From: Sphingomonadales bacterium Ga0077531
Lineage (GTDB): Bacteria > Pseudomonadota > Alphaproteobacteria > Sphingomonadales > Sphingomonadaceae
Length of the DNA stretch: 64,000 bases
Reading direction: 5' to 3'
Assembly: GCA_001464915.1 (NCBI GenBank)
Contig: LNED01000034.1
Span: 124,001-188,000, forward strand
The notes beneath the pieces are model-generated. The model worked only from the letters and a program-made list of their open reading frames with translations. It searched no databases and was not told the origin of the DNA. The translations under genes and the position numbers were made by a program. Shown here one piece after another: positions 1 through 64,000 of the stretch. Position 1 is the stretch's first letter; each line of letters starts with the position of its first letter.

Positions 1-417
1 CTGCCGGGCGGCATTTTTGCAGGGTTCAAGACTGGCGAAGGTCTGGGTCAGGCGTTGGCCAGCGGGGACGTGTTCTTCAACCCCAGCGTCACTGAAACAT
101 TCGGCAATGTGACCTTGGAAGCAATGGCGAGCGGCCTGCCGGTGGTCGCCGCAGGGGCAACGGGCAGCGCAAGTCTGGTGGCAGAAGGCGTCACCGGGCG
201 GTTGGTGGTGCCGACGACCAAGGATGCCGACGCAGTGGCGTTTGCCGAAGCCATCGCGCCCTACTGCACCGACCCGGCCTTGCGCGCGGCCCACGGCGCA
301 GCGGGCGAAACGCGCGCGTGCGAATATAGCTGGGAAGCGATCAATCAGGTGGTGGCTGACACCTATGTGCGGCTGGTCAAAGATCGCCGCGCGTTGCAGG
401 CGGCCGAAGCCGCCTGA
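1..417 (+). CDS. Glycosyltransferase family 4 protein, C-terminal part (5' end cut by window)
   Basis: The frame is open from base 1 and ends in TGA at 415-417, giving about 138 codons of the C-terminal Rossmann domain of a GT-B retaining glycosyltransferase. The nucleotide-sugar binding signature is clear: NPSVTETFGNVTLEAMASG followed by LPVVA, with the E-x7-E glutamates of the GT4 family. These enzymes transfer a sugar from a nucleotide donor to lipid or glycan acceptors in the cytoplasm. The acceptor cannot be told from this fragment. Most of the gene lies upstream of the window, so neither the start nor operon membership can be judged. Confidence 0.88.
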   Translation: MPGGIFAGFKTGEGLGQALASGDVFFNPSVTETFGNVTLEAMASGLPVVAAGATGSASLVAEGVTGRLVVPTTKDADAVAFAEAIAPYCTDPALRAAHGAAGETRACEYSWEAINQVVADTYVRLVKDRRALQAAEAA

Positions 418-441
418 CGCTGTTTGCAAAGGGGGCGCAGG

Positions 442-894
442 CTACTTCAGCACCCCGGCCGCAGCCATCCGGCGGGCATAAAACAGCAGGAACAGCGTCA
501 CCGCCCAGATCGCCACGTCGAGCGCGGGTGCCTCCATGCTTTCCGGCACGTCGATCAGCACGTAGTTATAGACCGTGGTGCCGATCAGCCCCACCAGTGC
601 GACGACCATCGCTGCGACCGCGAAGCGCGACCGCAATAGCAGGAGCACCGACCCGGCAAACGCGCCCCACACGCCCAGCGCCCACAAGGCGACGGCCCAT
701 GCGGGGTAGCTGTCCATGAAGGCTATCTGTTCGGGGGTCATGCCCATTTCGGCCAGCATACCAAGCTCGGTTGTGACGTAGCTCATCACGCCCATCGCGT
801 TGAACAACAGCGTCAGCAGGCCGACCAGCCAAAGGTGCCACGGCGCTTTGGCCGGGCCGGATATCGTATCGATCACAGGCTTCCCCTCCCCCAT
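442..894 (-). CDS. Small four-helix membrane protein, function unknown
   Basis: A 150-residue protein with four hydrophobic segments: one just after the N-terminal leader, one after a charged loop (WAVALWALGVWG), one around VAAMVVALVGLIG, and one near the C terminus (IWAVTLFLLFYA). The ATG at 892-894 is chosen over a longer frame because AAGGAGG lies a few bases upstream. Similar small membrane proteins are common and unnamed in sphingomonads, and some databases call them sugar transporters without proof. It lies 80 bases downstream of the padR gene on the same strand, so it is a likely target or partner of that regulator. I do not assign a function. Confidence 0.72.
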   Translation of the reverse strand: MGEGKPVIDTISGPAKAPWHLWLVGLLTLLFNAMGVMSYVTTELGMLAEMGMTPEQIAFMDSYPAWAVALWALGVWGAFAGSVLLLLRSRFAVAAMVVALVGLIGTTVYNYVLIDVPESMEAPALDVAIWAVTLFLLFYARRMAAAGVLK

Positions 895-974
895 CCGGCC
901 CTCCTTTATCAGGAGCGACCCGAACGGGAGAGGAATACGCCTGTCTTGCACTTATCGCAATCGAGTTACGCCAG

Positions 975-1643
975 TCACAGCCGCTCGATACGCTTGGCCA
1001 TTTCGTCGATCATGTCGACGATTTCGTTGATTGTTGCCTCGTCCAGTTTGCCCGCTTTGGCGCGGTTCTTGAGCACGCTGCCGAGATTGCCCATCGCCCG
1101 GAACACATCGTGCGAGCGGACCGTGCTGGTGCGCTCCCCATGACGGCCGAGCCGCTTCATCAGCTCAGCGACTTCAGCCTTGCGTTCCTCCAACTCGGCC
1201 TCGCCCTGCGGGGTGACCGTGTAGGGCTTTTTCGAACCTTCGGCGTCGGCCTCAGCAATCGCGCCTTCGTCTTCAAGCAGTTGCAGCGTCGGATAGACCG
1301 CGCCGGGGCTGGGAGCGTAACCGCCGCCGGTCATTTCCTCGATGCCCTTGATCAGCTCGTACCCGTGCGAGGGGTTTTCGGCGATCAGCGCTAGCAGCGC
1401 GAGCCGGAGTTCACCCTGCGCAAACATCCGCCCACGGCGTTGACGTCGGCCGGGGCCGCGGAAACCTTCAGCGCCCTCTTCGGCACCCTCGCCCGCGTCT
1501 TCGCTGTCCCAGCGCCATTTGGCCTTGAAGCCGGGGCCGAAATTTCCAGCGCCCATGTTGCCGGCGTTGCTCATCGCCATCATCGCAATTGCTTCGCCAA
1601 GCTTGTCCCAGCCGTTGCCGCGTCCATATTTGTTCCAGGTCAT
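975..1643 (-). CDS. PadR-family transcriptional regulator
   Basis: A 222-residue protein. The first ~70 residues are rich in Gly, Met and acidic residues. A PadR winged-helix domain follows, recognised by LALLALIAENPSHGYELIKGIEEMTGG and the PSPGAVYPTLQLLEDEG recognition-helix region, then a C-terminal helical dimerisation arm (DMIDEMAKRIERL). PadR proteins are usually ligand-responsive repressors that control themselves and a neighbouring membrane or efflux gene. The start at ATG 1641-1643 is supported by GGAGG about 8 bases upstream; a longer frame to 1727 has no such support. A perfect 12-base palindrome lies 32 bases upstream, and a membrane-protein gene follows on the same strand. The ligand is unknown. 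Confidence 0.86.
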   Translation of the reverse strand: MTWNKYGRGNGWDKLGEAIAMMAMSNAGNMGAGNFGPGFKAKWRWDSEDAGEGAEEGAEGFRGPGRRQRRGRMFAQGELRLALLALIAENPSHGYELIKGIEEMTGGGYAPSPGAVYPTLQLLEDEGAIAEADAEGSKKPYTVTPQGEAELEERKAEVAELMKRLGRHGERTSTVRSHDVFRAMGNLGSVLKNRAKAGKLDEATINEIVDMIDEMAKRIERL

Positions 1644-1674
1644 GTCGCATTCCTCCATGCGTTGTGATGTATCC

Positions 1675-1686
1675 AAGATATATCTT
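1675..1686. promoter_or_regulatory. Candidate PadR operator, palindrome AAGATATATCTT
   Basis: AAGATATATCTT is a perfect 12-base palindrome in the 115-base gap between padR (minus) and rarA (plus). It sits where the minus-strand -10 region of padR would be expected, with TTGTTA about one spacer length upstream. Autoregulation through such palindromes is common for PadR proteins. The assignment is inferred from position and symmetry only. Confidence 0.4.
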
Positions 1687-1758
1687 AGACCTATCATAAC
1701 AAGGGGTGCGCCGCTCGGCGGTTCCATTTTCCGCCGACTGGCCTATCACGCCCGATGA

Positions 1759-3072
1759 ATGACTGATCTGTTCGGACAAGCTGCAACACCGCCCCAACCC
1801 GGCGCGCCCGATGCTGATGCGCCGTTGGCGGATCGGCTGCGCCCGGCGAGCCTTGCCGAGGTGGTGGGGCAGGAACATCTGACCGGCCCAGAAGGCGCGA
1901 TTGGGCGGATGGTCGCCGCGGGGCGGCTTTCCAGCATGATCTTGTGGGGGCCGCCCGGCACCGGCAAAACCTCGATCGCGCGCCTGCTCGCTGACGCCGT
2001 GGGGATGCGCTATGTCGCGATCAGCGCGGTGTTTTCCGGCGTGGCGGACTTGAAGAAAGCCTTTGCCGAGGCTGAGAAAATGGCCGGTGCGGGGCGCAAG
2101 ACGCTGTTATTCGTGGACGAGATCCACCGCTTCAACCGCGCGCAGCAGGACGGGTTTCTCCCCTATGTCGAACGCGGGGTGGTGACGCTGGTCGGCGCGA
2201 CGACCGAGAACCCGAGCTTCGCGCTCAACGCCGCGCTGCTCAGCCGCGCGCAGGTGCTGGTCCTGAACCGGCTAGGCGAAGACGCGCTCGATGCTTTGCT
2301 GGTGAAGGCCGAGGCGCGGGAAGGGCCCCTCCCCCTCACCGCCGAAGCGCGCACCGCGTTGATCGCGCAGGCCGATGGCGACGGGCGATTTCTGCTGGGT
2401 CAGGCCGAAACGCTTTATGCAGCGGGCCTCGCGCAGCCGCTCGACCCGGCGGCGCTCGGCAGCTTCTTGCAACGCCGCGTGGCCGTGTACGACAAGGACC
2501 GCGACGGGCATTACAACCTCATCTCCGCGCTGCACAAAGCCGTGCGCGGTTCAGATCCGCAGGCTGCGCTCTATTACCTCGCACGGATGCTGACGGCGGG
2601 GGAAGAACCGCTGTTCCTCGCGCGGCGGCTGGTGCGGATGGCGGTGGAGGACATTGGCCTGGCCGATCCGCACGCCCTGCCGCAGTGCATGGCGGCGATG
2701 GAGGCGTATCGCTTCCTCGGCAGCCCTGAAGGCGAATTGGCGCTGGCGCAGGCGTGCCTGTATCTGGCCACCGCGCCCAAATCGAACGCGGTCTATCTGG
2801 CGCAAAAAGCCGCGTGGAAATCAGCGAAAGACACCGGCAGCCTGATGCCGCCGATGAACATCGTCAACCCGGCGACCGGGCTGATGGAAAGCCTCGGCTA
2901 TGGCAAGGGCTACACCTATGATCACGACACGCCCGAAGGCTTTTCGGGCGATGATTACTGGCCCGAAGAGATGGAACCGCAGACGTTCTACACGCCCGTA
3001 GAGCGCGGCTTTGAGCGTGAGGTGAAGAAGCGCCTCGAATACTGGGACAAGCTGCGGGCCGAGCGGGGGTGA
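1759..3072 (+). CDS. rarA: Replication-associated recombination protein RarA (AAA+ ATPase)
   Basis: A 437-residue AAA+ ATPase of the RarA/MgsA/WRNIP1 family, which acts at stalled replication forks. The Walker A motif GPPGTGKT is at residues 64-71, the Walker B motif LLFVDEIHRF ends near residue 124, and sensor 1 (LVGATTENPSF) follows. The C-terminal part carries the family's tetramerisation region (DGHYNLISALHKAVRGSDPQ) and the conserved end GYGKGYTYDHD. Full length is typical. The ATG at 1759 begins MTDLFGQ. The downstream DUF429-like gene overlaps the stop by four bases (GTGA), so the two are probably translated together. Confidence 0.96.
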   Translation: MTDLFGQAATPPQPGAPDADAPLADRLRPASLAEVVGQEHLTGPEGAIGRMVAAGRLSSMILWGPPGTGKTSIARLLADAVGMRYVAISAVFSGVADLKKAFAEAEKMAGAGRKTLLFVDEIHRFNRAQQDGFLPYVERGVVTLVGATTENPSFALNAALLSRAQVLVLNRLGEDALDALLVKAEAREGPLPLTAEARTALIAQADGDGRFLLGQAETLYAAGLAQPLDPAALGSFLQRRVAVYDKDRDGHYNLISALHKAVRGSDPQAALYYLARMLTAGEEPLFLARRLVRMAVEDIGLADPHALPQCMAAMEAYRFLGSPEGELALAQACLYLATAPKSNAVYLAQKAAWKSAKDTGSLMPPMNIVNPATGLMESLGYGKGYTYDHDTPEGFSGDDYWPEEMEPQTFYTPVERGFEREVKKRLEYWDKLRAERG

Positions 3073-3953
3073 CCCGCTTCTCCCACTTCCTCGCGGTCGA
3101 CTGGTCGGGCGCGAAGGGCGCGCGGCAGAAGGGGATCGCGCTGGCTCTTGCGGGCGCAGACGGCGGGCCGCCGGTGCTGCTCCCACCGCCCGATCCTAAG
3201 GGCTGGGCGCGCAGCGAAGTGCTGGCGATATTGCGGGCTTTGAAGGGGCCGACGCTGGTCGGGCTCGATCTCGGCATCAGCCTTCCCTTTGCGGATGTCG
3301 GCGCGTTCTTTCCCGAGTGGGACGCCTCACCCGGCGATGCCAAGTCGCTGTGGGCGTTGATCGACCGCCTGTGCGCCGCTGACCCCAATCTTGAGGCAGG
3401 CGGGTTCGTCACCCACGAACAGGCCTCGCGCTATTTCCGCCACGGCAAGGATGATGAGGGCGACCGCTTCCTGCTCCCCGGCGCGGCGACCCGCGAAGGC
3501 CGGTTCCGCGTCGCCGAGGCGGCGCAGCGCGGCCAAGGCGTACGGCCGGTCAGCAATTTCAACCTCGTCGGCGCGGCGCAGGTCGGCAAGTCGAGCCTGA
3601 CCGGGATGCGGATGCTCCACCGATTGGACGGCAAAGTGCCGGTGTGGCCGGTCGATCCCCTGCCCGAAAGCGGATCGGTGGTGACCGAAATCTACACGTC
3701 AGTCGCGGCGCGATTGGGCGGAGTGACAGGCGCGGCGACGAAAATCCGCAGCTATGAGGCGTTGAATGATGCGCTCGATCTGCTTGGTTCGGCTCCGGTC
3801 AGAGGCACGGGCGCGATTGACGATCACTCGTCCGATGCACTGCTGACGGCTGCATGGTTGCGCCGCGTCCACGGCCGGCGTGACCTGTGGCACCCGCCAA
3901 GCCTCACAGATGCGGTGGCACGCACCGAAGGCTGGACTTTCGGCGCAGTTTGA
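3069..3953 (+). CDS. DUF429-like predicted nuclease of RNase H fold
   Basis: A 294-residue protein starting at a GTG that overlaps the rarA stop by four bases. The N terminus FLAVDWSGAKG and the later LVGLDLGISLPFAD look like the first acidic strands of an RNase H-like fold. A C-terminal DDHSSDALLTAAWLRR could provide further acidic catalytic residues. This pattern resembles the DUF429 group of predicted nucleases. Function is unproven; coupling to rarA suggests, without proof, a role in DNA or RNA metabolism. Confidence 0.62.
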   Translation: MTRFSHFLAVDWSGAKGARQKGIALALAGADGGPPVLLPPPDPKGWARSEVLAILRALKGPTLVGLDLGISLPFADVGAFFPEWDASPGDAKSLWALIDRLCAADPNLEAGGFVTHEQASRYFRHGKDDEGDRFLLPGAATREGRFRVAEAAQRGQGVRPVSNFNLVGAAQVGKSSLTGMRMLHRLDGKVPVWPVDPLPESGSVVTEIYTSVAARLGGVTGAATKIRSYEALNDALDLLGSAPVRGTGAIDDHSSDALLTAAWLRRVHGRRDLWHPPSLTDAVARTEGWTFGAV

Positions 3954-3975
3954 GACTAATGCGCGGCCACGGTAA

Positions 3976-4051
<76 letters not shown>

Positions 4052-4056
4052 GTCTT

Positions 4057-4092
4057 GACGAGAGAAAATCATCCGGGGGATGATTTTCCGTC
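4057..4092. terminator. Strong inverted repeat after tRNA-Thr, likely bidirectional terminator
   Basis: GAAAATCATCC (4064-4074) and GGATGATTTTC (4078-4088) form an 11-bp perfect stem with loop GGG. An outer GACG/CGTC pair (4057-4060 and 4089-4092) extends it across a three-base bulge. It lies between the 3' end of tRNA-Thr and the 3' end of convergent accA. The A-run on one arm gives a T-run on the other strand, so it could stop transcription from both sides. Confidence 0.6.
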
Positions 4093-4123
4093 AAAACTCC
4101 CAAGCGAAGCGCAGGGCCGCGCG

Positions 4124-5050
4124 TCACCCAAGCTTGAGGAAAAATTCCTCGCGCTCGCGCCTTAATTCCGCTGGCGTCAGCGCTGCCAGCCCGTCCAGTT
4201 CGCTGCGTAGCGCCAGCGTCAGCCGCTTGACCATTTCGTCCGGATCGCGGTGCGCGCCGCCCTTGGGCTCGTAGACGATGCGGTGGATCACGCCCAGCTT
4301 CACCAAATCCGTCGCCGTCACCCGCATCGCTTCGGCCGCGTCCGGCGCCTGCGCGGCGCTGCGCCACAGGATTGACGCGCAGCCTTCGGGCGAGATCACC
4401 GAATAGACCGCGTGTTCGCACATCAGCACGCGGTTCGCCGCCGCCAGCGCGACAGCGCCGCCCGAACCACCTTCGCCGATGATCACCGCAATCAGCGGCA
4501 CACCAAGGCCAAGGCACGCCTCGGTCGAACGGGCGATGGCTTCGGCCTGTCCACGCGCTTCGGCATCGACGCCGGGGAAGGCGCCGGGGGTATCGACCAG
4601 CGTCACCACCGGCAGGCCGAAACGGTCGGCCAGTTCCATCATCCGGATCGCCTTGCGGTAACCTTCGGGCCGGGCCATGCCGAAATTGTGGTGGATGCGC
4701 GCGGTCGTATCCTCGCCCTTCACATGGCCGATCACCATAACCCGGCGGCCTTCGAACCGGGCGAAACCGCCGATGATAGCAGCGTCTTCACCGAACACGC
4801 GGTCGCCCGCCAGCGCCAGGAAGTCGGTGAACAGCCCCGCCACCAGTCGCTCGAACCGCGGACGCTGCGGATGGCGGGCCACCAGCGTGCGCTGCCACGG
4901 GGTGAGCCGCGCATAGGTGTCCGCCAACAAGCGATCGGCCCGCTCCGCTAGCATCCGCGCTTCCTCGGTGCCTTCGGGCAATGCGGATAGTTCGGCGACG
5001 TGCTTGTCGAGCGCCTCGATCGGCTTTTCGAACGGCAAGTACTGGATCAT
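4124..5050 (-). CDS. accA: Acetyl-CoA carboxylase carboxyltransferase subunit alpha
   Basis: A 308-residue protein that, with AccD, moves the carboxyl group from biotin-BCCP to acetyl-CoA to give malonyl-CoA. The crotonase-type carboxyltransferase core is present: GHVKGEDTTARIHHNFGMARPEG is split here as GHVKGEDT and NFGMARPEGYRKA, followed by LVDTPGAFPG, IGEGGSGGA and ISPEGCASILW. The length suits the family (about 315). The ATG at 5048-5050 has GAGG six bases upstream, overlapping the stop of mcr, and only 10 bases separate the two genes. AccA makes the substrate of Mcr, so this is a meaningful operon neighbour as well as a housekeeping gene of fatty acid synthesis. The other ACC subunits are not in the window. 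Confidence 0.97.
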   Translation of the reverse strand: MIQYLPFEKPIEALDKHVAELSALPEGTEEARMLAERADRLLADTYARLTPWQRTLVARHPQRPRFERLVAGLFTDFLALAGDRVFGEDAAIIGGFARFEGRRVMVIGHVKGEDTTARIHHNFGMARPEGYRKAIRMMELADRFGLPVVTLVDTPGAFPGVDAEARGQAEAIARSTEACLGLGVPLIAVIIGEGGSGGAVALAAANRVLMCEHAVYSVISPEGCASILWRSAAQAPDAAEAMRVTATDLVKLGVIHRIVYEPKGGAHRDPDEMVKRLTLALRSELDGLAALTPAELRREREEFFLKLG

Positions 5051-5060
5051 GCAGAGAGCC

Positions 5061-8000
5061 TCACACCGTCATCGACATGCCGCGATAGATTCGCGCGCGG
5101 TAGCGCGAATCCTCCGCGTCAGGCAGCGGCGCGCCAACCAGCAGCACCGCGCGGGCAAAGCGGCGGACTTCCTCCAGATGCTCGTCAAGATCGCGCGGTT
5201 CTTCCGATTGCACCCGGCGGGTCAGGTTGATCTGGTTGACCGGCACATCATGCACCAGCCGCTCGTTTTCGACCGCTAAGGTGGCCGTGAACGCGTGGAG
5301 CGTGGTCTTGATGAAGTTCGCCAGCGCAAACGCCGGGCTGCGGTCTCCCATCGGCACATCGGGCGATGTCAGCACCAACTGGCAATCATCATAAAGCGAT
5401 GCGCGCCGCGCGATGCGGAAATGGTGGGTGAGGTTGTCGGCCACCACTTGTCGGAATTCGGTCGGGGTGAGCGGATCGGCGGCATCGAACAGCTTGCCCG
5501 GCAGCGCGGCGAACGGGGTGGAGAGGATCGTGGTCGGCTTGCCCCATTGCACGATCGCCGCGTCCATCGCCGCCTCGACATCGTCTCCCGCCACCAGAGA
5601 GGTCAGCGCATTAGCCGTGTCGCCTTCCAGCTGCGCCTTGATCGCTGCAAAGCCTTCGCCTGTGCGGCTGATCAGAACCACGCGGGCGACATGGCAATCC
5701 TCGATGAAAGCGCGCGCGGTTTCGGCGAGGTAATCCACCAGATGCTCGCCGATGATCCATACGGTCTTGCCGCGCATCTGGTCGAGCCGTTCCTGCTTGG
5801 GACTGCCGAACAGCTCGCGCTCGGTGGTGGAGCGTTCCACGGAGAGCCCGCCTGAAGGCATGAAGGTTTCGCCCGAAACGGCGCGGTCGGCGAGGAAGAA
5901 CACCGTCGCCTGCGCCACATCAATCTCGGTCGGCATCTTGCCGAGGTAGAGTTTGGACAGCACCCCACTGCCAACCTTCTTGGCCTCTACCGCGATTTTG
6001 TCGGCGGGCAGGAAGGGGGTGCCCTCCGGCGGCGCACGCATCAGCCAGTCGGCGTCAGCCTCAGGCGTGGCGGGGCGATCAGCCCATTCGGGCGCGTCGA
6101 GGAAATAACCGCCCTGCCGCAGCCGCCCGATCAACGCAGCGGCGATTGTCGGGGTCAGCAGGTATTGATCCCAGGTGCACTCCCCGTCGCCTTCGCGTGC
6201 GCAGGCCAGCGCCAACTCGCGCAATTCGTGCGGGTTGTTGGTGTCGTGGCTCATCTTGACGGTATCGTTGCGCGCCAGCCGTGCCAGCAGCGCCTCAACC
6301 CGCACCCCGCGCCGCAGCGCCTTGATGCTGGCGGCGTGAACCGCGTTCAGGCGTTTGTTTTCAAGGATCAGCTTACCGCGCCGCTCGAACAACCCCGGCT
6401 TGCCGCCGGTGCCCGACAGGCGGTCGCCATCGACCGGGCCGGGCGCAATCGCATTGAACTGCACTTCGGGGCCGAGATAGCGGGCCATGCTTTCGACCAT
6501 CGCTCGCTGCCCGGATTTGCTGACGGCGTAATCGGCGCGGTTGGGATAGGCGACCGCGAGGTATTTCTCGCCGCCGAAGTAGGACGAGACGTTGAGGATG
6601 TAGCCCGAGCCCTGCGCTTTCATCAGCGGGGCGACGTGGTGCATCAGGAAGTAATTCGACACCAGGTTCGCATCGAGCGTGTAGTTCCAGGCGTCGACCC
6701 CCATGTCGACCACCATATCCTCCGCGCCTGCAACGCCCGCGTTGTTGATGAGGTAATCGATCCGCCCGAAGGCCTTGAGCGTCGCATCAACCGCGCCTTT
6801 GAGGCTGTCGAAATTGCTGACATCAACATTGGCAAGCGTCTGTACACGGCGCTCGACCCCGGAAAAGCCGATGTCTTCCAGCTCGGAAACGATCCGCGCG
6901 CGTGCCACCGCGAGTTCGCTTTCGCGGCGGGCGACCATCATCACCTTGCCGCCTGCCAGCGCAAGCAGTCGCGCGACCTGACCGCCAATCCCGGCCGAAC
7001 CCCCGGTGATCAGCGCCACCTTGCCAAGGTGCAATCCGGTGATGTTTTCGGAGAACCCCGGCATCGCCTTGCGCGCGCCCGTCGCCTCACCAATGTTGCC
7101 GGGGACGTAGAGTGTGATTTCACCGAGCTTGCTTTCTTTCAGCAAAATCCGCGCGGCGTGACCGGCGGTGAAGCGAATGTTTTCCGCCTCGGTATTGGTG
7201 AAGCGCACGATCTGATTGCCCCACTCGGCCTGACGGCGGCGGCCATGCGCGGTGTCGATCGCGGATTCGTCGCGCCAGATGCGGATCAGCTGTTCGGTCG
7301 CCGCGCGCAGGATGTGGGCGTAGATATCGCCCTTGCCGTCGCTCGCATGGCTGACGAACACAAAACGCGGCGGTTGCAGCAGGTTGTCGTGGCGCTTCCA
7401 ATAGCGGCTCATGGTGCGAGCCAGCGCCATGCTACCCGCCAGTTCGGCGTCCATCAGCGCCTCGATCACGCTGTCGTCTGCCTCGGTCAGCGCGCCGGTC
7501 AGCTCGCCCGCGCCAAGCATCGGCAGGAACAATGCGCCGCTGATCGGCGTGCCGCCTTTGCTGTAATCCTCCAGCGCGACCTCCATCGCGGCGGGGTCTT
7601 TGCGGTTGAAGCGGATGATGGTGAGATCACCTTCAACCCCCATCGCCTTGCAGCGCTTTTCGGCGATGGCCACATCAGCCTGACGCGGCAGGCCGAGCAC
7701 GACGGCAGCTCCGCAGGCCAGCTGCACCTGCGCGATTTCGAGCGCCTCTTCGAAGTTGTCACCCGCTGCGATCAGCACGGCGAGCCCGGTGCCGTCCATC
7801 GAGCGCATGGTGGGCCGCGCCAGATAGGTCGCGCGCTCTTCCTTGCGCACGGTCATACCGTGGGTGACTTCGAAATCGTGGCCATTGTAAGCGGCGGATT
7901 CGTCGCTGCCGAGGAACACGCAGGTGGTGGCAATGTCGGTGGGTGTCGGGAACGTCTTGGCCTTGGCATTGCCGCCGGTCGCGCGTTCCAGACTCATCAT

Positions 8001-8744
8001 GTCGAAGAATTGGCTCGCCGTAGTGCCTGCCGCGTCTCCGCGTGCGGTATCCATCGTGGCGAACACGGTGCGGATGCGTTCGCTTTCAATCGGGCCGGGG
8101 TAGACGAGGTTGACGCGGATGCCGCGTCCGCCGAGTTCGAGCGAGAGTTCGCGGCTCCACGCGTTCATCGCAGCCTTGGGGACGACATAGGCGGCGCGTG
8201 CGTAGTATGGCGTGCGGCTGAAGATGGTCGACACGTTGATGATCGACCCGCCTTCGGGGATATGCGGCGCAGCGGCGCGGGCGACGTTGAAGGCGACGCC
8301 AAAGATATTGCGCAGCGCATCGCCCACGGTTTCGCTGTCGGTGCTGCCCTTTTTTTGGAGCGCGGCGAGTTCCTCGGCGGAGAGCGGCAGGTTCTCAATC
8401 GGCTGCTTCGGCCCGGCGCTTCCGGCGTTGTTCACCAGAATGTCGATCCGCCCGAACTTGGCGACCACTTCGGCCATCGCGGCGCGGACCGATGCAATGT
8501 CGCCGCCATCGAGCGCCACGGTGGCGAGGCGTGCAGGATCGGCCCCGGTTGCCTTGAGCAGCGCATCAGCCGCCGCTTGCGTGCGGTCAGGCGTGCGGCC
8601 CGTCATCACGACCGTGGCCCCTTCGGCCAGATAGTGCGTGACGATATGCCCGCCCAGATTGCCCGCTGCGCCGGTGACGACAGCGATCTTGCCCGCCAGA
8701 CGGCCGGTGGTGGTTTCTGCGGACACAGCTTTCAGTTTGGCCAC
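5061..8744 (-). CDS. mcr: Bifunctional NADPH-dependent malonyl-CoA reductase
   Basis: A 1227-residue fusion of the Chloroflexus type (about 1220). The N-terminal half has a canonical SDR domain with TGAAGNLGGH near residue 24, VNNAG near 104 and catalytic Y186-x3-K190. It is followed by a degenerate SDR-like part (about 320-560). The C-terminal half has GGSAGIGG at 581-588, INNAG at 666-670, S720 and Y739-x3-K743, then a second degenerate SDR-like part from about 980. In the known enzymes the C-terminal half reduces malonyl-CoA to malonate semialdehyde and the N-terminal half reduces that to 3-hydroxypropionate, using NADPH. The GTG start is supported by AGGAGAG eight bases upstream. It lies between pcs (106-base gap) and accA (10-base gap), all on one strand. 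Confidence 0.95.
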   Translation of the reverse strand: MAKLKAVSAETTTGRLAGKIAVVTGAAGNLGGHIVTHYLAEGATVVMTGRTPDRTQAAADALLKATGADPARLATVALDGGDIASVRAAMAEVVAKFGRIDILVNNAGSAGPKQPIENLPLSAEELAALQKKGSTDSETVGDALRNIFGVAFNVARAAAPHIPEGGSIINVSTIFSRTPYYARAAYVVPKAAMNAWSRELSLELGGRGIRVNLVYPGPIESERIRTVFATMDTARGDAAGTTASQFFDMMSLERATGGNAKAKTFPTPTDIATTCVFLGSDESAAYNGHDFEVTHGMTVRKEERATYLARPTMRSMDGTGLAVLIAAGDNFEEALEIAQVQLACGAAVVLGLPRQADVAIAEKRCKAMGVEGDLTIIRFNRKDPAAMEVALEDYSKGGTPISGALFLPMLGAGELTGALTEADDSVIEALMDAELAGSMALARTMSRYWKRHDNLLQPPRFVFVSHASDGKGDIYAHILRAATEQLIRIWRDESAIDTAHGRRRQAEWGNQIVRFTNTEAENIRFTAGHAARILLKESKLGEITLYVPGNIGEATGARKAMPGFSENITGLHLGKVALITGGSAGIGGQVARLLALAGGKVMMVARRESELAVARARIVSELEDIGFSGVERRVQTLANVDVSNFDSLKGAVDATLKAFGRIDYLINNAGVAGAEDMVVDMGVDAWNYTLDANLVSNYFLMHHVAPLMKAQGSGYILNVSSYFGGEKYLAVAYPNRADYAVSKSGQRAMVESMARYLGPEVQFNAIAPGPVDGDRLSGTGGKPGLFERRGKLILENKRLNAVHAASIKALRRGVRVEALLARLARNDTVKMSHDTNNPHELRELALACAREGDGECTWDQYLLTPTIAAALIGRLRQGGYFLDAPEWADRPATPEADADWLMRAPPEGTPFLPADKIAVEAKKVGSGVLSKLYLGKMPTEIDVAQATVFFLADRAVSGETFMPSGGLSVERSTTERELFGSPKQERLDQMRGKTVWIIGEHLVDYLAETARAFIEDCHVARVVLISRTGEGFAAIKAQLEGDTANALTSLVAGDDVEAAMDAAIVQWGKPTTILSTPFAALPGKLFDAADPLTPTEFRQVVADNLTHHFRIARRASLYDDCQLVLTSPDVPMGDRSPAFALANFIKTTLHAFTATLAVENERLVHDVPVNQINLTRRVQSEEPRDLDEHLEEVRRFARAVLLVGAPLPDAEDSRYRARIYRGMSMTV

Positions 8745-8850
8745 GAAGCACTCTCCTCATAAAATTACATTACAAGCGCCGCTGGCTTGCTGGATCGTTC
8801 AATCTCTGGGGAGGAGAGCGAAGAACGTTTCAATTATTGCAACGCGCGGG

Positions 8851-11800
8851 TCAACCGTCCGGTTCCCCGGAGCCTTGTGCCGCCCCCAAGGCAGCCCACG
8901 CCTCAAGCAGCGCATCGCGGCTGCGCAGGCCCATTTCGGGCAGCGCGTGGTTGACGACATAGGTCGATCCGGTGTGCCGGTTCTCCCACATCGCCTGATG
9001 CGCTTCGGGCAAGCCGTCCCACGGCACCACTTCCGGCTCGGTCACTTCGAGCAGCCCGGCCGCGATCATGTCGTTCATCCGCGCGACTTCGTAGGCGTTG
9101 CACAGGTGCGTGCCGAGGATGCTGGCGGTCGGCATCAGGATCTTGCGTTGCCGCGTCCACACCTGCGGGGCGTAGAAGGTGAAGCGGCAGCCGGTCAGAT
9201 CCTCGGCAAAGATCACGCGGCCCGTGAAGGGCTTCACCAGCGAGGTCGAAATGCCCAGCGTGTCCTGCTCGGCCCGCTCGAACACCAGATCGGGGCTGCC
9301 GCGCGGGTTATCGGGGGAGCGCAGGATCTTGCCCACCGCCGAACCGAAGGGTTTCATCACCCGGTCCTGATAATCGCGCACGGCCGCCTTGAAGACCTCG
9401 ATATCCGTCTTGGCATCGGGCAGGCGCGGCATGGTGTCGGGCCAGTAGAAATTCGCCCCTTCGCGCCGCCGGATTGCTTCGAGGCTGACGATACCCTCGA
9501 TCGCGTCTTCAAGGCCGAGCGATTGCAGAAATTCGCGCTGGCCGTCGGTGGTGGTGGCGATCACGCTGCGCGCGTTGAAACGGCGTGCGGCTTCGATCAT
9601 TTCGAGCCCGGTTTCGTCGAGCAGTTCGGACGATCCGGGGCCGTAGAAAATCAGCACCGCTTCCCCGCCGCGCAGGGCCGCACGGCGGAGCATTTCTTCG
9701 GGCGAGGCTGTTCCCGGCTTGCCCATGAAGCTGAAATGGTAGCCTGATGATGCGCCGTAAAACGCCAGCGTGCCGTTCTCGGCGAGCAATTGGAACGAGC
9801 GCGGAAAGGCCGTCTCGCCCGCGTGGCTGACGACATAATCGGCGAGCTTGCCGCCGTTGAGCGCTTTGTATTCCTCTACCAGCGGCGCGCCTGCGGCTTC
9901 CCACTTCTGCGCCTCGGCCTTGTCCTCCGGCACCACCGAATAGAGGCCAGCAAAGCGCGCATCCTTGCGGTTGATCGCGCCCACTGCGCCCTGCACCCCG
10001 GTGATGAAGCTGGCGCGCTCCTCCGATGACACCAGCCCCGTCACCTGCAAGCCTGTGCGCACCGAAGACCGCAGGGCATCAAGCCCCGTACCCGTCGCCG
10101 CGCCTTCGACAAACAGCGTACGTCCCGGTGCGATTTGCAAGGTCGTGAACAGGCAGCGCGCTATCGTACCGAGGTTCAGCACATAGCTCCCCGCCTGCTC
10201 CAGCGTCAAATCGGGCGGCAATTTGTGCATCTGCGGCGCCTGCACGGTCAGGAACTGCGCGTGGCTGCCAGTCTCGGTCTCGTAACCCTGAATGCTGAAA
10301 TCGGCATACATCGGGTCGTTGCCGACCAGCGGGCTGAGCAGGTCATTGGTGCCCGAATAGACCGTCACCAGATCGCCGACCTTGATTCGGCCCTGCGCGC
10401 GGGTTTCACTACCCAAAGCCGCGACCAGCGCGATACCGCCCGAGCCGGTAATCTGGACGTCTTCCTCGTGACTGTCGAACGGCGAGACCGGGATGCCGGT
10501 CAGCGCCCAGATGTCGTTGAAGTTGACCTCGCTGGTCAGCATGTACAGCAGCGCTTCGTTGGGCGCGGGCTCGGGCACCTTGACGATCAGCTCCTTTTCG
10601 TGGCTCGCCGGTGGGCCAAAGCGCGGCGCGCCGGTGTCGGGATCGCGGGCGATGCCGAAGGCGTATTGGTGGCCGGGAATCGGGGTGACGCCGGGGAAGA
10701 ACGGCGCGCCGACGGGCAGCAGATCACCCGCCGCCTCCAAGGCCTGCGCGCGCATTTCGTGTTCTGCGTCGATCCACACCCCATCACGCCGGACGGGGAG
10801 CGGCGGGGCGACCTTGTCCATGAATTGGCGAATGCCGGTCTTGCCGCCTTCGGGATCGACAATAGCATCGGCGAACAGCGCGGCTTCTTTGGCGAGACCC
10901 GCAGTGATGCCCTGTTCGAGGCCAACGCGCACCGCTTCCAGCGCCCGCTTGCCAGCGGCTCCGCGCCCGGCCCAATCGAGCTGACGCAAGATGCGCTGGA
11001 GGAAATCATCCTCCATGACACTGTCGAGGCTGACGTCCGCCGCCGTGTCCCACCGCTCCGCCGCCGCCTGCCGCTCGGCAAAGGCTGCGCCGAGAGGACT
11101 GTCCTCACCGTGCTTCACATAGTCGCGCACAGTCGCATGAGCAGCCGAAAGCGCGTCAGCCGCGCCGCCCACCAGCTCGTCGATGAAACCGACGGCTTCC
11201 GCTGCGTCCGCATCGATGCTCCGCCCACCCAGAATGAGGTCGAGCGCATCGCGCAGGCCTTCGTCCCCGCGCCGATCCAGCAACAATCGCGGCAGCCGCT
11301 GCGTCCCACCATAGCCGGGCAGTAGTCGCAGGCGGATCTCGGGCTGGCCGAAACGCGCTGTGGGTTCCGCAATCCGGTAATGGCACGCGAGCGCGAATTC
11401 CATCCCCCCGCCCAGCGCCACGCCCTGCACCGCCGCGATGCACGGCTTACCCATGCGTTCAATCGTGCGGAAGGCGAGGTGCGCGTTGTTGGGCAGCACT
11501 AACGCTTCTTCGCGCGTGTGGATTTCCTCCAACATCTGGCGAATATCCGCGCCTGCCACGAAAGACGAAGTGCCCTCGCCCGTGAACACCACCGCCACGA
11601 CATTATCGTCGCGCGCCAGCGCCGATGTCACCATCACCAGCTCGTCAATCGCGCGTTCGTTCAGCGCGTTGACCGGCGGGTTGGTGACGGTGACGGTCGC
11701 CACCTGCTTGCCGGGGGCAACCGTGTTGTATTGCACGAGGAAATAGCGGTGCCGATCAAACAACGCCTGTTCGTCCGACAGGCGCTGTTTGCGCTGCCAA

Positions 11801-14343
11801 TCGGCGATCACGGTACGCAGCTCGTCCAACGCCTCGGGATTGCGCAGGGTGGTGACGTCGCCGACATCCTCCCCCACCACCAAAGCGCGCACCATGCGGC
11901 GCATATATTTGCCGCTGCGGGTTTCGGGGAACTGCGAAACCTCGATGAAATCCGCCGGCACCGCGACCGCCCCCTTTTCGGTGCGGACGAGATCGAACAG
12001 GCGACGCTTGTCCTCGATCGTCAGCTTGCGGCCCGCGACCGGCACCACAAACGCCAGCGGGGTCAGCCCCTTCTCGCGGTGCGGCGCGCCGACCACCAGC
12101 ACATTGCCAACCGGGCTGTCGGGCGCGAGCGCCTTGTCGCGCAGCACCGCGCCTTCGATTTCCTCGGTCCCCATGCGGTGGCCCGATACGTTGATGACAT
12201 CATCGCTGCGCCCGTGGAGCGAGAACGAACCGTCTTCATGCGCAATCGCAAAGTCGCCTTGGGTGTAGGCCCAAGCGCCCTTCCAGCGCCGCCAGTAACC
12301 ATCCTCCCACCGCGCCGCATCGCCGCGCCATGCGGGGTCTACCCGGCCATCGGTGACCTTAAAGCCCTCGATATCGCCCCAGATGGTGCGCGCGAGATAG
12401 GGGTAAGGTGCGGCGATCACGATTTCGCCCTTCTCGCCCATCTCTGCCCGCCGCCAGTTGACGCCGCCTGAGTCACCGCGTGCAAATGGCACTGAACCGG
12501 GTGCGCCTGCATCCTCGTCCTCAACCCAAACATCGCCGACGATCCACGGCAGCGGATAGGCATGCGCATCGGGGCGCAGCGGAAAATCGTCGTTGCCGAA
12601 CATATGCGTCCACGCGATCCCGCCGTGTTCGGTCGCCCAGTATGAATTGATGTAGCGCGGGGTGATATGCTCCATCCCGAAGGCCTGCACCGACGGCGAC
12701 ACCGGCTCAGCGCAGAAGGTCGCGACCCGCAGCCCGCTCATGTCATAACGTTCGAGTTCGGCAAGGTTCGCCGGATCGGACATGATCGCTTTCAGGAAGG
12801 TCACGCCCGCCTTGAAGATGCGGACATTGTGCCGCTCGATCATTGAGGCAAAGCGCCCCGCGTGCGGGAACACCGGCGATCCTTCGGAAACCAACGTGGT
12901 CACCCGCGTCATCAACGGCGCGCAGATCAGGTAGCTTTGTCCGGTGATCCAGCCGGGATCGGCAACCACGAACAAAGTATCGCCCGGCTGCGCATCGAAC
13001 GAAACCTTCATCGTCTCGGCAATGCCCGCGGCATAGCCGTGCGCGTGGACGATCCCTTTGGGCTTGCCGGTGCTGCCCGAGGTGTAGATGAAAAACATCG
13101 GGTAATCGGCATCGACCGGCAGCGGCTTGGACGAGGCCCAGATCGCACGGACGAAATCTGTATCGGGCAGCGCAAGCAGATCGGCTTCGGTGGCGACATT
13201 GAAGCCTGCGCCGCGCGCTTTCTCCAGCACAGTCACCAGCGCCGCATCGGTTAACTCATGGCTCCAACGATCGCGTTCTTCGCGCCAGATCACGTCGGGC
13301 TGCGCGGTGTGGCGGCACACGATCACCGCTTCCACACGCGGCGGCAAAGTGACGAGGCTGGAGGCAATCGCGATCCGCACGCGAGCAGCGTCGGCGGTGC
13401 TGATCCGGCCTTCCGCACCGAGGTTAATCAGCGCTCGGCCAACGCCGCGCATCACATCCGAACGGTCTACCGTGATTTCGCCAGACAGCGCCTCACGGAC
13501 AGTCTCGACAATCGTTGCGGCATCGGCAGACGGCAGGCCCATGTCCAGGCCGGAGAGAATATCCAGCGCGGTCGTCACCGGCACAAAATTGTCGAGCGCC
13601 GGGTCGGTATAGGCGTTCTTGAACGCGGCGACCTGCGCATTGCGGTAGCTGCCGTCAGACGTGACGATCACCCGCGCGCCCGTATCGGCGATGCGGTCAG
13701 ACAGCGTCTTGTCGGAAAAGCCACCGAACACAGCGGTATAGACCACGCCCATCCGCTTGGCCGCTTCGGTCCAGTAAATCTGCGGCACGATGCTCGGCAT
13801 GTTCAAGGCCATGCGGTCGCCTGGTTTCAGCCCCAATGCCTCCAGCGCGACGGCGCATTTGGCCACTTCCAGCAGCAATTGCTTGCGGCTAACCGTGAAA
13901 CAATCGAGCGGCGCGCCCTTGCCGCCATTCGCCGACATGTCCCAGCGGTCGCCTTCGAAAACGAGCGCGGCTTCATCGCCGTGGCCGGTCAGCACATGGC
14001 GGTCGAGTTCGCTGAAGGCGGCATTGGTGCGTCCACCCACAAACCAGCGCCAATGCGGCGCGGCGCTGCCATCGAAGCCGGTGTGCCACGGGGCGAAATT
14101 GGCGGGCAGATCGGGCGTTATCGGCGCAGCTGTCGCAGCGTCCCAGCCGTGCCAGTGGCCGTCTTCACCCTTGGCCAGCCAAGAGCCTTCTGCTCCGACA
14201 TCGGCCACAAACCAGTGCATGTTGCGTGCAGCAATATCGCCGTGAAACGCGCCGGGATCAGCCAGCGCAGCGGCGCGCATCGCGTCCCATTCAGCGCGAG
14301 TTCGCACAGGATTGATCCGGGCAGCACCGCTGCTCGCACGCAA
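8851..14343 (-). CDS. pcs: Trifunctional propionyl-CoA synthase
   Basis: An 1830-residue fusion that turns 3-hydroxypropionate into propionyl-CoA using ATP, CoA and NADPH. Domain 1 (about 1-850) is an acyl-CoA synthetase with TSGSTGKPKG at 421-430, GRSDDVINVSGHR at 711-723 and adenylation Lys812 (RSGKYMRR). Domain 2 (about 865-1180) is an enoyl-CoA hydratase with catalytic glutamates E982 (GGGME) and E1002 (FGQPE). Domain 3 (about 1210-1815) is a crotonyl-CoA-reductase-like MDR domain. In the characterised Erythrobacter enzyme a closed chamber holds the reactive acrylyl-CoA. The longest frame starts at TTG 14343 with no good ribosome site; a GTG at codon 13 is an alternative. Length and domain order match Chloroflexus Pcs. 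It is the first gene of the pcs-mcr-accA block. Confidence 0.95.
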   Translation of the reverse strand: MRASSGAARINPVRTRAEWDAMRAAALADPGAFHGDIAARNMHWFVADVGAEGSWLAKGEDGHWHGWDAATAAPITPDLPANFAPWHTGFDGSAAPHWRWFVGGRTNAAFSELDRHVLTGHGDEAALVFEGDRWDMSANGGKGAPLDCFTVSRKQLLLEVAKCAVALEALGLKPGDRMALNMPSIVPQIYWTEAAKRMGVVYTAVFGGFSDKTLSDRIADTGARVIVTSDGSYRNAQVAAFKNAYTDPALDNFVPVTTALDILSGLDMGLPSADAATIVETVREALSGEITVDRSDVMRGVGRALINLGAEGRISTADAARVRIAIASSLVTLPPRVEAVIVCRHTAQPDVIWREERDRWSHELTDAALVTVLEKARGAGFNVATEADLLALPDTDFVRAIWASSKPLPVDADYPMFFIYTSGSTGKPKGIVHAHGYAAGIAETMKVSFDAQPGDTLFVVADPGWITGQSYLICAPLMTRVTTLVSEGSPVFPHAGRFASMIERHNVRIFKAGVTFLKAIMSDPANLAELERYDMSGLRVATFCAEPVSPSVQAFGMEHITPRYINSYWATEHGGIAWTHMFGNDDFPLRPDAHAYPLPWIVGDVWVEDEDAGAPGSVPFARGDSGGVNWRRAEMGEKGEIVIAAPYPYLARTIWGDIEGFKVTDGRVDPAWRGDAARWEDGYWRRWKGAWAYTQGDFAIAHEDGSFSLHGRSDDVINVSGHRMGTEEIEGAVLRDKALAPDSPVGNVLVVGAPHREKGLTPLAFVVPVAGRKLTIEDKRRLFDLVRTEKGAVAVPADFIEVSQFPETRSGKYMRRMVRALVVGEDVGDVTTLRNPEALDELRTVIADWQRKQRLSDEQALFDRHRYFLVQYNTVAPGKQVATVTVTNPPVNALNERAIDELVMVTSALARDDNVVAVVFTGEGTSSFVAGADIRQMLEEIHTREEALVLPNNAHLAFRTIERMGKPCIAAVQGVALGGGMEFALACHYRIAEPTARFGQPEIRLRLLPGYGGTQRLPRLLLDRRGDEGLRDALDLILGGRSIDADAAEAVGFIDELVGGAADALSAAHATVRDYVKHGEDSPLGAAFAERQAAAERWDTAADVSLDSVMEDDFLQRILRQLDWAGRGAAGKRALEAVRVGLEQGITAGLAKEAALFADAIVDPEGGKTGIRQFMDKVAPPLPVRRDGVWIDAEHEMRAQALEAAGDLLPVGAPFFPGVTPIPGHQYAFGIARDPDTGAPRFGPPASHEKELIVKVPEPAPNEALLYMLTSEVNFNDIWALTGIPVSPFDSHEEDVQITGSGGIALVAALGSETRAQGRIKVGDLVTVYSGTNDLLSPLVGNDPMYADFSIQGYETETGSHAQFLTVQAPQMHKLPPDLTLEQAGSYVLNLGTIARCLFTTLQIAPGRTLFVEGAATGTGLDALRSSVRTGLQVTGLVSSEERASFITGVQGAVGAINRKDARFAGLYSVVPEDKAEAQKWEAAGAPLVEEYKALNGGKLADYVVSHAGETAFPRSFQLLAENGTLAFYGASSGYHFSFMGKPGTASPEEMLRRAALRGGEAVLIFYGPGSSELLDETGLEMIEAARRFNARSVIATTTDGQREFLQSLGLEDAIEGIVSLEAIRRREGANFYWPDTMPRLPDAKTDIEVFKAAVRDYQDRVMKPFGSAVGKILRSPDNPRGSPDLVFERAEQDTLGISTSLVKPFTGRVIFAEDLTGCRFTFYAPQVWTRQRKILMPTASILGTHLCNAYEVARMNDMIAAGLLEVTEPEVVPWDGLPEAHQAMWENRHTGSTYVVNHALPEMGLRSRDALLEAWAALGAAQGSGEPDG

Positions 14344-14661
14344 GGAATTCTCAGGAATGGCGCGTCCCCCGATATTTGCAGCAATGCGCAGCGCGTGATC
14401 CCTGACGCCCGGCGGTTATGCAGCATAATTACACAGCACGCCGCCAATCAGCAAGAAAATGCCAAAGGCAGCGTGTGTTGCAGTAACGCGAACATCGCCA
14501 AAGCGTTCCGTGCATTTTTCACATCACCCGCCCCCGGAGCGTGCCGTAACGTTTTTTCAATCCCGTTGGTTCTATGACAAAAGTGTTGGGGTGGATTGCA
14601 CGTGCACTGCGGGTGCAGGCCAAACGCGTTGGCATGGCCGCCCCGAAGACAAGGACAAGCA
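14344..14661. other. 318-base gap between divergent pcs and the c-di-GMP enzyme gene
   Basis: This gap must hold the promoters of both divergent genes. I see one short perfect palindrome (listed separately) and no recognisable sigma-70 pair that I would defend. No open frame with a ribosome site lies in it; the longer frames that cross it are shadows of pcs. Confidence 0.6.
14416..14428. promoter_or_regulatory. Interrupted palindrome upstream of pcs, candidate operator
   Basis: TTATGCAGCATAA is a perfect two-arm palindrome (TTATGC and GCATAA around a central A). It lies about 75 bases upstream of the pcs start and about 235 bases upstream of the divergent PAS-GGDEF-EAL gene. Its AT content differs from the surroundings. 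A regulator cannot be named from sequence. Confidence 0.35.
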
Positions 14662-16857
14662 GTGCCACTGGGCTTTCTCAGATCAGTACGTGACCAAACT
14701 GCGCAGGCCCGCACGCCCGCTCCCGATGCTGCGCCGCCAGCTCCGGCGCCGCGGCCCGAGCGCGTGGCTGTGCTGAGCGAGGTTGAACAGCTGGGCGTAG
14801 GCATGTTCTGGGCCACCGATGCGCTGGGCAATTTGTCGTTCTTGTCGCAGCGCGCATTGCAGGATCTGGAAACGGATGGCGGCGACCTGCTCGGCAAGCC
14901 GCTGGTGCAGGTCTTCAGCGATATCGACAGCGAGCCGGGCGCGCCGACGCAGCGATCGCTGTCCTTCAAGCTCAAGGCGCACTCGAAACTGGAAGAGCAG
15001 ATCGTCGCTTTGACAAGCGCGCGCGGCACCACCCGCTGGTGGCGGCTGAATGGTCGCCCGCTGATCGATGCCAAGGGCGAATTCATGGGCTATCGCGGTA
15101 GCGCGGTCGATATTTCGGGGCAGTATATCTACGATACGCAGGTGGCGCGGCAATCGGCGGTCGATGAACTGACCGGGCTGGCCAATCGCCGCAAGCTGGG
15201 TGAACGGCTGACCGCAATGCTGGGTGCGTTCCGGGTCAGCAAGCGCAGCTGCGCACTGATGATGCTCGATCTTGACCGGTTCAAGCAGGTCAATGACACG
15301 ATGGGCCACCCGGCAGGCGACGAATTGCTCAAACAGGTGGCGCAGCGGCTGACTGCGATCGTCAAGGATCGCGGCGAAGTCGGCCGGCTGGGCGGCGATG
15401 AATTTCAGGTGCTGCTGCCTGACATGGACGATCGCGGCACGCTGGGCGAGCTGGCCAACCGGATCGTACAATCGGTGTCGCAGCCCTACACCATCAACGG
15501 TCGCCGGGCCATTATCGGCACGTCGGTCGGCATCGCCATCGCGCCCTATGACGGGCTGGACACTGACGAGTTAACCCGCGCGGCCGACATGGCGCTGTAT
15601 TCGGCCAAGGATACACGCGGCGGCACATTCTGCTTTTTCACCAGCGACTTGCGCGATGCTGCATCGAAAACCGCGATGCTGGGCGAACGACTGCGCGACG
15701 CGGTGGACCGCGATGAGCTCAGCCTTGTCTATCAGCCGTTGGTTGATCCTGAAACCAACGTGGTCAAATGCTTTGAAGCATTGCTGCGCTGGAATGATCC
15801 GGAAGAAGGCAGCATCTCGCCCGCGTTGTTCATCCCTGTCGCCGAAAGTGATGATCTGATCATCCGGATCGGCGAAACGGCGCTGCGGCGCGCGTGCTTC
15901 GACGCGCTGGACTGGCCCGAAACGATCCGGGTTGCGGTCAATGTCTCGGCCAAACAGTTCACCCGGCCTGGATTCCACAAGACGGTGGCTGCCGCGCTCG
16001 AATCGTCAGGCCTGTCGCCTGGCCGGCTTGAACTGGAAATCACCGAAAGCGTGTTCGTGGGCGATCTAGAATCGGTCGATGCGATCTTCGGCGATCTGAA
16101 AAAGCTCGGCGTGCGGCTGGCGCTGGACGATTTCGGCACCGGCTATTCATCTCTGGGCTATCTCAAGGGCGGCCATTTCAAAAAGTTGAAGATCGATCAG
16201 AGCTTTGTGCGCGGCTGCACCGAAAACGGGGACATCAACCCGGCGATCATCAGCGCGATTGTCGCACTGGCAAAAGCGCTGGGGATGGAAACCGTCGCCG
16301 AAGGGGTTGAGGCGATGGACGAGCTGGCGCTGGTGCGCGAACGCGGCGCCGATCTGGTGCAGGGCTACATCTATTCGCGCCCGCTCACCCAGGAAGCTCT
16401 GTTGCCACAGTTTGCCGATGGAACGATGAAGGTCACGCCCGAAGGCCCAGCGCGCCACCGCGCCGAACGCATTTCGATGTACCGCAAGGTCGGGTTGATC
16501 CACGAAGATCACTATTACGACGTGATCATGCGCAACCTTTCCAAAACCGGCGCGCGGATCAATGGGTTGGGCGGTGTGCCGATCGGGACCGACGTAGTGC
16601 TCGATCTCGGGCACGGGCAGCTGGTGGTCAGCAAGGTGGTCAACGCATCCGAAAGCAGTCAGGGGCTGAAGTTCGAAACCGCGCTAATCAGCGATGGCGG
16701 CGGCGGGTTCATGACCCGGCACCGGATTTCGCCTTACTCGCTGGCCGAAGCGGGCATTCCGCTGGCGGCGCTTGGTGCAGGCGCGTTCCCGCTGGCGAAG
16801 TGGCGCGATGCCAACAAGGGCCTGCCGCGCTTCATCCAGCTTGATATCGGGATTTAG
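14662..16857 (+). CDS. PAS-GGDEF-EAL-PilZ cyclic di-GMP enzyme and sensor
   Basis: A 731-residue cytoplasmic protein with no membrane segment. A proline/alanine-rich start is followed by a PAS-like domain (about 35-160), a GGDEF domain with intact GGDEF at 244-248, an EAL domain with E372-A-L and the catalytic D489-D490 in DDFGTGYSS, and a PilZ-like domain (about 600-700, NLSKTGARI). Both cyclase and phosphodiesterase signatures are intact (NVSAKQF, EITES, VAEGVE). No RxxD inhibitory site sits five residues before GGDEF, so product inhibition may be absent. The GTG start at 14662 has AAGGA six bases upstream; a longer frame from 14596 has no such support. PilZ may report c-di-GMP to the enzyme itself. 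The gene is divergent from pcs. Confidence 0.92.
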   Translation: MPLGFLRSVRDQTAQARTPAPDAAPPAPAPRPERVAVLSEVEQLGVGMFWATDALGNLSFLSQRALQDLETDGGDLLGKPLVQVFSDIDSEPGAPTQRSLSFKLKAHSKLEEQIVALTSARGTTRWWRLNGRPLIDAKGEFMGYRGSAVDISGQYIYDTQVARQSAVDELTGLANRRKLGERLTAMLGAFRVSKRSCALMMLDLDRFKQVNDTMGHPAGDELLKQVAQRLTAIVKDRGEVGRLGGDEFQVLLPDMDDRGTLGELANRIVQSVSQPYTINGRRAIIGTSVGIAIAPYDGLDTDELTRAADMALYSAKDTRGGTFCFFTSDLRDAASKTAMLGERLRDAVDRDELSLVYQPLVDPETNVVKCFEALLRWNDPEEGSISPALFIPVAESDDLIIRIGETALRRACFDALDWPETIRVAVNVSAKQFTRPGFHKTVAAALESSGLSPGRLELEITESVFVGDLESVDAIFGDLKKLGVRLALDDFGTGYSSLGYLKGGHFKKLKIDQSFVRGCTENGDINPAIISAIVALAKALGMETVAEGVEAMDELALVRERGADLVQGYIYSRPLTQEALLPQFADGTMKVTPEGPARHRAERISMYRKVGLIHEDHYYDVIMRNLSKTGARINGLGGVPIGTDVVLDLGHGQLVVSKVVNASESSQGLKFETALISDGGGGFMTRHRISPYSLAEAGIPLAALGAGAFPLAKWRDANKGLPRFIQLDIGI

Positions 16858-16871
16858 CGCCGTCGCCCACA

Positions 16872-16887
16872 TGTTCCGCGTGAAACA
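16872..16887. promoter_or_regulatory. parS-like centromere site
   Basis: TGTTCCGCGTGAAACA matches the general bacterial parS palindrome TGTTTCACGTGAAACA at 14 of 16 positions and keeps the two-armed symmetry. It sits in the 67-base gap between the convergent ends of the PAS-GGDEF-EAL gene and queF. ParB binds such sites for chromosome segregation. The two mismatches, one in the central CACGTG, make it weak or a chance match. Confidence 0.35.
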
Positions 16888-16924
16888 TTGGCCAACGCAG
16901 GGCCAAGCCGGGGTCTAGGCCGCC

Positions 16925-17398
16925 TCAACCACGACCGCGATAAGGGGCGACGCCTTGATCGGGCAGCCACAAATCGGCGGGTGGTGCGCCAGATTGCCAG
17001 AACACATCAATCGGAATGCCGCCGCGCGGATACCAGTATCCGCCAATCCGCAGCCATTGCGGGCGCATTTCGGTAAACAACCGCACCCCGATGCCCACGG
17101 TCACATCCTCGTGAAAGCCGTTATGGTTTCGGAACGATCCGAGAAACAATTTCAGGCTTTTGCTTTCGACGATCGTCTCACCAGGCACATAATCAATCAC
17201 CAGATGCGCGAAATCGGGCTGATTGGTGACCGGGCACAGCGAAGTGAATTCAGGCGAGACGAACCGCACCAGATAGGTCAGGCCGAGGCGCGGGTTGGGC
17301 ACGTAATCGAGCACCGCTTCCTCTGGCGAGGTTGGCAGCGGGGTATCCTTGCCGAGAAACTGGGGCGTGCGCGAAGGGTTTGAAGGTGTGGTATCCAT
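16925..17398 (-). CDS. queF: NADPH-dependent 7-cyano-7-deazaguanine reductase QueF
   Basis: A 157-residue protein of the short (type I) QueF family, which reduces preQ0 to preQ1 in queuosine tRNA modification. The catalytic Cys lies in [13 protein letters not shown], and the QueF signature [15 protein letters not shown] follows with its conserved Glu and Lys residues. Length is typical of the unimodular enzyme. I start it at ATG 17396-17398 (MDTTPSNP); the longer frame to 17500 adds a low-complexity stretch not typical of QueF. It is convergent with the c-di-GMP gene and divergent from the proline-rich protein gene. No preQ1 riboswitch was recognised upstream. Confidence 0.94.
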
Positions 17399-17581
17399 GC
17401 CGCGCTGTTGCCTTGATTGGCGGTTTGGCGCAAGCGCCCATAGGCTCAGACTGGACGCGGCAGCCTGCCCATCTCTATGGGGAGGACAGCGCGGGTTCAT
17501 CCCCGCCCTGACACACTACAAACGCCCCGCATCGCATAACCGCCACATGTCGAACCGCCCCTTGTCGAACCGTATCGCGCC

Positions 17582-18739
17582 ATGATCCTTACGCCTGCCC
17601 GCTTTTCTGCGACCTGTGCTGCGGCTGCGCTCGCGCTGGGCGTTGCCGCGCCTGTGACCGCGCCCCTATCCGCACAAGGGCAACCCGGCGGATTTACGCT
17701 ACCCGCGCCGACGCCAACGCCTACACCCGCCCCTGAAGGCCCGGCGGATGAGCGTGCTGGTGTGGTGATCCCGCCGCGCAGCACGCCGGTGCCGCGAATC
17801 GTGCCCGCGCCGGTGCTGACCCCGGAGCCAGTGCCGACAGCCAGCCCGCGCGCGCCAGCCTCCACCGCTCCGAATCGCCCGACCCCGCGCACATCGGCCA
17901 GCCCTGCGCCGGTTATCGCGCCGACGGCAAGCACGAGCGCCGTCCCGCAAGATGGCGCGGCACCCACCCCGCTGCCTTTGCCAAGCGATCCGCTGGCCCT
18001 GCCCCCTGCTTCTGTGCCGCCCGCTGCCGAGGCGCCATCGGTGATAGCGCCAGCCGCGACTGCGCCTGCCCTACCTGCTCTAACCGACCTGCCCGATTGG
18101 TGGCCGTGGGCGGCGGGCGGTCTGGGCGGCCTTGCCCTGCTTGGCTTGGGCGGGCTGGTGTTACGACGGCGCAAGCCCCGCGTCTTGCGGCTCGCCGCGC
18201 CGCCGCCGGGCATGGGAGACGAAGCCCCCGCGCCCGCACCGGCCCGCATCGACCGGGCGCTCGACGTGGTGTTGGAAGTGACCGGCGCGACCCGCAGCGT
18301 GATGATGTTCACTCTGCACTACCGCCTCACGCTCTCCAACCGCACCGGGCAGGCGATCAATGATGTCAATGTCGCCGCGCTGCTCGCCTGCGCGCGGCGC
18401 GGCACGGCCAATGCCGCCGCCCCCGGCGCAGCGCAGCGGCTGGAGCGGATTGAACGGATCAGCCCGCATCAGAACCTCGCCCTCACTGGCAATGTGCAGC
18501 TACCGCTCAGTGAGATTGCGCCGTTGTATCAGGGGCAGGTGCCGATGTTCATCCCGCTGGTCCATGTCACGCTGGAAAGCGAAGGTCAGAGCGCGCTGAC
18601 CCGCAGTTTCGTGATCGGCACGCCGAATGCGGCGGGCACCGGGCGGCTGCACCCGATCCTGCTCGACACCCCGCCGGGATCAATCTCCGGCCTTTCGGCG
18701 CAGCGCATCGCCGTGCCGGAGATTTCCGCCGCTGCCTGA
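17582..18739 (+). CDS. Proline-rich membrane-anchored protein, function unknown
   Basis: A 385-residue protein with an N-terminal signal peptide (ATCAAAALALGVAAP) and then about 130 residues dominated by Pro, Ala, Thr and Ser. One transmembrane segment follows near residues 172-192 (WWPWAAGGLGGLALLGLGG), then an RRRK stop-transfer cluster. The C-terminal ~180 residues form a beta-rich domain presumably on the cytoplasmic side. The layout suggests a periplasmic Pro-rich stalk anchored in the inner membrane. I do not recognise a named family. It is followed by sseA after 48 bases. Confidence 0.7.
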   Translation: MILTPARFSATCAAAALALGVAAPVTAPLSAQGQPGGFTLPAPTPTPTPAPEGPADERAGVVIPPRSTPVPRIVPAPVLTPEPVPTASPRAPASTAPNRPTPRTSASPAPVIAPTASTSAVPQDGAAPTPLPLPSDPLALPPASVPPAAEAPSVIAPAATAPALPALTDLPDWWPWAAGGLGGLALLGLGGLVLRRRKPRVLRLAAPPPGMGDEAPAPAPARIDRALDVVLEVTGATRSVMMFTLHYRLTLSNRTGQAINDVNVAALLACARRGTANAAAPGAAQRLERIERISPHQNLALTGNVQLPLSEIAPLYQGQVPMFIPLVHVTLESEGQSALTRSFVIGTPNAAGTGRLHPILLDTPPGSISGLSAQRIAVPEISAAA

Positions 18740-18787
18740 AGTAGCAGGGGGTTTGCGCCAGCGCACTGGGGCGCTAGGGTTGCCAGC

Positions 18788-19657
18788 ATGACACAGCCTC
18801 CTGCCGATCTGGTTTCGACCGAATGGCTCGCCGCGCACCTTGATGCGCCGGGCCTCGCCATCCTTGATGCATCGCACCACTTGCCTGCCGCCGCCCGCAA
18901 TGCCGCGTCCGACTTTGCCGCCGCGCACATCCCCGGCGCGCGGTTTCTGGGCTTGGCCAGTCTGGTCGACGAAGGGTCTAGCGTGCCCGCCGCTTTGCCA
19001 AGGCCCGATCAACTCGCTGCCCGGCTCAGCCTGCTGGGCGTGGCGGAGGGGACGACCATCATCCTCTATGATGAAAGCGCAATCCGCAGCTCTGCGCGGG
19101 CGTGGTTCATGCTGATGGCGGCGGGGTGGGATCATGTCGCGGTGCTGGATGGCGGGCTTGGCAAATGGCGCGCTGAGGGCCGCGCGCTGACGAACGGCGC
19201 AGAACATCCAGTGCCGGTCACACCGGCGCATCTCGCCCCGCTGCGGCGGGTGCGCAGCAAGGCGCAGATGCTCAACAATATCCGAACGCACGCCGAACAG
19301 GTGCTCGATGCGCGCGCGGCTGACCGGGTTTACGGCAGCGGGATTGACCCAGTGCATGGCGGGCCGAACGGGCGCATTCCGGCCAGCCTCAACCTGCCCT
19401 TCACCGAGGTGTTGAACCCCGATGGCACCTACAAATCGCCCGCCGAATTGCGCGCCGCTTTCACCGCCGCTGGGATTGATCTCCACCGCCCGATCACCAC
19501 CACCTGCGGCAGCGGCGTGACTGGCAGTGTGTTGCTGTTCGCGCTCCACCTGATCGGGGTGAAGGACGCCGCGCTGTATGATGGCAGCTGGAGCGAATGG
19601 AGCGCCGACCCCGACACGCCCAAGCTGCAAGGGCCAGAACACCCGGTGCGTGAATGA
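18788..19657 (+). CDS. sseA: 3-mercaptopyruvate sulfurtransferase (tandem rhodanese)
   Basis: A 289-residue protein of two rhodanese modules. The N-terminal module is inactive. The C-terminal module has the active-site loop C240-G-S-G-V-T, the mercaptopyruvate sulfurtransferase version of the loop rather than the CRxGxR of thiosulfate sulfurtransferase. Family landmarks such as YDxSAIRSSARAW and VLDGGLGKW are present. It moves sulfane sulfur from mercaptopyruvate to acceptors. Its TGA overlaps the ATG of metC by four bases, so the two sulfur amino-acid genes are translationally coupled. Confidence 0.93.
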   Translation: MTQPPADLVSTEWLAAHLDAPGLAILDASHHLPAAARNAASDFAAAHIPGARFLGLASLVDEGSSVPAALPRPDQLAARLSLLGVAEGTTIILYDESAIRSSARAWFMLMAAGWDHVAVLDGGLGKWRAEGRALTNGAEHPVPVTPAHLAPLRRVRSKAQMLNNIRTHAEQVLDARAADRVYGSGIDPVHGGPNGRIPASLNLPFTEVLNPDGTYKSPAELRAAFTAAGIDLHRPITTTCGSGVTGSVLLFALHLIGVKDAALYDGSWSEWSADPDTPKLQGPEHPVRE

Positions 19658-20850
19658 GCGGAGACGATACCGGCAAACCGCTTAAACCCGCGACCAAGCT
19701 GGTGCGCGGCGGGCGGCGCAAGGAATGGACCGGCGCGGTGGTTAATCCGCCGGTGTGGCGCGCATCGACGCACCTCTACGCCTGCGACGCTGATCGCCAC
19801 GCGGCGGGCGGCAACAATGCCGATGGGCAGTTCTTTTACGGCAGGCGCGGCGCGCCGACGCAGTGGGCGCTCGCCGAGGCGCTGACGCAGCTGGAGCCCG
19901 GCGCAGCAGGCACGGTGCTCTATCCCAGCGGCGTGGCGGCGATTGCAGGGTGCCTGCTGGCGGTGCTCAAACCCGGCGATCGGCTGTTGATGGCCGACAA
20001 CGCCTATGATCCCTCGCGCAGCATGGCGACCGGGCTGCTCAAACGGATGGGGGTGACCACCACCTTTTTCGACCCGTGCGACCTAGACGCCTATGCCGCG
20101 CTGTTCGCCGAACCCGTCGCGGCGGTGTGGCTTGAAAGCCCCGGCAGCCTGACGTTTGAGGTGTGCGATATCCCCGCCCTCGCCGCCACCGCGCGCGCGC
20201 ACGGCGCGGTCAGCCTGATCGACAACACCTGGGCCAGCCCACTCGGATTCGCGGCGCTCTCCCACGGCTGCGATATCGTCATGATGAGCCTGTCGAAGCA
20301 TGTGGGCGGCCATTCCGACCTGATGATGGGCGCGGCCAGTGCGGGCAAACGCTGGTACACCGCACTGCGCCGCACAGCGCAGGATCTCGGGCAGGTCGTC
20401 TCGCCTGATGATGCCGCGCTCGCCGCGCGCGGGCTTCGCACAATGGGCTTGCGGCTGGAGGCGCAGACACGCTCGGCGCTCAAAATCGCGACGTGGCTGG
20501 AAGGCCAACCGCAGGTCGCGCGGGTGCTGTGTCCGTTGCTGCCATCGAACCCCGGCCATGCGCTGTGGCAACGCGATTTCACCGGCGGCTGCGGCCTGTT
20601 TGCCTTCGTGCTGGCAAGCGATGATCCGCAAGCTTCTGCCCGCGTCGCTGATGCGCTCGAACTGTTCGGGATCGGCTATAGCTGGGGCGGGTTTGAAAGC
20701 CTTGCCCTGCCGATCCGGCCCGAAGATTATCGCAGCCTGATGCCCGGCACCGACGGCGCGCCGGCCGTCCGGCTCGCCATCGGGCTGGAGGATGCAGACG
20801 ATCTGATCGCCGATCTGGACCAAGCACTGGCGCTGGCCAACATCACGTGA
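19654..20850 (+). CDS. metC: Cystathionine beta-lyase (PLP enzyme)
   Basis: A 398-residue Cys/Met-metabolism PLP enzyme. The cofactor Lys is K215 in MMSLSKHVGGHSD, which resembles the bacterial cystathionine beta-lyase form (SATKYxxGHSD type). Other landmarks are FFYGRRGAPTQWALAEAL, LYPSGVAAI and IDNTWASP. The reaction cleaves cystathionine to homocysteine, pyruvate and ammonia. It starts inside the sseA stop codon (ATGA) and its own stop overlaps the mscS start (GTGA). Other gamma-family PLP lyases are possible, but sequence and length favour MetC. Confidence 0.9.
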   Translation: MSGDDTGKPLKPATKLVRGGRRKEWTGAVVNPPVWRASTHLYACDADRHAAGGNNADGQFFYGRRGAPTQWALAEALTQLEPGAAGTVLYPSGVAAIAGCLLAVLKPGDRLLMADNAYDPSRSMATGLLKRMGVTTTFFDPCDLDAYAALFAEPVAAVWLESPGSLTFEVCDIPALAATARAHGAVSLIDNTWASPLGFAALSHGCDIVMMSLSKHVGGHSDLMMGAASAGKRWYTALRRTAQDLGQVVSPDDAALAARGLRTMGLRLEAQTRSALKIATWLEGQPQVARVLCPLLPSNPGHALWQRDFTGGCGLFAFVLASDDPQASARVADALELFGIGYSWGGFESLALPIRPEDYRSLMPGTDGAPAVRLAIGLEDADDLIADLDQALALANIT

Positions 20851-21839
20851 GCAATCCAGCGCCAGAAATCGTCAGCGGCGCGGACAGCGCGCGCGAGGAT
20901 ATCGCCGCACAAAGCGAGACCATCGCCGGGATCGTCAACCGGCTGGACAGCTGGGCGCTGGAAATCGGCACCTGGCGCGTTTCGGCGTTTGACGTATTGT
21001 TCATGGTGGCCGCGATCCTGCTGGTCATCGCCTTTGCGTGGGCTGCCACCCGGCTGACGCGCAGCGGGCTGCGGCGCATCACCGCGCTTGACGGAACGCA
21101 GCGCGTGCTGGCCGAGAAAATCGCCACCATCGTCATCTGGGTGGCGACGTTCTTCCTCGGGGTTGATCTGCTGGGGATCGACCTCACCACGCTGGCGGTG
21201 TTTTCCGGCGCGTTCGGCCTTGCCATCGGGTTCGGGCTGCAAAAGACGTTCGGCAACCTGATTTCAGGGATCATCCTGCTGCTCGACAAGTCGATCAAGC
21301 CGGGTGACGTGATCGCAGTGACCGATCTGACCGGGCAGCAAACCTTCGGGCAAATTCGCAAGATCGGCATTCGCGCAGTATCGGTCACCACGCGCGATGA
21401 ACGCGAATATCTGATTCCCAACGAAAACCTGATGATCAATCAGGTCGAAAACTGGTCCTATTCGTCCAAAAACGTGCGGATTCAGGTCAAGGTCGGGGTC
21501 AGTTATGATGCCGATATGGAGCTGGCGGAAAAACTGATGCTGGAGGCCGCGGCCAATTCTCGGCGCGTGCTCGACACCCCGCCGCCCACTGTTTGGATGA
21601 GCGAATACGGCGATAATGCCGTCAATTTCACGATCCATTGCTGGATCAACGATCCCGAAGAAGGGGTCGGCAATGTCCGCAGCGAAGTGCTCAAATACCT
21701 GTGGGGCCTGTTCAAACAGCACAAGGTCGAACTCCCCTACCCCAAGCGCGACCTGCACCTGCGGCAAAGCGCTCAATTGGACCGGGTGATCGCGGCGATT
21801 GAGCGGGGCGAGGAAAGCGGGCCTACGCCGGGGCAATAG
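20847..21839 (+). CDS. Small-conductance mechanosensitive channel, MscS family
   Basis: A 330-residue membrane protein. Transmembrane segments lie at about 47-67 and 85-105. The pore-lining helix (FSGAFGLAIGFGLQKTFGNLISGI) has the Gly/Ala pattern typical of MscS TM3. The beta domain follows (KPGDVIAV, IPNENLMINQVENWS) and then the alpha/beta vestibule domain. MscS channels release solutes on hypo-osmotic shock. The GTG start overlaps the metC stop by four bases. Its place behind metC looks like a conserved operon habit rather than a metabolic link. Confidence 0.93.
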   Translation: MSNPAPEIVSGADSAREDIAAQSETIAGIVNRLDSWALEIGTWRVSAFDVLFMVAAILLVIAFAWAATRLTRSGLRRITALDGTQRVLAEKIATIVIWVATFFLGVDLLGIDLTTLAVFSGAFGLAIGFGLQKTFGNLISGIILLLDKSIKPGDVIAVTDLTGQQTFGQIRKIGIRAVSVTTRDEREYLIPNENLMINQVENWSYSSKNVRIQVKVGVSYDADMELAEKLMLEAAANSRRVLDTPPPTVWMSEYGDNAVNFTIHCWINDPEEGVGNVRSEVLKYLWGLFKQHKVELPYPKRDLHLRQSAQLDRVIAAIERGEESGPTPGQ

Positions 21840-21906
21840 TTACGCTTCGCCGCCGCCAAACCATTCTCGCTGGCACGGCGGCGCGCTCTCGCCCATCTGC
21901 ACTGTC

Positions 21907-22662
21907 ATGCAGATTGGCACCATCTATCTTGTCGGCGCTGGGCCGGGCCCGGCAGACCTTCTCACCCTGCGCGCGGCGCGGTTGATCGAACGTGCGCGGG
22001 TGATCGTGCATGATGGCCTGGTTGGCCCCGATATCCTCGCCATGGTGCGCCCTGATGCGCGGCTGATCTCAGTCGCCAAGCAACGCGCGCGCCACACCAT
22101 GCCGCAAGACGACATCAACGCCCTGCTGGTTCGCGAAGCATTGGCGGGCCGTGATGTGGTGCGGCTGAAAGGCGGCGATCCCTTCATCTTCGGGCGCGGC
22201 GGTGAAGAAGCCGAAGCCGCGCGCGCAGCGGGCGTCCCGGTTGAGGTCGTCCCCGGCATCAGCGCCGCCAATGGCGCCGCAGCGGCCAGCGGCATCGCGC
22301 TCACCCACCGTGACGCATCGAGCATCGTCAGCTTCGTCGCCGGGCAGTGCAAGGGGCTGGCCGAACAAAACTGGTCAGGCCTTGCGGGCAAGGGCCGCAC
22401 GCTGGTGATTTACATGGGCGTATCCACCGCCGCGCAAATCGCCGACAAGCTGATGGCCGATGGCCTCGCGCCCGATATGCCCGTTGCCGTGATCGAAAAC
22501 GCCGCGCGCCCGGAAATGCGGGTGCTGCGCGGGTTGCTCGCCGGTCTGCCCGATCTGGTGGAGCGTGAAGCGGTGCAAAGCCCCGCGCTGATTGTGATCG
22601 GGGACGTGACGGCACGCGACAACATCGCCGTCGCCGCGCTCGTTCAGGAGGCGGCGTTATGA
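21907..22662 (+). CDS. cobA: Uroporphyrinogen-III C-methyltransferase (SUMT)
   Basis: A 251-residue SAM-dependent methyltransferase with VGAGPGPADLLTLRAARL, VRLKGGDPFIFGRGGEE and VVPGISAANGAAA, all diagnostic for SUMT. It makes precorrin-2 from uroporphyrinogen III, the branch point to siroheme and cobalamin. It lacks the CysG N-terminal oxidase/chelatase part, so later siroheme steps must be elsewhere. The ATG at 21907 gives the family's usual MxxGxIYLVGAGPG start; an upstream in-frame start at 21799 would overlap mscS. It leads the operon with cysI, whose siroheme cofactor it supplies. Confidence 0.95.
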   Translation: MQIGTIYLVGAGPGPADLLTLRAARLIERARVIVHDGLVGPDILAMVRPDARLISVAKQRARHTMPQDDINALLVREALAGRDVVRLKGGDPFIFGRGGEEAEAARAAGVPVEVVPGISAANGAAAASGIALTHRDASSIVSFVAGQCKGLAEQNWSGLAGKGRTLVIYMGVSTAAQIADKLMADGLAPDMPVAVIENAARPEMRVLRGLLAGLPDLVEREAVQSPALIVIGDVTARDNIAVAALVQEAAL

Positions 22663-22958
22663 AAATCCTCACCGGCAATGACTTGGGCAGCGGCGCCGTA
22701 ACGTGGTGGAACGGCAAGGGCTGGTCGCTGTTCGTCGATGATGCGGTCGACGTAGGCGAAGACGCCGACGAAATCCTCGCCCGCGAAACTGCCGCGCGCC
22801 GCGTCAACGTGCCCTACGCGATCGAAGCCAGCATCGACGCGGCGGGCCATGTCCGGCCTGCGCATATCAAGGACCGGGTGCGCGCACTCGGCCCGACCGT
22901 GCGGCGCGATCTTGCCGTGCCAACCGCCGGCAAGACCGGCTGGGACTGGGTGATCTGA
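22659..22958 (+). CDS. DUF2849 protein of the sulfite reductase operon
   Basis: A 99-residue soluble protein whose family (DUF2849) is typically found just before cysI in alphaproteobacteria. It has GAVTWWNGKGW near the N terminus and a basic centre, with no metal motif. The start ATG overlaps the cobA stop by four bases and has AGGAGG upstream; cysI begins one base after its stop. Tight coupling suggests a role in sulfite reduction or siroheme handling, but the biochemical function is unknown to me. Confidence 0.85.
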   Translation: MKILTGNDLGSGAVTWWNGKGWSLFVDDAVDVGEDADEILARETAARRVNVPYAIEASIDAAGHVRPAHIKDRVRALGPTVRRDLAVPTAGKTGWDWVI

Positions 22959-22959
22959 G

Positions 22960-24591
22960 ATGTATCAATATGACCAATACGACCAAGCAATGGTCGATGC
23001 CCGTGTCGAAGAATTCCGCGATCAGGCGCGCCGCCGGCTGGAAGGCAAGCTGACCGAAGACCAGTTCAAGCCGCTGCGGCTGATGAACGGGCTATATCTC
23101 CAGTTGCACGCCTATATGCTGCGGGTCGCGATCCCCTATGGCACGCTCAACGCCCGGCAGATGGAGGCGCTGGCCGATATCGCCGACAAGTATGATCGCG
23201 GCTACGGCCACTTCACCACGCGGCAAAACATCCAGTACAACTGGATCAAACTCGATGATGCCGCCGATGCGCTGGCCGATCTGGCGAAGGTCGAGATGCA
23301 CGCGATCCAGACCAGCGGCAATTGCATCCGCAACATTTCGTCCGATCACTTTGCAGGCGCTGCGCATGACGAGGTCGCCGATCCGCGCCCGTATGCCGAG
23401 TTGCTGCGGCAGTGGTCGAGCTTCCACCCGGAATTCACTTACCTGCCGCGCAAGTTCAAGATCGCGGTGATCGCGGCGGAAAAAGACCGCGCGGCGATGC
23501 GGCTGCACGATATCGGCATCCGCATCCTCAAGAACGACGCGGGCGAGATTGGCGCGCAATTCTATGCGGGCGGCGGCATGGGCCGCACCCCGATGATCGC
23601 CCCGCTGATCCGCGACTTCGTGCCGCTCGACCAGCTGATCACCTATGCCGAGGCGTGCTTGCGCGTCTACAACCGCTACGGCCGCCGCGACAACAAGTAC
23701 AAGGCGCGGATCAAGATCCTCGTCCATGAACTGGGCGCAGCGGAATACACCCGGCAGGTCGAAGAAGAATTCGCCCATATGCTGAGCGCAGGGGTCGAAC
23801 CCCCGCGTGAAGAGCTGGCGCGGATTGCGGCCTATTTTAACGACCCGGCGTTTGTGGACGGCCCCAAGACCATCGACCGCTCCGACCCCGATTTCGCGCT
23901 GTGGGTTGATCGCAATACCCATCGCCACAAGCATGATGCTTACGTCTCAGCTGTGATCAGCCTCAAGCCGGTCGGCGGTATTCCCGGCGACGCGACCTCC
24001 GATCAGATGCGGCTCGTGGCGAAGCTGGCGCGCGATTACAGCTTTGATGAACTGCGGGTAATGCACACCCAGAACCTGCTACTGCCGCATGTGCGCATCG
24101 CCGATCTCCCGGCACTGTGGGCTGCGCTCGACGCAGCGGGCCTCGGTTCGCCCAACATGGACACGATCGAGGACATCATTGCCTGTCCCGGCCTCGACTA
24201 TTGCAGCCTCGCCAACGCCCGCTCGATCCCGCTGGCGCAGCGCATCACCGAACGCTTCGCCGCCAATGGCCGCACTGGGGAGTTGGGCGAATTGAAGCTC
24301 AAGATTTCGGGCTGCATCAACGCCTGCGGGCACCACCACGCGGGCCACATCGGCATCCTCGGCGTCGATAAAAAGGGCACCGAGAATTACCAACTGTCCC
24401 TCGGCGGGAGCGAGGCGGAAGACGTCAGCCTCGCCAAGATCACCGGCCCCGGGTTTGACGAAGACGGCGTGATCGCTGCGGTTGAGACCGTCACCGACGT
24501 CTATCTCGGCGCGCGTCAGGATGGCGAACGCTTCCTCGACACCTACCGCCGTATCGGCATGGAGCCGTTCAAGGAGGCATTGTATGGTTGA
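22960..24591 (+). CDS. cysI: Sulfite reductase hemoprotein (nitrite/sulfite reductase family)
   Basis: A 543-residue siroheme/[4Fe-4S] enzyme that reduces sulfite to sulfide with six electrons. The cluster ligands are C409-x5-C415 (CPGLDYC) and C452-x3-C456 (SGCINACGHHH). The first nitrite/sulfite reductase repeat carries the siroheme residues (GYGHFTTRQNIQYNW). No cysJ flavoprotein lies nearby, so electrons may come from a ferredoxin or another reductase. The operon order cobA-DUF2849-cysI-DUF934-cysH supports an assimilatory sulfite rather than nitrite function. The stop overlaps the start of the DUF934 gene by eight bases. Confidence 0.95.
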   Translation: MYQYDQYDQAMVDARVEEFRDQARRRLEGKLTEDQFKPLRLMNGLYLQLHAYMLRVAIPYGTLNARQMEALADIADKYDRGYGHFTTRQNIQYNWIKLDDAADALADLAKVEMHAIQTSGNCIRNISSDHFAGAAHDEVADPRPYAELLRQWSSFHPEFTYLPRKFKIAVIAAEKDRAAMRLHDIGIRILKNDAGEIGAQFYAGGGMGRTPMIAPLIRDFVPLDQLITYAEACLRVYNRYGRRDNKYKARIKILVHELGAAEYTRQVEEEFAHMLSAGVEPPREELARIAAYFNDPAFVDGPKTIDRSDPDFALWVDRNTHRHKHDAYVSAVISLKPVGGIPGDATSDQMRLVAKLARDYSFDELRVMHTQNLLLPHVRIADLPALWAALDAAGLGSPNMDTIEDIIACPGLDYCSLANARSIPLAQRITERFAANGRTGELGELKLKISGCINACGHHHAGHIGILGVDKKGTENYQLSLGGSEAEDVSLAKITGPGFDEDGVIAAVETVTDVYLGARQDGERFLDTYRRIGMEPFKEALYG

Positions 24592-25045
24592 TGCACGCGA
24601 TCTCGGCACCTCGCCCGACGAAGTGCAGTTCCGGTTCCGCGATGATGAGCCTGCCGATCACGGCACCATCACTGTCGATGCTTGCTGCGATCAGACCAAC
24701 GCGACCGCCGTGCGGATCGAACCGGGCGATGATGCGCGGGTGCTGCTGCCGTTCCTTGATCGGCTCGCGCTGATCGAGGTCAACTTCCCCGGCTTTGGCG
24801 ATGGGCGCGGATATTCGTCGGCGCGGATCCTGCGCGAAGCGGGATACACCGGAGAATTGCGCGCGGTGGGCGACGTGCTGATCGACCAGCTCAGCCATAT
24901 GCGCCGCTGCGGGTTTGACAGTTTCGCCCCTGACAAGCGCCTTGATGAAGACGACGCCGCCCGCGCCTTTGCGACGTGGGAGAAAGTCTACCAGCGCGCT
25001 GCCGATGTGCGTCGTATCATCGCGGATATTCGCCATGAAGCCTGA
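24584..25045 (+). CDS. DUF934 protein, probable sulfite reduction partner
   Basis: A 153-residue protein of the DUF934 (COG3749) family, recorded as probably involved in sulfite reduction. Landmarks are LIEVNFPGFGDGRGYSSARILREAGYTGELRA, seen here as VNFPGFGDGRGYSSARIL, and MRRCGFDSF. The ATG at 24584 has AAGGAGG seven bases upstream and overlaps cysI; a longer frame from 24482 lies inside cysI and is rejected. It also overlaps cysH by 11 bases. Its molecular role is not established. It may support CysI in organisms lacking CysJ, which is inference from gene neighbourhood. Confidence 0.88.
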   Translation: MVDARDLGTSPDEVQFRFRDDEPADHGTITVDACCDQTNATAVRIEPGDDARVLLPFLDRLALIEVNFPGFGDGRGYSSARILREAGYTGELRAVGDVLIDQLSHMRRCGFDSFAPDKRLDEDDAARAFATWEKVYQRAADVRRIIADIRHEA

Positions 25046-25811
25046 ACTTTCGCTGCCCGCTGAAGCGCGCACCCGCGACACAATCGACCTGGCCCCGCGT
25101 TTTACCGAGCATGATGCGGTGCGGCTGAACCGGATGTTCCGGGGTGCCTCGACGCAGGAAATGCTCGAAGGCGTGATCAAAGGCAATTTGGCAGGCGATC
25201 TGGTCATTGTCTCCAGCTTCGGCGCGGAAAGCGCGGTGCTGCTGCATCTGGTCGCCAGCGTCGATGCGAGCGTGCCGGTGCTGTTCCTCGACACGGGCAA
25301 GCATTTTGCCGAGACTTTGGCCTACCGCGACCTGCTCGCAGAGCGGTTGGGGCTGAACCTTGTGATCCTCACCCCCGATGCTGCCGACCTCGCCAAGAAG
25401 GACGAGAACGGCCTGCGCTGGTCATACGATCCCGATGGCTGCTGCGACATCCGCAAGGTGCGCCCGTTGGAAAAGGCGCTGGCGAATTACGATGCCAGCT
25501 TCACCGGGCGCAAGGCGTTCCAGTCCTCGACCCGCGCCAATCTGCCGCGCTTTGAAGTGGACACCAGCGATGCGCAGGGGCGGCTCAAGATCAATCCGCT
25601 GATTGATTGGTCGGCGGACGACATCAACGCCTATTTCGCGGCGCACGACCTGCCCCGCCATCCGATGATCGCGCAAGGTTATCCCTCAATCGGCTGCTCA
25701 CCCTGCACCACCCAGGTCGCGCCGGGCGAAGACCCGCGCTCGGGCCGGTGGAAGGGCTGGGACAAGACCGAATGCGGCATCCACAAGCCGGGCGAGGAAC
25801 CGTTCCTCTAA
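25035..25811 (+). CDS. cysH: Phosphoadenylyl/adenylyl-sulfate reductase, [4Fe-4S] type
   Basis: A 258-residue thioredoxin-dependent reductase that releases sulfite from APS or PAPS. The catalytic motif ECGIH (C247) is present. C136-C137 (GCCDIRKV) and C221-x2-C224 (CSPC) are the four ligands of the cluster found in enzymes that prefer APS. The P-loop-like VSSFGAESAVLLHL binds the nucleotide. The start at ATG 25035 fits the family length and overlaps DUF934 by 11 bases. It closes the operon, and its stop overlaps the convergent SDR gene by four bases. Confidence 0.95.
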   Translation: MKPELSLPAEARTRDTIDLAPRFTEHDAVRLNRMFRGASTQEMLEGVIKGNLAGDLVIVSSFGAESAVLLHLVASVDASVPVLFLDTGKHFAETLAYRDLLAERLGLNLVILTPDAADLAKKDENGLRWSYDPDGCCDIRKVRPLEKALANYDASFTGRKAFQSSTRANLPRFEVDTSDAQGRLKINPLIDWSADDINAYFAAHDLPRHPMIAQGYPSIGCSPCTTQVAPGEDPRSGRWKGWDKTECGIHKPGEEPFL

Positions 25812-26722
25812 AGCCAGCCCGCGCGCCGATACCATTCGGCGGTCGCCTTCAACCCCTCCGGCCCCGCAATCTGCGGCTGCCAGATACCGGGCGGCACAGC
25901 GCGGTCAAACCGCGACACCCAGTTCGGGTGCGCCATGTAGCTCACCCGATCGGGCGTCAGCTTCGCGCGGTCGCCGCGCAGCATGCGGTCAGCGGCAGCG
26001 GCAGCGTCGAGCACGGCGCGCGGCAGATGCGGGGCGAGCACGCTACGCTTGCCCACTGCCTGACCGATAGCCTGCGCCAATTCCTTGTGGCTCCAACCGC
26101 CTTCGCGGCCATCGTCAGGCTCGTAAATTTGCTTCTTTGTCGGCGCGGCGTTGCCTGTCAGGGCCACCAGCAGGTCGGCAAGATCATCGGCGTGGATGAT
26201 CGATGTCGCCCCGCCCGGCGGCAGCGGCACAACGCCCCACTTGGCGGCGCGGAACAGGTCGAGCATGTCGATATCGCGCGGGCCATAGACGGCGGGCGGG
26301 CGCACTGTCGTCCAGTCGAGCGCCGAGGCCTCAACCAAAGTCTCCGCCCGTGCCTTGGACGCGCCATAGGCTGAAAGCGCGGGCATCCGCGCGGCGAGTG
26401 ATGAGACGAGCACCAGCCGCCGTGTGCCTGCCGCCTTCATCGCGGCGATGACATTGGCGGTGCCGGTGACGTTGGCGGCCTCGAACGCGGTCGGATCGGG
26501 CGTGTTGGTGAGGCCGGCCACATGTACCACCGCTTCCGCCCCCGCGACAAGGTTCGCCAGCGCGGCGGTATCGGCGAGATCGCCGGCCACCCACGTCACG
26601 CCCTCCATGGGGCCTTGCGGCCGGCGGGTCAGCGCGCGCACTTGATGCCCGGCGTCCAATGCCGCAGCCAGCACCGCACTGCCGACAAACCCGGTCGCCC
26701 CGGTGACAGCCAAGATACTCAC
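25808..26722 (-). CDS. NAD(P)-dependent extended SDR (epimerase/dehydratase family)
   Basis: A 304-residue Rossmann protein. The cofactor motif is TGATGFVGSAV at the N terminus. The extended-SDR landmarks VVHVAGLT, LVLVSSLAA and YGASKAR (Tyr-x3-Lys) follow, and then RPPAVYGPRD. Substrates in this family include nucleotide sugars, flavonoids and quinone-associated subunits, and I cannot choose among them. The GTG start lies 10 bases after the proB stop, so it is the last gene of the obgE-proB-SDR run. It ends four bases into the convergent cysH. Confidence 0.85.
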   Translation of the reverse strand: MSILAVTGATGFVGSAVLAAALDAGHQVRALTRRPQGPMEGVTWVAGDLADTAALANLVAGAEAVVHVAGLTNTPDPTAFEAANVTGTANVIAAMKAAGTRRLVLVSSLAARMPALSAYGASKARAETLVEASALDWTTVRPPAVYGPRDIDMLDLFRAAKWGVVPLPPGGATSIIHADDLADLLVALTGNAAPTKKQIYEPDDGREGGWSHKELAQAIGQAVGKRSVLAPHLPRAVLDAAAAADRMLRGDRAKLTPDRVSYMAHPNWVSRFDRAVPPGIWQPQIAGPEGLKATAEWYRRAGWL

Positions 26723-26732
26723 GCGTTCGGGC

Positions 26733-27851
26733 TCACAACAGCACCATGTGATCGCGGTGGATCACGCAGGATCGCGGCGCGTAGCCGAGGCGTTCGGCCT
26801 GATCATCAGCACGCTTGCCCGCGATCAGGTGCATCTCGGCGGCGTCATATTCGGCGAGGCCTTGCGCCAGTCGCTCGCCCTTCAGGCTCAACACGCTGAC
26901 CAGATCGCCGCGCCGGAACTGGCCTGAAACGCCGACCACGCCCGCCGCCAGCAAGCTCGCCCCGCCGCGCAAAGCCGCAGCGCAGCCTGTGTCCACCCGC
27001 AATTCGCCCGCCGGAGCGAGCCTGCCGCCGAGCCACGCCTTGCGCGCGCTGTCCGAGCGCACCGGCAGAAACAGCGTCCCCGTCCCTGCGCCAAGCGCAT
27101 GGGCAATCGGCGCATCATGTGTGCCATTGAGGATCGCCAGTGCAATCCCCGCACGGGTCGCGATCTGCGCGGCTTGCAGCTTCGATATCATCCCGCCTGA
27201 ACCGAGCCCCGATGACGACGCCCCGCTCGCCATCGCCAGCACCTCCGGCGTCACGGCGTCCACCACCGGAACCAGCGCCGCGCCATCCACGCGCGGGTCG
27301 CGGTCATACAGGCCATCAACGTCGGACAACAGCAACACCAGATCAGCGTTCGCTGCCTGCGCCACCCGCGCGGCCAGCCGGTCGTTATCGCCGAACCGGA
27401 TTTCCTCGGTAGCGACCGAATCATTCTCATTGATGACGGGGATCACCCCCGCTTCCAGCAGCCGGTCGAGCGTGGCAGAGGCGTTGAGATAGCGCCGCCG
27501 ATCCTCCAGATCGCCCAGCGTCAACAGCATTTGCGCGGCGGTAATCCCTTCCCCGCCCAGCGCGCGCGACCACAGATCGGCGAGTTGAATCTGCCCGACC
27601 GCCGCGGCTGCCTGCGCATCGGCTAGGCTACCGCGCCCGCCCTTGGGCAAAGCCAACCGCGCCGCGCCCAGCGCAATCGCGCCCGAACTCACCACGATCA
27701 CTTGCGCGCCATCACGGCGCAGCGCGCCGAGGTCAGCTGCCAGGCTTGAAAGCCACGCGACTCGCGCCTGCCCCTCGCCAACCAGCAGCGCAGAGCCGAT
27801 CTTGACCACGATGCGGCGGGCTGTGGTGATATCAGACAGCTGCGTCAGCAT
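26733..27851 (-). CDS. proB: Glutamate 5-kinase (ProB, with PUA domain)
   Basis: A 372-residue enzyme that phosphorylates glutamate in the first step of proline synthesis. The amino-acid kinase domain (about 1-260) has VVKIGSALLV, VVSSGAIALG, INENDSV and LLSDVDGLYDRDPR. A C-terminal PUA domain (about 280-360) completes the E. coli-like long form. It starts eight bases downstream of obgE, and proC, the last gene of the pathway, lies separately at 33804-34604. The proA gene is not in the window. Confidence 0.96.
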   Translation of the reverse strand: MLTQLSDITTARRIVVKIGSALLVGEGQARVAWLSSLAADLGALRRDGAQVIVVSSGAIALGAARLALPKGGRGSLADAQAAAAVGQIQLADLWSRALGGEGITAAQMLLTLGDLEDRRRYLNASATLDRLLEAGVIPVINENDSVATEEIRFGDNDRLAARVAQAANADLVLLLSDVDGLYDRDPRVDGAALVPVVDAVTPEVLAMASGASSSGLGSGGMISKLQAAQIATRAGIALAILNGTHDAPIAHALGAGTGTLFLPVRSDSARKAWLGGRLAPAGELRVDTGCAAALRGGASLLAAGVVGVSGQFRRGDLVSVLSLKGERLAQGLAEYDAAEMHLIAGKRADDQAERLGYAPRSCVIHRDHMVLL

Positions 27852-27859
27852 CGCAAGCC

Positions 27860-28924
27860 TTACAGCGGCGACCAGTCGCTGGCGTCTTCCTCGTGCTCGA
27901 TCTCGACCGTCTTGGTTTCGGTCGAGGTGCGATCGGGCAGATAGCTAAGCACCGCGTCGAGCAATTCAGGAATGCCCGCGCCCGTTGCGCCCGATACCGC
28001 GAACACCTTTTCAGCGCCTGCCGCGACCAATTCGGCGCGGAATGCGTCGACCAATTCGCCATCGGCCAGATCGAGCTTGTTCAGCACCACCAGCCGCGCC
28101 TTGTCCTCAAGTCCGGCGCCATATGCCGCCAGCTCTTCCTCAACCACACGCATCGCTTCGGCGGGGTCAGCGGCTTCGGTGCCGGTGATGTCGATCAGGT
28201 GGATCAGCACCCGGCAGCGTTCGATATGGCCAAGGAAACGGTCACCCACCCCTGCACCTTCGGCTGCGCCTTCGATCAGGCCGGGAATGTCGGCCAGCAC
28301 GAATTCGCGGCCCTTGTGACGCACCACACCCAGTTTCGGTACCAGCGTGGTGAAGGCATAATTGCCGACCTTCGCACCGGCATTGCTGACCGCGTTGATA
28401 AAGGTCGATTTGCCCGCGTTGGGCAGGCCGACAAGGCCTACATCGGCGAGCAGTTTCAGCCGCAGCCACAACCACATCTCCTCGCCAGGTATCCCGTCCT
28501 GGTGCTGGCGGGGGGCGCGGTTGGTCGAGGTTTTGTAACTGGCGTTGCCGCGCCCGCCCAACCCGCCTTCGAGAAGGGTGATGCGCTGGCCGACCATGGT
28601 GAAGTCGGCGAGCACCTCCTCCTTGTCGTCGGATAGGATCTGCGTGCCGACCGGCACCTTTATCACCAGCGGCTTGGCCGAGGCGCCGGTGCGGTCCTTG
28701 CCCATCCCGTGCCCGCCGCGCGGCGCCTTGAAGTGCTGCGAATAGCGGAAGTCGATCAGCGTGTTGAGGCCGGCGACAGCTTCGAACACGATATCGCCGC
28801 CGCTGCCGCCGTTCCCGCCGTCAGGGCCGCCATATTCGACGTACATTTCACGCCGGAACGAGACGGCCCCAGGGCCGCCCCCGCCGGACTTCACATAGAT
28901 TTTAGCTTGGTCAAGAAAATGCAT
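27860..28924 (-). CDS. obgE: Obg-family GTPase ObgE/CgtA
   Basis: A 354-residue GTPase of the Obg group, essential in most bacteria and tied to late 50S ribosome assembly and stress control. The glycine-rich Obg fold occupies about 1-158 (KSGGGGPGAVSFRRE). The G domain follows with G1 GLPNAGKST, the G3 region DIPGLIEGA and G4 NKLD. The C-terminal tail is short and acidic. The ATG at 28922-28924 gives the conserved MHFLDQAKIYVKSG start. It is upstream of proB in one transcription unit, as often seen in proteobacteria. Confidence 0.97.
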   Translation of the reverse strand: MHFLDQAKIYVKSGGGGPGAVSFRREMYVEYGGPDGGNGGSGGDIVFEAVAGLNTLIDFRYSQHFKAPRGGHGMGKDRTGASAKPLVIKVPVGTQILSDDKEEVLADFTMVGQRITLLEGGLGGRGNASYKTSTNRAPRQHQDGIPGEEMWLWLRLKLLADVGLVGLPNAGKSTFINAVSNAGAKVGNYAFTTLVPKLGVVRHKGREFVLADIPGLIEGAAEGAGVGDRFLGHIERCRVLIHLIDITGTEAADPAEAMRVVEEELAAYGAGLEDKARLVVLNKLDLADGELVDAFRAELVAAGAEKVFAVSGATGAGIPELLDAVLSYLPDRTSTETKTVEIEHEEDASDWSPL

Positions 28925-28998
28925 GGCTGCCCCCTACGCATTTCTTGCTGCAATTGCGAGGGGTGTGTTGGGCGGCCCCGACCACGGCCCAAAGGGCC

Positions 28999-29044
28999 GC
29001 AAGGCCGACTGGTCGCCCGCAGCGATGCGACCTTCAGGTCGCAT
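28999..29044. repeat. Hairpin repeat unit between btuB-like gene and obgE (copy 1)
   Basis: GCAAGGCCGAC (28999-29009) recurs beyond the far end of the btuB-like gene. It is followed here by a perfect 8-bp hairpin, ATGCGACC-TTCA-GGTCGCAT (29025-29044). The 156-base gap between btuB and obgE is almost entirely filled by such elements. They resemble dispersed REP-type palindromes. Confidence 0.5.
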
Positions 29045-29056
29045 GAGCGAGGATAT

Positions 29057-29076
29057 CGCACCCCGGATGGGGTGCG
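29057..29076 (-). terminator. Stem-loop just after the btuB-like gene
   Basis: CGCACCCC (29057-29064), loop GGAT, and GGGGTGCG (29069-29076) form a perfect 8-bp GC-rich stem five bases past the receptor stop codon. There is no T-run, so it may slow or stop RNA polymerase, protect the mRNA 3' end, or belong to the nearby repeat family. Confidence 0.45.
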
Positions 29077-29080
29077 GAAC

Positions 29081-31042
29081 TCAAAAACGCGCTTCCACGC
29101 CCACCACTGCCGAGCGGCCCGGTGAGACGAAGCTGAACACCTGTTCGTATCGCTGATCGAGCAGGTTTTCGACGCGTGCGAAGGCATTGATCCCCTCCGC
29201 CAGCCGCGCCCGCGCGTTGACGTTCACCAGCGTGTAATCGCCCAACGTCACCCGCACCGGGATAAAGCTGGGATCGATGAAGGCGACATCGGGCGTCGCG
29301 CCATTGTGGCGCACCACCAGCGTCGCCGATGCGGCATCCCCCGGCGCGGCCCATGTCAGCGCGGCGCTGGCGATGTGCTGCGGGCGGCGAACTTCCTCCA
29401 CGCCGTTCTCCTCGGCATCAAGGTAGCTATACGCCGCATCAAGGCTCCATTGCTCGGCCAGCTTGGCAGTGAGCGACACTTCGACCCCGCGTTGTTGGCT
29501 TTCCGTGGTGCGGTTGGCCGGGGTGGCGATGAAGTTCGGCGGCGGGAAAGTGGTGAAAATCTCGCCTTCCAGCGTGCTGTCGAAATAGATCACGGAAAGG
29601 AGTGTGGTATCGCCCAATTCCTGATCCACGCCGACTTCCCACCCGGTCGATTTTTCTGGGCGCAAAGCCTCGTTACCGATGAATTGCCCGCTGACGAAGC
29701 CGTACAGCTCGAAGAAGCCGGGGTTCTTAACCCCCGATCCCGCCGCAGCGCGCAACCGGGTTGAGTCGGTTACAGGATAGCCCGCGCCAACGCGGAAGGT
29801 GGTCGCATCACGGAACCGGTCGTTCAGGTCATGCCGCAGCGCTGCCGACAGGTCGAATGCCTCGCCGGAATAGCGATATTCGCCGACGAAGCCGACCTGC
29901 TCGACCGCCCGCCGCCCAGTGAACCCGCCGCTGGCAGCGAGCGCATTGCGGAAACTTTCGCGCTCATAATCAGCGGCGAAGGTCACATTGTGATCGTCAG
30001 CGATCCGCAAGGCGGTGACGTAGGATGCCTTGACCCGGTCGCCCTCGCTCGCCGAAGTGAGGCCGAAGGGACTTTCGGTTTCCCGATCAATTTCGGCGAC
30101 CTGCGCCGAGAGGTCATGCGTCCAGCGCCCTTCCAGCACTTCAGCCCGCGCGCCGACCAGCGCGTAGACCGCCTCGTTGACATAGCCCACGCCGGGGCTG
30201 TCGATGGTGAAGCCGAAGGTCGGGCTGGCGGGGTCGAAATCACTGTCGTTGAATTGGCCCTCGGTGCGGATGAAGCGGGCGGCTGCACGCAGGGCAAGAC
30301 CCTCGGCCAGCTCAACGTTGCCTTTGCCCGAGAGCGTATAGCTGTCGCGGCCAACTTCACGGGTGCCATTCTGGGCGTTGGGCTGGCCGTCTGTGCTGAC
30401 CACCGTGGCGCTGAGCGCCGCGTCCCAACTATCACCCGCCGCGCCGTAACGCAGCGCGCCGTTGATGGTGCTGTCCGTCCCGCCTTCGATCCGCGCCGCA
30501 AAGCCCGGCACAGCGCGCCCGCTGGCGCTTTCGTAAGCGATCACCCCGCCGATTGCGTCCGGCCCGTACAGCGCCGATTGCGGCCCGCGCAGCACTTCGA
30601 CCCGCGCGCCGACTTCGGCCTGCAAGGTGCCAACGTCGAATTCACCCGCGAAGGGATCGGAGACTTCGATCCCATCGACCAGCACCAGCACGTGATTGCC
30701 TTCGGAGCCACGCAGACGGATCTGGGTTTGGCCTGGGATGCCCGCCACCGCCACGCCGGGCACGTCGCGCAGCACATCGGCGATGTCGCGGGTCTGGCGG
30801 GCCTCGAGCTGCTGCGCGGTGATGACCAGCGCCGATCCAGTGAAGTCCTCACGCAACAATGAGGCATCGCGGCTTGCGGAAACGAGGATGTCCTTGCCAG
30901 GGTAGCAAAGCAGGCTTTCGCTGACCTCATCGCCTGTCACATAGCATTGACCCGGCGTCTTGCCGTCTTCCTGCGCCATCACCGGCACAGCCCAAACCAG
31001 CGCCGCCCCAGCGACGCTGCTCAACAATACAAAATTTCTCAC
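29081..31042 (-). CDS. btuB: TonB-dependent outer-membrane receptor, probable vitamin B12 transporter
   Basis: A 653-residue outer-membrane protein with a signal peptide (FVLLSSVAGAALVWAVPVMAQ region) and a TonB-box-like ILVSASR. The plug domain has ITAQQLEARQTRDIADVLRDVPG and the beta barrel ends in an aromatic residue (GVEARF). Length and plug sequence suit BtuB. The decisive context is a cobalamin riboswitch in its leader (31160-31342), which normally controls B12 uptake or B12-independent genes. It would import cobalamin with TonB energy. No btuFCD genes lie next to it. Confidence 0.88.
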   Translation of the reverse strand: MRNFVLLSSVAGAALVWAVPVMAQEDGKTPGQCYVTGDEVSESLLCYPGKDILVSASRDASLLREDFTGSALVITAQQLEARQTRDIADVLRDVPGVAVAGIPGQTQIRLRGSEGNHVLVLVDGIEVSDPFAGEFDVGTLQAEVGARVEVLRGPQSALYGPDAIGGVIAYESASGRAVPGFAARIEGGTDSTINGALRYGAAGDSWDAALSATVVSTDGQPNAQNGTREVGRDSYTLSGKGNVELAEGLALRAAARFIRTEGQFNDSDFDPASPTFGFTIDSPGVGYVNEAVYALVGARAEVLEGRWTHDLSAQVAEIDRETESPFGLTSASEGDRVKASYVTALRIADDHNVTFAADYERESFRNALAASGGFTGRRAVEQVGFVGEYRYSGEAFDLSAALRHDLNDRFRDATTFRVGAGYPVTDSTRLRAAAGSGVKNPGFFELYGFVSGQFIGNEALRPEKSTGWEVGVDQELGDTTLLSVIYFDSTLEGEIFTTFPPPNFIATPANRTTESQQRGVEVSLTAKLAEQWSLDAAYSYLDAEENGVEEVRRPQHIASAALTWAAPGDAASATLVVRHNGATPDVAFIDPSFIPVRVTLGDYTLVNVNARARLAEGINAFARVENLLDQRYEQVFSFVSPGRSAVVGVEARF

Positions 31043-31159
31043 GGATTCCTCCCGTTATCAGCAACATGGTGGCCGCGAGGCACCTGCCTCACGACCCAAC
31101 GATGTCGCTCACAACGAAGGTTTTCCGCGCCTGACCAATCCCTGAGCCAAGCAAAGAGC

Positions 31160-31342
31160 GACACGCCCCGGTCGGTCTCCTGGCTCACGGATCAACATAT
31201 CCGGCGCTCACCTTCCCAGAGCGTTGCCGCTCCAGTGGCTGCCCCGCTGAAGGGGCGCACACCGCATACTCACCGCTTACAGTTGCAGGGACAGCTGCGG
31301 ATTTGAACCGCATTCCCGTTACCTTGGCGCTTCTTGGTGTTA
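31160..31342 (-). ncRNA. Cobalamin (AdoCbl) riboswitch
   Basis: On the minus strand the leader of the receptor gene carries the core elements of the cobalamin riboswitch in order: GGGAATGCGGT, the loop with GCTGTCCCTGCAACTGTAAG, GCCACTGG, then GGGAAGG, and the B12 box AGCCAGGAGACCGACC (31170-31185). The last matches the B12-box consensus at nearly every position. High B12 should shut down the downstream gene. About 117 bases between the aptamer and the ATG remain for the expression platform. The limits given are approximate. Confidence 0.93.
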
Positions 31343-31405
31343 GGCGCTCGCCTCCGCGAGCGCAACATCCTCGCTCACGCTGGCTTCGCCAGCGTCGCTG
31401 CGGGC

Positions 31406-31494
31406 GGCCGGTCGGCCTTGCAGCGCTACGCGCCGTTACAGCGCTAGAAATGAGCTCTGGAATTCGGCGCAAAGCGCCGCAAGGCCGACCGGCC
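31406..31494. repeat. Long-armed inverted repeat upstream of the B12 riboswitch
   Basis: GGCCGGTCGGCCTTGC (31406-31421) is repeated as its exact reverse complement at 31479-31494, a 16-base perfect inverted repeat spaced by 57 bases. The core GCAAGGCCGAC is shared with the repeat at 28999-29009, on the other side of the btuB-like gene. This lies in a 252-base stretch (31343-31594) with no gene. Confidence 0.55.
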
Positions 31495-31520
31495 GACGCG
31501 CCTTATGGCGCGGAAGCCAA

Positions 31521-31538
31521 GGCGGACGGATGTCCGCC
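31521..31538. repeat. Short hairpin with GGAT loop
   Basis: GGCGGAC (31521-31527), loop GGAT, and GTCCGCC (31532-31538) form a perfect 7-bp stem. The same GGAT tetraloop caps the stem at 29057-29076. It lies among the repeats that separate tRNA-Ala from the B12 riboswitch. Confidence 0.45.
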
Positions 31539-31568
31539 GCCCGCCGCTTGAGGGCGAAAACAAACAAT

Positions 31569-31594
31569 CCAGTTTTCAGGCTAAGCCTGAAAAC

Positions 31595-31597
<3 letters not shown>
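31569..31597. repeat. 13-bp perfect inverted repeat overlapping the 3' end of tRNA-Ala
   Basis: CCAGTTTTCAGGC (31569-31581) and GCCTGAAAACTGG (31585-31597) form a perfect 13-bp stem with loop TAA. One arm includes the encoded CCA of tRNA-Ala. On the minus strand it directly follows the tRNA and could end transcription or guide 3' processing; it could also be an attachment-site remnant. Confidence 0.55.
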
Positions 31598-31670
<73 letters not shown>

Positions 31671-31773
31671 GATCCAGCTTTTTCCGCCTGCCACAACGGG
31701 TCAGCCGAGCGCCCGAATTAGCGAGAAGCGGGCGCCCGTGCAACGGCGATCTGAGCTGCTACGAGCTGTCAGT

Positions 31774-32709
31774 TTACTGGCCCGAGGCGCGCTCCGGCGT
31801 GTTAGCAATGGGCTCAACCACCGGCTGCGAAATCACGCCTTCGGTGACCGGGATCACTGGCACAGGCACGCCGGTTTGCGGGTCGATCACAGTCTGCACG
31901 CCCGCGCTCTGCCCGACCAGACTGGTCATGCTTGGCGCAGGGGCGCCGCTCATGCGGGCTTCGTTCACAACCACCCAACCGGGCTGCGAGGCGCCAAACA
32001 TCGCGCCCCACTTGGCATCCCAATCGTTCGAGGCGACCTGATAGGCTTCGTACTCGACAAAGAACTGATCAAACGGCGCCAGCAACCCATCAAAATTGGC
32101 CTGCGCAAAGGCAAGCGGATCGGTGGGAGGAGCCAGCAAAGCGCGGTTCGCCATGTCGAGCGCGGCGCGGCAGAACCCGCCACGCGCGGCGGGCAGCGCG
32201 AAGAAGTTATAGACCTGTGTGGTGTAACCATCGCGCGCCACAATCGCATCGCGGCGGACCCGGAAGCGGCTGGTATAGGTCTTCTCGATCCGGTCATTCA
32301 CCGCTGTCAACTTGCGGGCATTTCCGGTCAGGAAGGCGCGATAGCCGTCAAGGATAGGCTCATACTCGGGCGCAAGGCAATTCAGCGCCGCCACGTTCCA
32401 GGCCGAGCGCAGATTCCAGACCAGCTGATCATCGGTAAGGTTGGCATTGACAGTCTGCCTCCGTCCATCGGGGCCGCGCGCGGGGATATCCATCACATAA
32501 TGCGCGCCGCCCGGCGGCAACGGGCGATAGGGTACGGCCTCAACCACGCGCGCAAGGGGCGGCGGTGGGGGCGGAGGCGGCGGGAGAGGTGCGGGCTTGG
32601 CACAGGCGGCCAGCACCGCGCTACCCACCACCACTGCGGTAATGGTTAGACCGAACGGGGTGCGGCGAGTGCCATGCGGGGATGAAGGCGTATGCGGGGC
32701 CGCGGTCAT
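31774..32709 (-). CDS. Predicted lipoprotein with poly-proline linker, function unknown
   Basis: A 311-residue protein with an N-terminal RR pair and a hydrophobic stretch ending in the lipobox VLAAC, so it is probably lipidated and exported. Directly after the Cys comes a run of ten prolines, then a globular domain with TDDQLVWNLRSAWNVAALNC. The conserved arrangement recalls unnamed sphingomonad lipoproteins. No enzymatic motif was recognised. It stands alone between tRNA-Ala and the terminator of the BAX-inhibitor-like gene. Confidence 0.72.
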   Translation of the reverse strand: MTAAPHTPSSPHGTRRTPFGLTITAVVVGSAVLAACAKPAPLPPPPPPPPPLARVVEAVPYRPLPPGGAHYVMDIPARGPDGRRQTVNANLTDDQLVWNLRSAWNVAALNCLAPEYEPILDGYRAFLTGNARKLTAVNDRIEKTYTSRFRVRRDAIVARDGYTTQVYNFFALPAARGGFCRAALDMANRALLAPPTDPLAFAQANFDGLLAPFDQFFVEYEAYQVASNDWDAKWGAMFGASQPGWVVVNEARMSGAPAPSMTSLVGQSAGVQTVIDPQTGVPVPVIPVTEGVISQPVVEPIANTPERASGQ

Positions 32710-32825
32710 GTATCAGTCAACCTCTCTCACTGTCGGCGATGGAGCCGCGCCAAGGGCGGCATCATGGCAACCCCAGCTTGCTCCAGCCTGAATCGACGCG
32801 ATAGCCGCGTAAGATAACAAAGCAA

Positions 32826-32857
32826 ATGCCCGGAACCTAAGGATAGGCCCCGGGCAT
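32826..32857 (-). terminator. Probable Rho-independent terminator of the BI-1 family gene
   Basis: On the minus strand ATGCCCGG and CCGGGCAT form an 8-bp perfect stem around a 16-base loop, followed by a T-rich stretch (TTGCTTTGTTA). It lies about 60 bases after the stop of the BI-1/YccA gene at 32919. Confidence 0.65.
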
Positions 32858-32918
32858 CTGACATTTCAACATCTGCGTCAGGCTGTTGGCCTGAGCGGCG
32901 CGCGATCACTCGCGCCCG

Positions 32919-33665
32919 TTATTCCCGGTTGCCGAGGAAGCTGAGCAGGAACTGGAACATGTTGATGAAGTCCAGATACAGGCTCAAAGCGCCGAGGATC
33001 ACGGCCTTGCCCGCAAACTCGGTGCCACGCAGATAGGTATATTCGTTCTTCAGGCGCTGCGTATCATAGGCGGTCAGGCCCGCGAAGATCAGCACACCGA
33101 GGAAGCTGATGACATAGTGGAACGCGGGCGACTGCAAAAACAGGTTCACCAGCGATGCCACGATCAGACCGATCACGCCCATCATCAGAAAGCTGCCCAT
33201 GCCCGACAGGCTCTTCTTGGTCGTATAGCCCCACAGCGACAGGCCAGCGAAGGCCGCCGACGTGGCGAAGAACGTCGTGGCAATCGAACCGCCGGTGTAA
33301 ACCAGGAACACCGACGACATCGACAAGCCCATCAGCGTTGCAAACGCCCAGAACATCAGTTGCAACGTGCCGGTGCTGAAGCGGTTGGCGCCAAAGCTCA
33401 TCGCGAACACGATGGCGAGCGGCGACAGCGCCACGATCCAGCGCAGAATGCCGCCGGTGAAAATGGTCTCAGCCACACCGCTGGTAAACGCCAGCAGCGC
33501 AACAATGCCAGTCAGCAGCACGCCCGACGACATGTAATTGTAGATCGAGAGCATGTGCTTGCGCAGGCCCTCATCGTAACCAACGCGGCCGGCAACATCG
33601 CCGCCGGCGCGGGGCACGGAGCCCAATCGCTGCGCATCGCGCGAAGTGTCTTTCCAGTCAGCCAT
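32919..33665 (-). CDS. BAX inhibitor-1/YccA family membrane protein
   Basis: A 248-residue protein with seven hydrophobic segments from about residue 50 to the end. The BI-1 signature is seen in FAGLSLWGYTTKKSL, FLGVLIFAGLTAYDTQRLK and the C-terminal ALSLYLDFINMFQFLLSFLGNR. Bacterial members are inner-membrane proteins linked to membrane protein quality control (YccA with FtsH) or calcium leak. Start ATG at 33663-33665. A perfect 8-bp hairpin, GAGCGCGA-GACG-TCGCGCTC (33691-33710), sits in its leader 26 bases upstream of the start. Confidence 0.94.
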   Translation of the reverse strand: MADWKDTSRDAQRLGSVPRAGGDVAGRVGYDEGLRKHMLSIYNYMSSGVLLTGIVALLAFTSGVAETIFTGGILRWIVALSPLAIVFAMSFGANRFSTGTLQLMFWAFATLMGLSMSSVFLVYTGGSIATTFFATSAAFAGLSLWGYTTKKSLSGMGSFLMMGVIGLIVASLVNLFLQSPAFHYVISFLGVLIFAGLTAYDTQRLKNEYTYLRGTEFAGKAVILGALSLYLDFINMFQFLLSFLGNRE

Positions 33666-33690
33666 TGCTAAACCCTTAGTCCTTAACCAG

Positions 33691-33710
33691 GAGCGCGAGA
33701 CGTCGCGCTC
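33691..33710 (-). promoter_or_regulatory. Stem-loop in the leader of the BI-1 family gene
   Basis: GAGCGCGA (33691-33698), loop GACG, and TCGCGCTC (33703-33710) form a perfect stem 26 bases before the ATG. It could affect translation, bind a protein as an operator, or end upstream transcription. No T-run follows. Confidence 0.35.
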
Positions 33711-33803
33711 TCCATGAACGGGAATATCGGGGTTTCCTCGCCGCTTTTCAAGCGAAACCGGATTGCAAAGCGCGCAATTCGTTCAGCTTAACGGGCGTTA
33801 ATC

Positions 33804-34604
33804 TTAATCGCCTTGGGAAAGGGCAGCGCCTTTGTCGCGCGTTGCCCGCAACGTGGCGGTCAGCAGGCGGCGCAGCGCGGCGTTTTCATCGAGGACATTC
33901 AACCCTTCACGGGTCATCCCGCCAGGGCTCGCCACCCGGTCAGCGAGTATAGCAGGGTCGGTGTCTGACGCCGCTGCCAGCGCGGCTGCGCCCTCCACCG
34001 TGGCCAGCGCGAGGCTTGATGCGGTGGCTTGATCCAGTCCCAGATCGATCGCTGCACCAGCCAGGGCATCAATGAAGCGATAGACAAACCCCGGCCCCGA
34101 ACCCGCCAGCGCAGTGACGAGATCAAAATGCGCCTCGTCCTCAAGCCACACTGCACTGCCGAGCGTATCGAACAGCGCGAACACGTCGTCCTGCGCGCTG
34201 GGCCCCAGCCCGCGCTGGCTAACAATCACCGGCGATTTGTTGATCCGCGCAGCAAGGTTGGGCATCACCCGCACCTGCGCAGCAGCGTGCGGGAAAGCGG
34301 CGGCAAGCTGATCAAGCGTGATCCCAGCGAGCAGCGAGCACACCGTCGCGCCGCCTATGAGCCCCTGCAAGCCGGGGCCAAGCGCGCCCAATTGCTGCGG
34401 CTTGAACCCAAGCAGCACCGCGTCATGCCCGCCTGCTGCGATCGCTTCATCGGTCGAGCGGTAAAGCGCGACGCCCTGAGGTGCCTCAGCCAAAGCCGGA
34501 TCGAGCACCGCCAGCCGCGCCGGATCAATCCCCGCAGCCAGCCACCCAGCCAGCATCGCCCCGCCCATATTGCCGCAACCGATGATGAGGAGGTGGTTGA
34601 TCAT
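33804..34604 (-). CDS. proC: Pyrroline-5-carboxylate reductase
   Basis: A 266-residue NAD(P)H enzyme for the last step of proline synthesis. The cofactor motif IIGCGNMGGAML is at the N terminus. The C-terminal helical domain carries the signature ALAGSGPGFVYRFIDALAGAA and the end ASPGGMTREGLNVL. Start ATG 34602-34604. It follows the YbjN-like gene by 14 bases on the same strand. A nested inverted repeat (GGTTTC/GAAACC around CGCTT/AAGCG, 33731-33759) lies 45 bases past its stop and might be its terminator, though without a T-run. Confidence 0.95.
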   Translation of the reverse strand: MINHLLIIGCGNMGGAMLAGWLAAGIDPARLAVLDPALAEAPQGVALYRSTDEAIAAGGHDAVLLGFKPQQLGALGPGLQGLIGGATVCSLLAGITLDQLAAAFPHAAAQVRVMPNLAARINKSPVIVSQRGLGPSAQDDVFALFDTLGSAVWLEDEAHFDLVTALAGSGPGFVYRFIDALAGAAIDLGLDQATASSLALATVEGAAALAAASDTDPAILADRVASPGGMTREGLNVLDENAALRRLLTATLRATRDKGAALSQGD

Positions 34605-34618
34605 GGCTTAAAGGGAAC

Positions 34619-35125
34619 TCAAGCCTCGCCCGCTGCGTCAACCATTGCCGCTTCCAGCGCCGCGCGCGGGGTCTTGTCGCCCCACAGCACGAACTGGAAT
34701 GCGGGGTAGAAGCGGTCGCATTCATCGATCGCGATTTCGACCAGCGATTGCGCCATGTCGAGGCTCAGACGACCGTCATCACCCAATAGCGCACCGTGGC
34801 GGTACAGCAGCACATCGCCGTTCGACCAGATATCGAAATGCCCCAGCCACATCTGTTCGTTGACCAGGCTCAGCAGTTCATAGGCCGCTGGACGCTTGTC
34901 CTCGGTGACGCGGATGTCGGGCAGGCAGAGGAATTGCAGCACGCTGTCTTCGGCGCGCCAGATCGCGCGCAGCTGATAATTGGCCCAGCTGCCCTGCACT
35001 TCGCCGGTCATCTCGTCATCAGACACGATCTCGCATGGCCAGCCGCGCGCTGCGAACAGGCTTGCGAGCATCTCGACGGGAGCGGCATCGTCCTCGGCGG
35101 AATATTCCATGTCTTGCACTCTCAT
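34619..35125 (-). CDS. YbjN-domain protein
   Basis: A 168-residue soluble protein of the YbjN (type III secretion chaperone-like fold) family. Landmarks are MLASLFAARGWPCEIVSDDEMTG in the N-terminal strand-helix region and VNEQMWLGHFDIW in the core. The start at ATG 35123-35125 (MRVQDMEY) is favoured; a longer frame to 35206 is rich in Pro and Arg and unlike the family. YbjN proteins are small cytoplasmic proteins of poorly defined, stress-related function. It directly precedes proC, a pairing that is frequent in sphingomonads as I remember it. Confidence 0.83.
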   Translation of the reverse strand: MRVQDMEYSAEDDAAPVEMLASLFAARGWPCEIVSDDEMTGEVQGSWANYQLRAIWRAEDSVLQFLCLPDIRVTEDKRPAAYELLSLVNEQMWLGHFDIWSNGDVLLYRHGALLGDDGRLSLDMAQSLVEIAIDECDRFYPAFQFVLWGDKTPRAALEAAMVDAAGEA

Positions 35126-35284
35126 CGGCGGTCTTTCGCTGGGGGATGGTGCGTGTCGCGCCGTCGGGCCACGTTTGAACGGTGCGCATGGGAATTGGCA
35201 ATGCAAGCCAAGATGGCGGCTGGGGAGAACCGGATAGACCTGTGCAAAGCCTGTGCATAGAAACCGGTGGAGAGCCGAAAAATA

Positions 35285-36748
35285 CTATTTAACCGGCTGA
35301 ATTTCCTCGCCTTCAGGGCTCACATACAGAAAGCTGTCGAGCCCCTTGGCCTTCAGCTCGCGCACCAGTGCCTGCGCCTTGTCGCGATTGTCCACCGGGC
35401 CTGCCAGCAAGCGGTTCGCCTCGCCCCACTTGGTCGTGTGCGGTTTCAGCTTGGCGAGCGGCGCGCCTGCGGTTTTGGAAATGCGCCGCCAATCAAACCC
35501 CAAGGCTTTGACGTTCTTGCCGGTGGCGACCTGCACCCAGACGCGGCTGGGGTGGACGGGCTTGGCCGGCTCCTTGGGCTTGGGCTTTTCCGCCGCCGCC
35601 TTCGCCACCGGGACGGGCGGAGCTTCGCGTTTTACTGTGATCCGGCTGAGATCAACCGCGTCGCCGCTCACCTTCGCATCGGGCAAAGCGCCAGAGCTCA
35701 GATCAGCGAAGGCATCCGCGACTCGCAAGGTAGGCGCTGGCGCGGGCGGCGGGGGAGTGGGGGCAGGTGCGGGGCCAGAAGTAGGGATTGCTACTGCAAC
35801 CTGCGTTGGCACAGGCGCCGGGGGCGGTGCCAATACGGGAGCGGGAGTGGGCGCAGGCGCAGGACGCGCATCGAGCGGCGCACCTGACGGGGCAAGCTTG
35901 CTGGCCACCCGTTCTTCAACCGCGAACCGCGCCAGCCGAGGATCATCACGGCCGATATCCGCCGCGCGCGGGAAAATGCCAAGATTGGCGGCGGCGGCCT
36001 GCTGCGGCTTGGTCAGGCGCGGCATATAGGCGAAATACGGCACCAGCCGGGTCGCCATGTCGCGCGGCATCACCTGTTCGACAATCGCGGCGGCGCGTTC
36101 ATTGTCACCAAGGATTGCAAGGCCAAACGCGCGCGAACGCTGCGCTGCGGTATCGCGCCTGTCGAGCAGCGGACGCAGCGTTTCTTCAAACCGCGCGCGG
36201 TTGCCGGCTATCGCGTGACTGATCGCAAGCCTGCGGCGGGCCTCGTCATTAGCCGGATCGAGTTCGAGGGCGCGGGTGTAAGCCGCCTGCGCCGCCACGC
36301 CTTCGCCAACCAGATCGAGCGTCAGCGCCTTGTCGGTCAGCACTTCGCCTTCGGGCACCCCGGCGGCAAGCGCACGGTCAAACGCGACCAGCGCCTCTCC
36401 CGCGCGGCCGGCGCGCAGATAGACCCCTGCCAACCCTTGGGCAACGCGCGGGTGACCCGGATCAATCTCGGCAGCGCGCCCGAAAAAGCCGATCGCGGCC
36501 TCCAGATCATCAACGCCCAAGGCAGCATTGCCTGCCTCAACCAGCGTATCACGATCGCGCGGGGCTTTGGCCAGTGCCACTAGCGCGCGGTTCAATCGCT
36601 GGACTTCGCCCGAAGGCAGCGGCTGCACCACCTCACGCGCAATAGTCTGCTGCGCACTGGCGGGAACAGCGGCGCCAGCCAGCAGCGCGCCGACCATCAG
36701 CGCAGGTGACAAAGCAGCCGAAGTGTGGCGAAAAAAACCGAGTTTCAT
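35285..36748 (-). CDS. Exported TPR and SPOR domain protein
   Basis: A protein of about 487 residues with a signal peptide ending near ASAQ. Tetratricopeptide repeats follow (LEAAIGFFGRAAEIDPGHP, AQAAYTRALELDPANDEARR), then a long Pro/Ala linker and a C-terminal SPOR domain (VWVQVATGKNVKALGFDW). SPOR domains bind denuded peptidoglycan at division septa, so a periplasmic role at the division site is likely. I start at ATG 36746-36748 (MKLGFF); ATGs at 36769 and 36781 are alternatives. It lies just downstream of ftsZ on the same strand. Confidence 0.85.
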   Translation of the reverse strand: MKLGFFRHTSAALSPALMVGALLAGAAVPASAQQTIAREVVQPLPSGEVQRLNRALVALAKAPRDRDTLVEAGNAALGVDDLEAAIGFFGRAAEIDPGHPRVAQGLAGVYLRAGRAGEALVAFDRALAAGVPEGEVLTDKALTLDLVGEGVAAQAAYTRALELDPANDEARRRLAISHAIAGNRARFEETLRPLLDRRDTAAQRSRAFGLAILGDNERAAAIVEQVMPRDMATRLVPYFAYMPRLTKPQQAAAANLGIFPRAADIGRDDPRLARFAVEERVASKLAPSGAPLDARPAPAPTPAPVLAPPPAPVPTQVAVAIPTSGPAPAPTPPPPAPAPTLRVADAFADLSSGALPDAKVSGDAVDLSRITVKREAPPVPVAKAAAEKPKPKEPAKPVHPSRVWVQVATGKNVKALGFDWRRISKTAGAPLAKLKPHTTKWGEANRLLAGPVDNRDKAQALVRELKAKGLDSFLYVSPEGEEIQPVK

Positions 36749-36859
36749 CGCCCCTGCCCTAACGCGCATACCGCTCCCCACCAGAGGCTTGGGCAGCCCC
36801 GCGCGGCGAATGGCACCGCAGGCGCGCCGGATCGAATACCCGCCGCGCCCCGACAGCGC

Positions 36860-38614
36860 CTATTGATTGTTCTGCCGCCCAAGGAAGCGCGGGATGCTGA
36901 GCGCTGGGCCATCATCGCCGCCGTCATCATCATCCTCGTCGCGCGCAGTGCTGCGCGACAGATTGGCCATGCGTTCGAACAAAGTACTGCCCGCACCCGC
37001 CGCGCCGCCATCGCCGCCATCACCACCGAGCAAGCCGCGCCGACGATTGCCGCCCAACCGCGCTTCAACTTGAAGGTTATCCGCCGCAAGCTGGTCTGCG
37101 CTGGCGAGCAGATCATCCTGCACCGGGCCATCAGGCTCGTCAGCAGCATCGGAGTAACTGGTATATTCTGAGCCCAGATCGAGCGTTTCGTCAGCCGCAC
37201 CGGCCGCCGCCTCTTCAGCAGAGGGCGCGGTGTAGCCAAAACCTTCGTCCTGCGCGCTGCGCAACCCGGCAAGCGGATCGACAATGCCATCGACATCATC
37301 GTCATATTCATTGCCGTAATTGTCGCCTGCCTGCATCCCGGTCAGGTCGAACGGCTTGGCCACCGGCGGTTCTTCCTCAACCTCCTCAGCCAGATCGAGC
37401 GCTTCATCTTCGAAGCTGACCGAAGTGGTCATGTCTGGCGGGGTCAGTTCGAACGCCGGGATCACCGGCGCGGCGGCAGGCGGGGCGAACATGGGCGCGG
37501 CAACAGCAGCAGGGGCCGGGGTAGGTTCTTCGGCTTCGGGCGGAAGCTCCGCCAGGCCTTCATTCTCGGACAGTTCAAGCACCGGGCGCTTGGGCGCGCG
37601 CGAACCGCCCAGCGACACCGACTGCGAACGATCGACCGCGCTAATTGCGCCCTGCTCGATCCCGGTGGCGACCACCGAGACGCGGATCTTGCCTTTGAGA
37701 TCAGGGTTGAACGCGCTGCCCCAGATGATGTTGGCGTCTTCGTCGACCAGTTCGCGGATGTGATTGGCGGCTTCGTCAACTTCGAGCAGGCGCATATCTT
37801 CGCCGCCGATGATCGAGATGATGACGCCCTTGGCGCCCGCCATGCTCACGCCGTCGAGCAGCGGGTTGGCGATGGCCTGTTCTGCGGCTTCGAGCGCGCG
37901 GTTTTCACCCTCGCCCTCGCCCGTACCCATCATCGCCTTGCCCATCTCGCTCATCACCGAACGCACGTCGGCAAAATCGAGGTTGATGAGGCCCGGCATC
38001 ACCATCAGATCGGTGATCGAACGCACGCCCTGCTGCAACACTTCGTCAGCGAGCTGGAATGCTTCCTTGAAAGTCGTTTCCGCCTTGGCGACCAGAAACA
38101 GGTTCTGGTTGGGGATCACGATCAGCGTATCGACGTGGGCCTGCAACTCGGCAATCCCGGCTTCGGCAGCGCGCATCCGGCGCGTGCCTTCAAACAGGAA
38201 CGGCTTGGTCACCACGCCCACGGTCAACACGCCCATGCGGCGTGCCGCTTCGGCGATGACGGGCGCGGCGCCGGTGCCGGTGCCCCCGCCCATGCCAGCT
38301 GCGATGAAGCACATATTGACGCCTTCGAGCGCCTTTTCGACTTCGGCCACGGTTTCTTCGGCGGCCGCTTTGCCCACTTCGGGCCGCGCGCCTGCGCCAA
38401 GGCCGCCGGTGATGTCCGGGCCCAACTGGATGCGCCGTTCGGCGGGCGAGGTGCTCAGCGCCTGCGCGTCGGTGTTGGCGACGATGAATTCGACGCCTTC
38501 AATCTCGGCGTCGATCATGTTGGCGATGGCGTTGCCGCCTGCCCCGCCGATCCCGATTACGGTGATGCGCGGACGCATATCGTCGGTCGCTGCGGGTCCG
38601 ATATTGATGCTCAT
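36860..38614 (-). CDS. ftsZ: Cell division protein FtsZ
   Basis: A 584-residue tubulin-like GTPase that forms the division ring. The GTP-binding core is intact, with [14 protein letters not shown], the tubulin signature [10 protein letters not shown] and [11 protein letters not shown]. After about residue 320 there is a long acidic, Ala/Pro-rich linker. The tail ([14 protein letters not shown]) contains the conserved C-terminal peptide that binds FtsA. The long linker is typical of alphaproteobacteria. ATG 38612-38614 is supported by GGAGG eight bases upstream; a frame to 38707 runs through the leader and is rejected. It is separated from ftsA by 168 bases with its own promoter signals and a DnaA box. 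Confidence 0.97.
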
Positions 38615-38638
38615 CAGCTTGTCCTCCAGGCGCAGGTG

Positions 38639-38660
38639 GCCAGAATTTTGCCAGAATTTC
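38639..38660. repeat. 11-base tandem repeat in the ftsZ leader
   Basis: GCCAGAATTTT (38639-38649) is followed at once by GCCAGAATTTC (38650-38660), identical at 10 of 11 bases. It lies 25-46 bases upstream of the ftsZ ATG, within the presumed 5' untranslated region. It could be a protein-binding direct repeat or a chance duplication. Confidence 0.4.
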
Positions 38661-38727
38661 GATACTACGACCCGCTTTAGTGCTTCTGTGACATAATCGC
38701 GGTGCACATTTTATAGCGGCTTAGCCC

Positions 38728-38736
38728 TTATCCACA
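38728..38736. promoter_or_regulatory. Perfect DnaA box in the ftsZ promoter region
   Basis: TTATCCACA on the plus strand (TGTGGATAA towards ftsZ) is an exact match to the high-affinity DnaA box. It lies 114 bases upstream of the ftsZ start. A TATAAA on the minus strand about 17 bases downstream could be the -10, which would place the box over the -35 region. DnaA is known to control ftsZ in Caulobacter. The link is inferred here from the site alone. Confidence 0.6.
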
Positions 38737-38782
38737 GTGCTCGGTTAACGAACATGCTGCGGGCGGGGCAGCGTCCGCCACA

Positions 38783-40105
38783 TCAGAAATATTCACGGAC
38801 TGCGCGCATCAGCCTTGTGGCCAGCGTCGTCCATCCAGTTTCGCGCGCAAATCCGCGGTAAACCCCGCCGCGCCCTGCGCCCACTGCGCGGATATCGACG
38901 GGGTCTTCGGCGGCGTAAAGGCACAGGCCCGCGAGCGTCGCAAAGCCCGGCGCGTGGTGCGCTTCGGGCATACCCGGCAGCTGCGGCGGACGGCCCAGCC
39001 GCACCGGCATCCCCAGCGCGCCCTGCACAAAATCGGCCATCCCGGCCAGCTCTGCACCGCCGCCGGTCAACACCACCTGCCCTGCGCGTGTGCCGGAAAA
39101 GCCCATTTCCTTGAGCGCTTTGCCAATCTCTCCGGTCAGCAGTGCCAGATGCTGCGTCACCACGCCCACCAGTTCAGCGCGGACGATGCGGTTCTTGTCA
39201 TCCGCCCCGCGCGCCATCGGCCCGGCAGGAACGCCCTCAGAAGCATCGCCAGGGCCATTGACCGGGATCAGCTCGCGGTGATCAGCCGGGCTCGCCACGG
39301 CTGACCCGGCGACGCATTTCAATCGTTCGGCCTGTGAGCGGCGGATGCCAAAGCTGCTGGCAATTGCATCGGTAATGTCCGCCGACCCCATTGGCACCGC
39401 GCGCAGGCCGAGCAACATTCCGCCCGCAAACACCGCCACGTTGGTCACGTCGGCGCCGATTTCGACCAGCGCCACGCCCAATTCGCGTTCTTCGATCGTC
39501 AGGCAGGCATGGCCCGCCGCAATCGGCGCGGCCACCACGCCTTCGACCTCCAGATGCGCGTTTTGCACCGCTTCGGTCAGGTTGCGCACCGGCGCGCCAT
39601 CGGCCAGCATCACGTGGATATCGACGCCCAGGCGTTCGGCATGAAGCCCGCGCGGATTGGCGACCCCGTGCGCGCCATCGAGCGTGTAGTGCGCAGGCTG
39701 CGCGTGCAGCACGGTGCGCCCGTCAGGCTGGATCATGTCGCGCGCATGGATCAGCAGCTGCTCGACATCCTCATCCTCGATCCGCCGCCCGCCAATCTCG
39801 ATATCGACCGCTGCGACATGGCTGGCGAGCCCCGCGCCCGCGCAGGCAATCCACACCCCGCGCACCGGTGTCCCGGCGCTTTTTTCGGCGCGCTCCACCG
39901 CATCGCGGATCGCGTGGCTGGCCGCCTGCATATCGGTGACATAGCCGCGCTTGATCCCGGCGCTGGCGCGGTGGCCCGATCCCAGCACCTGCAATTCGCC
40001 ATTTTCAGTCTCGCCCATGATCATCGCCGAGATGCGGAAGCTGCCGATATTGACCGCGGCAAAGGTGCGCGTCAGGCGGCGGGCGGGGGAAGCACGTGAC
40101 GCCAT
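38783..40105 (-). CDS. ftsA: Cell division protein FtsA
   Basis: A 440-residue actin-like ATPase that anchors FtsZ to the membrane. The N-terminal ATPase strand FAAVNIGSFRISAMI, the central LVEIGADVTNVAVFAGG and the third phosphate site VVLTGGGAELAGM are present. The C terminus is an amphipathic membrane-targeting helix (LATRLMRAVREYF). The start ATG overlaps the ftsQ stop by one base (TGATG). It is the last gene before the ftsZ leader. Confidence 0.96.
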   Translation of the reverse strand: MASRASPARRLTRTFAAVNIGSFRISAMIMGETENGELQVLGSGHRASAGIKRGYVTDMQAASHAIRDAVERAEKSAGTPVRGVWIACAGAGLASHVAAVDIEIGGRRIEDEDVEQLLIHARDMIQPDGRTVLHAQPAHYTLDGAHGVANPRGLHAERLGVDIHVMLADGAPVRNLTEAVQNAHLEVEGVVAAPIAAGHACLTIEERELGVALVEIGADVTNVAVFAGGMLLGLRAVPMGSADITDAIASSFGIRRSQAERLKCVAGSAVASPADHRELIPVNGPGDASEGVPAGPMARGADDKNRIVRAELVGVVTQHLALLTGEIGKALKEMGFSGTRAGQVVLTGGGAELAGMADFVQGALGMPVRLGRPPQLPGMPEAHHAPGFATLAGLCLYAAEDPVDIRAVGAGRGGVYRGFARETGWTTLATRLMRAVREYF

Positions 40106-41028
40106 CAGAGTGCCCCTCCCGCAGCGCCAGCGACGGTGGGCGCTTCGCGCACCCCTTCGGGCAGGCGCATATACAAGCGCGGGGGCGAACGCATGTCGAA
40201 CGCCAGCACTTTGCCGCCGAGCAGGCGGTTCTGCCCATCAAGCTTGGCGAATTTGACCAGCGCGCTGGCCGATGCATCTTCACCTTCGGGCAGTGCGAGC
40301 AATTGCCCGGTCTTGAAGGTCAGGTTCCAGCGGCGGTTGCCAACCCATTCAGCGGCCTCAACCTGCGGAGCCAATGCGGGCGCGGCGGCGAGCAATTGCT
40401 CCAAGCCCTGCGCCTGCTGACCTGCCCCCGGTCCGGCGAGCCGCAGCATCCCCTTGGCCTTGGCCGTGGTGACCGGTTCCAGCTCAACCCCGCCCGCGTC
40501 GATCAGCATCAACCTATCAGCCTTTTCGAGCACCGCATGCGGCGTGCGTTCAACAATATCGATGGCCAACGTATGCGGCAGTTGAACCGAAACCCGCGCG
40601 TCCTTCACCCACGGCAGCGCGCGCAATTCTTCGCGCAGCTTGGCAATGTCGACCTCAGGCATGGCTTGATTGCGGGTGGCGAGCGCACGTGCGTAGACTT
40701 GCTGTTCATCCATCCGCGTGGTGCCGGTGACGCGCACGTGGCGCACTTCGAACCCGGCATCGGCAGCCATTCGCGCGACCTGCGCCTGCGCCAGCGCGGG
40801 CACACCGGCAAGGCTCGCGATGATGAAGGCCACGCCCACCGCCCCGCCGATAATCATGGCGAGCCAGATGCGGCTCCACTGTTCTTCGGTAAAGGGCAGC
40901 ACGCTCATGACGGCGTCGAGCATCCCGCTCGCCCGCCCCTGCGCGCGGCGCGCGGTAACGGCGCGGCTTTGCGCCTTTGCAGCGCGGCGCACCCCGGTGG
41001 TGCCGTTACGGCGGATCTGTTGCGCCAT
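40105..41028 (-). CDS. ftsQ: Cell division protein FtsQ
   Basis: A 307-residue bitopic membrane protein. A basic cytoplasmic N terminus of about 60 residues precedes a transmembrane segment (IWLAMIIGGAVGVAFIIASLAG). A POTRA domain follows (EVRHVRVTGTTRMDEQQVYA) and then the beta domain of FtsQ. It links early and late divisome proteins in the periplasm. The ATG at 41026-41028 lies one base after the ddl stop. Confidence 0.93.
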   Translation of the reverse strand: MAQQIRRNGTTGVRRAAKAQSRAVTARRAQGRASGMLDAVMSVLPFTEEQWSRIWLAMIIGGAVGVAFIIASLAGVPALAQAQVARMAADAGFEVRHVRVTGTTRMDEQQVYARALATRNQAMPEVDIAKLREELRALPWVKDARVSVQLPHTLAIDIVERTPHAVLEKADRLMLIDAGGVELEPVTTAKAKGMLRLAGPGAGQQAQGLEQLLAAAPALAPQVEAAEWVGNRRWNLTFKTGQLLALPEGEDASASALVKFAKLDGQNRLLGGKVLAFDMRSPPRLYMRLPEGVREAPTVAGAAGGAL

Positions 41029-41029
41029 C

Positions 41030-41992
41030 CTAGCTCCCCTTACCTTGTTTCAGCGCGTGCACCCTGAGCGCTTCGCCGACCAGCAATTCGACGAGGTCAG
41101 CGTAAGGGATACCGCAATGCGCCGCCTGTTCAGGGACGAGGCTGAGCGGGGTCATGCCCGGTTGGGTATTGGTTTCGAGCACGAACAGCCCGGCCTCGCC
41201 TGCCTCGTCATCCCAGCGGAAATCGGTGCGGCTGGTGCCATGGCAGCCGAGCACCTGATGCGCGCGCACGGCATAGTGTTCGCACAGCGCGGTGATTTCG
41301 GGCGGCAGCTGCGCGGGGAAGATGTGCTGCGTCTGCCCGGCGGTGTATTTGTGTTCGTAATCGTAAAAGCCATTGTCGATCACGAGTTCAGTGACGCCGA
41401 GCGCGCGCGGGCCATCGGGGCCGTCAATCACGGCGGCGGTCAATTCGCGGCCCTTGATGAAGGGTTCGGCGAGCAACTCGGCGAACTCTTGCCATGGGCC
41501 TTTGGCGTCGGGAGAGATCGGGTTGCCGACGTTGCTATCGGCGGTGACGATGGCCACCCCGACCGACGAGCCTTCGTTCACGGGCTTGAGCACATAGGGG
41601 CGCGGCAGTGGATCGCGTTCGTACAGTTCCTCGCGCGTCACAATCCGCCCGCCGGGCATGGGGATGCCGTGCGGCACCAGCGCCTGCTTGGTCAGCTGCT
41701 TGTCAATCGCGATCACCGATGTGGCGAGGCCCGAGTGGGTGTAGGCCAGCCCCATCAGGTCGAGCATCCCCTGCACCGTGCCATCTTCGCCCGGAACACC
41801 GTGGAGCGCATTGAACACCACATCGGGCTTCGCCTCGGTGAGGCGCAGCGCAACATCGCGGCCCATATCGATCCGGGTGACACGGTGGCCCTTGCTCTCC
41901 AGCGCATCGGCCACGCCCGTGCCGCTCGACAGCGAGACTTCGCGTTCATTCGCCCAACCGCCCATCAGGACGGCGACGTGGAGTTTCTTCAT
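41030..41992 (-). CDS. ddl: D-alanine--D-alanine ligase
   Basis: A 320-residue ATP-grasp enzyme that makes the D-Ala-D-Ala dipeptide for peptidoglycan. The N terminus VAVLMGGWANEREVSL, the ATP-binding KPVNEGSSVGV and the C-terminal FVLETNTQPGMT are typical of the DdlB type. I use ATG 41990-41992 (MKKLHV). A GTG three codons upstream (42001), overlapping the murB stop, is equally possible. It sits between murB and ftsQ, the usual alphaproteobacterial order. Confidence 0.95.
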   Translation of the reverse strand: MKKLHVAVLMGGWANEREVSLSSGTGVADALESKGHRVTRIDMGRDVALRLTEAKPDVVFNALHGVPGEDGTVQGMLDLMGLAYTHSGLATSVIAIDKQLTKQALVPHGIPMPGGRIVTREELYERDPLPRPYVLKPVNEGSSVGVAIVTADSNVGNPISPDAKGPWQEFAELLAEPFIKGRELTAAVIDGPDGPRALGVTELVIDNGFYDYEHKYTAGQTQHIFPAQLPPEITALCEHYAVRAHQVLGCHGTSRTDFRWDDEAGEAGLFVLETNTQPGMTPLSLVPEQAAHCGIPYADLVELLVGEALRVHALKQGKGS

Positions 41993-41997
41993 CTCGC

Positions 41998-42963
41998 TCA
42001 CGGCCGACCCACCCGCTGTATTTCCCATTCGAGGCTGACGCCCGAATTGGCATAGACCTTCTCGCGCACCAGTTCGCCCAGCCCTTCGATGTCGGCGCTG
42101 GTGGCGGTGCCGGTGTTGATCAGGAAATTGGTGTGCTTTTCACTCACTTGTGCCCCGCCCAAGGTCAGCCCCCGGCATCCGGCGGCATCGACCAATTCCC
42201 AGGCCTTGTGGCCCACCGGGTTTTTGAAGGTCGATCCCCCGGTCTTGGTGCGCAGCGGTTGCGATGCTTCGCGCGCGGCGGCGATGCGGTCCATTTCTGC
42301 GCCGATGACTGCCGGATCGCCGGGCGTTCCGCGAAACTTTGCCGAAACCACAATCGCCCCGTCGGGCAGGGCCGAGTGGCGATAGGTGTAGCCAATATCG
42401 TCGACGTGCAGCGTCACCATTTCGCCTTCGGGCAGCAGCACGTCGCAGGTCACCAAAATATCGGCGACCTCGCGCCCGTAAGCCCCGCCGTTCATCCGCA
42501 CGAACCCGCCGACTGTGCCGGGGATGCCGCGCAGAAACTCCAGCCCCGCAATGCCATTGTCGCGTGCGGTCGAGGCGACCAGAATTCCGCTCGCGCCGCC
42601 GCCGCAGGTGAGTTCATTGTCGCCCGTTACCGCGCAGCCCGCAAACGCCTTGCCCAACCGCACCACCACGCCCGGCACCCCGCCATCGCGGATGATGAGG
42701 TTTGAGCCCAAGCCCAGCGCCATGACCGGGATTTCCCCGCCGAGCCGTTCGATCAGGCATTTGAGGTCTTCGAGATCGGCCGGTTCAAACAGCCAATCTG
42801 CCGCTCCCCCGGTCTTGAACCAGACGTAAGGCGCAAGCGGCGCCCGGCAGGTCAGCTTGCCGCGAATGCCGTCGAGCGGCACAGGCGCGCTGACAGCCCC
42901 ATCGACCGCGCAGGTCGGAGCCGCGCCGTTATCGTGTTGATAGCTGTCGCCGGGCTGATTCAT
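41998..42963 (-). CDS. murB: UDP-N-acetylenolpyruvoylglucosamine reductase
   Basis: A 321-residue FAD enzyme that reduces the enolpyruvyl group to give UDP-N-acetylmuramic acid with NADPH. The FAD domain has [13 protein letters not shown] and [13 protein letters not shown], followed by [17 protein letters not shown]. The catalytic Ser is in GGSTFKNP. The start ATG overlaps the murC stop (ATGA). A longer frame to 43038 lies within murC and is rejected. Confidence 0.96.
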
Positions 42964-44405
42964 GCCGCGCCCCGCTTGGCCGCAATGGCCGGAGCCAGCC
43001 CCGCCGCCCAGCGTGTGATATCGCCCGCGCCAAGGCATACAACGATGTCGCCCGGTGCAATCTCGCCTGCCAGTACCTCGGCAAGCCCATCGGCCCCTTC
43101 GATGACACGCGCAGCCCGGTGCCCGCGCGCCTTCATGCCGGCAACCAGCGCGATGTGATCGACGCCCGGCAAAGGCTCCTCACCGGCCGAATAGACCGGC
43201 GCGACATAGGCGATATCGGCATCGTCAAAACAGGATTGGAACGCGTCCATCAGGTCATTGAGGCGCGAATAGCGGTGCGGCTGCGCGACTGCGATAACCT
43301 TGCCATCCGTTCCTGCCACAGCTTCGCGCGCTGCGGAGAGCACGGCGCGGATTTCAACCGGGTGGTGGGCGTAATCATCGATGATCGTTACCGCGCCGCC
43401 ATCCACCGCGACGCTTCCGACCTTGGTGAAGCGCCGGCGCACCCCGCCGAACCGGGCAAAGCCGCTGCGGATCACTTCGTCCGAACAGCCCATTTCAATC
43501 GCCACGGCAATCGCGGCGAGCGCGTTCTGGACGTTGTGGCGGCCCGGCATCGGCAGATGCACACCTTCGATCCGGCGATCCGCGTTTTCGTGCTTTGGCC
43601 CACGCTGGCGCACGATGACGTCAAAGGTGTTCCCGCCCTCAGCCGAGCGCACGTTGACGCCGCAAATGTCGGCTTGCAACGAGAAGCCGTAGGTCACGAC
43701 CTTGCGATCGCGCACCTGGCCGATCACCGCCTGCACTTCGGGGTGGTCAACGCAAAGCACTGCCGCGCCGTAGAATGGCACATTGTGGATGAATTCGACA
43801 AAGGCGCGCTTCACCCCGTCAAAATCGCCGTAGTGATCGAGGTGTTCGGGATCGATATTGGTGACCACTGCGATGGTGCCGTCCAATCGCAGGAAGCTGC
43901 CGTCGCTCTCATCTGCCTCGACCACCATCCAGTCGGAATCGCCCAATCGCGCGTTCGATCCGTATTGTTCGATGATCCCGCCATTGATCACCGTCGGATC
44001 GACCCCGCCCGCATCGAGCAAGCAGGCGATCATGCTGGTCGTCGTGGTCTTACCATGCGTGCCCGCCACCGCGACAGTGGATTTGAGCCGCATCAGTTCG
44101 GCCAGCATTTCTGCACGGCGCACCACCGGGATGCGGTTTTCGAGCGCGGCGGCGACTTCGGGGTTGGTGCGGCGCACAGCGGTGGAGGTGACGACGACCG
44201 CCGCGCCCTCCACATTCTCACGCGCGTGGCCGATGTGCACGGTGATCCCGCGCGCGCGCAGGCGTTCTACGCTGGCGCTTTCGGAAATATCGCTGCCCTG
44301 CACGGTATAGCCAAGGTTGCGCATCACCTCGGCGATGCCGGACATCCCGATCCCGCCGATGCCAACGAAGTGGATCGTGCCGATATCAGTGCCGACGCCC
44401 TTCAT
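42960..44405 (-). CDS. murC: UDP-N-acetylmuramate--L-alanine ligase
   Basis: A 481-residue Mur ligase that adds L-Ala to UDP-MurNAc. The N-terminal Rossmann domain begins [18 protein letters not shown]. The ATP-binding loop is [14 protein letters not shown], and the third-domain landmark VFQPHxxSR appears here as [11 protein letters not shown]. Length matches the family. The ATG overlaps the murG stop and its own stop overlaps murB. Confidence 0.97.
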
Positions 44406-45724
44406 GTGTCGGCCCCATGGTCGATGGCGTCGCGAGCAGCTTTGCGGGTCGCGGTCTGCGGACGGGTCGCGGTTTGCGCGGCGCGCGGCGCGGCCTCGCC
44501 CACGCGGATCACGTCCATCAGATCAATCCCGCTCATGCTCTCAACCAGATCGGCCAAGTCCTTCGCTGCATCGGGCCGCCCGCAGTTGAACGCGCAATGC
44601 GCGGCATTGGCGAGGCTCGCCGGGTTCATAGCCATCGCCTGAATCTGCTTGGCAATATCCTTGGCGAGCTTGGCGAAAAGTTCCGACTGCCTCAGGCGCA
44701 GCTTGTTGGCTCGCTCGCTATCACCCTCAGGGAGAGCAATTGTTTCCATTGGCTGACGGATCATCCGTGCACCACCAGCCTTGACCATCTCGCGGGTGTT
44801 CGCCGCCTGATGATCATCGGTGGCGATGGGAAGCGGGATCAGGATCGCCGGACGGCCCACTGCGGTCAGTTCCGCAATGGTCGAGGCCCCTGCGCGGCCG
44901 ATAAACAGATGCGCATCCGCCAGCCGTTCATGCATGTCTTCGAAATAGGTGCCGAGTTCGGCGGGAATATCATGCTCGGCATAGCGTTTGCGAACCGCGT
45001 CAAGATCCTCGGCGCGGCATTGCTGCGTCACCTGCAAGCGCTGACGCAGCGCGGGCGGCAGCATGGCGAGGCCATCGGGCACGACTTCGGACAGCACCCG
45101 CGCACCTTGGCTGCCGCCGGTCACGAGGATGCGTAGCAGGCTTTCCTCGGTAAAGGCGGGGAAATCTTGTTCGCGCAGCGCCAGCACTTCGGCGCGCACC
45201 GGGTTGCCGACCAGATGCACCTTGGCGGCGTGTTTCGCTTTCAGCCGGTCAACCTTGGCATAGGATGTCGCAATCGCATCCACCCGGCCCGCCAGCAGCC
45301 GATTGACCCGGCCCAGCACCGCGTTCTGTTCGTGCACTACGCTCGGCAGGCCCGCCGCCGTCGCCGCCAGCAAAGCGGGCAGCGCAGGGTAACCGCCAAA
45401 GCCGACGATGGCCGAAGGCGCAAAGGCATCAAACAACCGCAGCGCCATCGCCCGGCCTTCAAGCACGGCGCGCACGCCCGCAGGCCAGCCCAGCGGGCTC
45501 TTGCCGAAGCGACCTGCGGGCAAGACGTGCGCGGTGAGGAAGTCAGGCTTTCCGGGGATCGCCGCCCCGCGTTCATCGGTAATCAGCGCCACGTGATGGC
45601 CGCGCCCATGCAGCTCCGCCGCCAACGCAAACGCCGGGATCAGGTGCCCACCGGTCCCGCCTGCCGCCAGCACAAAGTGCCGTGATGCGCCAGAGGGCAA
45701 GGGGGTTGGTATCTCGCTGCTCAT
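44402..45724 (-). CDS. murG: UDP-N-acetylglucosamine--lipid I transferase MurG
   Basis: A 440-residue GT28 glycosyltransferase that adds GlcNAc to lipid I to make lipid II at the inner membrane face. The first G loop [17 protein letters not shown], the second ([11 protein letters not shown]) and the third ([12 protein letters not shown]) are present, with the [12 protein letters not shown] and [11 protein letters not shown] motifs. It is about 80 residues longer than E. coli MurG, with extra residues at both ends and a basic Ala/Thr tail. Start ATG 45722-45724 overlaps the ftsW stop. Confidence 0.96.
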
Positions 45725-46953
45725 GCGCCGGTATCCTTGCGTTCGATCAACTCGCGCAGCCCCCCTGCCTCGCGGGCGAGGAACGGATTGCGCCGGGTGA
45801 TCGCCAGCAATAGCCCAAGCGTGAAGCACACCGCCAGTGTGGATGATCCGCCATAGGAAATCAGCGGCAGCGTCATCCCCTTGGATGGGAACAGGCCCAG
45901 GTTCACCAGCATGTTGATGAACGCCTGTCCGCCGAACTGTGTGATCAGCCCCGCACCCGCCAGCAGCGCGAACAGGTTGTCTTCATTCACCAGCCGCATC
46001 AACGCGCGCAACACCAACCCGCAATACAGCACGACAACCAGCGCGCAGGTGATCAGCCCGAATTCCTCACCAATGACCGAGAAGATGTAATCGGTGTGGG
46101 CTTCGGGCAGGTTCATCTTGCGCACGCCCAGCCATAGCCCGCTGCCCGTCCACCCGCCAGCCAGCAGCGTGCGCTGCGCCAGATCGACCTGATCGAACGC
46201 AGTGCCGCCGCCCAGAAACCCGTCGATCCGGTTGCGCGCGTTCTCATAGAAGAAATAGGCGAGCGTCAGGCACGACACCGCGACGCCGCCCAGCACCGCC
46301 AGCCGCTGCCATTGCATCCCGGCCAGCAGCACCATCACAAGCCAGATCCCGCCAAACAAGATCGCATCGCCAAGGTTGGGTTGCAGCATCAGCAGCCCCC
46401 CCACCAAAGCCATCAGCCCGCTGACATAGGCAATCACCGGCAGGCCGGGATCGCGCAGCCGCCAGCTGAGGATCCACGCGCAGATGATCGCAAAGCCGGG
46501 CTTGAGAAACTCGGACGGCTGCAACGACATGCCGACATTGATCCAGCGCCGCGCGCCGTTCTTTTCCTCGCCGAAAATGGGCACTACAAACATCAGCGCC
46601 AGCATCACCGCGCCGACCAGAATCCCGATCCGCCGCGCCTGATCACGGCTGGCAAACGAAAGCCCGATCATCAACGCCAACCCCATGAACTGGAACACCA
46701 GATGGCGCTTGAAGAACATGAAATCATCGAGCGTTACCGAGGCGGTCGACAGCCGGTCGGCGCTGGCAGGCGATGCAGCAGCCACCGCGACGATACCGAT
46801 GCTCATCAGCAGGCCGATCAGCAGCAGCAGCACCTTGTCAATTTCACGCCACCAGATACGCAAGGCATCACGCCAGCGACGTTGCACCGGCACTGGCGCG
46901 AGGTAATTGCCGCGCCCCCGCGCTGCCGGGGACGTATAGGCCGGCGCGGTCAT
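45721..46953 (-). CDS. ftsW: Lipid II polymerase FtsW (SEDS family)
   Basis: A 410-residue SEDS glycosyltransferase of the divisome with about ten transmembrane segments. Family landmarks are RRWINVGMSLQPSEFLKPG, LLMLQPNLGDAILF, TDYIFSVIGEEFG and the C-terminal KGMTLPLISYGGSS. It polymerises septal glycan with FtsI. The start ATG 46951-46953 overlaps the murD stop; the longer frame to 46992 lies in murD. Confidence 0.96.
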   Translation of the reverse strand: MTAPAYTSPAARGRGNYLAPVPVQRRWRDALRIWWREIDKVLLLLIGLLMSIGIVAVAAASPASADRLSTASVTLDDFMFFKRHLVFQFMGLALMIGLSFASRDQARRIGILVGAVMLALMFVVPIFGEEKNGARRWINVGMSLQPSEFLKPGFAIICAWILSWRLRDPGLPVIAYVSGLMALVGGLLMLQPNLGDAILFGGIWLVMVLLAGMQWQRLAVLGGVAVSCLTLAYFFYENARNRIDGFLGGGTAFDQVDLAQRTLLAGGWTGSGLWLGVRKMNLPEAHTDYIFSVIGEEFGLITCALVVVLYCGLVLRALMRLVNEDNLFALLAGAGLITQFGGQAFINMLVNLGLFPSKGMTLPLISYGGSSTLAVCFTLGLLLAITRRNPFLAREAGGLRELIERKDTGA

Positions 46954-48317
46954 GGCAGGATGCTCCGGTTCGCGGCATCGCCGGTATCGCAACCGGTGAT
47001 CACGCCAACCATCTGGCGGAAGTGGTGGCCGCGCTTTTCATAATCGCGGAATTGATCATAACTGGCGCAGGCGGGCGACAGCAGCACCACATCACCGGGG
47101 CGTGCGGCTTCTTCGGCGCGGCGCACGGCTTCGCTGATCAACTCGCAGCGTTCGACCCGGGTTTGCCCTTCGAGCAGGCCAGCGAACATCGGCCCGGCCT
47201 CTCCCACGGTATAGGCGGCCGCGACATTGGCGATGTGGTCACCGCACGCGCCCAGCCCGTCTTCCTTGGGCAGGCCACCGACGATCCAGTGGATGCGGGG
47301 CGCGCCGTCATTGATGCCGGGTTCGGGCGGGAAGGCAGCAAGCGCCGGGGCGGCAGAGGCGGCATTGGTCGCCTTGCTGTCGTTGATATAGATCACGCCC
47401 TTCGCCTCGCAGACCCGTTCCATCCGGTGCGGCAGGCCGGGATAGGATGCGAGGCCGTGGGCGATGGCTTCATCGCTCAGACCAAGCTGACGACAGATGG
47501 CGACTGCAATGGCAGCGTTCTGCGCGTTGTGCGGCCCAGCAAGCGAGGGTGAGCGCCCCGCGGCAAAGCCCTGCGCGGCAAGATCATCGGTTTTCACCCG
47601 CAGCAGCGGTTTGCCCGCAGCCGCAATCCGGTCAGCGATCGCAGCCGACGGCGCGTCCTCATCGCAGATCAGCGCGGTGCCGTGTGCCTGCATCTGGAAC
47701 AAGCGTTCCTTTGATGCGGCATAGGCTTCAAACCCGGCGTAGCGATCCAAGTGGTCGGGAGTGATATTGGTCAGCGCGGCGATATCACAATCAAGCGTGA
47801 AGGTGAGGTCGATCTGGAAGCTCGATAGTTCGAGCACATAAACTCCACCCGCCGCCAAAGGCTCCTGAGCCATGATCGGATCGCCGATATTGCCGCCCAT
47901 GACACTCGGCAGGCCAGCCTCGCTGAGGATGTGATGCACCAGCGCGGTGGTGGTCGATTTGCCGTTTGTGCCGGTGATGCCGACGACCTTGTGGGCAGGC
48001 AGCGCCGCGCGGGCATTGGCGAACAGTTCGATATCGCCGATCACCGGCAGGCCATATTGCCAGGCGTGTGGGCCAATCGGGTGGGTGTTCAATGGCACGC
48101 CGGGCGATACCACCACGCCCGCAAAGCCGGTGAGATCAAGCTCCAGCGGATCAATCAGGCGGCAGCGGCCTTCGAACGGTTCGCGCGCCACATCCTGCCG
48201 GTCCCAAGCGATCACCTCGGCCCCGCTGGCGATCAGCGCCTCTGCCGCCGCCGCGCCCGAGCGCGCGAGGCCGAGCACCGCGTAACGCTTGTCCGCAAAG
48301 GCCGGAGAGGTGATCAC
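46950..48317 (-). CDS. murD: UDP-N-acetylmuramoyl-L-alanine--D-glutamate ligase
   Basis: A 455-residue Mur ligase that adds D-Glu. The N-terminal VLGLARSGAAAAEAL is the MurD UDP-binding start, the ATP loop is GITGTNGKSTTTALV, and YINDSKATN is a MurD-specific motif. A GTG start at 48315-48317 is used, 16 bases after the mraY stop. Its stop overlaps the ftsW start. Confidence 0.96.
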   Translation of the reverse strand: MITSPAFADKRYAVLGLARSGAAAAEALIASGAEVIAWDRQDVAREPFEGRCRLIDPLELDLTGFAGVVVSPGVPLNTHPIGPHAWQYGLPVIGDIELFANARAALPAHKVVGITGTNGKSTTTALVHHILSEAGLPSVMGGNIGDPIMAQEPLAAGGVYVLELSSFQIDLTFTLDCDIAALTNITPDHLDRYAGFEAYAASKERLFQMQAHGTALICDEDAPSAAIADRIAAAGKPLLRVKTDDLAAQGFAAGRSPSLAGPHNAQNAAIAVAICRQLGLSDEAIAHGLASYPGLPHRMERVCEAKGVIYINDSKATNAASAAPALAAFPPEPGINDGAPRIHWIVGGLPKEDGLGACGDHIANVAAAYTVGEAGPMFAGLLEGQTRVERCELISEAVRRAEEAARPGDVVLLSPACASYDQFRDYEKRGHHFRQMVGVITGCDTGDAANRSILP

Positions 48318-48333
48318 GGCGCGTGCTTCTCCC

Positions 48334-49404
48334 TCACCGCAGCTTCAGGGTGGAAAGGCCGATCATCGCCAGCACGATGGCAATGATCCAGAACCGGATC
48401 ACGACCTTGCTCTCGCTCCAGCCCAATTGTTCGAAATGGTGGTGGATCGGGGCCATGCGGAACACCCGCTTGCCGGTGCGCTTGAACCAGAACACCTGCA
48501 CGATCACCGACACCGCTTCGAGCACGAACAGCCCGCCAACGATGGCGAGTACAACCTCGTGATGGCTCGCCACCGCAATCGCGCCGAGCGCGCCGCCAAG
48601 CGCGAGCGATCCGGTATCGCCCATGAACACCGCAGCCGGCGGCGCATTGAACCATAGGAACGCCAGCCCCGCGCCCATGATCGCCGCGCAGAAAATCGCC
48701 AGCTCACCCGCGCCCGGCACATGCGGGATGCCGAGGTACTCGCTGAAATCCGCGCGTCCGACCAGATAGGCGATGATCGCAAAAGTGCCGCTGGCGATAA
48801 TCACAGGCATGATCGCAAGTCCATCCAGCCCGTCGGTCAGGTTCACCGCATTGCCAGCGCCCACGATCACGAAAGCGGCGAACACGTAGTAGGCCGGGCC
48901 CAGCGGAATGCTCACCCCAGATAGGAACGGCAGGTAAAGGTTGGTGTTGATCTGGCTCACGATCAGGTAGCTGGCGATGCCCGCCACCACGAATTCCAGC
49001 AGCAGCCGCACCCGCGCCGGAACGCCTGCGTGGCTGTTCTTGGTCACCTTGTCGTAATCATCAAGGAAACCAATGATGCCAAATCCGATGGTGACCGCAA
49101 GGCAGGCCCACACGAACGGGCTGCTCAGATCCATCCACAGCAGCAGCGATAGCGTCAGCGCGGTCAGGATCATCAGCCCGCCCATCGTCGGCGTGCCGCG
49201 CTTGGCGAGGTGGGTTTGCGGCCCGTCTTCACGGATCGGCTGGCCTTTGCCTTGCCGCACGCGCAGCAAGTTGATGAAACGCGGGCCAATGATCATCCCG
49301 ATCACCAGCGCGGTCATCAGCGTCGCCCCGGCACGGAAGCTCTGGTAGCGCACCAGATTGAAGATGCCTTCGAAGCCAAGCCACTCGGCAAGCAGATACA
49401 GCAT
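48334..49404 (-). CDS. mraY: Phospho-N-acetylmuramoyl-pentapeptide transferase
   Basis: A 356-residue polytopic membrane enzyme that transfers phospho-MurNAc-pentapeptide to undecaprenyl phosphate, giving lipid I. The catalytic motifs are [21 protein letters not shown] and the HHH region [11 protein letters not shown]. About ten hydrophobic segments are visible. Start ATG 49402-49404, 33 bases after the murF stop. Confidence 0.97.
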
Positions 49405-49437
49405 TACGTCGTCCTTTGGCGCCCTTTGCTTCGGGCC

Positions 49438-50916
49438 TCAGCCTCCGGCGGGGGCTTTGTCGGTCAAATGTGTCACCAGCTTGCTCAGGCCCATCGAGTT
49501 GGACCCCTTCACCAGCACCGCATCGCCGTGGGCAAGACCGAATTGCCCGAGCGCCGCGATTGCTTCGCTAGCAGTTTCGCAATGCGTGAAGGTGACGCCC
49601 TTGCCAAGCGGCGCGGCGGCGGCTTTCCCCAGTTCGTCAGCGAGCGAGAGCATCTCCGGGCCGACCAGGATCGCGTGGGTCACCCCAGCCTCGGCGACAG
49701 GCTCGGCCAATTGGCGGTGGAACGCCTCGCCGAAATCGCCCAATTCCTTCATGCTGCCCAGTACCGCAATGCGGCGGGTGGCGGTGGTCGCGGCGAGCGC
49801 TTTCAACGTCGCGCGCATCGATGCCGGGTTGGCGTTGTAGCTTTCGTCGATCAGCAGCGCCTCGCCGCCGCCGGGCAGGCTGAGCATATGACGCGCGCCG
49901 CGACCCTTAAGGCCGCCCATTTCCGCGAGCGCCAGCCCCGCACTCGCCAGATCGCCGCCAGCCGCGCGCACTGCCGCCATGACGCCGAGTGAATTGATGA
50001 TCCAATGCTCGCCCGGTTCGGCGATGGTGTAACATAGGCGGATATCGCCGAGATCAGCGGTGACCAGCGCCCCGCCGCCTGCGGCTGGGATCGCATCGAG
50101 CAGCCGCACATTCGCGCCTGCCGCTCGCCCAAAAGTGATGACATGCGCGCCGCAAGCCTGCGCCTGCGAGATCAGGCGGTCAGCGTGTTCAGCATCGGCT
50201 GGGATGATCGCGGTGCCGCCGGGGACAAGGCCGGTGAAAATCTGCGCCTTTTCGTCCGCGATCGCCGCGATGCTGCCGAGATTTTCGATATGCGCGGGCG
50301 CGATGGTGGTGATCAGCGCGATGTGGGGGCGCACGTGATCGGCCAGCGGAGCGATTTCGCCGGCGTGGTTCATGCCCATCTCGAACACACCGAAGGTGGC
50401 GCGCGCCGGCATCCGCGCGAGGCTGAGCGGCACGCCGACGTGGTTGTTGTAACTGCGCACAGAACGATGCGCCGCACCGCGGCTGGCGCGGTCAAGGCAG
50501 GCGAAAATCGCTTCTTTCACCCCGGTTTTGCCGACCGATCCGGTAACTGCGATGCGCACCGCTTGCGCCCGGCCGCGCGCGGAGTGTGCGAGGGCGTGGA
50601 GCGCTGCGGTGGTATCGGCCACCAAGACGTGCGGGAAATCGACCGGACGATCAGTGATTGCGGCAACGGCGCCCTTTTCAAACGCCTGCGAAATGAACTT
50701 ATGACCATCCATCGCCTCACCGCGCAGAGCGATGAACAGATCACCGGGCTTCACGTCGCGCGAATCCATTTCGACGCCCGATGCCTGGAAATCATGGCTG
50801 GCGATGCCCCCGGTCGCAGTCTCAATTTCGGCGGCACTCCACAGTGCCAGCGGCAACGCATCGCGAGCAGTAACCGGCCATGCGTGCAGCAGCGGGTGTG
50901 CGAACGGCGCGTTCAT
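49438..50916 (-). CDS. murF: UDP-N-acetylmuramoyl-tripeptide--D-alanyl-D-alanine ligase
   Basis: A 492-residue Mur ligase that adds D-Ala-D-Ala, the product of the nearby ddl gene. The N-terminal domain has MDSRDVKPGDLFIALRGE, the ATP loop is VTGSVGKTGVKEAI, and DESYNANPASMRA is the conserved MurF motif. The start ATG overlaps the murE stop (ATGA). Confidence 0.96.
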   Translation of the reverse strand: MNAPFAHPLLHAWPVTARDALPLALWSAAEIETATGGIASHDFQASGVEMDSRDVKPGDLFIALRGEAMDGHKFISQAFEKGAVAAITDRPVDFPHVLVADTTAALHALAHSARGRAQAVRIAVTGSVGKTGVKEAIFACLDRASRGAAHRSVRSYNNHVGVPLSLARMPARATFGVFEMGMNHAGEIAPLADHVRPHIALITTIAPAHIENLGSIAAIADEKAQIFTGLVPGGTAIIPADAEHADRLISQAQACGAHVITFGRAAGANVRLLDAIPAAGGGALVTADLGDIRLCYTIAEPGEHWIINSLGVMAAVRAAGGDLASAGLALAEMGGLKGRGARHMLSLPGGGEALLIDESYNANPASMRATLKALAATTATRRIAVLGSMKELGDFGEAFHRQLAEPVAEAGVTHAILVGPEMLSLADELGKAAAAPLGKGVTFTHCETASEAIAALGQFGLAHGDAVLVKGSNSMGLSKLVTHLTDKAPAGG

Positions 50917-52397
50917 GCCCCCAGGCTACCTGTCCCGGCGCATTCGCGCGCGACTTCGACATCATCGAAGGCTTCGATCCGCATAGTGTCTCCTGACCCG
51001 AAAATCTGACCCTGCTCGTGGCCTTTGCCTGCGATCAGCACAATATCAGCCGCGCCAGCTTCCCCAATTGCGGCGGCAATCGCGGCGCGGCGGTCGGCGA
51101 TTTCGCGCAAGCTCCCACTTGCACCGGCGATGATCGCGGCACGGATGGCGGCGGGGTCTTCGCTGCGAGGATTATCGTCGGTCACGATGGCGATGTCGGC
51201 GGCGCGCGCGGCGACTGCGCCCATCTCGGGCCGCTTGCCAGTGTCACGGTCTCCGCCCGCGCCGAACACCACGATCAGCCGCCCGCCGGGGGCAACGTGC
51301 GGGCGCAGCGCAGCAATCGCGGCTTCGAGCGCATCGGGCGTGTGAGCATAATCGACATAGGCGGGCGCGCCCGCTTGATTGAGGCCTGCGCGCTCCAACC
51401 GCCCGCGCACGGGCTGCAAGCGGGTCAGCGCATCGAACACGGCAGAAGCGCCAATCCCGGACGACAGGGCAAGCCCCGCCGATACCAGCGCATTGGCCGC
51501 CTGATAGGCGCCGATCAGCGGCAAGTTCACTTTGCGCGTCTCGCCCGAATGTTCGACCGTCAGCATCTGCCCAAGCTGCGTCGGTTCGCGCGCGATGAGG
51601 CGTAGGAAGTGCCCGCCCTCACCCACCGTCCGCACATCGAGCCCGCGCGCAGTTGCCGTCGCAATCGCCTGCGCCGTCCAGTCCGAACCGTCACCTGCAT
51701 CGTGGATCACTGCCGGACTGCCGGGCGCAACCACTTCGGTAAACAGGCGCATCTTGGCGGCGAAGTAGGCTTCCATCGTGCCGTGATAATCGAGGTGATC
51801 GCGGCTGAAATTGGTGAAGGCGCTTGCGGCCACAACCAATCCCTCATTGCGGAATTGCGAGAGGCCGTGGCTCGATGCCTCATAGGCGACATGCGTCACG
51901 CCTTCGCGCGCAAGGCCTGCCATGTTGCCGAGGAAAGTGACGATGTCCGGGGTAGTCAGACCGGTCGACACCGAACCGTCCGGCGTGGTTACGCCCAGTG
52001 TCCCGATGCTCGCCGCGCGTTCGCCCGCCATGCGCCAGATCTGCCGGGTCATCTCGACGCAGGACGTTTTGCCGTTGGTGCCAGTGACTGCGACGATGGT
52101 GGCAGGGTAAGGAGAAAAGAAGCCCGCGGCGAGGCGCGCGAAGGCGCGGCGTGGGGTGACGTCGGCAATGTGCAGCGCACCTTCGACGCGGGCTTCGGGG
52201 CGGGCAACGACGGCAATCGCGCCCGCTGCAATGGCGGGGCGGATGAAATCCTCGCCATTAACGGTGGCACCTTCGAAGGCGCCGAATACGGTCCCGGGGG
52301 CAACCTTGCGGTGATCGATAGCAAAGCCAGTTACGGTCTCGTCGCCCGCGCCGTCAGCGATAATCCCGGCCTTGCCGAGCAGCTCCCCCAGTCGCAT
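50913..52397 (-). CDS. murE: UDP-MurNAc-L-Ala-D-Glu--meso-diaminopimelate ligase
   Basis: A 494-residue Mur ligase. The ATP loop is VTGTNGKTSCVEM. The DNPRSEDP motif marks the specificity for meso-diaminopimelate, as expected in a Gram-negative, while DNPA would suggest L-Lys. The N-terminal DSR motif of MurE is changed (FAIDHRKVAPG), a known variation in the uracil-binding region. The start overlaps the ftsI stop by one base (TGATG). Confidence 0.95.
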   Translation of the reverse strand: MRLGELLGKAGIIADGAGDETVTGFAIDHRKVAPGTVFGAFEGATVNGEDFIRPAIAAGAIAVVARPEARVEGALHIADVTPRRAFARLAAGFFSPYPATIVAVTGTNGKTSCVEMTRQIWRMAGERAASIGTLGVTTPDGSVSTGLTTPDIVTFLGNMAGLAREGVTHVAYEASSHGLSQFRNEGLVVAASAFTNFSRDHLDYHGTMEAYFAAKMRLFTEVVAPGSPAVIHDAGDGSDWTAQAIATATARGLDVRTVGEGGHFLRLIAREPTQLGQMLTVEHSGETRKVNLPLIGAYQAANALVSAGLALSSGIGASAVFDALTRLQPVRGRLERAGLNQAGAPAYVDYAHTPDALEAAIAALRPHVAPGGRLIVVFGAGGDRDTGKRPEMGAVAARAADIAIVTDDNPRSEDPAAIRAAIIAGASGSLREIADRRAAIAAAIGEAGAADIVLIAGKGHEQGQIFGSGDTMRIEAFDDVEVARECAGTGSLGA

Positions 52398-54121
52398 CAG
52401 TGCTTGTCCACCAGATAGCGCAGGTCGGAAATGTCGACATCGCGGGTTTCATCCGGCTGCACGCCCAGCATCGGGCCGATGCGCGGCACCAGCTTGCCCA
52501 CCACCGGGGCGGAGGTGAAAGCGGCGGTGCGCTGGAAACTGCTCGCCACAGTGCCCTTGGGCTCGTCCATCACCACCACCACGACATAGCGCGGCGCATC
52601 CATCGGGAAGGCAGCGGCGAAGGAGGAGACGATGCTGTTGTGCTTGTATTGGCCGCCCGCGTTCTTGTCGGCTGAACCGGTCTTGCCCCCCACCCGGTAG
52701 CCAACCGCATCGGCGCTTTTGCCGGTGCCATAAAGCGAGATCATCCGCAGCATCTGCCGCATCCGCGACGAGGTCGATTCCTTGAACACCCGCCGCCCGC
52801 GCGGCACGTCGGTGGGATCAAGCTTCATCAATGTCGCCGGACGCCAGATCCCGCCATTGACCATCGCGGCATAGGCGCTCGCCAGATGCAGCGGGGTCAC
52901 CGCGAGGCCGTGGCCGTAGCTGACGGTCATATTGGTCACGCGGCTCCAATTGCCCTTGGGCCACAGCGGACGGCCACGCGCGGACAGTTCGATAAAGGGG
53001 CGGCGATCCATGCCCAGATCAATCATAGTGCGGCGCAGGCGTTCCGCGCCCAGCTTGTCAGCCACCCGCGCAGTGACCGTGTTGGACGAATAGACTAGCG
53101 CCTGCGGCACATTAAGCGTCGCGCCTTTGGACTTCATGTCCTTGATTGTGCGCTTGGCCACCTCGACCGGGCCGGCGTTCCACGGCTGGCTCAGATCGCG
53201 CACCACGCCCGCATCAATCGCGGCTGCCATGGTCAGCGGCTTGAAGGTCGAGCCGAGTTCGTAGACCCCGTTGGTCACCCGGTTGAACACGTTGGTCGCC
53301 CCGGCCGCGCCGGCTGTATTGGGATCGAATTCGGGCAAGCTGGCCATTGCCATCACTTCGCCGGTATCGACGTCGAGCACGAGGCCTGCCGCGCCAATCG
53401 CGCTGGTCGCCAGCATCCCGCGCCGCAGCTCATCCTCCAGCGCGCCCTGCACCCGCACATCGATCGACAGCGCCACCGGCTGCGAGCGCAAATCAGGATC
53501 GCTGAGCTGAGCATCGAGCACTTGCTCCATTCCCAGCTGACCGCCTTTGTCTTCGACAACATAGCCGAGCACGTGCGCCGCCAGCGTGCCTTGCGGGTAA
53601 TAGCGATCGGTCTCCCGCGGGATTTCCAATGCGATTTCGCCCAGCGCGAAAACCTTGTTGGCCTCTTCGGGCAGCAGGCGGCGGCGCAGGTATCCCGCGC
53701 GCCCGGAAGCGAGGCGTGTGGCCATGCGCGCTTCGTTGATGTCGGGGAAGATCGCCTTGAGTTTGCGCGCAACGTCCTGCGGCTCGTGCACCAGCGGCGC
53801 GCCATCATCGCCCATCGCCTTGGGATCAAACCACAAGGCATAGGCTGGGAACGCGCGGGCAAGCGGCGCGCCGTGGCGGTCAGTAATCTCGCCGCGCGGG
53901 GGCAATAGCGCGTCTTGCAGGCTGGTGCGCTCGGGTGCGTTGCCGACAAAGCCGAGCGACATGATCCGCAGCAAGGCGATCAGTGTGATCAGCCCGAACC
54001 CGGCGAGCAGCCACAGTACCCGGAACCGCGCGGTCCACAGCAGCTGGCTGCGCAGGTTGACGCTGTGAACGCGTCCGGCCGGGAGCGAGGGGGCTGCCGC
54101 GCTGACAGCCATCCCGTTCAT
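52397..54121 (-). CDS. ftsI: Septal peptidoglycan transpeptidase FtsI (PBP3)
   Basis: A 574-residue class B penicillin-binding protein. A short cytoplasmic N terminus precedes one membrane segment (about 35-55), then the pedestal domain with PPRGEITDRHG. The transpeptidase domain has S291-T-F-K, the S-x-N motif (S345-S-N347) and K480-T-G. It cross-links septal peptidoglycan with FtsW. The start ATG overlaps the ftsL stop and its own stop overlaps murE. Confidence 0.97.
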   Translation of the reverse strand: MNGMAVSAAAPSLPAGRVHSVNLRSQLLWTARFRVLWLLAGFGLITLIALLRIMSLGFVGNAPERTSLQDALLPPRGEITDRHGAPLARAFPAYALWFDPKAMGDDGAPLVHEPQDVARKLKAIFPDINEARMATRLASGRAGYLRRRLLPEEANKVFALGEIALEIPRETDRYYPQGTLAAHVLGYVVEDKGGQLGMEQVLDAQLSDPDLRSQPVALSIDVRVQGALEDELRRGMLATSAIGAAGLVLDVDTGEVMAMASLPEFDPNTAGAAGATNVFNRVTNGVYELGSTFKPLTMAAAIDAGVVRDLSQPWNAGPVEVAKRTIKDMKSKGATLNVPQALVYSSNTVTARVADKLGAERLRRTMIDLGMDRRPFIELSARGRPLWPKGNWSRVTNMTVSYGHGLAVTPLHLASAYAAMVNGGIWRPATLMKLDPTDVPRGRRVFKESTSSRMRQMLRMISLYGTGKSADAVGYRVGGKTGSADKNAGGQYKHNSIVSSFAAAFPMDAPRYVVVVVMDEPKGTVASSFQRTAAFTSAPVVGKLVPRIGPMLGVQPDETRDVDISDLRYLVDKH

Positions 54122-54654
54122 TCTCCAGCACCCTTGACGGCAATCGTCTGCGCCTGCGCGGCGCGGATCGGGGAGGCGTCGATCAGGAAATCACCAAAGG
54201 CATCGCCGAACACTTCGCCCGCGTCCTTTTCGCTGGCGGCAGAAGCGAGTGTGACCTTCGCGCCCGACACGGGCGAGCGCATCGGCGTTTCCGACGCAGT
54301 GGCGAGATCGGCATCATCTGCGCGCGCCAACAGGATCGGCGCGGGAGCATCAGGCCGGGCCCGCTGGCCAAGGCTGGCAAGCTGGCGTTCGCCATCGAGG
54401 AACTGGCGCGCGTTCGGCGCGGCATAGCCGAATTCGACATTGTTCCATTCGGACAACTGGCGCTGGCTGGCGCGGGTCTGAAACTCGGTTTCAAGCAGCA
54501 GCGTCTCACGCTCCAGCGCGATCAGCTGACGTTCGGCGAGCAAGACCTCGCTTTTGACCGCGTGCACCTTGAAGCTGAGGATGACGACCAGCGCAAAGCA
54601 GATCGCCAGCACCGCCATCCATCCCAGCGAACGGGCCTGACTGCTGCTGATCAT
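54118..54654 (-). CDS. ftsL: Cell division protein FtsL
   Basis: A 178-residue bitopic protein with a membrane segment at about 12-30 ([16 protein letters not shown]). A coiled-coil stretch follows ([22 protein letters not shown]), with the [10 protein letters not shown] motif of FtsL. The C-terminal 80 residues are a longer, low-complexity tail than in E. coli FtsL (121 residues). It sits between rsmH and ftsI with four-base overlaps on both sides, and gene position gives most of the certainty. Confidence 0.88.
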
Positions 54655-55595
54655 GCGGCTAAGCTCCTGGCAGGCGCGCCGGTGCGGGTTGCATGGCGCA
54701 AGGTGGACGAACGGGCGCGGGGGTTGCGGTCGATTTCAGCATCGGTCGGCCGGATGCCCTTGGACACAGCCGCAAAAGTCGGCGGCGGGCCGGGGATTTC
54801 GCCCGGCAGGTGGCGCGACACGGAACGGCCGGCGCCGCTCGCAGTGCGCAGGAATTGCTTCACGATCCGGTCTTCCAGAGAGTGGAAGCTGACCACGGCC
54901 AGCACCCCGCCTTCGCCCAGCAGCGCCTCTGCGGCGGCAAGCCCGGCTTCGAGTTCACCCAGTTCGTCGTTCACGTGGATACGCACCGCCTGAAACGTGC
55001 GGGTGGCGGGGTCTTTCTTGTCGTGTGGCTTGTACCCCAAGGCCCGGCGCACCACGCGGGCAAGTTCGCCGGTGGTCACCAGCGGGCGCGCGGCGACAAT
55101 CGCACGGGCAACGCGGCGTGACTGACGTTCTTCGCCATAGCGGTAGAGCACGTTGGCGATGACTTCTTCATCAGCGGTGTTGAGGAAATCGGCGGCGCTT
55201 TCCCCATCTTGGCTCATCCGCATATCGAGCGGGCCGTTGTGCATGAAAGCGAACCCGCGCTCACCCTGATCGAGCTGCATTGATGATACGCCAATATCCA
55301 TCACCACCGCATCGACCTGTGCGATGCCGAGCGTAGCAAGTTCTGCCCGCATGGCCGAAAAACGCGCCGGGTGCAGCGCGAGGCGGCCTTCGTAGCGCGC
55401 GACCATTGCTTGCCCGGCTGCAATCGCATCGGGATCACGGTCAAACGCGTGGACGTTGGCTCCTGCATCCAGCAGCGCGGCGGTGTATCCGCCCGCGCCA
55501 AAGGTCGCATCGACGATGGTCATGCCGGGACGCGGCGCAATTGCAGCGATCACTTCATCCAGCAGCACGGGGATGTGGGGCGCGATTGGCGTCAT
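54651..55595 (-). CDS. rsmH: 16S rRNA (cytosine-1402 N4)-methyltransferase RsmH
   Basis: A 314-residue SAM methyltransferase (formerly MraW). The start [15 protein letters not shown] is the family hallmark; motif I is [15 protein letters not shown], and [16 protein letters not shown] and [13 protein letters not shown] follow. It modifies C1402 of 16S rRNA. ATG 55593-55595 overlaps the mraZ stop. The longer frame to 55694 is inside mraZ. Confidence 0.97.
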
Positions 55596-56089
55596 TCCGC
55601 CGCCCCCTTCTTGGCAGCGGCGACGAGCTTCAGGCAGCTCGCCTGTGCGCCTTTCCATTCCGGCCCCATTGCGGCGAGTTGCGCCGGGTTCCACACGAAG
55701 AAGAATTCGCCAGCACCCTGAAAATACAGACCATCGCCGATTTTTCCGAGGTCTTTGAGGTGTTCAGGCATGACAAACCGCCCGCTGTCGTCGAACGGCA
55801 GCTGTTCAAAGCCGAACAATTGCTGCGCGCGCACGTCGCGGTCGAAATCCGCGAGACCCAAACGGATTGCGCGATCTTCTTCGCGTTCAAGCTGTTCGTT
55901 GAGCTTCTCGGTGCGCGACAGGCCAAACCCAATCAGGCAATCGAACCGGTCATGCGCGGCCAGGCACAGGATGCGATTGCTGCCGGAGCTTTCCTTCACG
56001 GCTTTGCGGAAGGCGGGAGGCAAGACAAAGCGGCCCTTATCGCCCGCAGGCGAGTAGGCTTGTCCGCTATATCCTCCAAAAGCAGACAC
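55592..56089 (-). CDS. mraZ: Transcriptional regulator MraZ
   Basis: A 165-residue protein of two SpoVT/AbrB-like repeats, each with the DxxGR signature (GDKGRFVLP and DDSGRFVMP). MraZ represses its own operon, the dcw cluster, in E. coli. The GTG at 56087-56089 gives the typical length; the frame is open upstream to 56233 but that part has no family likeness. It is the first gene of the cluster, about 220 bases downstream of a likely promoter with GGGA repeats. Confidence 0.93.
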
Positions 56090-56269
56090 GTGCCTGCAAT
56101 CCCCTCTTGCGCCGGCCTGGCGAACTTCCCCGTGAAGTCCGTCCAGCGATCCGACATGCCTCCCCCGTCCCGGCCACGCGCAAGCGGAACCGGTGCGCCG
56201 ACCCCACCAGTCGGGCGCAATGCAAACGGGCATGTCTGATGGCCTCCGGTATTATCGGGGAAGGCATGC

Positions 56270-56320
56270 CTATGGAAGGGATTTTTAGGGGAATTTACGG
56301 GATAAATTGATATTATACTG
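56270..56320 (-). promoter_or_regulatory. Likely dcw promoter with GGGA repeats resembling MraZ boxes
   Basis: On the minus strand TATAAT (56312-56317) is an exact -10 box in an AT-rich island unusual for this GC-rich DNA. Just downstream of it, on the plus strand, GGGA occurs at 56278, 56289 and 56299, spaced 11 and 10 bases. MraZ of E. coli binds TGGG-type repeats at a 10-base period over the mraZ promoter. Their position over the start site would suit repression. A perfect palindrome AGGCATGCCT lies next to them (56262-56271). Confidence 0.55.
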
Positions 56321-56347
56321 ATTTTATTGATTTTATATAAACGCATA

Positions 56348-56366
56348 GAGAACCCTTAAGGCTCTC
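56348..56366 (-). terminator. Hairpin between the lipoprotein gene and the dcw promoter
   Basis: On the minus strand GAGAGCC and GGTTCTC form a 7-bp stem (one G:U) with a short TTAAG loop. It lies downstream of the lipoprotein gene that ends at 56478 and upstream of the dcw promoter, so it could insulate the two. There is no T-run. The rest of 56367-56477 shows no gene. Confidence 0.35.
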
Positions 56367-56477
56367 ATCTCACCCGATTCCAGCCGTGAAATGCCTGTAT
56401 TGCCGCGATTTCCCGCGATTTCCTGCGCGAGACTCGGGGCCGAGTCCCTGCGCTTCCCGCGCTTTCCCCGGTTTTGG

Positions 56478-57260
56478 CTATTCCAGCGCAGCGGCGATGA
56501 CCGCGACCAGCCCTGCCCCGCCTACACCCGCCAGTTCAGGATGTTCAAACAGCGCGGCATCGGCGATCAGTGTGACCCGGCCCTTGCCCACTCGGCAAAT
56601 CGCCGCCGCGCCGCCTGCGGCAGTGGTGCACCTCGCGGCGGACGGATCAACGATGGCAATGCGCCCCGCCAGCGCCAGCGGCAGCGCGGCCCCGGCCAGT
56701 TTGGCAGTGGTGACCCCCGCAGCCTGCGCTTCGTCAAAACTGACTGCCAGCCCCCACCGCTCCACCACCGGCGGGATCAGTGCCGCATCCACTGGGCGGC
56801 GCGGGTCGCCAAGTGGGATGTCGTAATCCCCCGTTAGCACTGGATCGAGCACCAGTAGCAATCGCCCTCCCTTGCGAATCCATGCATCGAGCGCGGCATT
56901 ATCCGCTGGAGACAACCCGCGCGGCTGGATCACCGCCAGCCGGGTCATACCTGCCAGCGGATCAACCTCGGGTGCATCCGGGGACAGCGCGGGAATTGGC
57001 GAAAGCGTGTCGAGCGGCACCAGCGCATTGTGCACTTCAAGCGCCTTTCGCTGCCACGGCAACGTCGCACGTCCGACGGCCAGATCGGCGATGCCCACCC
57101 CTTCCCCCCAATAGAGCGGTAGGCTCGTCATCAGGCCAAGCGTGGTTTTCGCAGCTTTTGGGGTGTCCGCCTTGTCCGCAGGCGTGGGATTGCACCCGGC
57201 CAGCGCCAGCATCGCCGCCGCCGCCCACACTTTGCTCCAGTTATTGAGCAGGCGCGGCAT
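56478..57260 (-). CDS. Predicted lipoprotein, possibly GldG-like, function unknown
   Basis: A 260-residue protein with a lipoprotein signal ending in LALAGC. After the Cys comes a linker and a Rossmann-like domain with LMTSLPLYWGEG, WIRKGGRLLLVLDPVLTGDYD and GKGRVTLIADAALFEHPEL. The middle resembles the GldG or ThuA-like part of ABC-associated proteins, but I hold that weakly. The start MPRLLNN at 57258-57260 gives a normal signal length. It overlaps the upstream membrane-protein gene by 20 bases and forms an operon with it and the cysK-like gene. Confidence 0.68.
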   Translation of the reverse strand: MPRLLNNWSKVWAAAAMLALAGCNPTPADKADTPKAAKTTLGLMTSLPLYWGEGVGIADLAVGRATLPWQRKALEVHNALVPLDTLSPIPALSPDAPEVDPLAGMTRLAVIQPRGLSPADNAALDAWIRKGGRLLLVLDPVLTGDYDIPLGDPRRPVDAALIPPVVERWGLAVSFDEAQAAGVTTAKLAGAALPLALAGRIAIVDPSAARCTTAAGGAAAICRVGKGRVTLIADAALFEHPELAGVGGAGLVAVIAAALE

Positions 57261-57660
57261 TGGCCGGGGGTGGCGGAGTATCGAGCACCATCGTCGGTGA
57301 AGGGCTCGGCTGGGCGGCGATATCGGGCACCACGCCCGCATCGGCGAGCGGATTGGCCTGCGATGGTTCGGGCATGGGTTCGGTGGTCGGCGCAGCTTCG
57401 GGCGCGGCGGAATCCTCGGTCAGATCAGCCTGACTGCCGATGATACTGGCGAGGCCGACCAGCAGCACCATCGCGCCGATCCCGAATAGCCCGACCTGCA
57501 CCCGCTGGATCGCTTCGGCGCGGGCCTGACCGATAGGCCCGATATCATTGCCATCGCTGGCCGGCTGATCCGCAGTCAGGCCCGACCGGTCACGCCCCGG
57601 CCCAAACAGGCTGCGCTGGTTCATGCCGCGTAGCCGATCGCGCAGCGAAGGACGGCTCAT
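57241..57660 (-). CDS. Small single-span membrane protein, function unknown
   Basis: A 139-residue protein with a basic, cytoplasmic N-terminal 55 residues (RPSLRDRLRGM), one transmembrane segment (VGLFGIGAMVLLVGLASIIG) and an acidic, Pro/Ala-rich periplasmic tail. No family was recognised. The ATG at 57658-57660 overlaps the stop of the cysK-like gene (ATGA), and its end overlaps the lipoprotein gene by 20 bases. It may help place the following lipoprotein, which is only inference from coupling. Confidence 0.68.
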   Translation of the reverse strand: MSRPSLRDRLRGMNQRSLFGPGRDRSGLTADQPASDGNDIGPIGQARAEAIQRVQVGLFGIGAMVLLVGLASIIGSQADLTEDSAAPEAAPTTEPMPEPSQANPLADAGVVPDIAAQPSPSPTMVLDTPPPPANAAPAQ

Positions 57661-58685
57661 ACGCCGTGCCCTTTCGCCGGGATCAGCCAATCGAACACTG
57701 GCAGTTCCTTCGCGCTAAGCCATTCGGCATTGTACAGTGTCGAGAGATAACGAAACCCGGTGTCGCACAGGATCGTGACGACCTGCGGGTTAGCGCGGCC
57801 TTCGGCCACCAGCTCCCGGCCCAGCATCACCGCGCCTGCGACATTGATGCCCGATGACAGGCCAAGGCACAGACCTTCGTCCTTGAGTAGGCGGGCGACC
57901 CACATCAGCCCCTCTTCGTCGCTGATGCGGTATTGCGTGTCGATCGGTGCGCCTTCGAGATTGGCGGTGATGCGCCCCTGCCCGATGCCTTCGGCGACCG
58001 AGGAACCTTCCGCCTTCAGCTCACCGTGGGCGTAGTAATTGTACAGCGCCGCGCCGTATGGGTCGGTCAGCGCGATACGGATGTTTTCGTCCAAGGCCTT
58101 AAGGCCAAGGCCCACGCCCGCAATCGTCCCGCCAGTGCCTGCCGCGCAGGTAAAGCCATCGACGCGCCCGCCCAATTGCTCCCAAATTTCGGGCGCGGTG
58201 CCTTCGATATGGGCGCGGCGGTTGGCGATATTGTCGAACTGATTGGCCCAAACCGCGCCAGGCGTTTCTTCCGCCAGACGGCGCGAGGTGTGGACGAAGT
58301 GGCCGGGGTTGGCGAATTTGGTCGGCGGCACCAGCACCAGTTCAGCGCCCAATGCCCGCAACGTGTCCATTTTCTCTTTGGACTGATTGTCGGGCATGAC
58401 GATGATCGTCTTGTACCCCTTGGCATTGGCGACCAGCGCAATGCCGATGCCAGTGTTGCCCGCCGTGCCTTCGACCACGGTGCCGCCCGGCAGCAGTTCG
58501 CCGCGATTTTCGGCATCGCGGATGATCCACAGCGCCGCGCGGTCTTTGACCGAGGAGCCGGGGTTGGCAAATTCGCACTTGCCGAAAATGTCGCAGCCCG
58601 CCGCTTCGCTGGGGCCTGCAAGCCGGACGATGGGAGTGTTGCCGATAAGCGCGAGCGTATCGCCAAAAGGCTTGGTGATGTTCAT
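57657..58685 (-). CDS. Cysteine synthase A family protein
   Basis: A 342-residue PLP enzyme of the fold-type II group. The cofactor Lys is in NPGSSVKDRAALWI, followed by the substrate loop VEGTAGNTGIGIALVA and the phosphate-binding loop AAGTGGTIAGVG. The family normally joins O-acetylserine with sulfide to give cysteine. That would use the sulfide made by the cysHI operon at 22-26 kb. It is slightly longer than E. coli CysK (323) and carries TAGNTG rather than TSGNTG, so a related activity such as cystathionine synthesis is possible. Confidence 0.88.
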   Translation of the reverse strand: MNITKPFGDTLALIGNTPIVRLAGPSEAAGCDIFGKCEFANPGSSVKDRAALWIIRDAENRGELLPGGTVVEGTAGNTGIGIALVANAKGYKTIIVMPDNQSKEKMDTLRALGAELVLVPPTKFANPGHFVHTSRRLAEETPGAVWANQFDNIANRRAHIEGTAPEIWEQLGGRVDGFTCAAGTGGTIAGVGLGLKALDENIRIALTDPYGAALYNYYAHGELKAEGSSVAEGIGQGRITANLEGAPIDTQYRISDEEGLMWVARLLKDEGLCLGLSSGINVAGAVMLGRELVAEGRANPQVVTILCDTGFRYLSTLYNAEWLSAKELPVFDWLIPAKGHGV

Positions 58686-58737
58686 GAGACGTGAATTAGG
58701 CGCTCATGCGGCTGGCTGCAATGTCCAAGTCCAGGGT

Positions 58738-59109
58738 TCAGGCGGTGAGTGCCAGTAACACCTCGACCTCGCTGCCTTCGACTATATTCTCGGCCTTGCG
58801 CACCGCCGCCTTGATCGGCAGCAACCAGCCGCCCGCCTGCTTTGATGGAAACAGCGAGGTGCGCCATGTCGTGCCGCCAATCGCGGCCTCGACATAGACC
58901 GATCCCCATGCGGCGGCGTTGACGGCGTGGGCGCGGATCGCCTGCGCGGTGTCGCCGTCGATGGTCAGGAAATACCAGCTGCCTTTGGTTGGCGCGCCGG
59001 CGCTTCCCTGCCACAGCCAAACGAGACCACGCACCTTCCACGGCCCAGCCGAACCGTCAGGTGCGTGCCCCAGCTCGTCGCGCAGGAACCGGGCCAGATC
59101 ATCGTCCAC
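58738..59109 (-). CDS. DUF1905-like protein
   Basis: A 123-residue soluble protein. Landmarks typical of DUF1905 are SWYFLTIDGDTAQAIRA, GSVYVEAAIGGTTWRTSLFP and WLLPIKAAVRKAENI. These small beta-barrel proteins are widespread and of unknown function. The GTG start at 59107-59109 is used; no ATG fits. It lies between ferredoxin and the cysK-like gene on the same strand. Confidence 0.78.
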   Translation of the reverse strand: MDDDLARFLRDELGHAPDGSAGPWKVRGLVWLWQGSAGAPTKGSWYFLTIDGDTAQAIRAHAVNAAAWGSVYVEAAIGGTTWRTSLFPSKQAGGWLLPIKAAVRKAENIVEGSEVEVLLALTA

Positions 59110-59134
59110 CGGCCTGTTCCCCGCGCTAATGCAA

Positions 59135-59452
59135 TCAATCTTCGGGGGCGATCGTCACGTGCAGCCCATCCAGCGCGGCGCTGAACGGGATCTGGCACGA
59201 CAGGCGGCTGGTGGGCGCGCGGTGATCCGAGGATTCGAGCAGATCGTCCTCGTCTTCGCTCATCTTCGGCAGCAGTTCCGCGAAGGCCGGATCGACATGC
59301 ACGTGGCACGTCGCGCACGAACAGCACCCGCCGCACAGCGCCAGCAGTTCGTCAAAGCCATTGTCGCGGATCGCTTCCATAACGGTCAGGCCATCATCGA
59401 CCTCGATCTCGCTGGTTTCGCCTTCGCGGTTGGTGACGACCAGTCTGGGCAT
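59135..59452 (-). CDS. [2Fe-2S] ferredoxin, adrenodoxin type
   Basis: A 105-residue electron carrier. The cluster motif [14 protein letters not shown] is of the adrenodoxin/FdxB kind, and a distal Cys (RLSCQI) supplies the fourth ligand. Such ferredoxins serve P450s, dioxygenases or Fe-S assembly. The ATG at 59450-59452 (MPRLVVTN) is favoured over a longer frame to 59542. It is divergent from the DNA glycosylase gene. It might donate electrons to sulfite reductase, which lacks CysJ here, but nothing ties them directly. Confidence 0.92.
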
Positions 59453-59558
59453 GGAGTTGGGTTCCTTTTGGGCTATTGCGCGCAAGAAAATGCGCCGAGA
59501 GAGTGTGCTGCGGCTGCTAAGATAGTTGGACGCGCAAGGCAAGTTAAGGAAAGTGGCA

Positions 59559-60176
59559 GTGGGACTGACAGCGGAAAAATTGCGCGAAGACTTGGATGCG
59601 CTGGCGGCGCGTGAACCGCAGCTGGCAAGCGCGCTGATCCGCGTCGGCTATCCGCAAGCGCGGATACGCAACCCTGGTTTCGAGACGCTGCTGCGCACCA
59701 TTGTCGGCCAGCAGGTCTCGGTCGCAGCGGCAGCATCGGTGTGGAACAAGCTGGAGGCAGAACTGGGCGCAGGGTTCGCTCCCACCGATCTGCTCGAACG
59801 CGATTTCGACGCCCTGCGCGCCTGCGGCTTGTCGCGCCAGAAACAAGGCTATGCGCGGAGCCTGTGCGAAATGGTCGCGGCAGGAGAACTCGATTTCGGC
59901 ACCCTGCCAGCCGATGACGAGGAGGCGATCGAACTGCTCACCCGGATCAAGGGGATCGGGCGCTGGTCGGCGGAGATTTACCTGCTGTTTGCCGAAGGTC
60001 GCCCCGATATCTGGCCCGCCGGTGATCTTGCGGTGCAGGAAGGGGTTAAGCGATTGCTCTACCTTGAAGAGCGTCCTTCCGAAAAGGCCACCCGCCAGCT
60101 TGCGCAAGCCTGGTCACCACAGCGCGGCAGCATGGCGATCTTCACCTGGCATTTCTACGCCAACCCGGCGCTTTGA
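59559..60176 (+). CDS. DNA-3-methyladenine glycosylase (AlkA-like, HhH-GPD)
   Basis: A 205-residue base-excision repair enzyme of the HhH-GPD superfamily. The helix-hairpin-helix is [18 protein letters not shown], and the catalytic Asp follows in [11 protein letters not shown]. There is no [4Fe-4S] Cys cluster, which separates it from MutY/Nth. It removes alkylated bases. The GTG at 59559 is favoured because AAGGA lies eight bases upstream; in-frame starts at 59526 and 59553 are alternatives. Confidence 0.9.
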
Positions 60177-60271
60177 TCAGAGCTGTAACTGGCGACGCTT
60201 GAACATCTCGCATCTGCGTATTACCTGCACAACACACCAGATGAAACCGACTTGAAGGGGAGACTAAAGTC

Positions 60272-62359
60272 ATGGCGTCATTCAATCACATCCGGAACCT
60301 GTGCCTGACCACAGTGGCGGCGAGCGTGCTCGCCATGCCGACCGCCGGGTTCGCCGATAATCACGTTGCCAAAGATGGAACTGCCATGATGACTGCCAAG
60401 ATGACGGAAAGCCAAGCCGCCCCGATGATCCCGCGTGAGACGCTGTTCGGCAACCCGGTGCGCGCGGCGGGCCAGATCAGCCCGGATGGCAAGTGGCTCA
60501 GCTGGCTCGCACCCAAGGACGGAGTGATGAACATCTGGGTCACGTCGATTAACGACCCGAATGGCGGCAAGGCGATCACCAGCGCGACCGACCGTCCGAT
60601 CCGCCAGCATTTCTGGTCGCCCGATTCCAGCGGCGTGATGTATATTCAGGACAAGGGCGGAGATGAGAATTTCCTGCTCTACAAAATCGACGTCGCCACC
60701 GGCGCGGAAACCACGCTGACCCCGTTTGAAAAGACTCGGGTGCAGATCGTGGGTGCATCGACCACCGCCAAAGACAAGCTACTGCTCGGCCTCAACAACC
60801 GCGATCCGCGGTTTCACGATGTCCATCTGCTCGATCTGACCACCGGCAAGCTGACGTTGGTGTTGGAGAACAACTCCTATGCCGGGTTCATGGCCGATGA
60901 CACGCTGACCCTGCGCATGGCGCAGCGTCAAAACGCCGTCGGGGGCACCGATTATTTCCGCGTTGTGGGCAACGTGGTCGAGGCGGAGCCGTTCGAAACT
61001 TCGGCGATGGAAGATTCGCTCAGCACTGCGCCAGCCGGCTACACCTCGGATGGCAGCACGCTGTACTGGATCGACAGCCGTGACCGTAACACTGCCGCGC
61101 TGATCGCGCAGGACACCGCCACCGGTGAAAAGCGGGTGCTGGCCGAGGACGCCAAGGCTGACATCGGCAACACCCTGCGCGATCCGGTGACGGGTGTGGT
61201 TGAGGCCTATGCGGTCAATTACCTCAAGAACGAATGGACCGCGATCGATCCTGCCATCGGCGCCTCGCTCGATTTCCTGAAAGGCCGGCTCGAAGGCCAG
61301 TTCGGCGTCGCCAGCCGGACTGAGGATGACAGCATCTGGATCGTCGCCAATGATCCGCTGGTGAAGCCCGCCGCAAGCTACATCTACGACCGCAAGGCGG
61401 GGACGCTAACCCCGTTCTACACCTCGCGCCCGGCGCTCGAAGGGATGCCACTGCAACCGATGCACCCGCGCGAAATCGCCAGCCGCGACGGGTTGATCCT
61501 GCCGTCCTACCTCACCTTGCCGCCGGGCAGCGACAGCGACGGCGATGGCAAGCCCGATACGGCCGTGCCGATGGTGCTGCTGGTGCACGGCGGGCCGTGG
61601 GCGCGTGACGGCTATGGCTTCAATTCCACCCACCAGATGCTCGCCAATCGCGGTTATGCGGTGCTCAGCGTCAATTTCCGCGGCTCGACCGGGTTCGGCA
61701 AGGATTTTACCAACGCCGGGAACCTCGAATGGGGCCTGAAGATGCACGACGATCTGATCGACGCGGTCGATTGGGCCGTGGCCGAAGGCATCGCGCAGGA
61801 TGACAAGGTGGCGATCATGGGCGGGTCCTACGGCGGCTACGCCACGTTGGCCGGTCTCACGTTCACACCGGACAAATTCGCCTGCGGGGTCGACATCGTC
61901 GGCCCGTCGAACCTTGAAACGCTGCTCAAGACCATCCCGCCGTATTGGGCACCGCTGGTCAAGCAGTTCCACGACCGGATGGGTGATCCGAACACCGAAG
62001 AAGGCCTCGCGCTGCTGCGTGCCGCCAGCCCGCTTTACAAGGCGGACAAGATCGTAAAGCCGCTGCTGATCGGTCAGGGCGCGAATGATCCGCGCGTGGC
62101 GCAGGCGGAAAGCGATCAGATCGTCACCGCAATGAAGGCGGCGGGAATCCCGGTCACTTACGTGCTCTATCCCGATGAAGGCCACGGCTTTGCCCGGCCG
62201 GAAAACAACATTGCATTCTATGCCATAGCCGAGAATTTCCTCTCGACCTGCATCGGCGGACGGGCTGAGCCGGTGGGCGATGCGCTCGCCCCATCAAGCG
62301 CGCAGATCGTTGAAGGCGCGCAGCACGTGAAAGGACTGTCGGCAATGCTTGGGGGATAG
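60272..62359 (+). CDS. Exported S9-family (prolyl oligopeptidase-like) peptidase
   Basis: A 695-residue serine peptidase with a signal peptide (TTVAASVLAMPTAGFA) and an N-terminal beta-propeller (about 60-400). The C-terminal alpha/beta hydrolase domain has the nucleophile in GGSYGGYAT, Asp in GANDPRV and His in DEGHGF. It probably trims peptides in the periplasm as an acylaminoacyl- or dipeptidyl-peptidase type enzyme. At the start of the hydrolase domain a short insert, DSDGDGKPD, looks like a calcium-binding loop. It stands alone upstream of the SDR gene. Confidence 0.93.
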   Translation: MASFNHIRNLCLTTVAASVLAMPTAGFADNHVAKDGTAMMTAKMTESQAAPMIPRETLFGNPVRAAGQISPDGKWLSWLAPKDGVMNIWVTSINDPNGGKAITSATDRPIRQHFWSPDSSGVMYIQDKGGDENFLLYKIDVATGAETTLTPFEKTRVQIVGASTTAKDKLLLGLNNRDPRFHDVHLLDLTTGKLTLVLENNSYAGFMADDTLTLRMAQRQNAVGGTDYFRVVGNVVEAEPFETSAMEDSLSTAPAGYTSDGSTLYWIDSRDRNTAALIAQDTATGEKRVLAEDAKADIGNTLRDPVTGVVEAYAVNYLKNEWTAIDPAIGASLDFLKGRLEGQFGVASRTEDDSIWIVANDPLVKPAASYIYDRKAGTLTPFYTSRPALEGMPLQPMHPREIASRDGLILPSYLTLPPGSDSDGDGKPDTAVPMVLLVHGGPWARDGYGFNSTHQMLANRGYAVLSVNFRGSTGFGKDFTNAGNLEWGLKMHDDLIDAVDWAVAEGIAQDDKVAIMGGSYGGYATLAGLTFTPDKFACGVDIVGPSNLETLLKTIPPYWAPLVKQFHDRMGDPNTEEGLALLRAASPLYKADKIVKPLLIGQGANDPRVAQAESDQIVTAMKAAGIPVTYVLYPDEGHGFARPENNIAFYAIAENFLSTCIGGRAEPVGDALAPSSAQIVEGAQHVKGLSAMLGG

Positions 62360-62431
62360 TGGTGATGCGCTGCTGACAATCACGACGGGTCGCTCTAGAC
62401 AGTTGCAAAACGCAATCGAGAGGGGAATTTC

Positions 62432-63244
62432 ATGAGCCAGCAGCGCAGCATCTTCATCACCGGCGGCGCGTCCGGCATCGGCCGCGCCGTCGCGCAGCAT
62501 TTCGCGGCACGTGGGTGGTTCGTCGGGGTGGCCGATATCAACGAAGCCGGGATGGCGGAAACGCTCGGGCTGATCGCGGGCGAGGCGAAGTGGTCAGGCA
62601 CGCTTGACGTGCGCGACCGGGCGGCGTGGGATGCGGCGCTCACGGCATTCAGCACAGCAGCGGGCGGGCGGATCGACGTAATGGTCAACAATGCCGGGAT
62701 CGGCACCGGCGGTCCCCTGGCCGAACTGGGCAAGGAAGAAATCGACCGCTGCCTCGACATCAATCTGCGGGGGGTGCTGTATGGCGCGCAGGCGGTCTAT
62801 CCGTTCCTGAAGGCGAGCGCGCCGGGATCAGCGCTGGTCAATATCGCCAGCGCGGCAGGGATCACCGGCGGCAGCGGGATGAGCGTTTACAGCGCCACCA
62901 AGTTCGGGGTGCGCGGGATCGCCGAAAGCCTCGATGCCGAATGGGCGCCTGATGGGATCAAGGTCTCGTCGATCTGCCCAAGCTTCATCGACACCCCGCT
63001 GCTCGACGGAACGGGCAACCGCAACACGAATGAAAACATCCGCACCCGCGTCACCGCTGCCGGGCTGGAAATCACCCCGGTGGAGCAAGTCGCCGAAGCA
63101 GTGTGGAATGCGGTCCACGGCGACGAACTGCACTATCTGGTCGGCAAAACCGCGCGCCAGCTCGCCTTTGCCAAACGCTGGATGCCGGGCAAGGTGCGCA
63201 AACAGCAACGCGCCGCAGGACGGCAGGGGTTGCTGGGGAAGTAG
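62432..63244 (+). CDS. Classical SDR-family oxidoreductase
   Basis: A 270-residue NAD(P)(H) dehydrogenase. The cofactor motif is TGGASGIGRAVA, NNAG follows near residue 90, and the catalytic Ser and YSATK (Tyr-x3-Lys) are present with ICPSFIDTPL after them. The Asp in VADIN after the second strand suggests NAD(H). The substrate is unknown. The start ATG 62432 has GAGAGGGG nearby. It is convergent with phhB, with no gap between the stop codons. Confidence 0.9.
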   Translation: MSQQRSIFITGGASGIGRAVAQHFAARGWFVGVADINEAGMAETLGLIAGEAKWSGTLDVRDRAAWDAALTAFSTAAGGRIDVMVNNAGIGTGGPLAELGKEEIDRCLDINLRGVLYGAQAVYPFLKASAPGSALVNIASAAGITGGSGMSVYSATKFGVRGIAESLDAEWAPDGIKVSSICPSFIDTPLLDGTGNRNTNENIRTRVTAAGLEITPVEQVAEAVWNAVHGDELHYLVGKTARQLAFAKRWMPGKVRKQQRAAGRQGLLGK

Positions 63245-63547
63245 CTAAGCCACGATTTCATCAATCGCACGCGCCAGTTTGGCATCGCGCTGCGAAAGCC
63301 CGCCGGTCTCGCCTGCGTCATGGGTGGTTAGCGTAATTTCCACCTTGGCGTAGACGTTGAACCATTCGGGGTGGTGATCCTGCGATTCGGCGAGCAGCGC
63401 GACGCGGGACATGAAGCCCCAGGCTTGCGAAAAATCCTTGAACTGGAACGTCCGCGTGATCGCTTTGCCTTCGCGCGCGAGGCTCCATTCGGGGTGCTCG
63501 CTGAGCAACTGCGTGATTTCGGCGGCGTCGAGTTCGGGGACGGACAT
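63245..63547 (-). CDS. phhB: Pterin-4a-carbinolamine dehydratase
   Basis: A 100-residue protein with the PCD active-site motif [27 protein letters not shown], seen as DHHPEW and a following THD (catalytic histidines). It recycles 4a-hydroxytetrahydrobiopterin in aromatic amino acid hydroxylation. No phenylalanine hydroxylase gene is in the window. The start ATG 63545-63547 gives [10 protein letters not shown], the usual N terminus. Confidence 0.94.
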
Positions 63548-63611
63548 GGGGGTGCTCCGGCAAAAGGGGTCGCTTGTTTGCAGGCGCTCTTTTCCCTAAC
63601 GCGTCAAGCCA

Positions 63612-64000
63612 ATGCAAGCCCCGTCCCCCTCCCTGTCCGCGCATGATCTGGCCTGCCGCCGGGGTGAGCGGCTGCTGTTCCGGCGGCTGTCGTTTACGCT
63701 CGAAGCGGGCGCGGCGTGCCATGTGACGGGCGCGAATGGCGCGGGCAAGACGACCCTGATCCGCGCGCTGGCGGGGCTGACCACGCCCTATGCGGGCACG
63801 GTAGCGCGCGAAGGCGCGCTGGGCTTGCTGGATGAACGCTCCGGGCTCGATCCCGATCTGCCTTTGGGCCGCGCGTTGGCGTTCTGGGCTCAGATCGACG
63901 GACTAGGCTTCCTCGCGCAGGAAAGCTGCTGCGACCGGCTAGGCCTTGGCAACTTGCTCGAAGTGCCGGTGCGCTATCTTTCAACCGGGCAGAAGAAACG
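63612..64000 (+). CDS. ccmA: Heme exporter ATP-binding protein CcmA, N-terminal part (cut by window end)
   Basis: The first 129 codons of an ABC ATPase. Walker A is TGANGAGKTTLIRAL, and the ABC signature YLSTGQKKR reaches the window end. The short Q-loop region and the LSTGQKKR form (rather than LSGGQ) are typical of CcmA, which with CcmB exports heme-linked material for cytochrome c maturation. ATG 63612 starts MQAPSPSL. ccmB would be expected just outside the window. Confidence 0.88.
   Translation, partial: MQAPSPSLSAHDLACRRGERLLFRRLSFTLEAGAACHVTGANGAGKTTLIRALAGLTTPYAGTVAREGALGLLDERSGLDPDLPLGRALAFWAQIDGLGFLAQESCCDRLGLGNLLEVPVRYLSTGQKK

What the first reader, a model, noticed from the sequence alone, without database searches (positions are those of the whole stretch)
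4124..14343. accA-mcr-pcs block: the reductive half of the 3-hydroxypropionate cycle in a proteobacterium
Three co-directional genes encode acetyl-CoA carboxylase alpha, bifunctional malonyl-CoA reductase (1227 aa) and trifunctional propionyl-CoA synthase (about 1830 aa). Together they would run acetyl-CoA to malonyl-CoA to 3-hydroxypropionate to propionyl-CoA, consuming bicarbonate, ATP and NADPH. All catalytic signatures I checked are intact. The two fused enzymes are known from Chloroflexus and from Erythrobacter and Porphyrobacter strains, so the enzymes are described; their physiological role in these mostly heterotrophic or photoheterotrophic bacteria is less clear. They could refix bicarbonate, dispose of excess reductant, or co-assimilate 3-hydroxypropionate.
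Basis: partly seen in the sequence, partly recalled or inferred. Interest (0 to 1): 0.85.

Follow-up and report, generated by a model that had tools for sequence, protein, structure and literature searches.

The report
CO2-fixing operon tied to phototrophy
Three neighbouring genes encode enzymes that turn acetyl-CoA plus bicarbonate into propionyl-CoA, and in the near-complete genomes surveyed from this bacterium's family they occur only in species that also carry a photosynthetic reaction centre, which suggests a light-fuelled carbon add-on rather than full autotrophy.

Summary
In detail: pcs, mcr and accA lie head to tail on the minus strand, intact and under purifying selection. The enzymes are known, relatives are solved, and Erythrobacter dokdonensis has the same block. 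What I add: (1) Pcs occurs in 41 of 397 genomes of the family; at completeness 90% or more, 36 of 36 Pcs carriers have a type II reaction centre against 36 of 324 non-carriers. The link holds inside six mixed genera (exact stratified P 6e-6). Mcr was found in 0 of 78 Pcs-negative genomes. (2) The block's accA is a second accA of a distinct group inherited with pcs-mcr; in three near-complete relatives it is the only accA, so it works as a carboxyltransferase subunit. (3) A general-stress (EcfG-type) promoter motif precedes pcs in 24 of 25 Erythrobacteraceae loci; pcs may start at a conserved ATT codon (unsettled). (4) The genome encodes propionyl-CoA carboxylase, epimerase and mutase, but no RuBisCO, Ccr or clear malyl-CoA lyase was found, so the route most likely runs acetyl-CoA to succinyl-CoA, not a full bicycle. 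Function, light coupling and regulation are inferred; nothing was measured here.

The parts
8851..14358 (-). pcs, trifunctional propionyl-CoA synthase; possible start ATT at 14358 (the ORF list gives TTG at 14343)
14365..14370 (-). GGGGGA, possible ribosome binding site, 6 nt before the ATT
14485..14509 (-). GGAAC-N16-CGTT, EcfG-type (general stress sigma factor) promoter motif upstream of pcs, present in 24 of 25 Erythrobacteraceae loci tested
   Evidence: consensus GGAAC-N16-17-C/GGTT quoted in PMC12148442
8841..8866 (-). second GGAAC-N17-CGTT, overlapping the pcs stop codon, about 120 nt before mcr
   Evidence: 18 of 24 Erythrobacteraceae loci; GGAAC lies in Pcs codons, so part of its conservation may be protein-driven
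5061..8744 (-). mcr, bifunctional malonyl-CoA reductase
4124..5050 (-). accA-b (my name), second acetyl-CoA carboxylase carboxyltransferase alpha subunit
3976..4051 (+). tRNA-Thr(TGT) next to the accA end of the block; a tRNA-Thr(TGT) lies within 2.7 kb of accA in 10 of 25 other Erythrobacteraceae loci searched
14596..16857 (+). divergent GGDEF/EAL protein; relatives flank the block in 21 other Erythrobacteraceae loci

Best explanation
The block is one co-directional unit that runs the reductive half of the 3-hydroxypropionate bicycle: acetyl-CoA + HCO3- to malonyl-CoA (ACC with the AccA-b subunit, probably sharing the cell's AccD), to 3-hydroxypropionate (Mcr, 2 NADPH), to propionyl-CoA (Pcs, ATP to AMP, 1 NADPH). 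Chromosomal propionyl-CoA carboxylase, epimerase and B12-dependent mutase then give succinyl-CoA, so one acetyl-CoA takes up two bicarbonates. In these aerobic anoxygenic phototrophs I think it is a light-fuelled add-on to heterotrophy: ATP and reductant made or spared by the photosystem are spent on fixing bicarbonate onto acetyl-CoA, which both refills the TCA cycle and disposes of excess reductant. In Erythrobacteraceae it is probably switched by the stress/starvation sigma factor EcfG. Shown: genes, intactness, selection, co-occurrence, genes for the rest of the route, motif conservation. Inferred: flux, direction, regulation, AccD sharing, light coupling.
For: Pcs in 41 of 397 family genomes, Photo_RC over cut-off in 76 of 397; at completeness >=90% the table is 36 both, 36 Photo_RC only, 0 Pcs only, 288 neither; Fisher P 9e-30, and 6e-6 stratified over six mixed genera. 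In the five Pcs carriers assembled in one contig, pcs and the reaction-centre genes lie at least 0.44 Mb apart in four and 79 kb apart in one (coordinates), so tight linkage is not the cause. In a second, named set (50 of the 80 relatives returned, family members included) 46 of 50 have Photo_RC; of the 17 whose titles place them outside Sphingomonadaceae and Erythrobacteraceae, 15 of 17. Mcr follows pcs in 95 of 96 loci with room and is found in 0 of 78 Pcs-negative genomes. Own genome: PccB- and PccA-like proteins, epimerase and mutase over cut-off. Mutase in 77 of 79 genomes, 39 of 41 Pcs carriers. Ccr over cut-off in 0 of 79, RuBisCO in 2 of 79, not G000. Median dN/dS 0.126 (accA-b), 0.093 (mcr), 0.091 (pcs), 20 loci each. 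EcfG motif in 24 of 25 Erythrobacteraceae loci, 1 of 77 others, 0 of 102 in reverse, 0.16 expected over all. In Porphyrobacter sp. ULC335 bicycle genes are up by day (PMC10674011, abstract, passages and section 17 read).
Against: 36 of 72 near-complete phototrophs of the family lack pcs, so phototrophy does not need it. ICL-family genes are in 40 of 41 Pcs carriers, so a replenishing route seems to exist already. G219 (99% complete, Pcs+) has no mutase hit. 4 of 50 named Pcs genomes had no Photo_RC: three MAGs (L126, L129, L191) and the Aneurinibacillus danicus genome (L196). 3 of 41 family carriers had none either (67, 76, 88% complete). PMC12148442 says the E. litoralis DSM 8509 stress response seems dark-activated, at odds with a day-time rise. 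EcfG was not looked for in this genome. Species are not independent; stratifying by genus corrects only in part.
Confidence: 0.6

Rival explanations
1. Co-assimilation of external 3-hydroxypropionate or acrylate: Pcs is the working enzyme and Mcr is incidental.
For: Aneurinibacillus danicus (L196), in which no Photo_RC was found, has an open pcs (59% identical, AGGAGG before ATG) and no mcr on its 10.9-kb contig. Pcs alone would suffice for this role.
Against: Mcr sits next to Pcs in 95 of 96 loci, is under purifying selection, and by its known reaction has no use in 3HP uptake. The reaction-centre link is not predicted.
Confidence: 0.15
2. A plain replenishing route for acetate, fatty acids or leucine, in place of the glyoxylate shunt or ethylmalonyl-CoA pathway, with no special tie to light.
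For: Genes for acetyl-CoA to succinyl-CoA are there; Ccr over cut-off in 0 of 79 genomes.
Against: ICL-family genes in 344 of 397 genomes and 40 of 41 Pcs carriers, including G000 (family matches only, activity unknown); the 36 of 36 restriction to phototrophs is not predicted.
Confidence: 0.13
3. Supply of propionyl-CoA itself for odd-chain fatty acids or polyhydroxyalkanoate, or a pure reductant valve, rather than carbon gain.
For: G219 (99% complete) has the block and no mutase hit.
Against: 39 of 41 Pcs carriers have the mutase. PHA and lipid genes were not examined.
Confidence: 0.07
4. A full autotrophic 3-hydroxypropionate bicycle.
For: PMC9802188 (passages read) proposes it for some Burkholderiales MAGs.
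Against: The only HpcH_HpaI match of the genome is CitE-like (best PDB match 6aq4, 128 bits; malyl-CoA lyases 5ugr 102 and 4l9y 90 bits; below every NCBIfam cut-off listed). PMC10674011 says ULC335 lacks a full fixation pathway. The other second-cycle genes were not searched.
Confidence: 0.02
5. accA-b is a passenger with no role in the block.
For: 44 of 90 blocks with room have no accA behind mcr, so the other two enzymes can do without it.
Against: Its copies form a group of their own (45 of 46 block rows plus one row from the fragmentary Pcs+ genome G022; support 99/93) apart from the host copies, reaching another order (Aerophototrophica); it lies within 60 bp of mcr in 44 of 46 loci; dN/dS is 0.13 although the genome has a second accA.
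Confidence: 0.15

Closest known systems
pcs-mcr-accA locus of Erythrobacter (Porphyrobacter) dokdonensis DSW-74 (L151), probably the source organism of Mcr structures 6k8s/6k8v
   Same: Same three genes and order, GGDEF/EAL and queF on the pcs side; tblastn identity 91, 91 and 86%
   Different: pcs has ATG where this window has ATT
pcs-mcr of Erythrobacter sp. NAP1 (L161); that 6eqo is from NAP1 is recalled
   Same: Same two fused enzymes, adjacent; EcfG-type motif upstream of pcs
   Different: Another branch of the Pcs tree (69% Pcs, 61% Mcr), no accA behind mcr, none of this window's flanking genes matched
3-hydroxypropionate bicycle of Chloroflexus aurantiacus (steps recalled)
   Same: Same first half (ACC, Mcr, Pcs, then carboxylase, epimerase, mutase)
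   Different: No malyl-CoA lyase candidate found for the second half
Ethylmalonyl-CoA pathway CO2 fixation in the photoheterotroph Dinoroseobacter shibae (title seen in the reference list of PMC10674011)
   Same: A photoheterotroph fixing CO2 onto acetyl units
   Different: Uses Ccr, over cut-off in 0 of 79 genomes tested here

Membership tests
Bifunctional malonyl-CoA reductase | Four-SDR chain of about 1220 aa aligning end to end with solved Mcr | tested here: met
   Residues 12-1227 on 8hi4 (1229 aa); 6k8v and 6k8s cover the halves
Bifunctional malonyl-CoA reductase | Catalytic Thr/Tyr/Lys in SDR1 and Ser/Tyr/Arg/Tyr/Lys plus Arg in SDR3 | tested here: met
   Read off against positions named in PMC10470521; Arg1164 not covered
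Bifunctional malonyl-CoA reductase | NADPH-dependent malonyl-CoA to 3HP activity | not testable with these tools
   -
Trifunctional propionyl-CoA synthase | Acyl-CoA synthetase + enoyl-CoA hydratase + enoyl-CoA reductase in one chain | tested here: met
   Pfam parts in order; 16-1822 on 6eqo
Trifunctional propionyl-CoA synthase | Catalytic motifs invariant among relatives | tested here: met
   12-row alignment A1; residue roles recalled
Acetyl-CoA carboxylase alpha subunit (AccA) | Above equivalog cut-offs; able to serve as the only AccA of a cell | tested here: met
   the block copy is the only accA match at E<=1e-60 in G030, G113, G219 (99-100% complete drafts)
Complete 3-hydroxypropionate bicycle | Malyl-CoA/beta-methylmalyl-CoA/citramalyl-CoA lyase | tested here: not met
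   One HpcH_HpaI match, CitE-like
Complete 3-hydroxypropionate bicycle | Mesaconyl-CoA transferase, hydratases, malate CoA-transferase | not tested
EcfG (general stress response) regulon | GGAAC-N16-17-CGTT in gene orientation, conserved | tested here: met
   24 of 25 Erythrobacteraceae pcs loci
EcfG (general stress response) regulon | EcfG-dependent transcription | not testable with these tools
   The ecfG gene itself was also not searched in G000
Genes with an AUU start codon (infC, pcnB; recalled) | AUU at the initiation site behind a Shine-Dalgarno, conserved | tested here: inconclusive
   ATT in 17 and ATG in 6 of 23 readable loci of the clade, but 16 of the 17 ATT loci and 0 of 6 ATG loci have an NTG five codons on, which could be the start instead

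The most novel reading that the evidence does not exclude
pcs-mcr(-accA-b) is a dedicated photosynthetic electron and ATP sink of aerobic anoxygenic phototrophs, kept almost only in cells with a reaction centre. In Erythrobacteraceae its dose is set twice over: by the general stress sigma factor (EcfG-type promoters before pcs and before mcr) and by a conserved AUU start codon on pcs that ties its synthesis to initiation-factor balance, while AccA-b redirects the shared AccD, and so malonyl-CoA, from lipid synthesis to carbon fixation when growth stops but light continues.
Probability: 0.22. Interest if true: 0.85.

Novelty: new variant of a known kind. Interest (0 to 1): 0.62.

Why it matters
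How much CO2 aerobic anoxygenic phototrophs fix, and by what route, bears on aquatic carbon budgets. A gene set confined, in this survey, to phototrophs and missing from their non-phototrophic genus mates is a ready marker and a clean deletion target. The block accA is a natural case of a second carboxyltransferase subunit that travels with a pathway, and the motif and start codon make its regulation testable.

Tried and rejected
Full bicycle: not supported, no malyl-CoA lyase candidate. Stand-in for the glyoxylate shunt: not supported, ICL-family genes are in 344 of 397 genomes (the ICL match of G000 was not examined further). Ccr or RuBisCO as the substitute in reaction-centre carriers without pcs: 0 of 38 and 0 of 38. 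Tight linkage to the photosynthesis genes: not in 4 of 5 one-contig genomes. Terminators: 11 matches against 8.9 in shuffles. Sigma-70 promoters: 6 matches against 1.5 in shuffles, none on the minus strand in front of pcs, mcr or accA. Residues telling AccA-b from AccA: one column (window position 54, R against K) at 90% in each group (L062 and L220 left out). Structure prediction was not used, since close solved relatives exist.

Rows dropped before counts: 12 loci repeating another locus's pcs; 7 loci with under 1.5 kb behind pcs, for the mcr count; 2 of 104 loci without 250 nt upstream; short AccA rows and Pcs under 1600 aa (101 rows used). 80 of 400 relatives were returned and 50 of those 80 tested for Photo_RC. 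G118's Photo_RC hit below cut-off was not counted. In L125 the Mcr match begins at residue 440 and in L154 the gap is 728 bp, so two of the 95 pcs-mcr neighbours may be damaged or misread; in L163 the mcr-accA gap came out at -927, taken as an error of my start picking.

Full report
What is there. On the minus strand lie pcs (8851-14343, or to 14358 if the ATT start is right), mcr (5061-8744) and accA (4124-5050), all open. Pfam and NCBIfam show a synthetase/enoyl-CoA hydratase/reductase fusion, a tandem SDR protein and an AccA. Mcr aligns with solved bifunctional enzymes over its whole length and Pcs with 6eqo. Residues that PMC10470521 (passages read) names as catalytic in Roseiflexus Mcr are kept, except Arg1164, which the printed alignment did not reach. 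Pairwise dN/dS against 20 loci of the clade has medians 0.126 (accA), 0.093 (mcr) and 0.091 (pcs), so all three are under selection as proteins.

Where it comes from. The window is G000:C34:124001-188000 of a 2.84-Mb, 98% complete genome. The nearest Pcs is from Porphyrobacter sp. AAP60 by tree path; the most identical (95%) is the Porphyrobacter MAG L136. The block of E. dokdonensis DSW-74 is 91, 91 and 86% identical (Pcs, Mcr, AccA). On the pcs side the GGDEF/EAL gene is shared by 21 other loci of the clade; L127 lacks it but has queF close by. On the accA side, rarA and/or its neighbour were matched in 9 loci and a tRNA-Thr(TGT) found in 10; in the rest the 3 kb or less at hand did not show them. 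NAP1 carries a different version without accA and without these flanks.

Operon coherence. In 95 of 96 distinct loci with room, mcr follows pcs on the same strand, 93 of the 95 with gaps of -4 to 151 bp; the exception is Aneurinibacillus danicus. accA follows in 46 of 90 loci with room, 44 of them within 60 bp. Mcr was sought in 78 Pcs-negative genomes of the family (38 with reaction centre, 40 without) and found in none; both positive controls were found.

The accA is a second one. The genome has another accA on contig C13, 65% identical. Among six reaction-centre carriers of this genus, the three with Pcs have two accA and the three without have one. In a maximum-likelihood tree of 97 AccA, 45 of 46 block copies plus one row from the fragmentary Pcs+ genome G022 form one group (99/93) apart from the host copies; L062's block copy falls outside (the root is only a midpoint). 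The group includes Aerophototrophica, of another order. In G030, G113 and G219 (99-100% complete) the block copy is the only accA found, so it should serve fatty acid synthesis there. I call it AccA-b. One AccD-sized carboxyltransferase gene is seen in G000 (C37, 301 aa; named AccD by size and by lying next to trpA), so I infer that both alpha subunits share one beta subunit.

Reaction centre link. Pcs was found in 41 of 397 genomes of the family, the reaction-centre family over cut-off in 76 of 397. 38 of 41 Pcs carriers have it; the other three are 67, 76 and 88% complete. At completeness 90% or more there are 36 genomes with both, 36 with reaction centre only, none with Pcs only, 288 with neither (Fisher P 9e-30). 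In six genera that vary, every Pcs carrier at that completeness is a reaction-centre carrier (g1 3 of 3, g21 9 of 9, g63 2 of 2, g68 1 of 1, g74 2 of 2, g95 2 of 2), exact stratified P 5.8e-6 (membership read from the rows listed; unlisted genomes can only belong to neither). Species are treated as independent, which is too optimistic. In a second, named set, 50 of the 80 returned relatives were tested, family members included: 46 have a reaction centre. Of 17 whose titles lie outside Sphingomonadaceae and Erythrobacteraceae, 15 do, among them Burkholderiales, Gammaproteobacteria, a Rhodopila and a Gemmatimonas MAG. The four misses are L126, L129, L191 (MAGs) and Aneurinibacillus danicus.

Completion of the route. 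On contig C13 lie a PccB-like carboxyltransferase, methylmalonyl-CoA mutase and epimerase over their cut-offs, BioB, and some 8 kb away a PccA-like biotin carboxylase/carrier protein (the Pcc names rest on similarity below the curated cut-offs). The mutase is in 77 of 79 genomes searched (41 Pcs carriers and 38 other reaction-centre carriers), missing in G219 and the incomplete G267. A cobalamin riboswitch stands before a TonB receptor in the window. RuBisCO is in 2 of these 79 and Ccr over cut-off in 0. The single HpcH_HpaI match is CitE-like. By established biochemistry (recalled), acetyl-CoA plus two bicarbonates gives succinyl-CoA for three NADPH and three ATP-consuming steps.

Regulation. 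In the 20 aligned upstream regions of the clade, GGAAC and CGTT are kept while the 16 bases between them vary. The strict motif is present in 24 of 25 Erythrobacteraceae loci and 1 of 77 others, none in reverse, 0.16 expected over all 102 from shuffles. This is the EcfG consensus quoted in PMC12148442 (passages read); PMC6599016 gives GGAAC-N17-20-GTT for Sphingomonas melonis (passages read). NAP1, with a distant version of the block, has it; the uncultured Erythrobacter L157 does not. A second copy precedes mcr in 18 of 24 Erythrobacteraceae loci with mcr, but its first half lies in Pcs codons. In the window as a whole two such sites are no more than chance (0.96 expected); the weight rests on conservation. 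PMC12148442 says the stress response of E. litoralis DSM 8509 seems dark-activated, whereas PMC10674011 reports a day-time rise of bicycle genes in ULC335: the two do not fit simply.

Start codon. 23 loci of the clade can be read: 17 have ATT and 6 ATG at the same place behind a G-rich site, all 25 codons long to the conserved W(D/E). For ATT: only ATT and ATG are seen there, though the genes are diverged at synonymous sites (median dS about 0.67). Against: 16 of 17 ATT loci have an NTG five codons on (8 CTG, 5 TTG, 2 ATG, 1 GTG; L141 has CTT) and none of the ATG loci does, so a start there, though 21 or so bases from the G-rich site, is possible. AUU starts are rare and regulated in infC (recalled; one search gave only a listing).

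What is in print. PMC10674011 already reports key bicycle enzymes in Porphyrobacter ULC335 and NAP1, suggests CO2 co-assimilation, and reports the day-time rise. PMC11089705 and PMC9802188 (passages read) report partial or proposed bicycles in phototrophic proteobacteria. I saw no report of the reaction-centre restriction, the AccA-b group, the EcfG motif or the ATT start in the listings; these cover open-access papers only. Four key papers (Zarzycki 2009, Zarzycki and Fuchs 2011, Hauruseu 2012, Fiebig 2019) were not held.

Changes made on checking: the EcfG, tRNA and reaction-centre counts were recounted, and the ATT start was marked as unsettled; the odds of the boldest reading went from 0.25 to 0.22 for that reason.

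Noticed in passing
L196:2225-7669: Aneurinibacillus danicus (Bacillota; no Photo_RC found) has an open pcs, 59% identical, with AGGAGG before ATG and no mcr on the 10.9-kb contig: perhaps a 3-hydroxypropionate assimilation enzyme. Flanking ORFs, judged by eye only, look like uracil-DNA glycosylases and a permease.
   Followed up: partly
window 31153-31341 (-): Cobalamin riboswitch upstream of a TonB-dependent receptor (29081-31042), perhaps a B12 importer; the mutase that would finish the route needs B12.
   Followed up: partly
window 3976-4051 (+): tRNA-Thr(TGT) directly beside the accA end of the block: a possible old integration site. The empty site in Pcs-negative genus mates was not examined.
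   Followed up: partly
G219 (L079): A 2.2-Mb, 99% complete reaction-centre carrier with the block, its only accA inside it, and no methylmalonyl-CoA mutase hit: propionyl-CoA must go elsewhere.
   Followed up: no
G140:C1:3789352-3790275, G317:C1:1149544-1150467: Two Pcs-positive genomes of the family also carry RuBisCO large-subunit genes; in G140 it lies about 15 kb from pcs.
   Followed up: no
window 14546-14562 (-): A further stretch (GATTGAAAAAACGTTAC here) between pcs and the divergent GGDEF/EAL gene is conserved in the clade; function unknown.
   Followed up: no
L125 (Sphingomonas psychrolutea): The Mcr match starts at residue 440, 1150 bp after pcs: mcr may be frameshifted or damaged in this assembly.
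   Followed up: no
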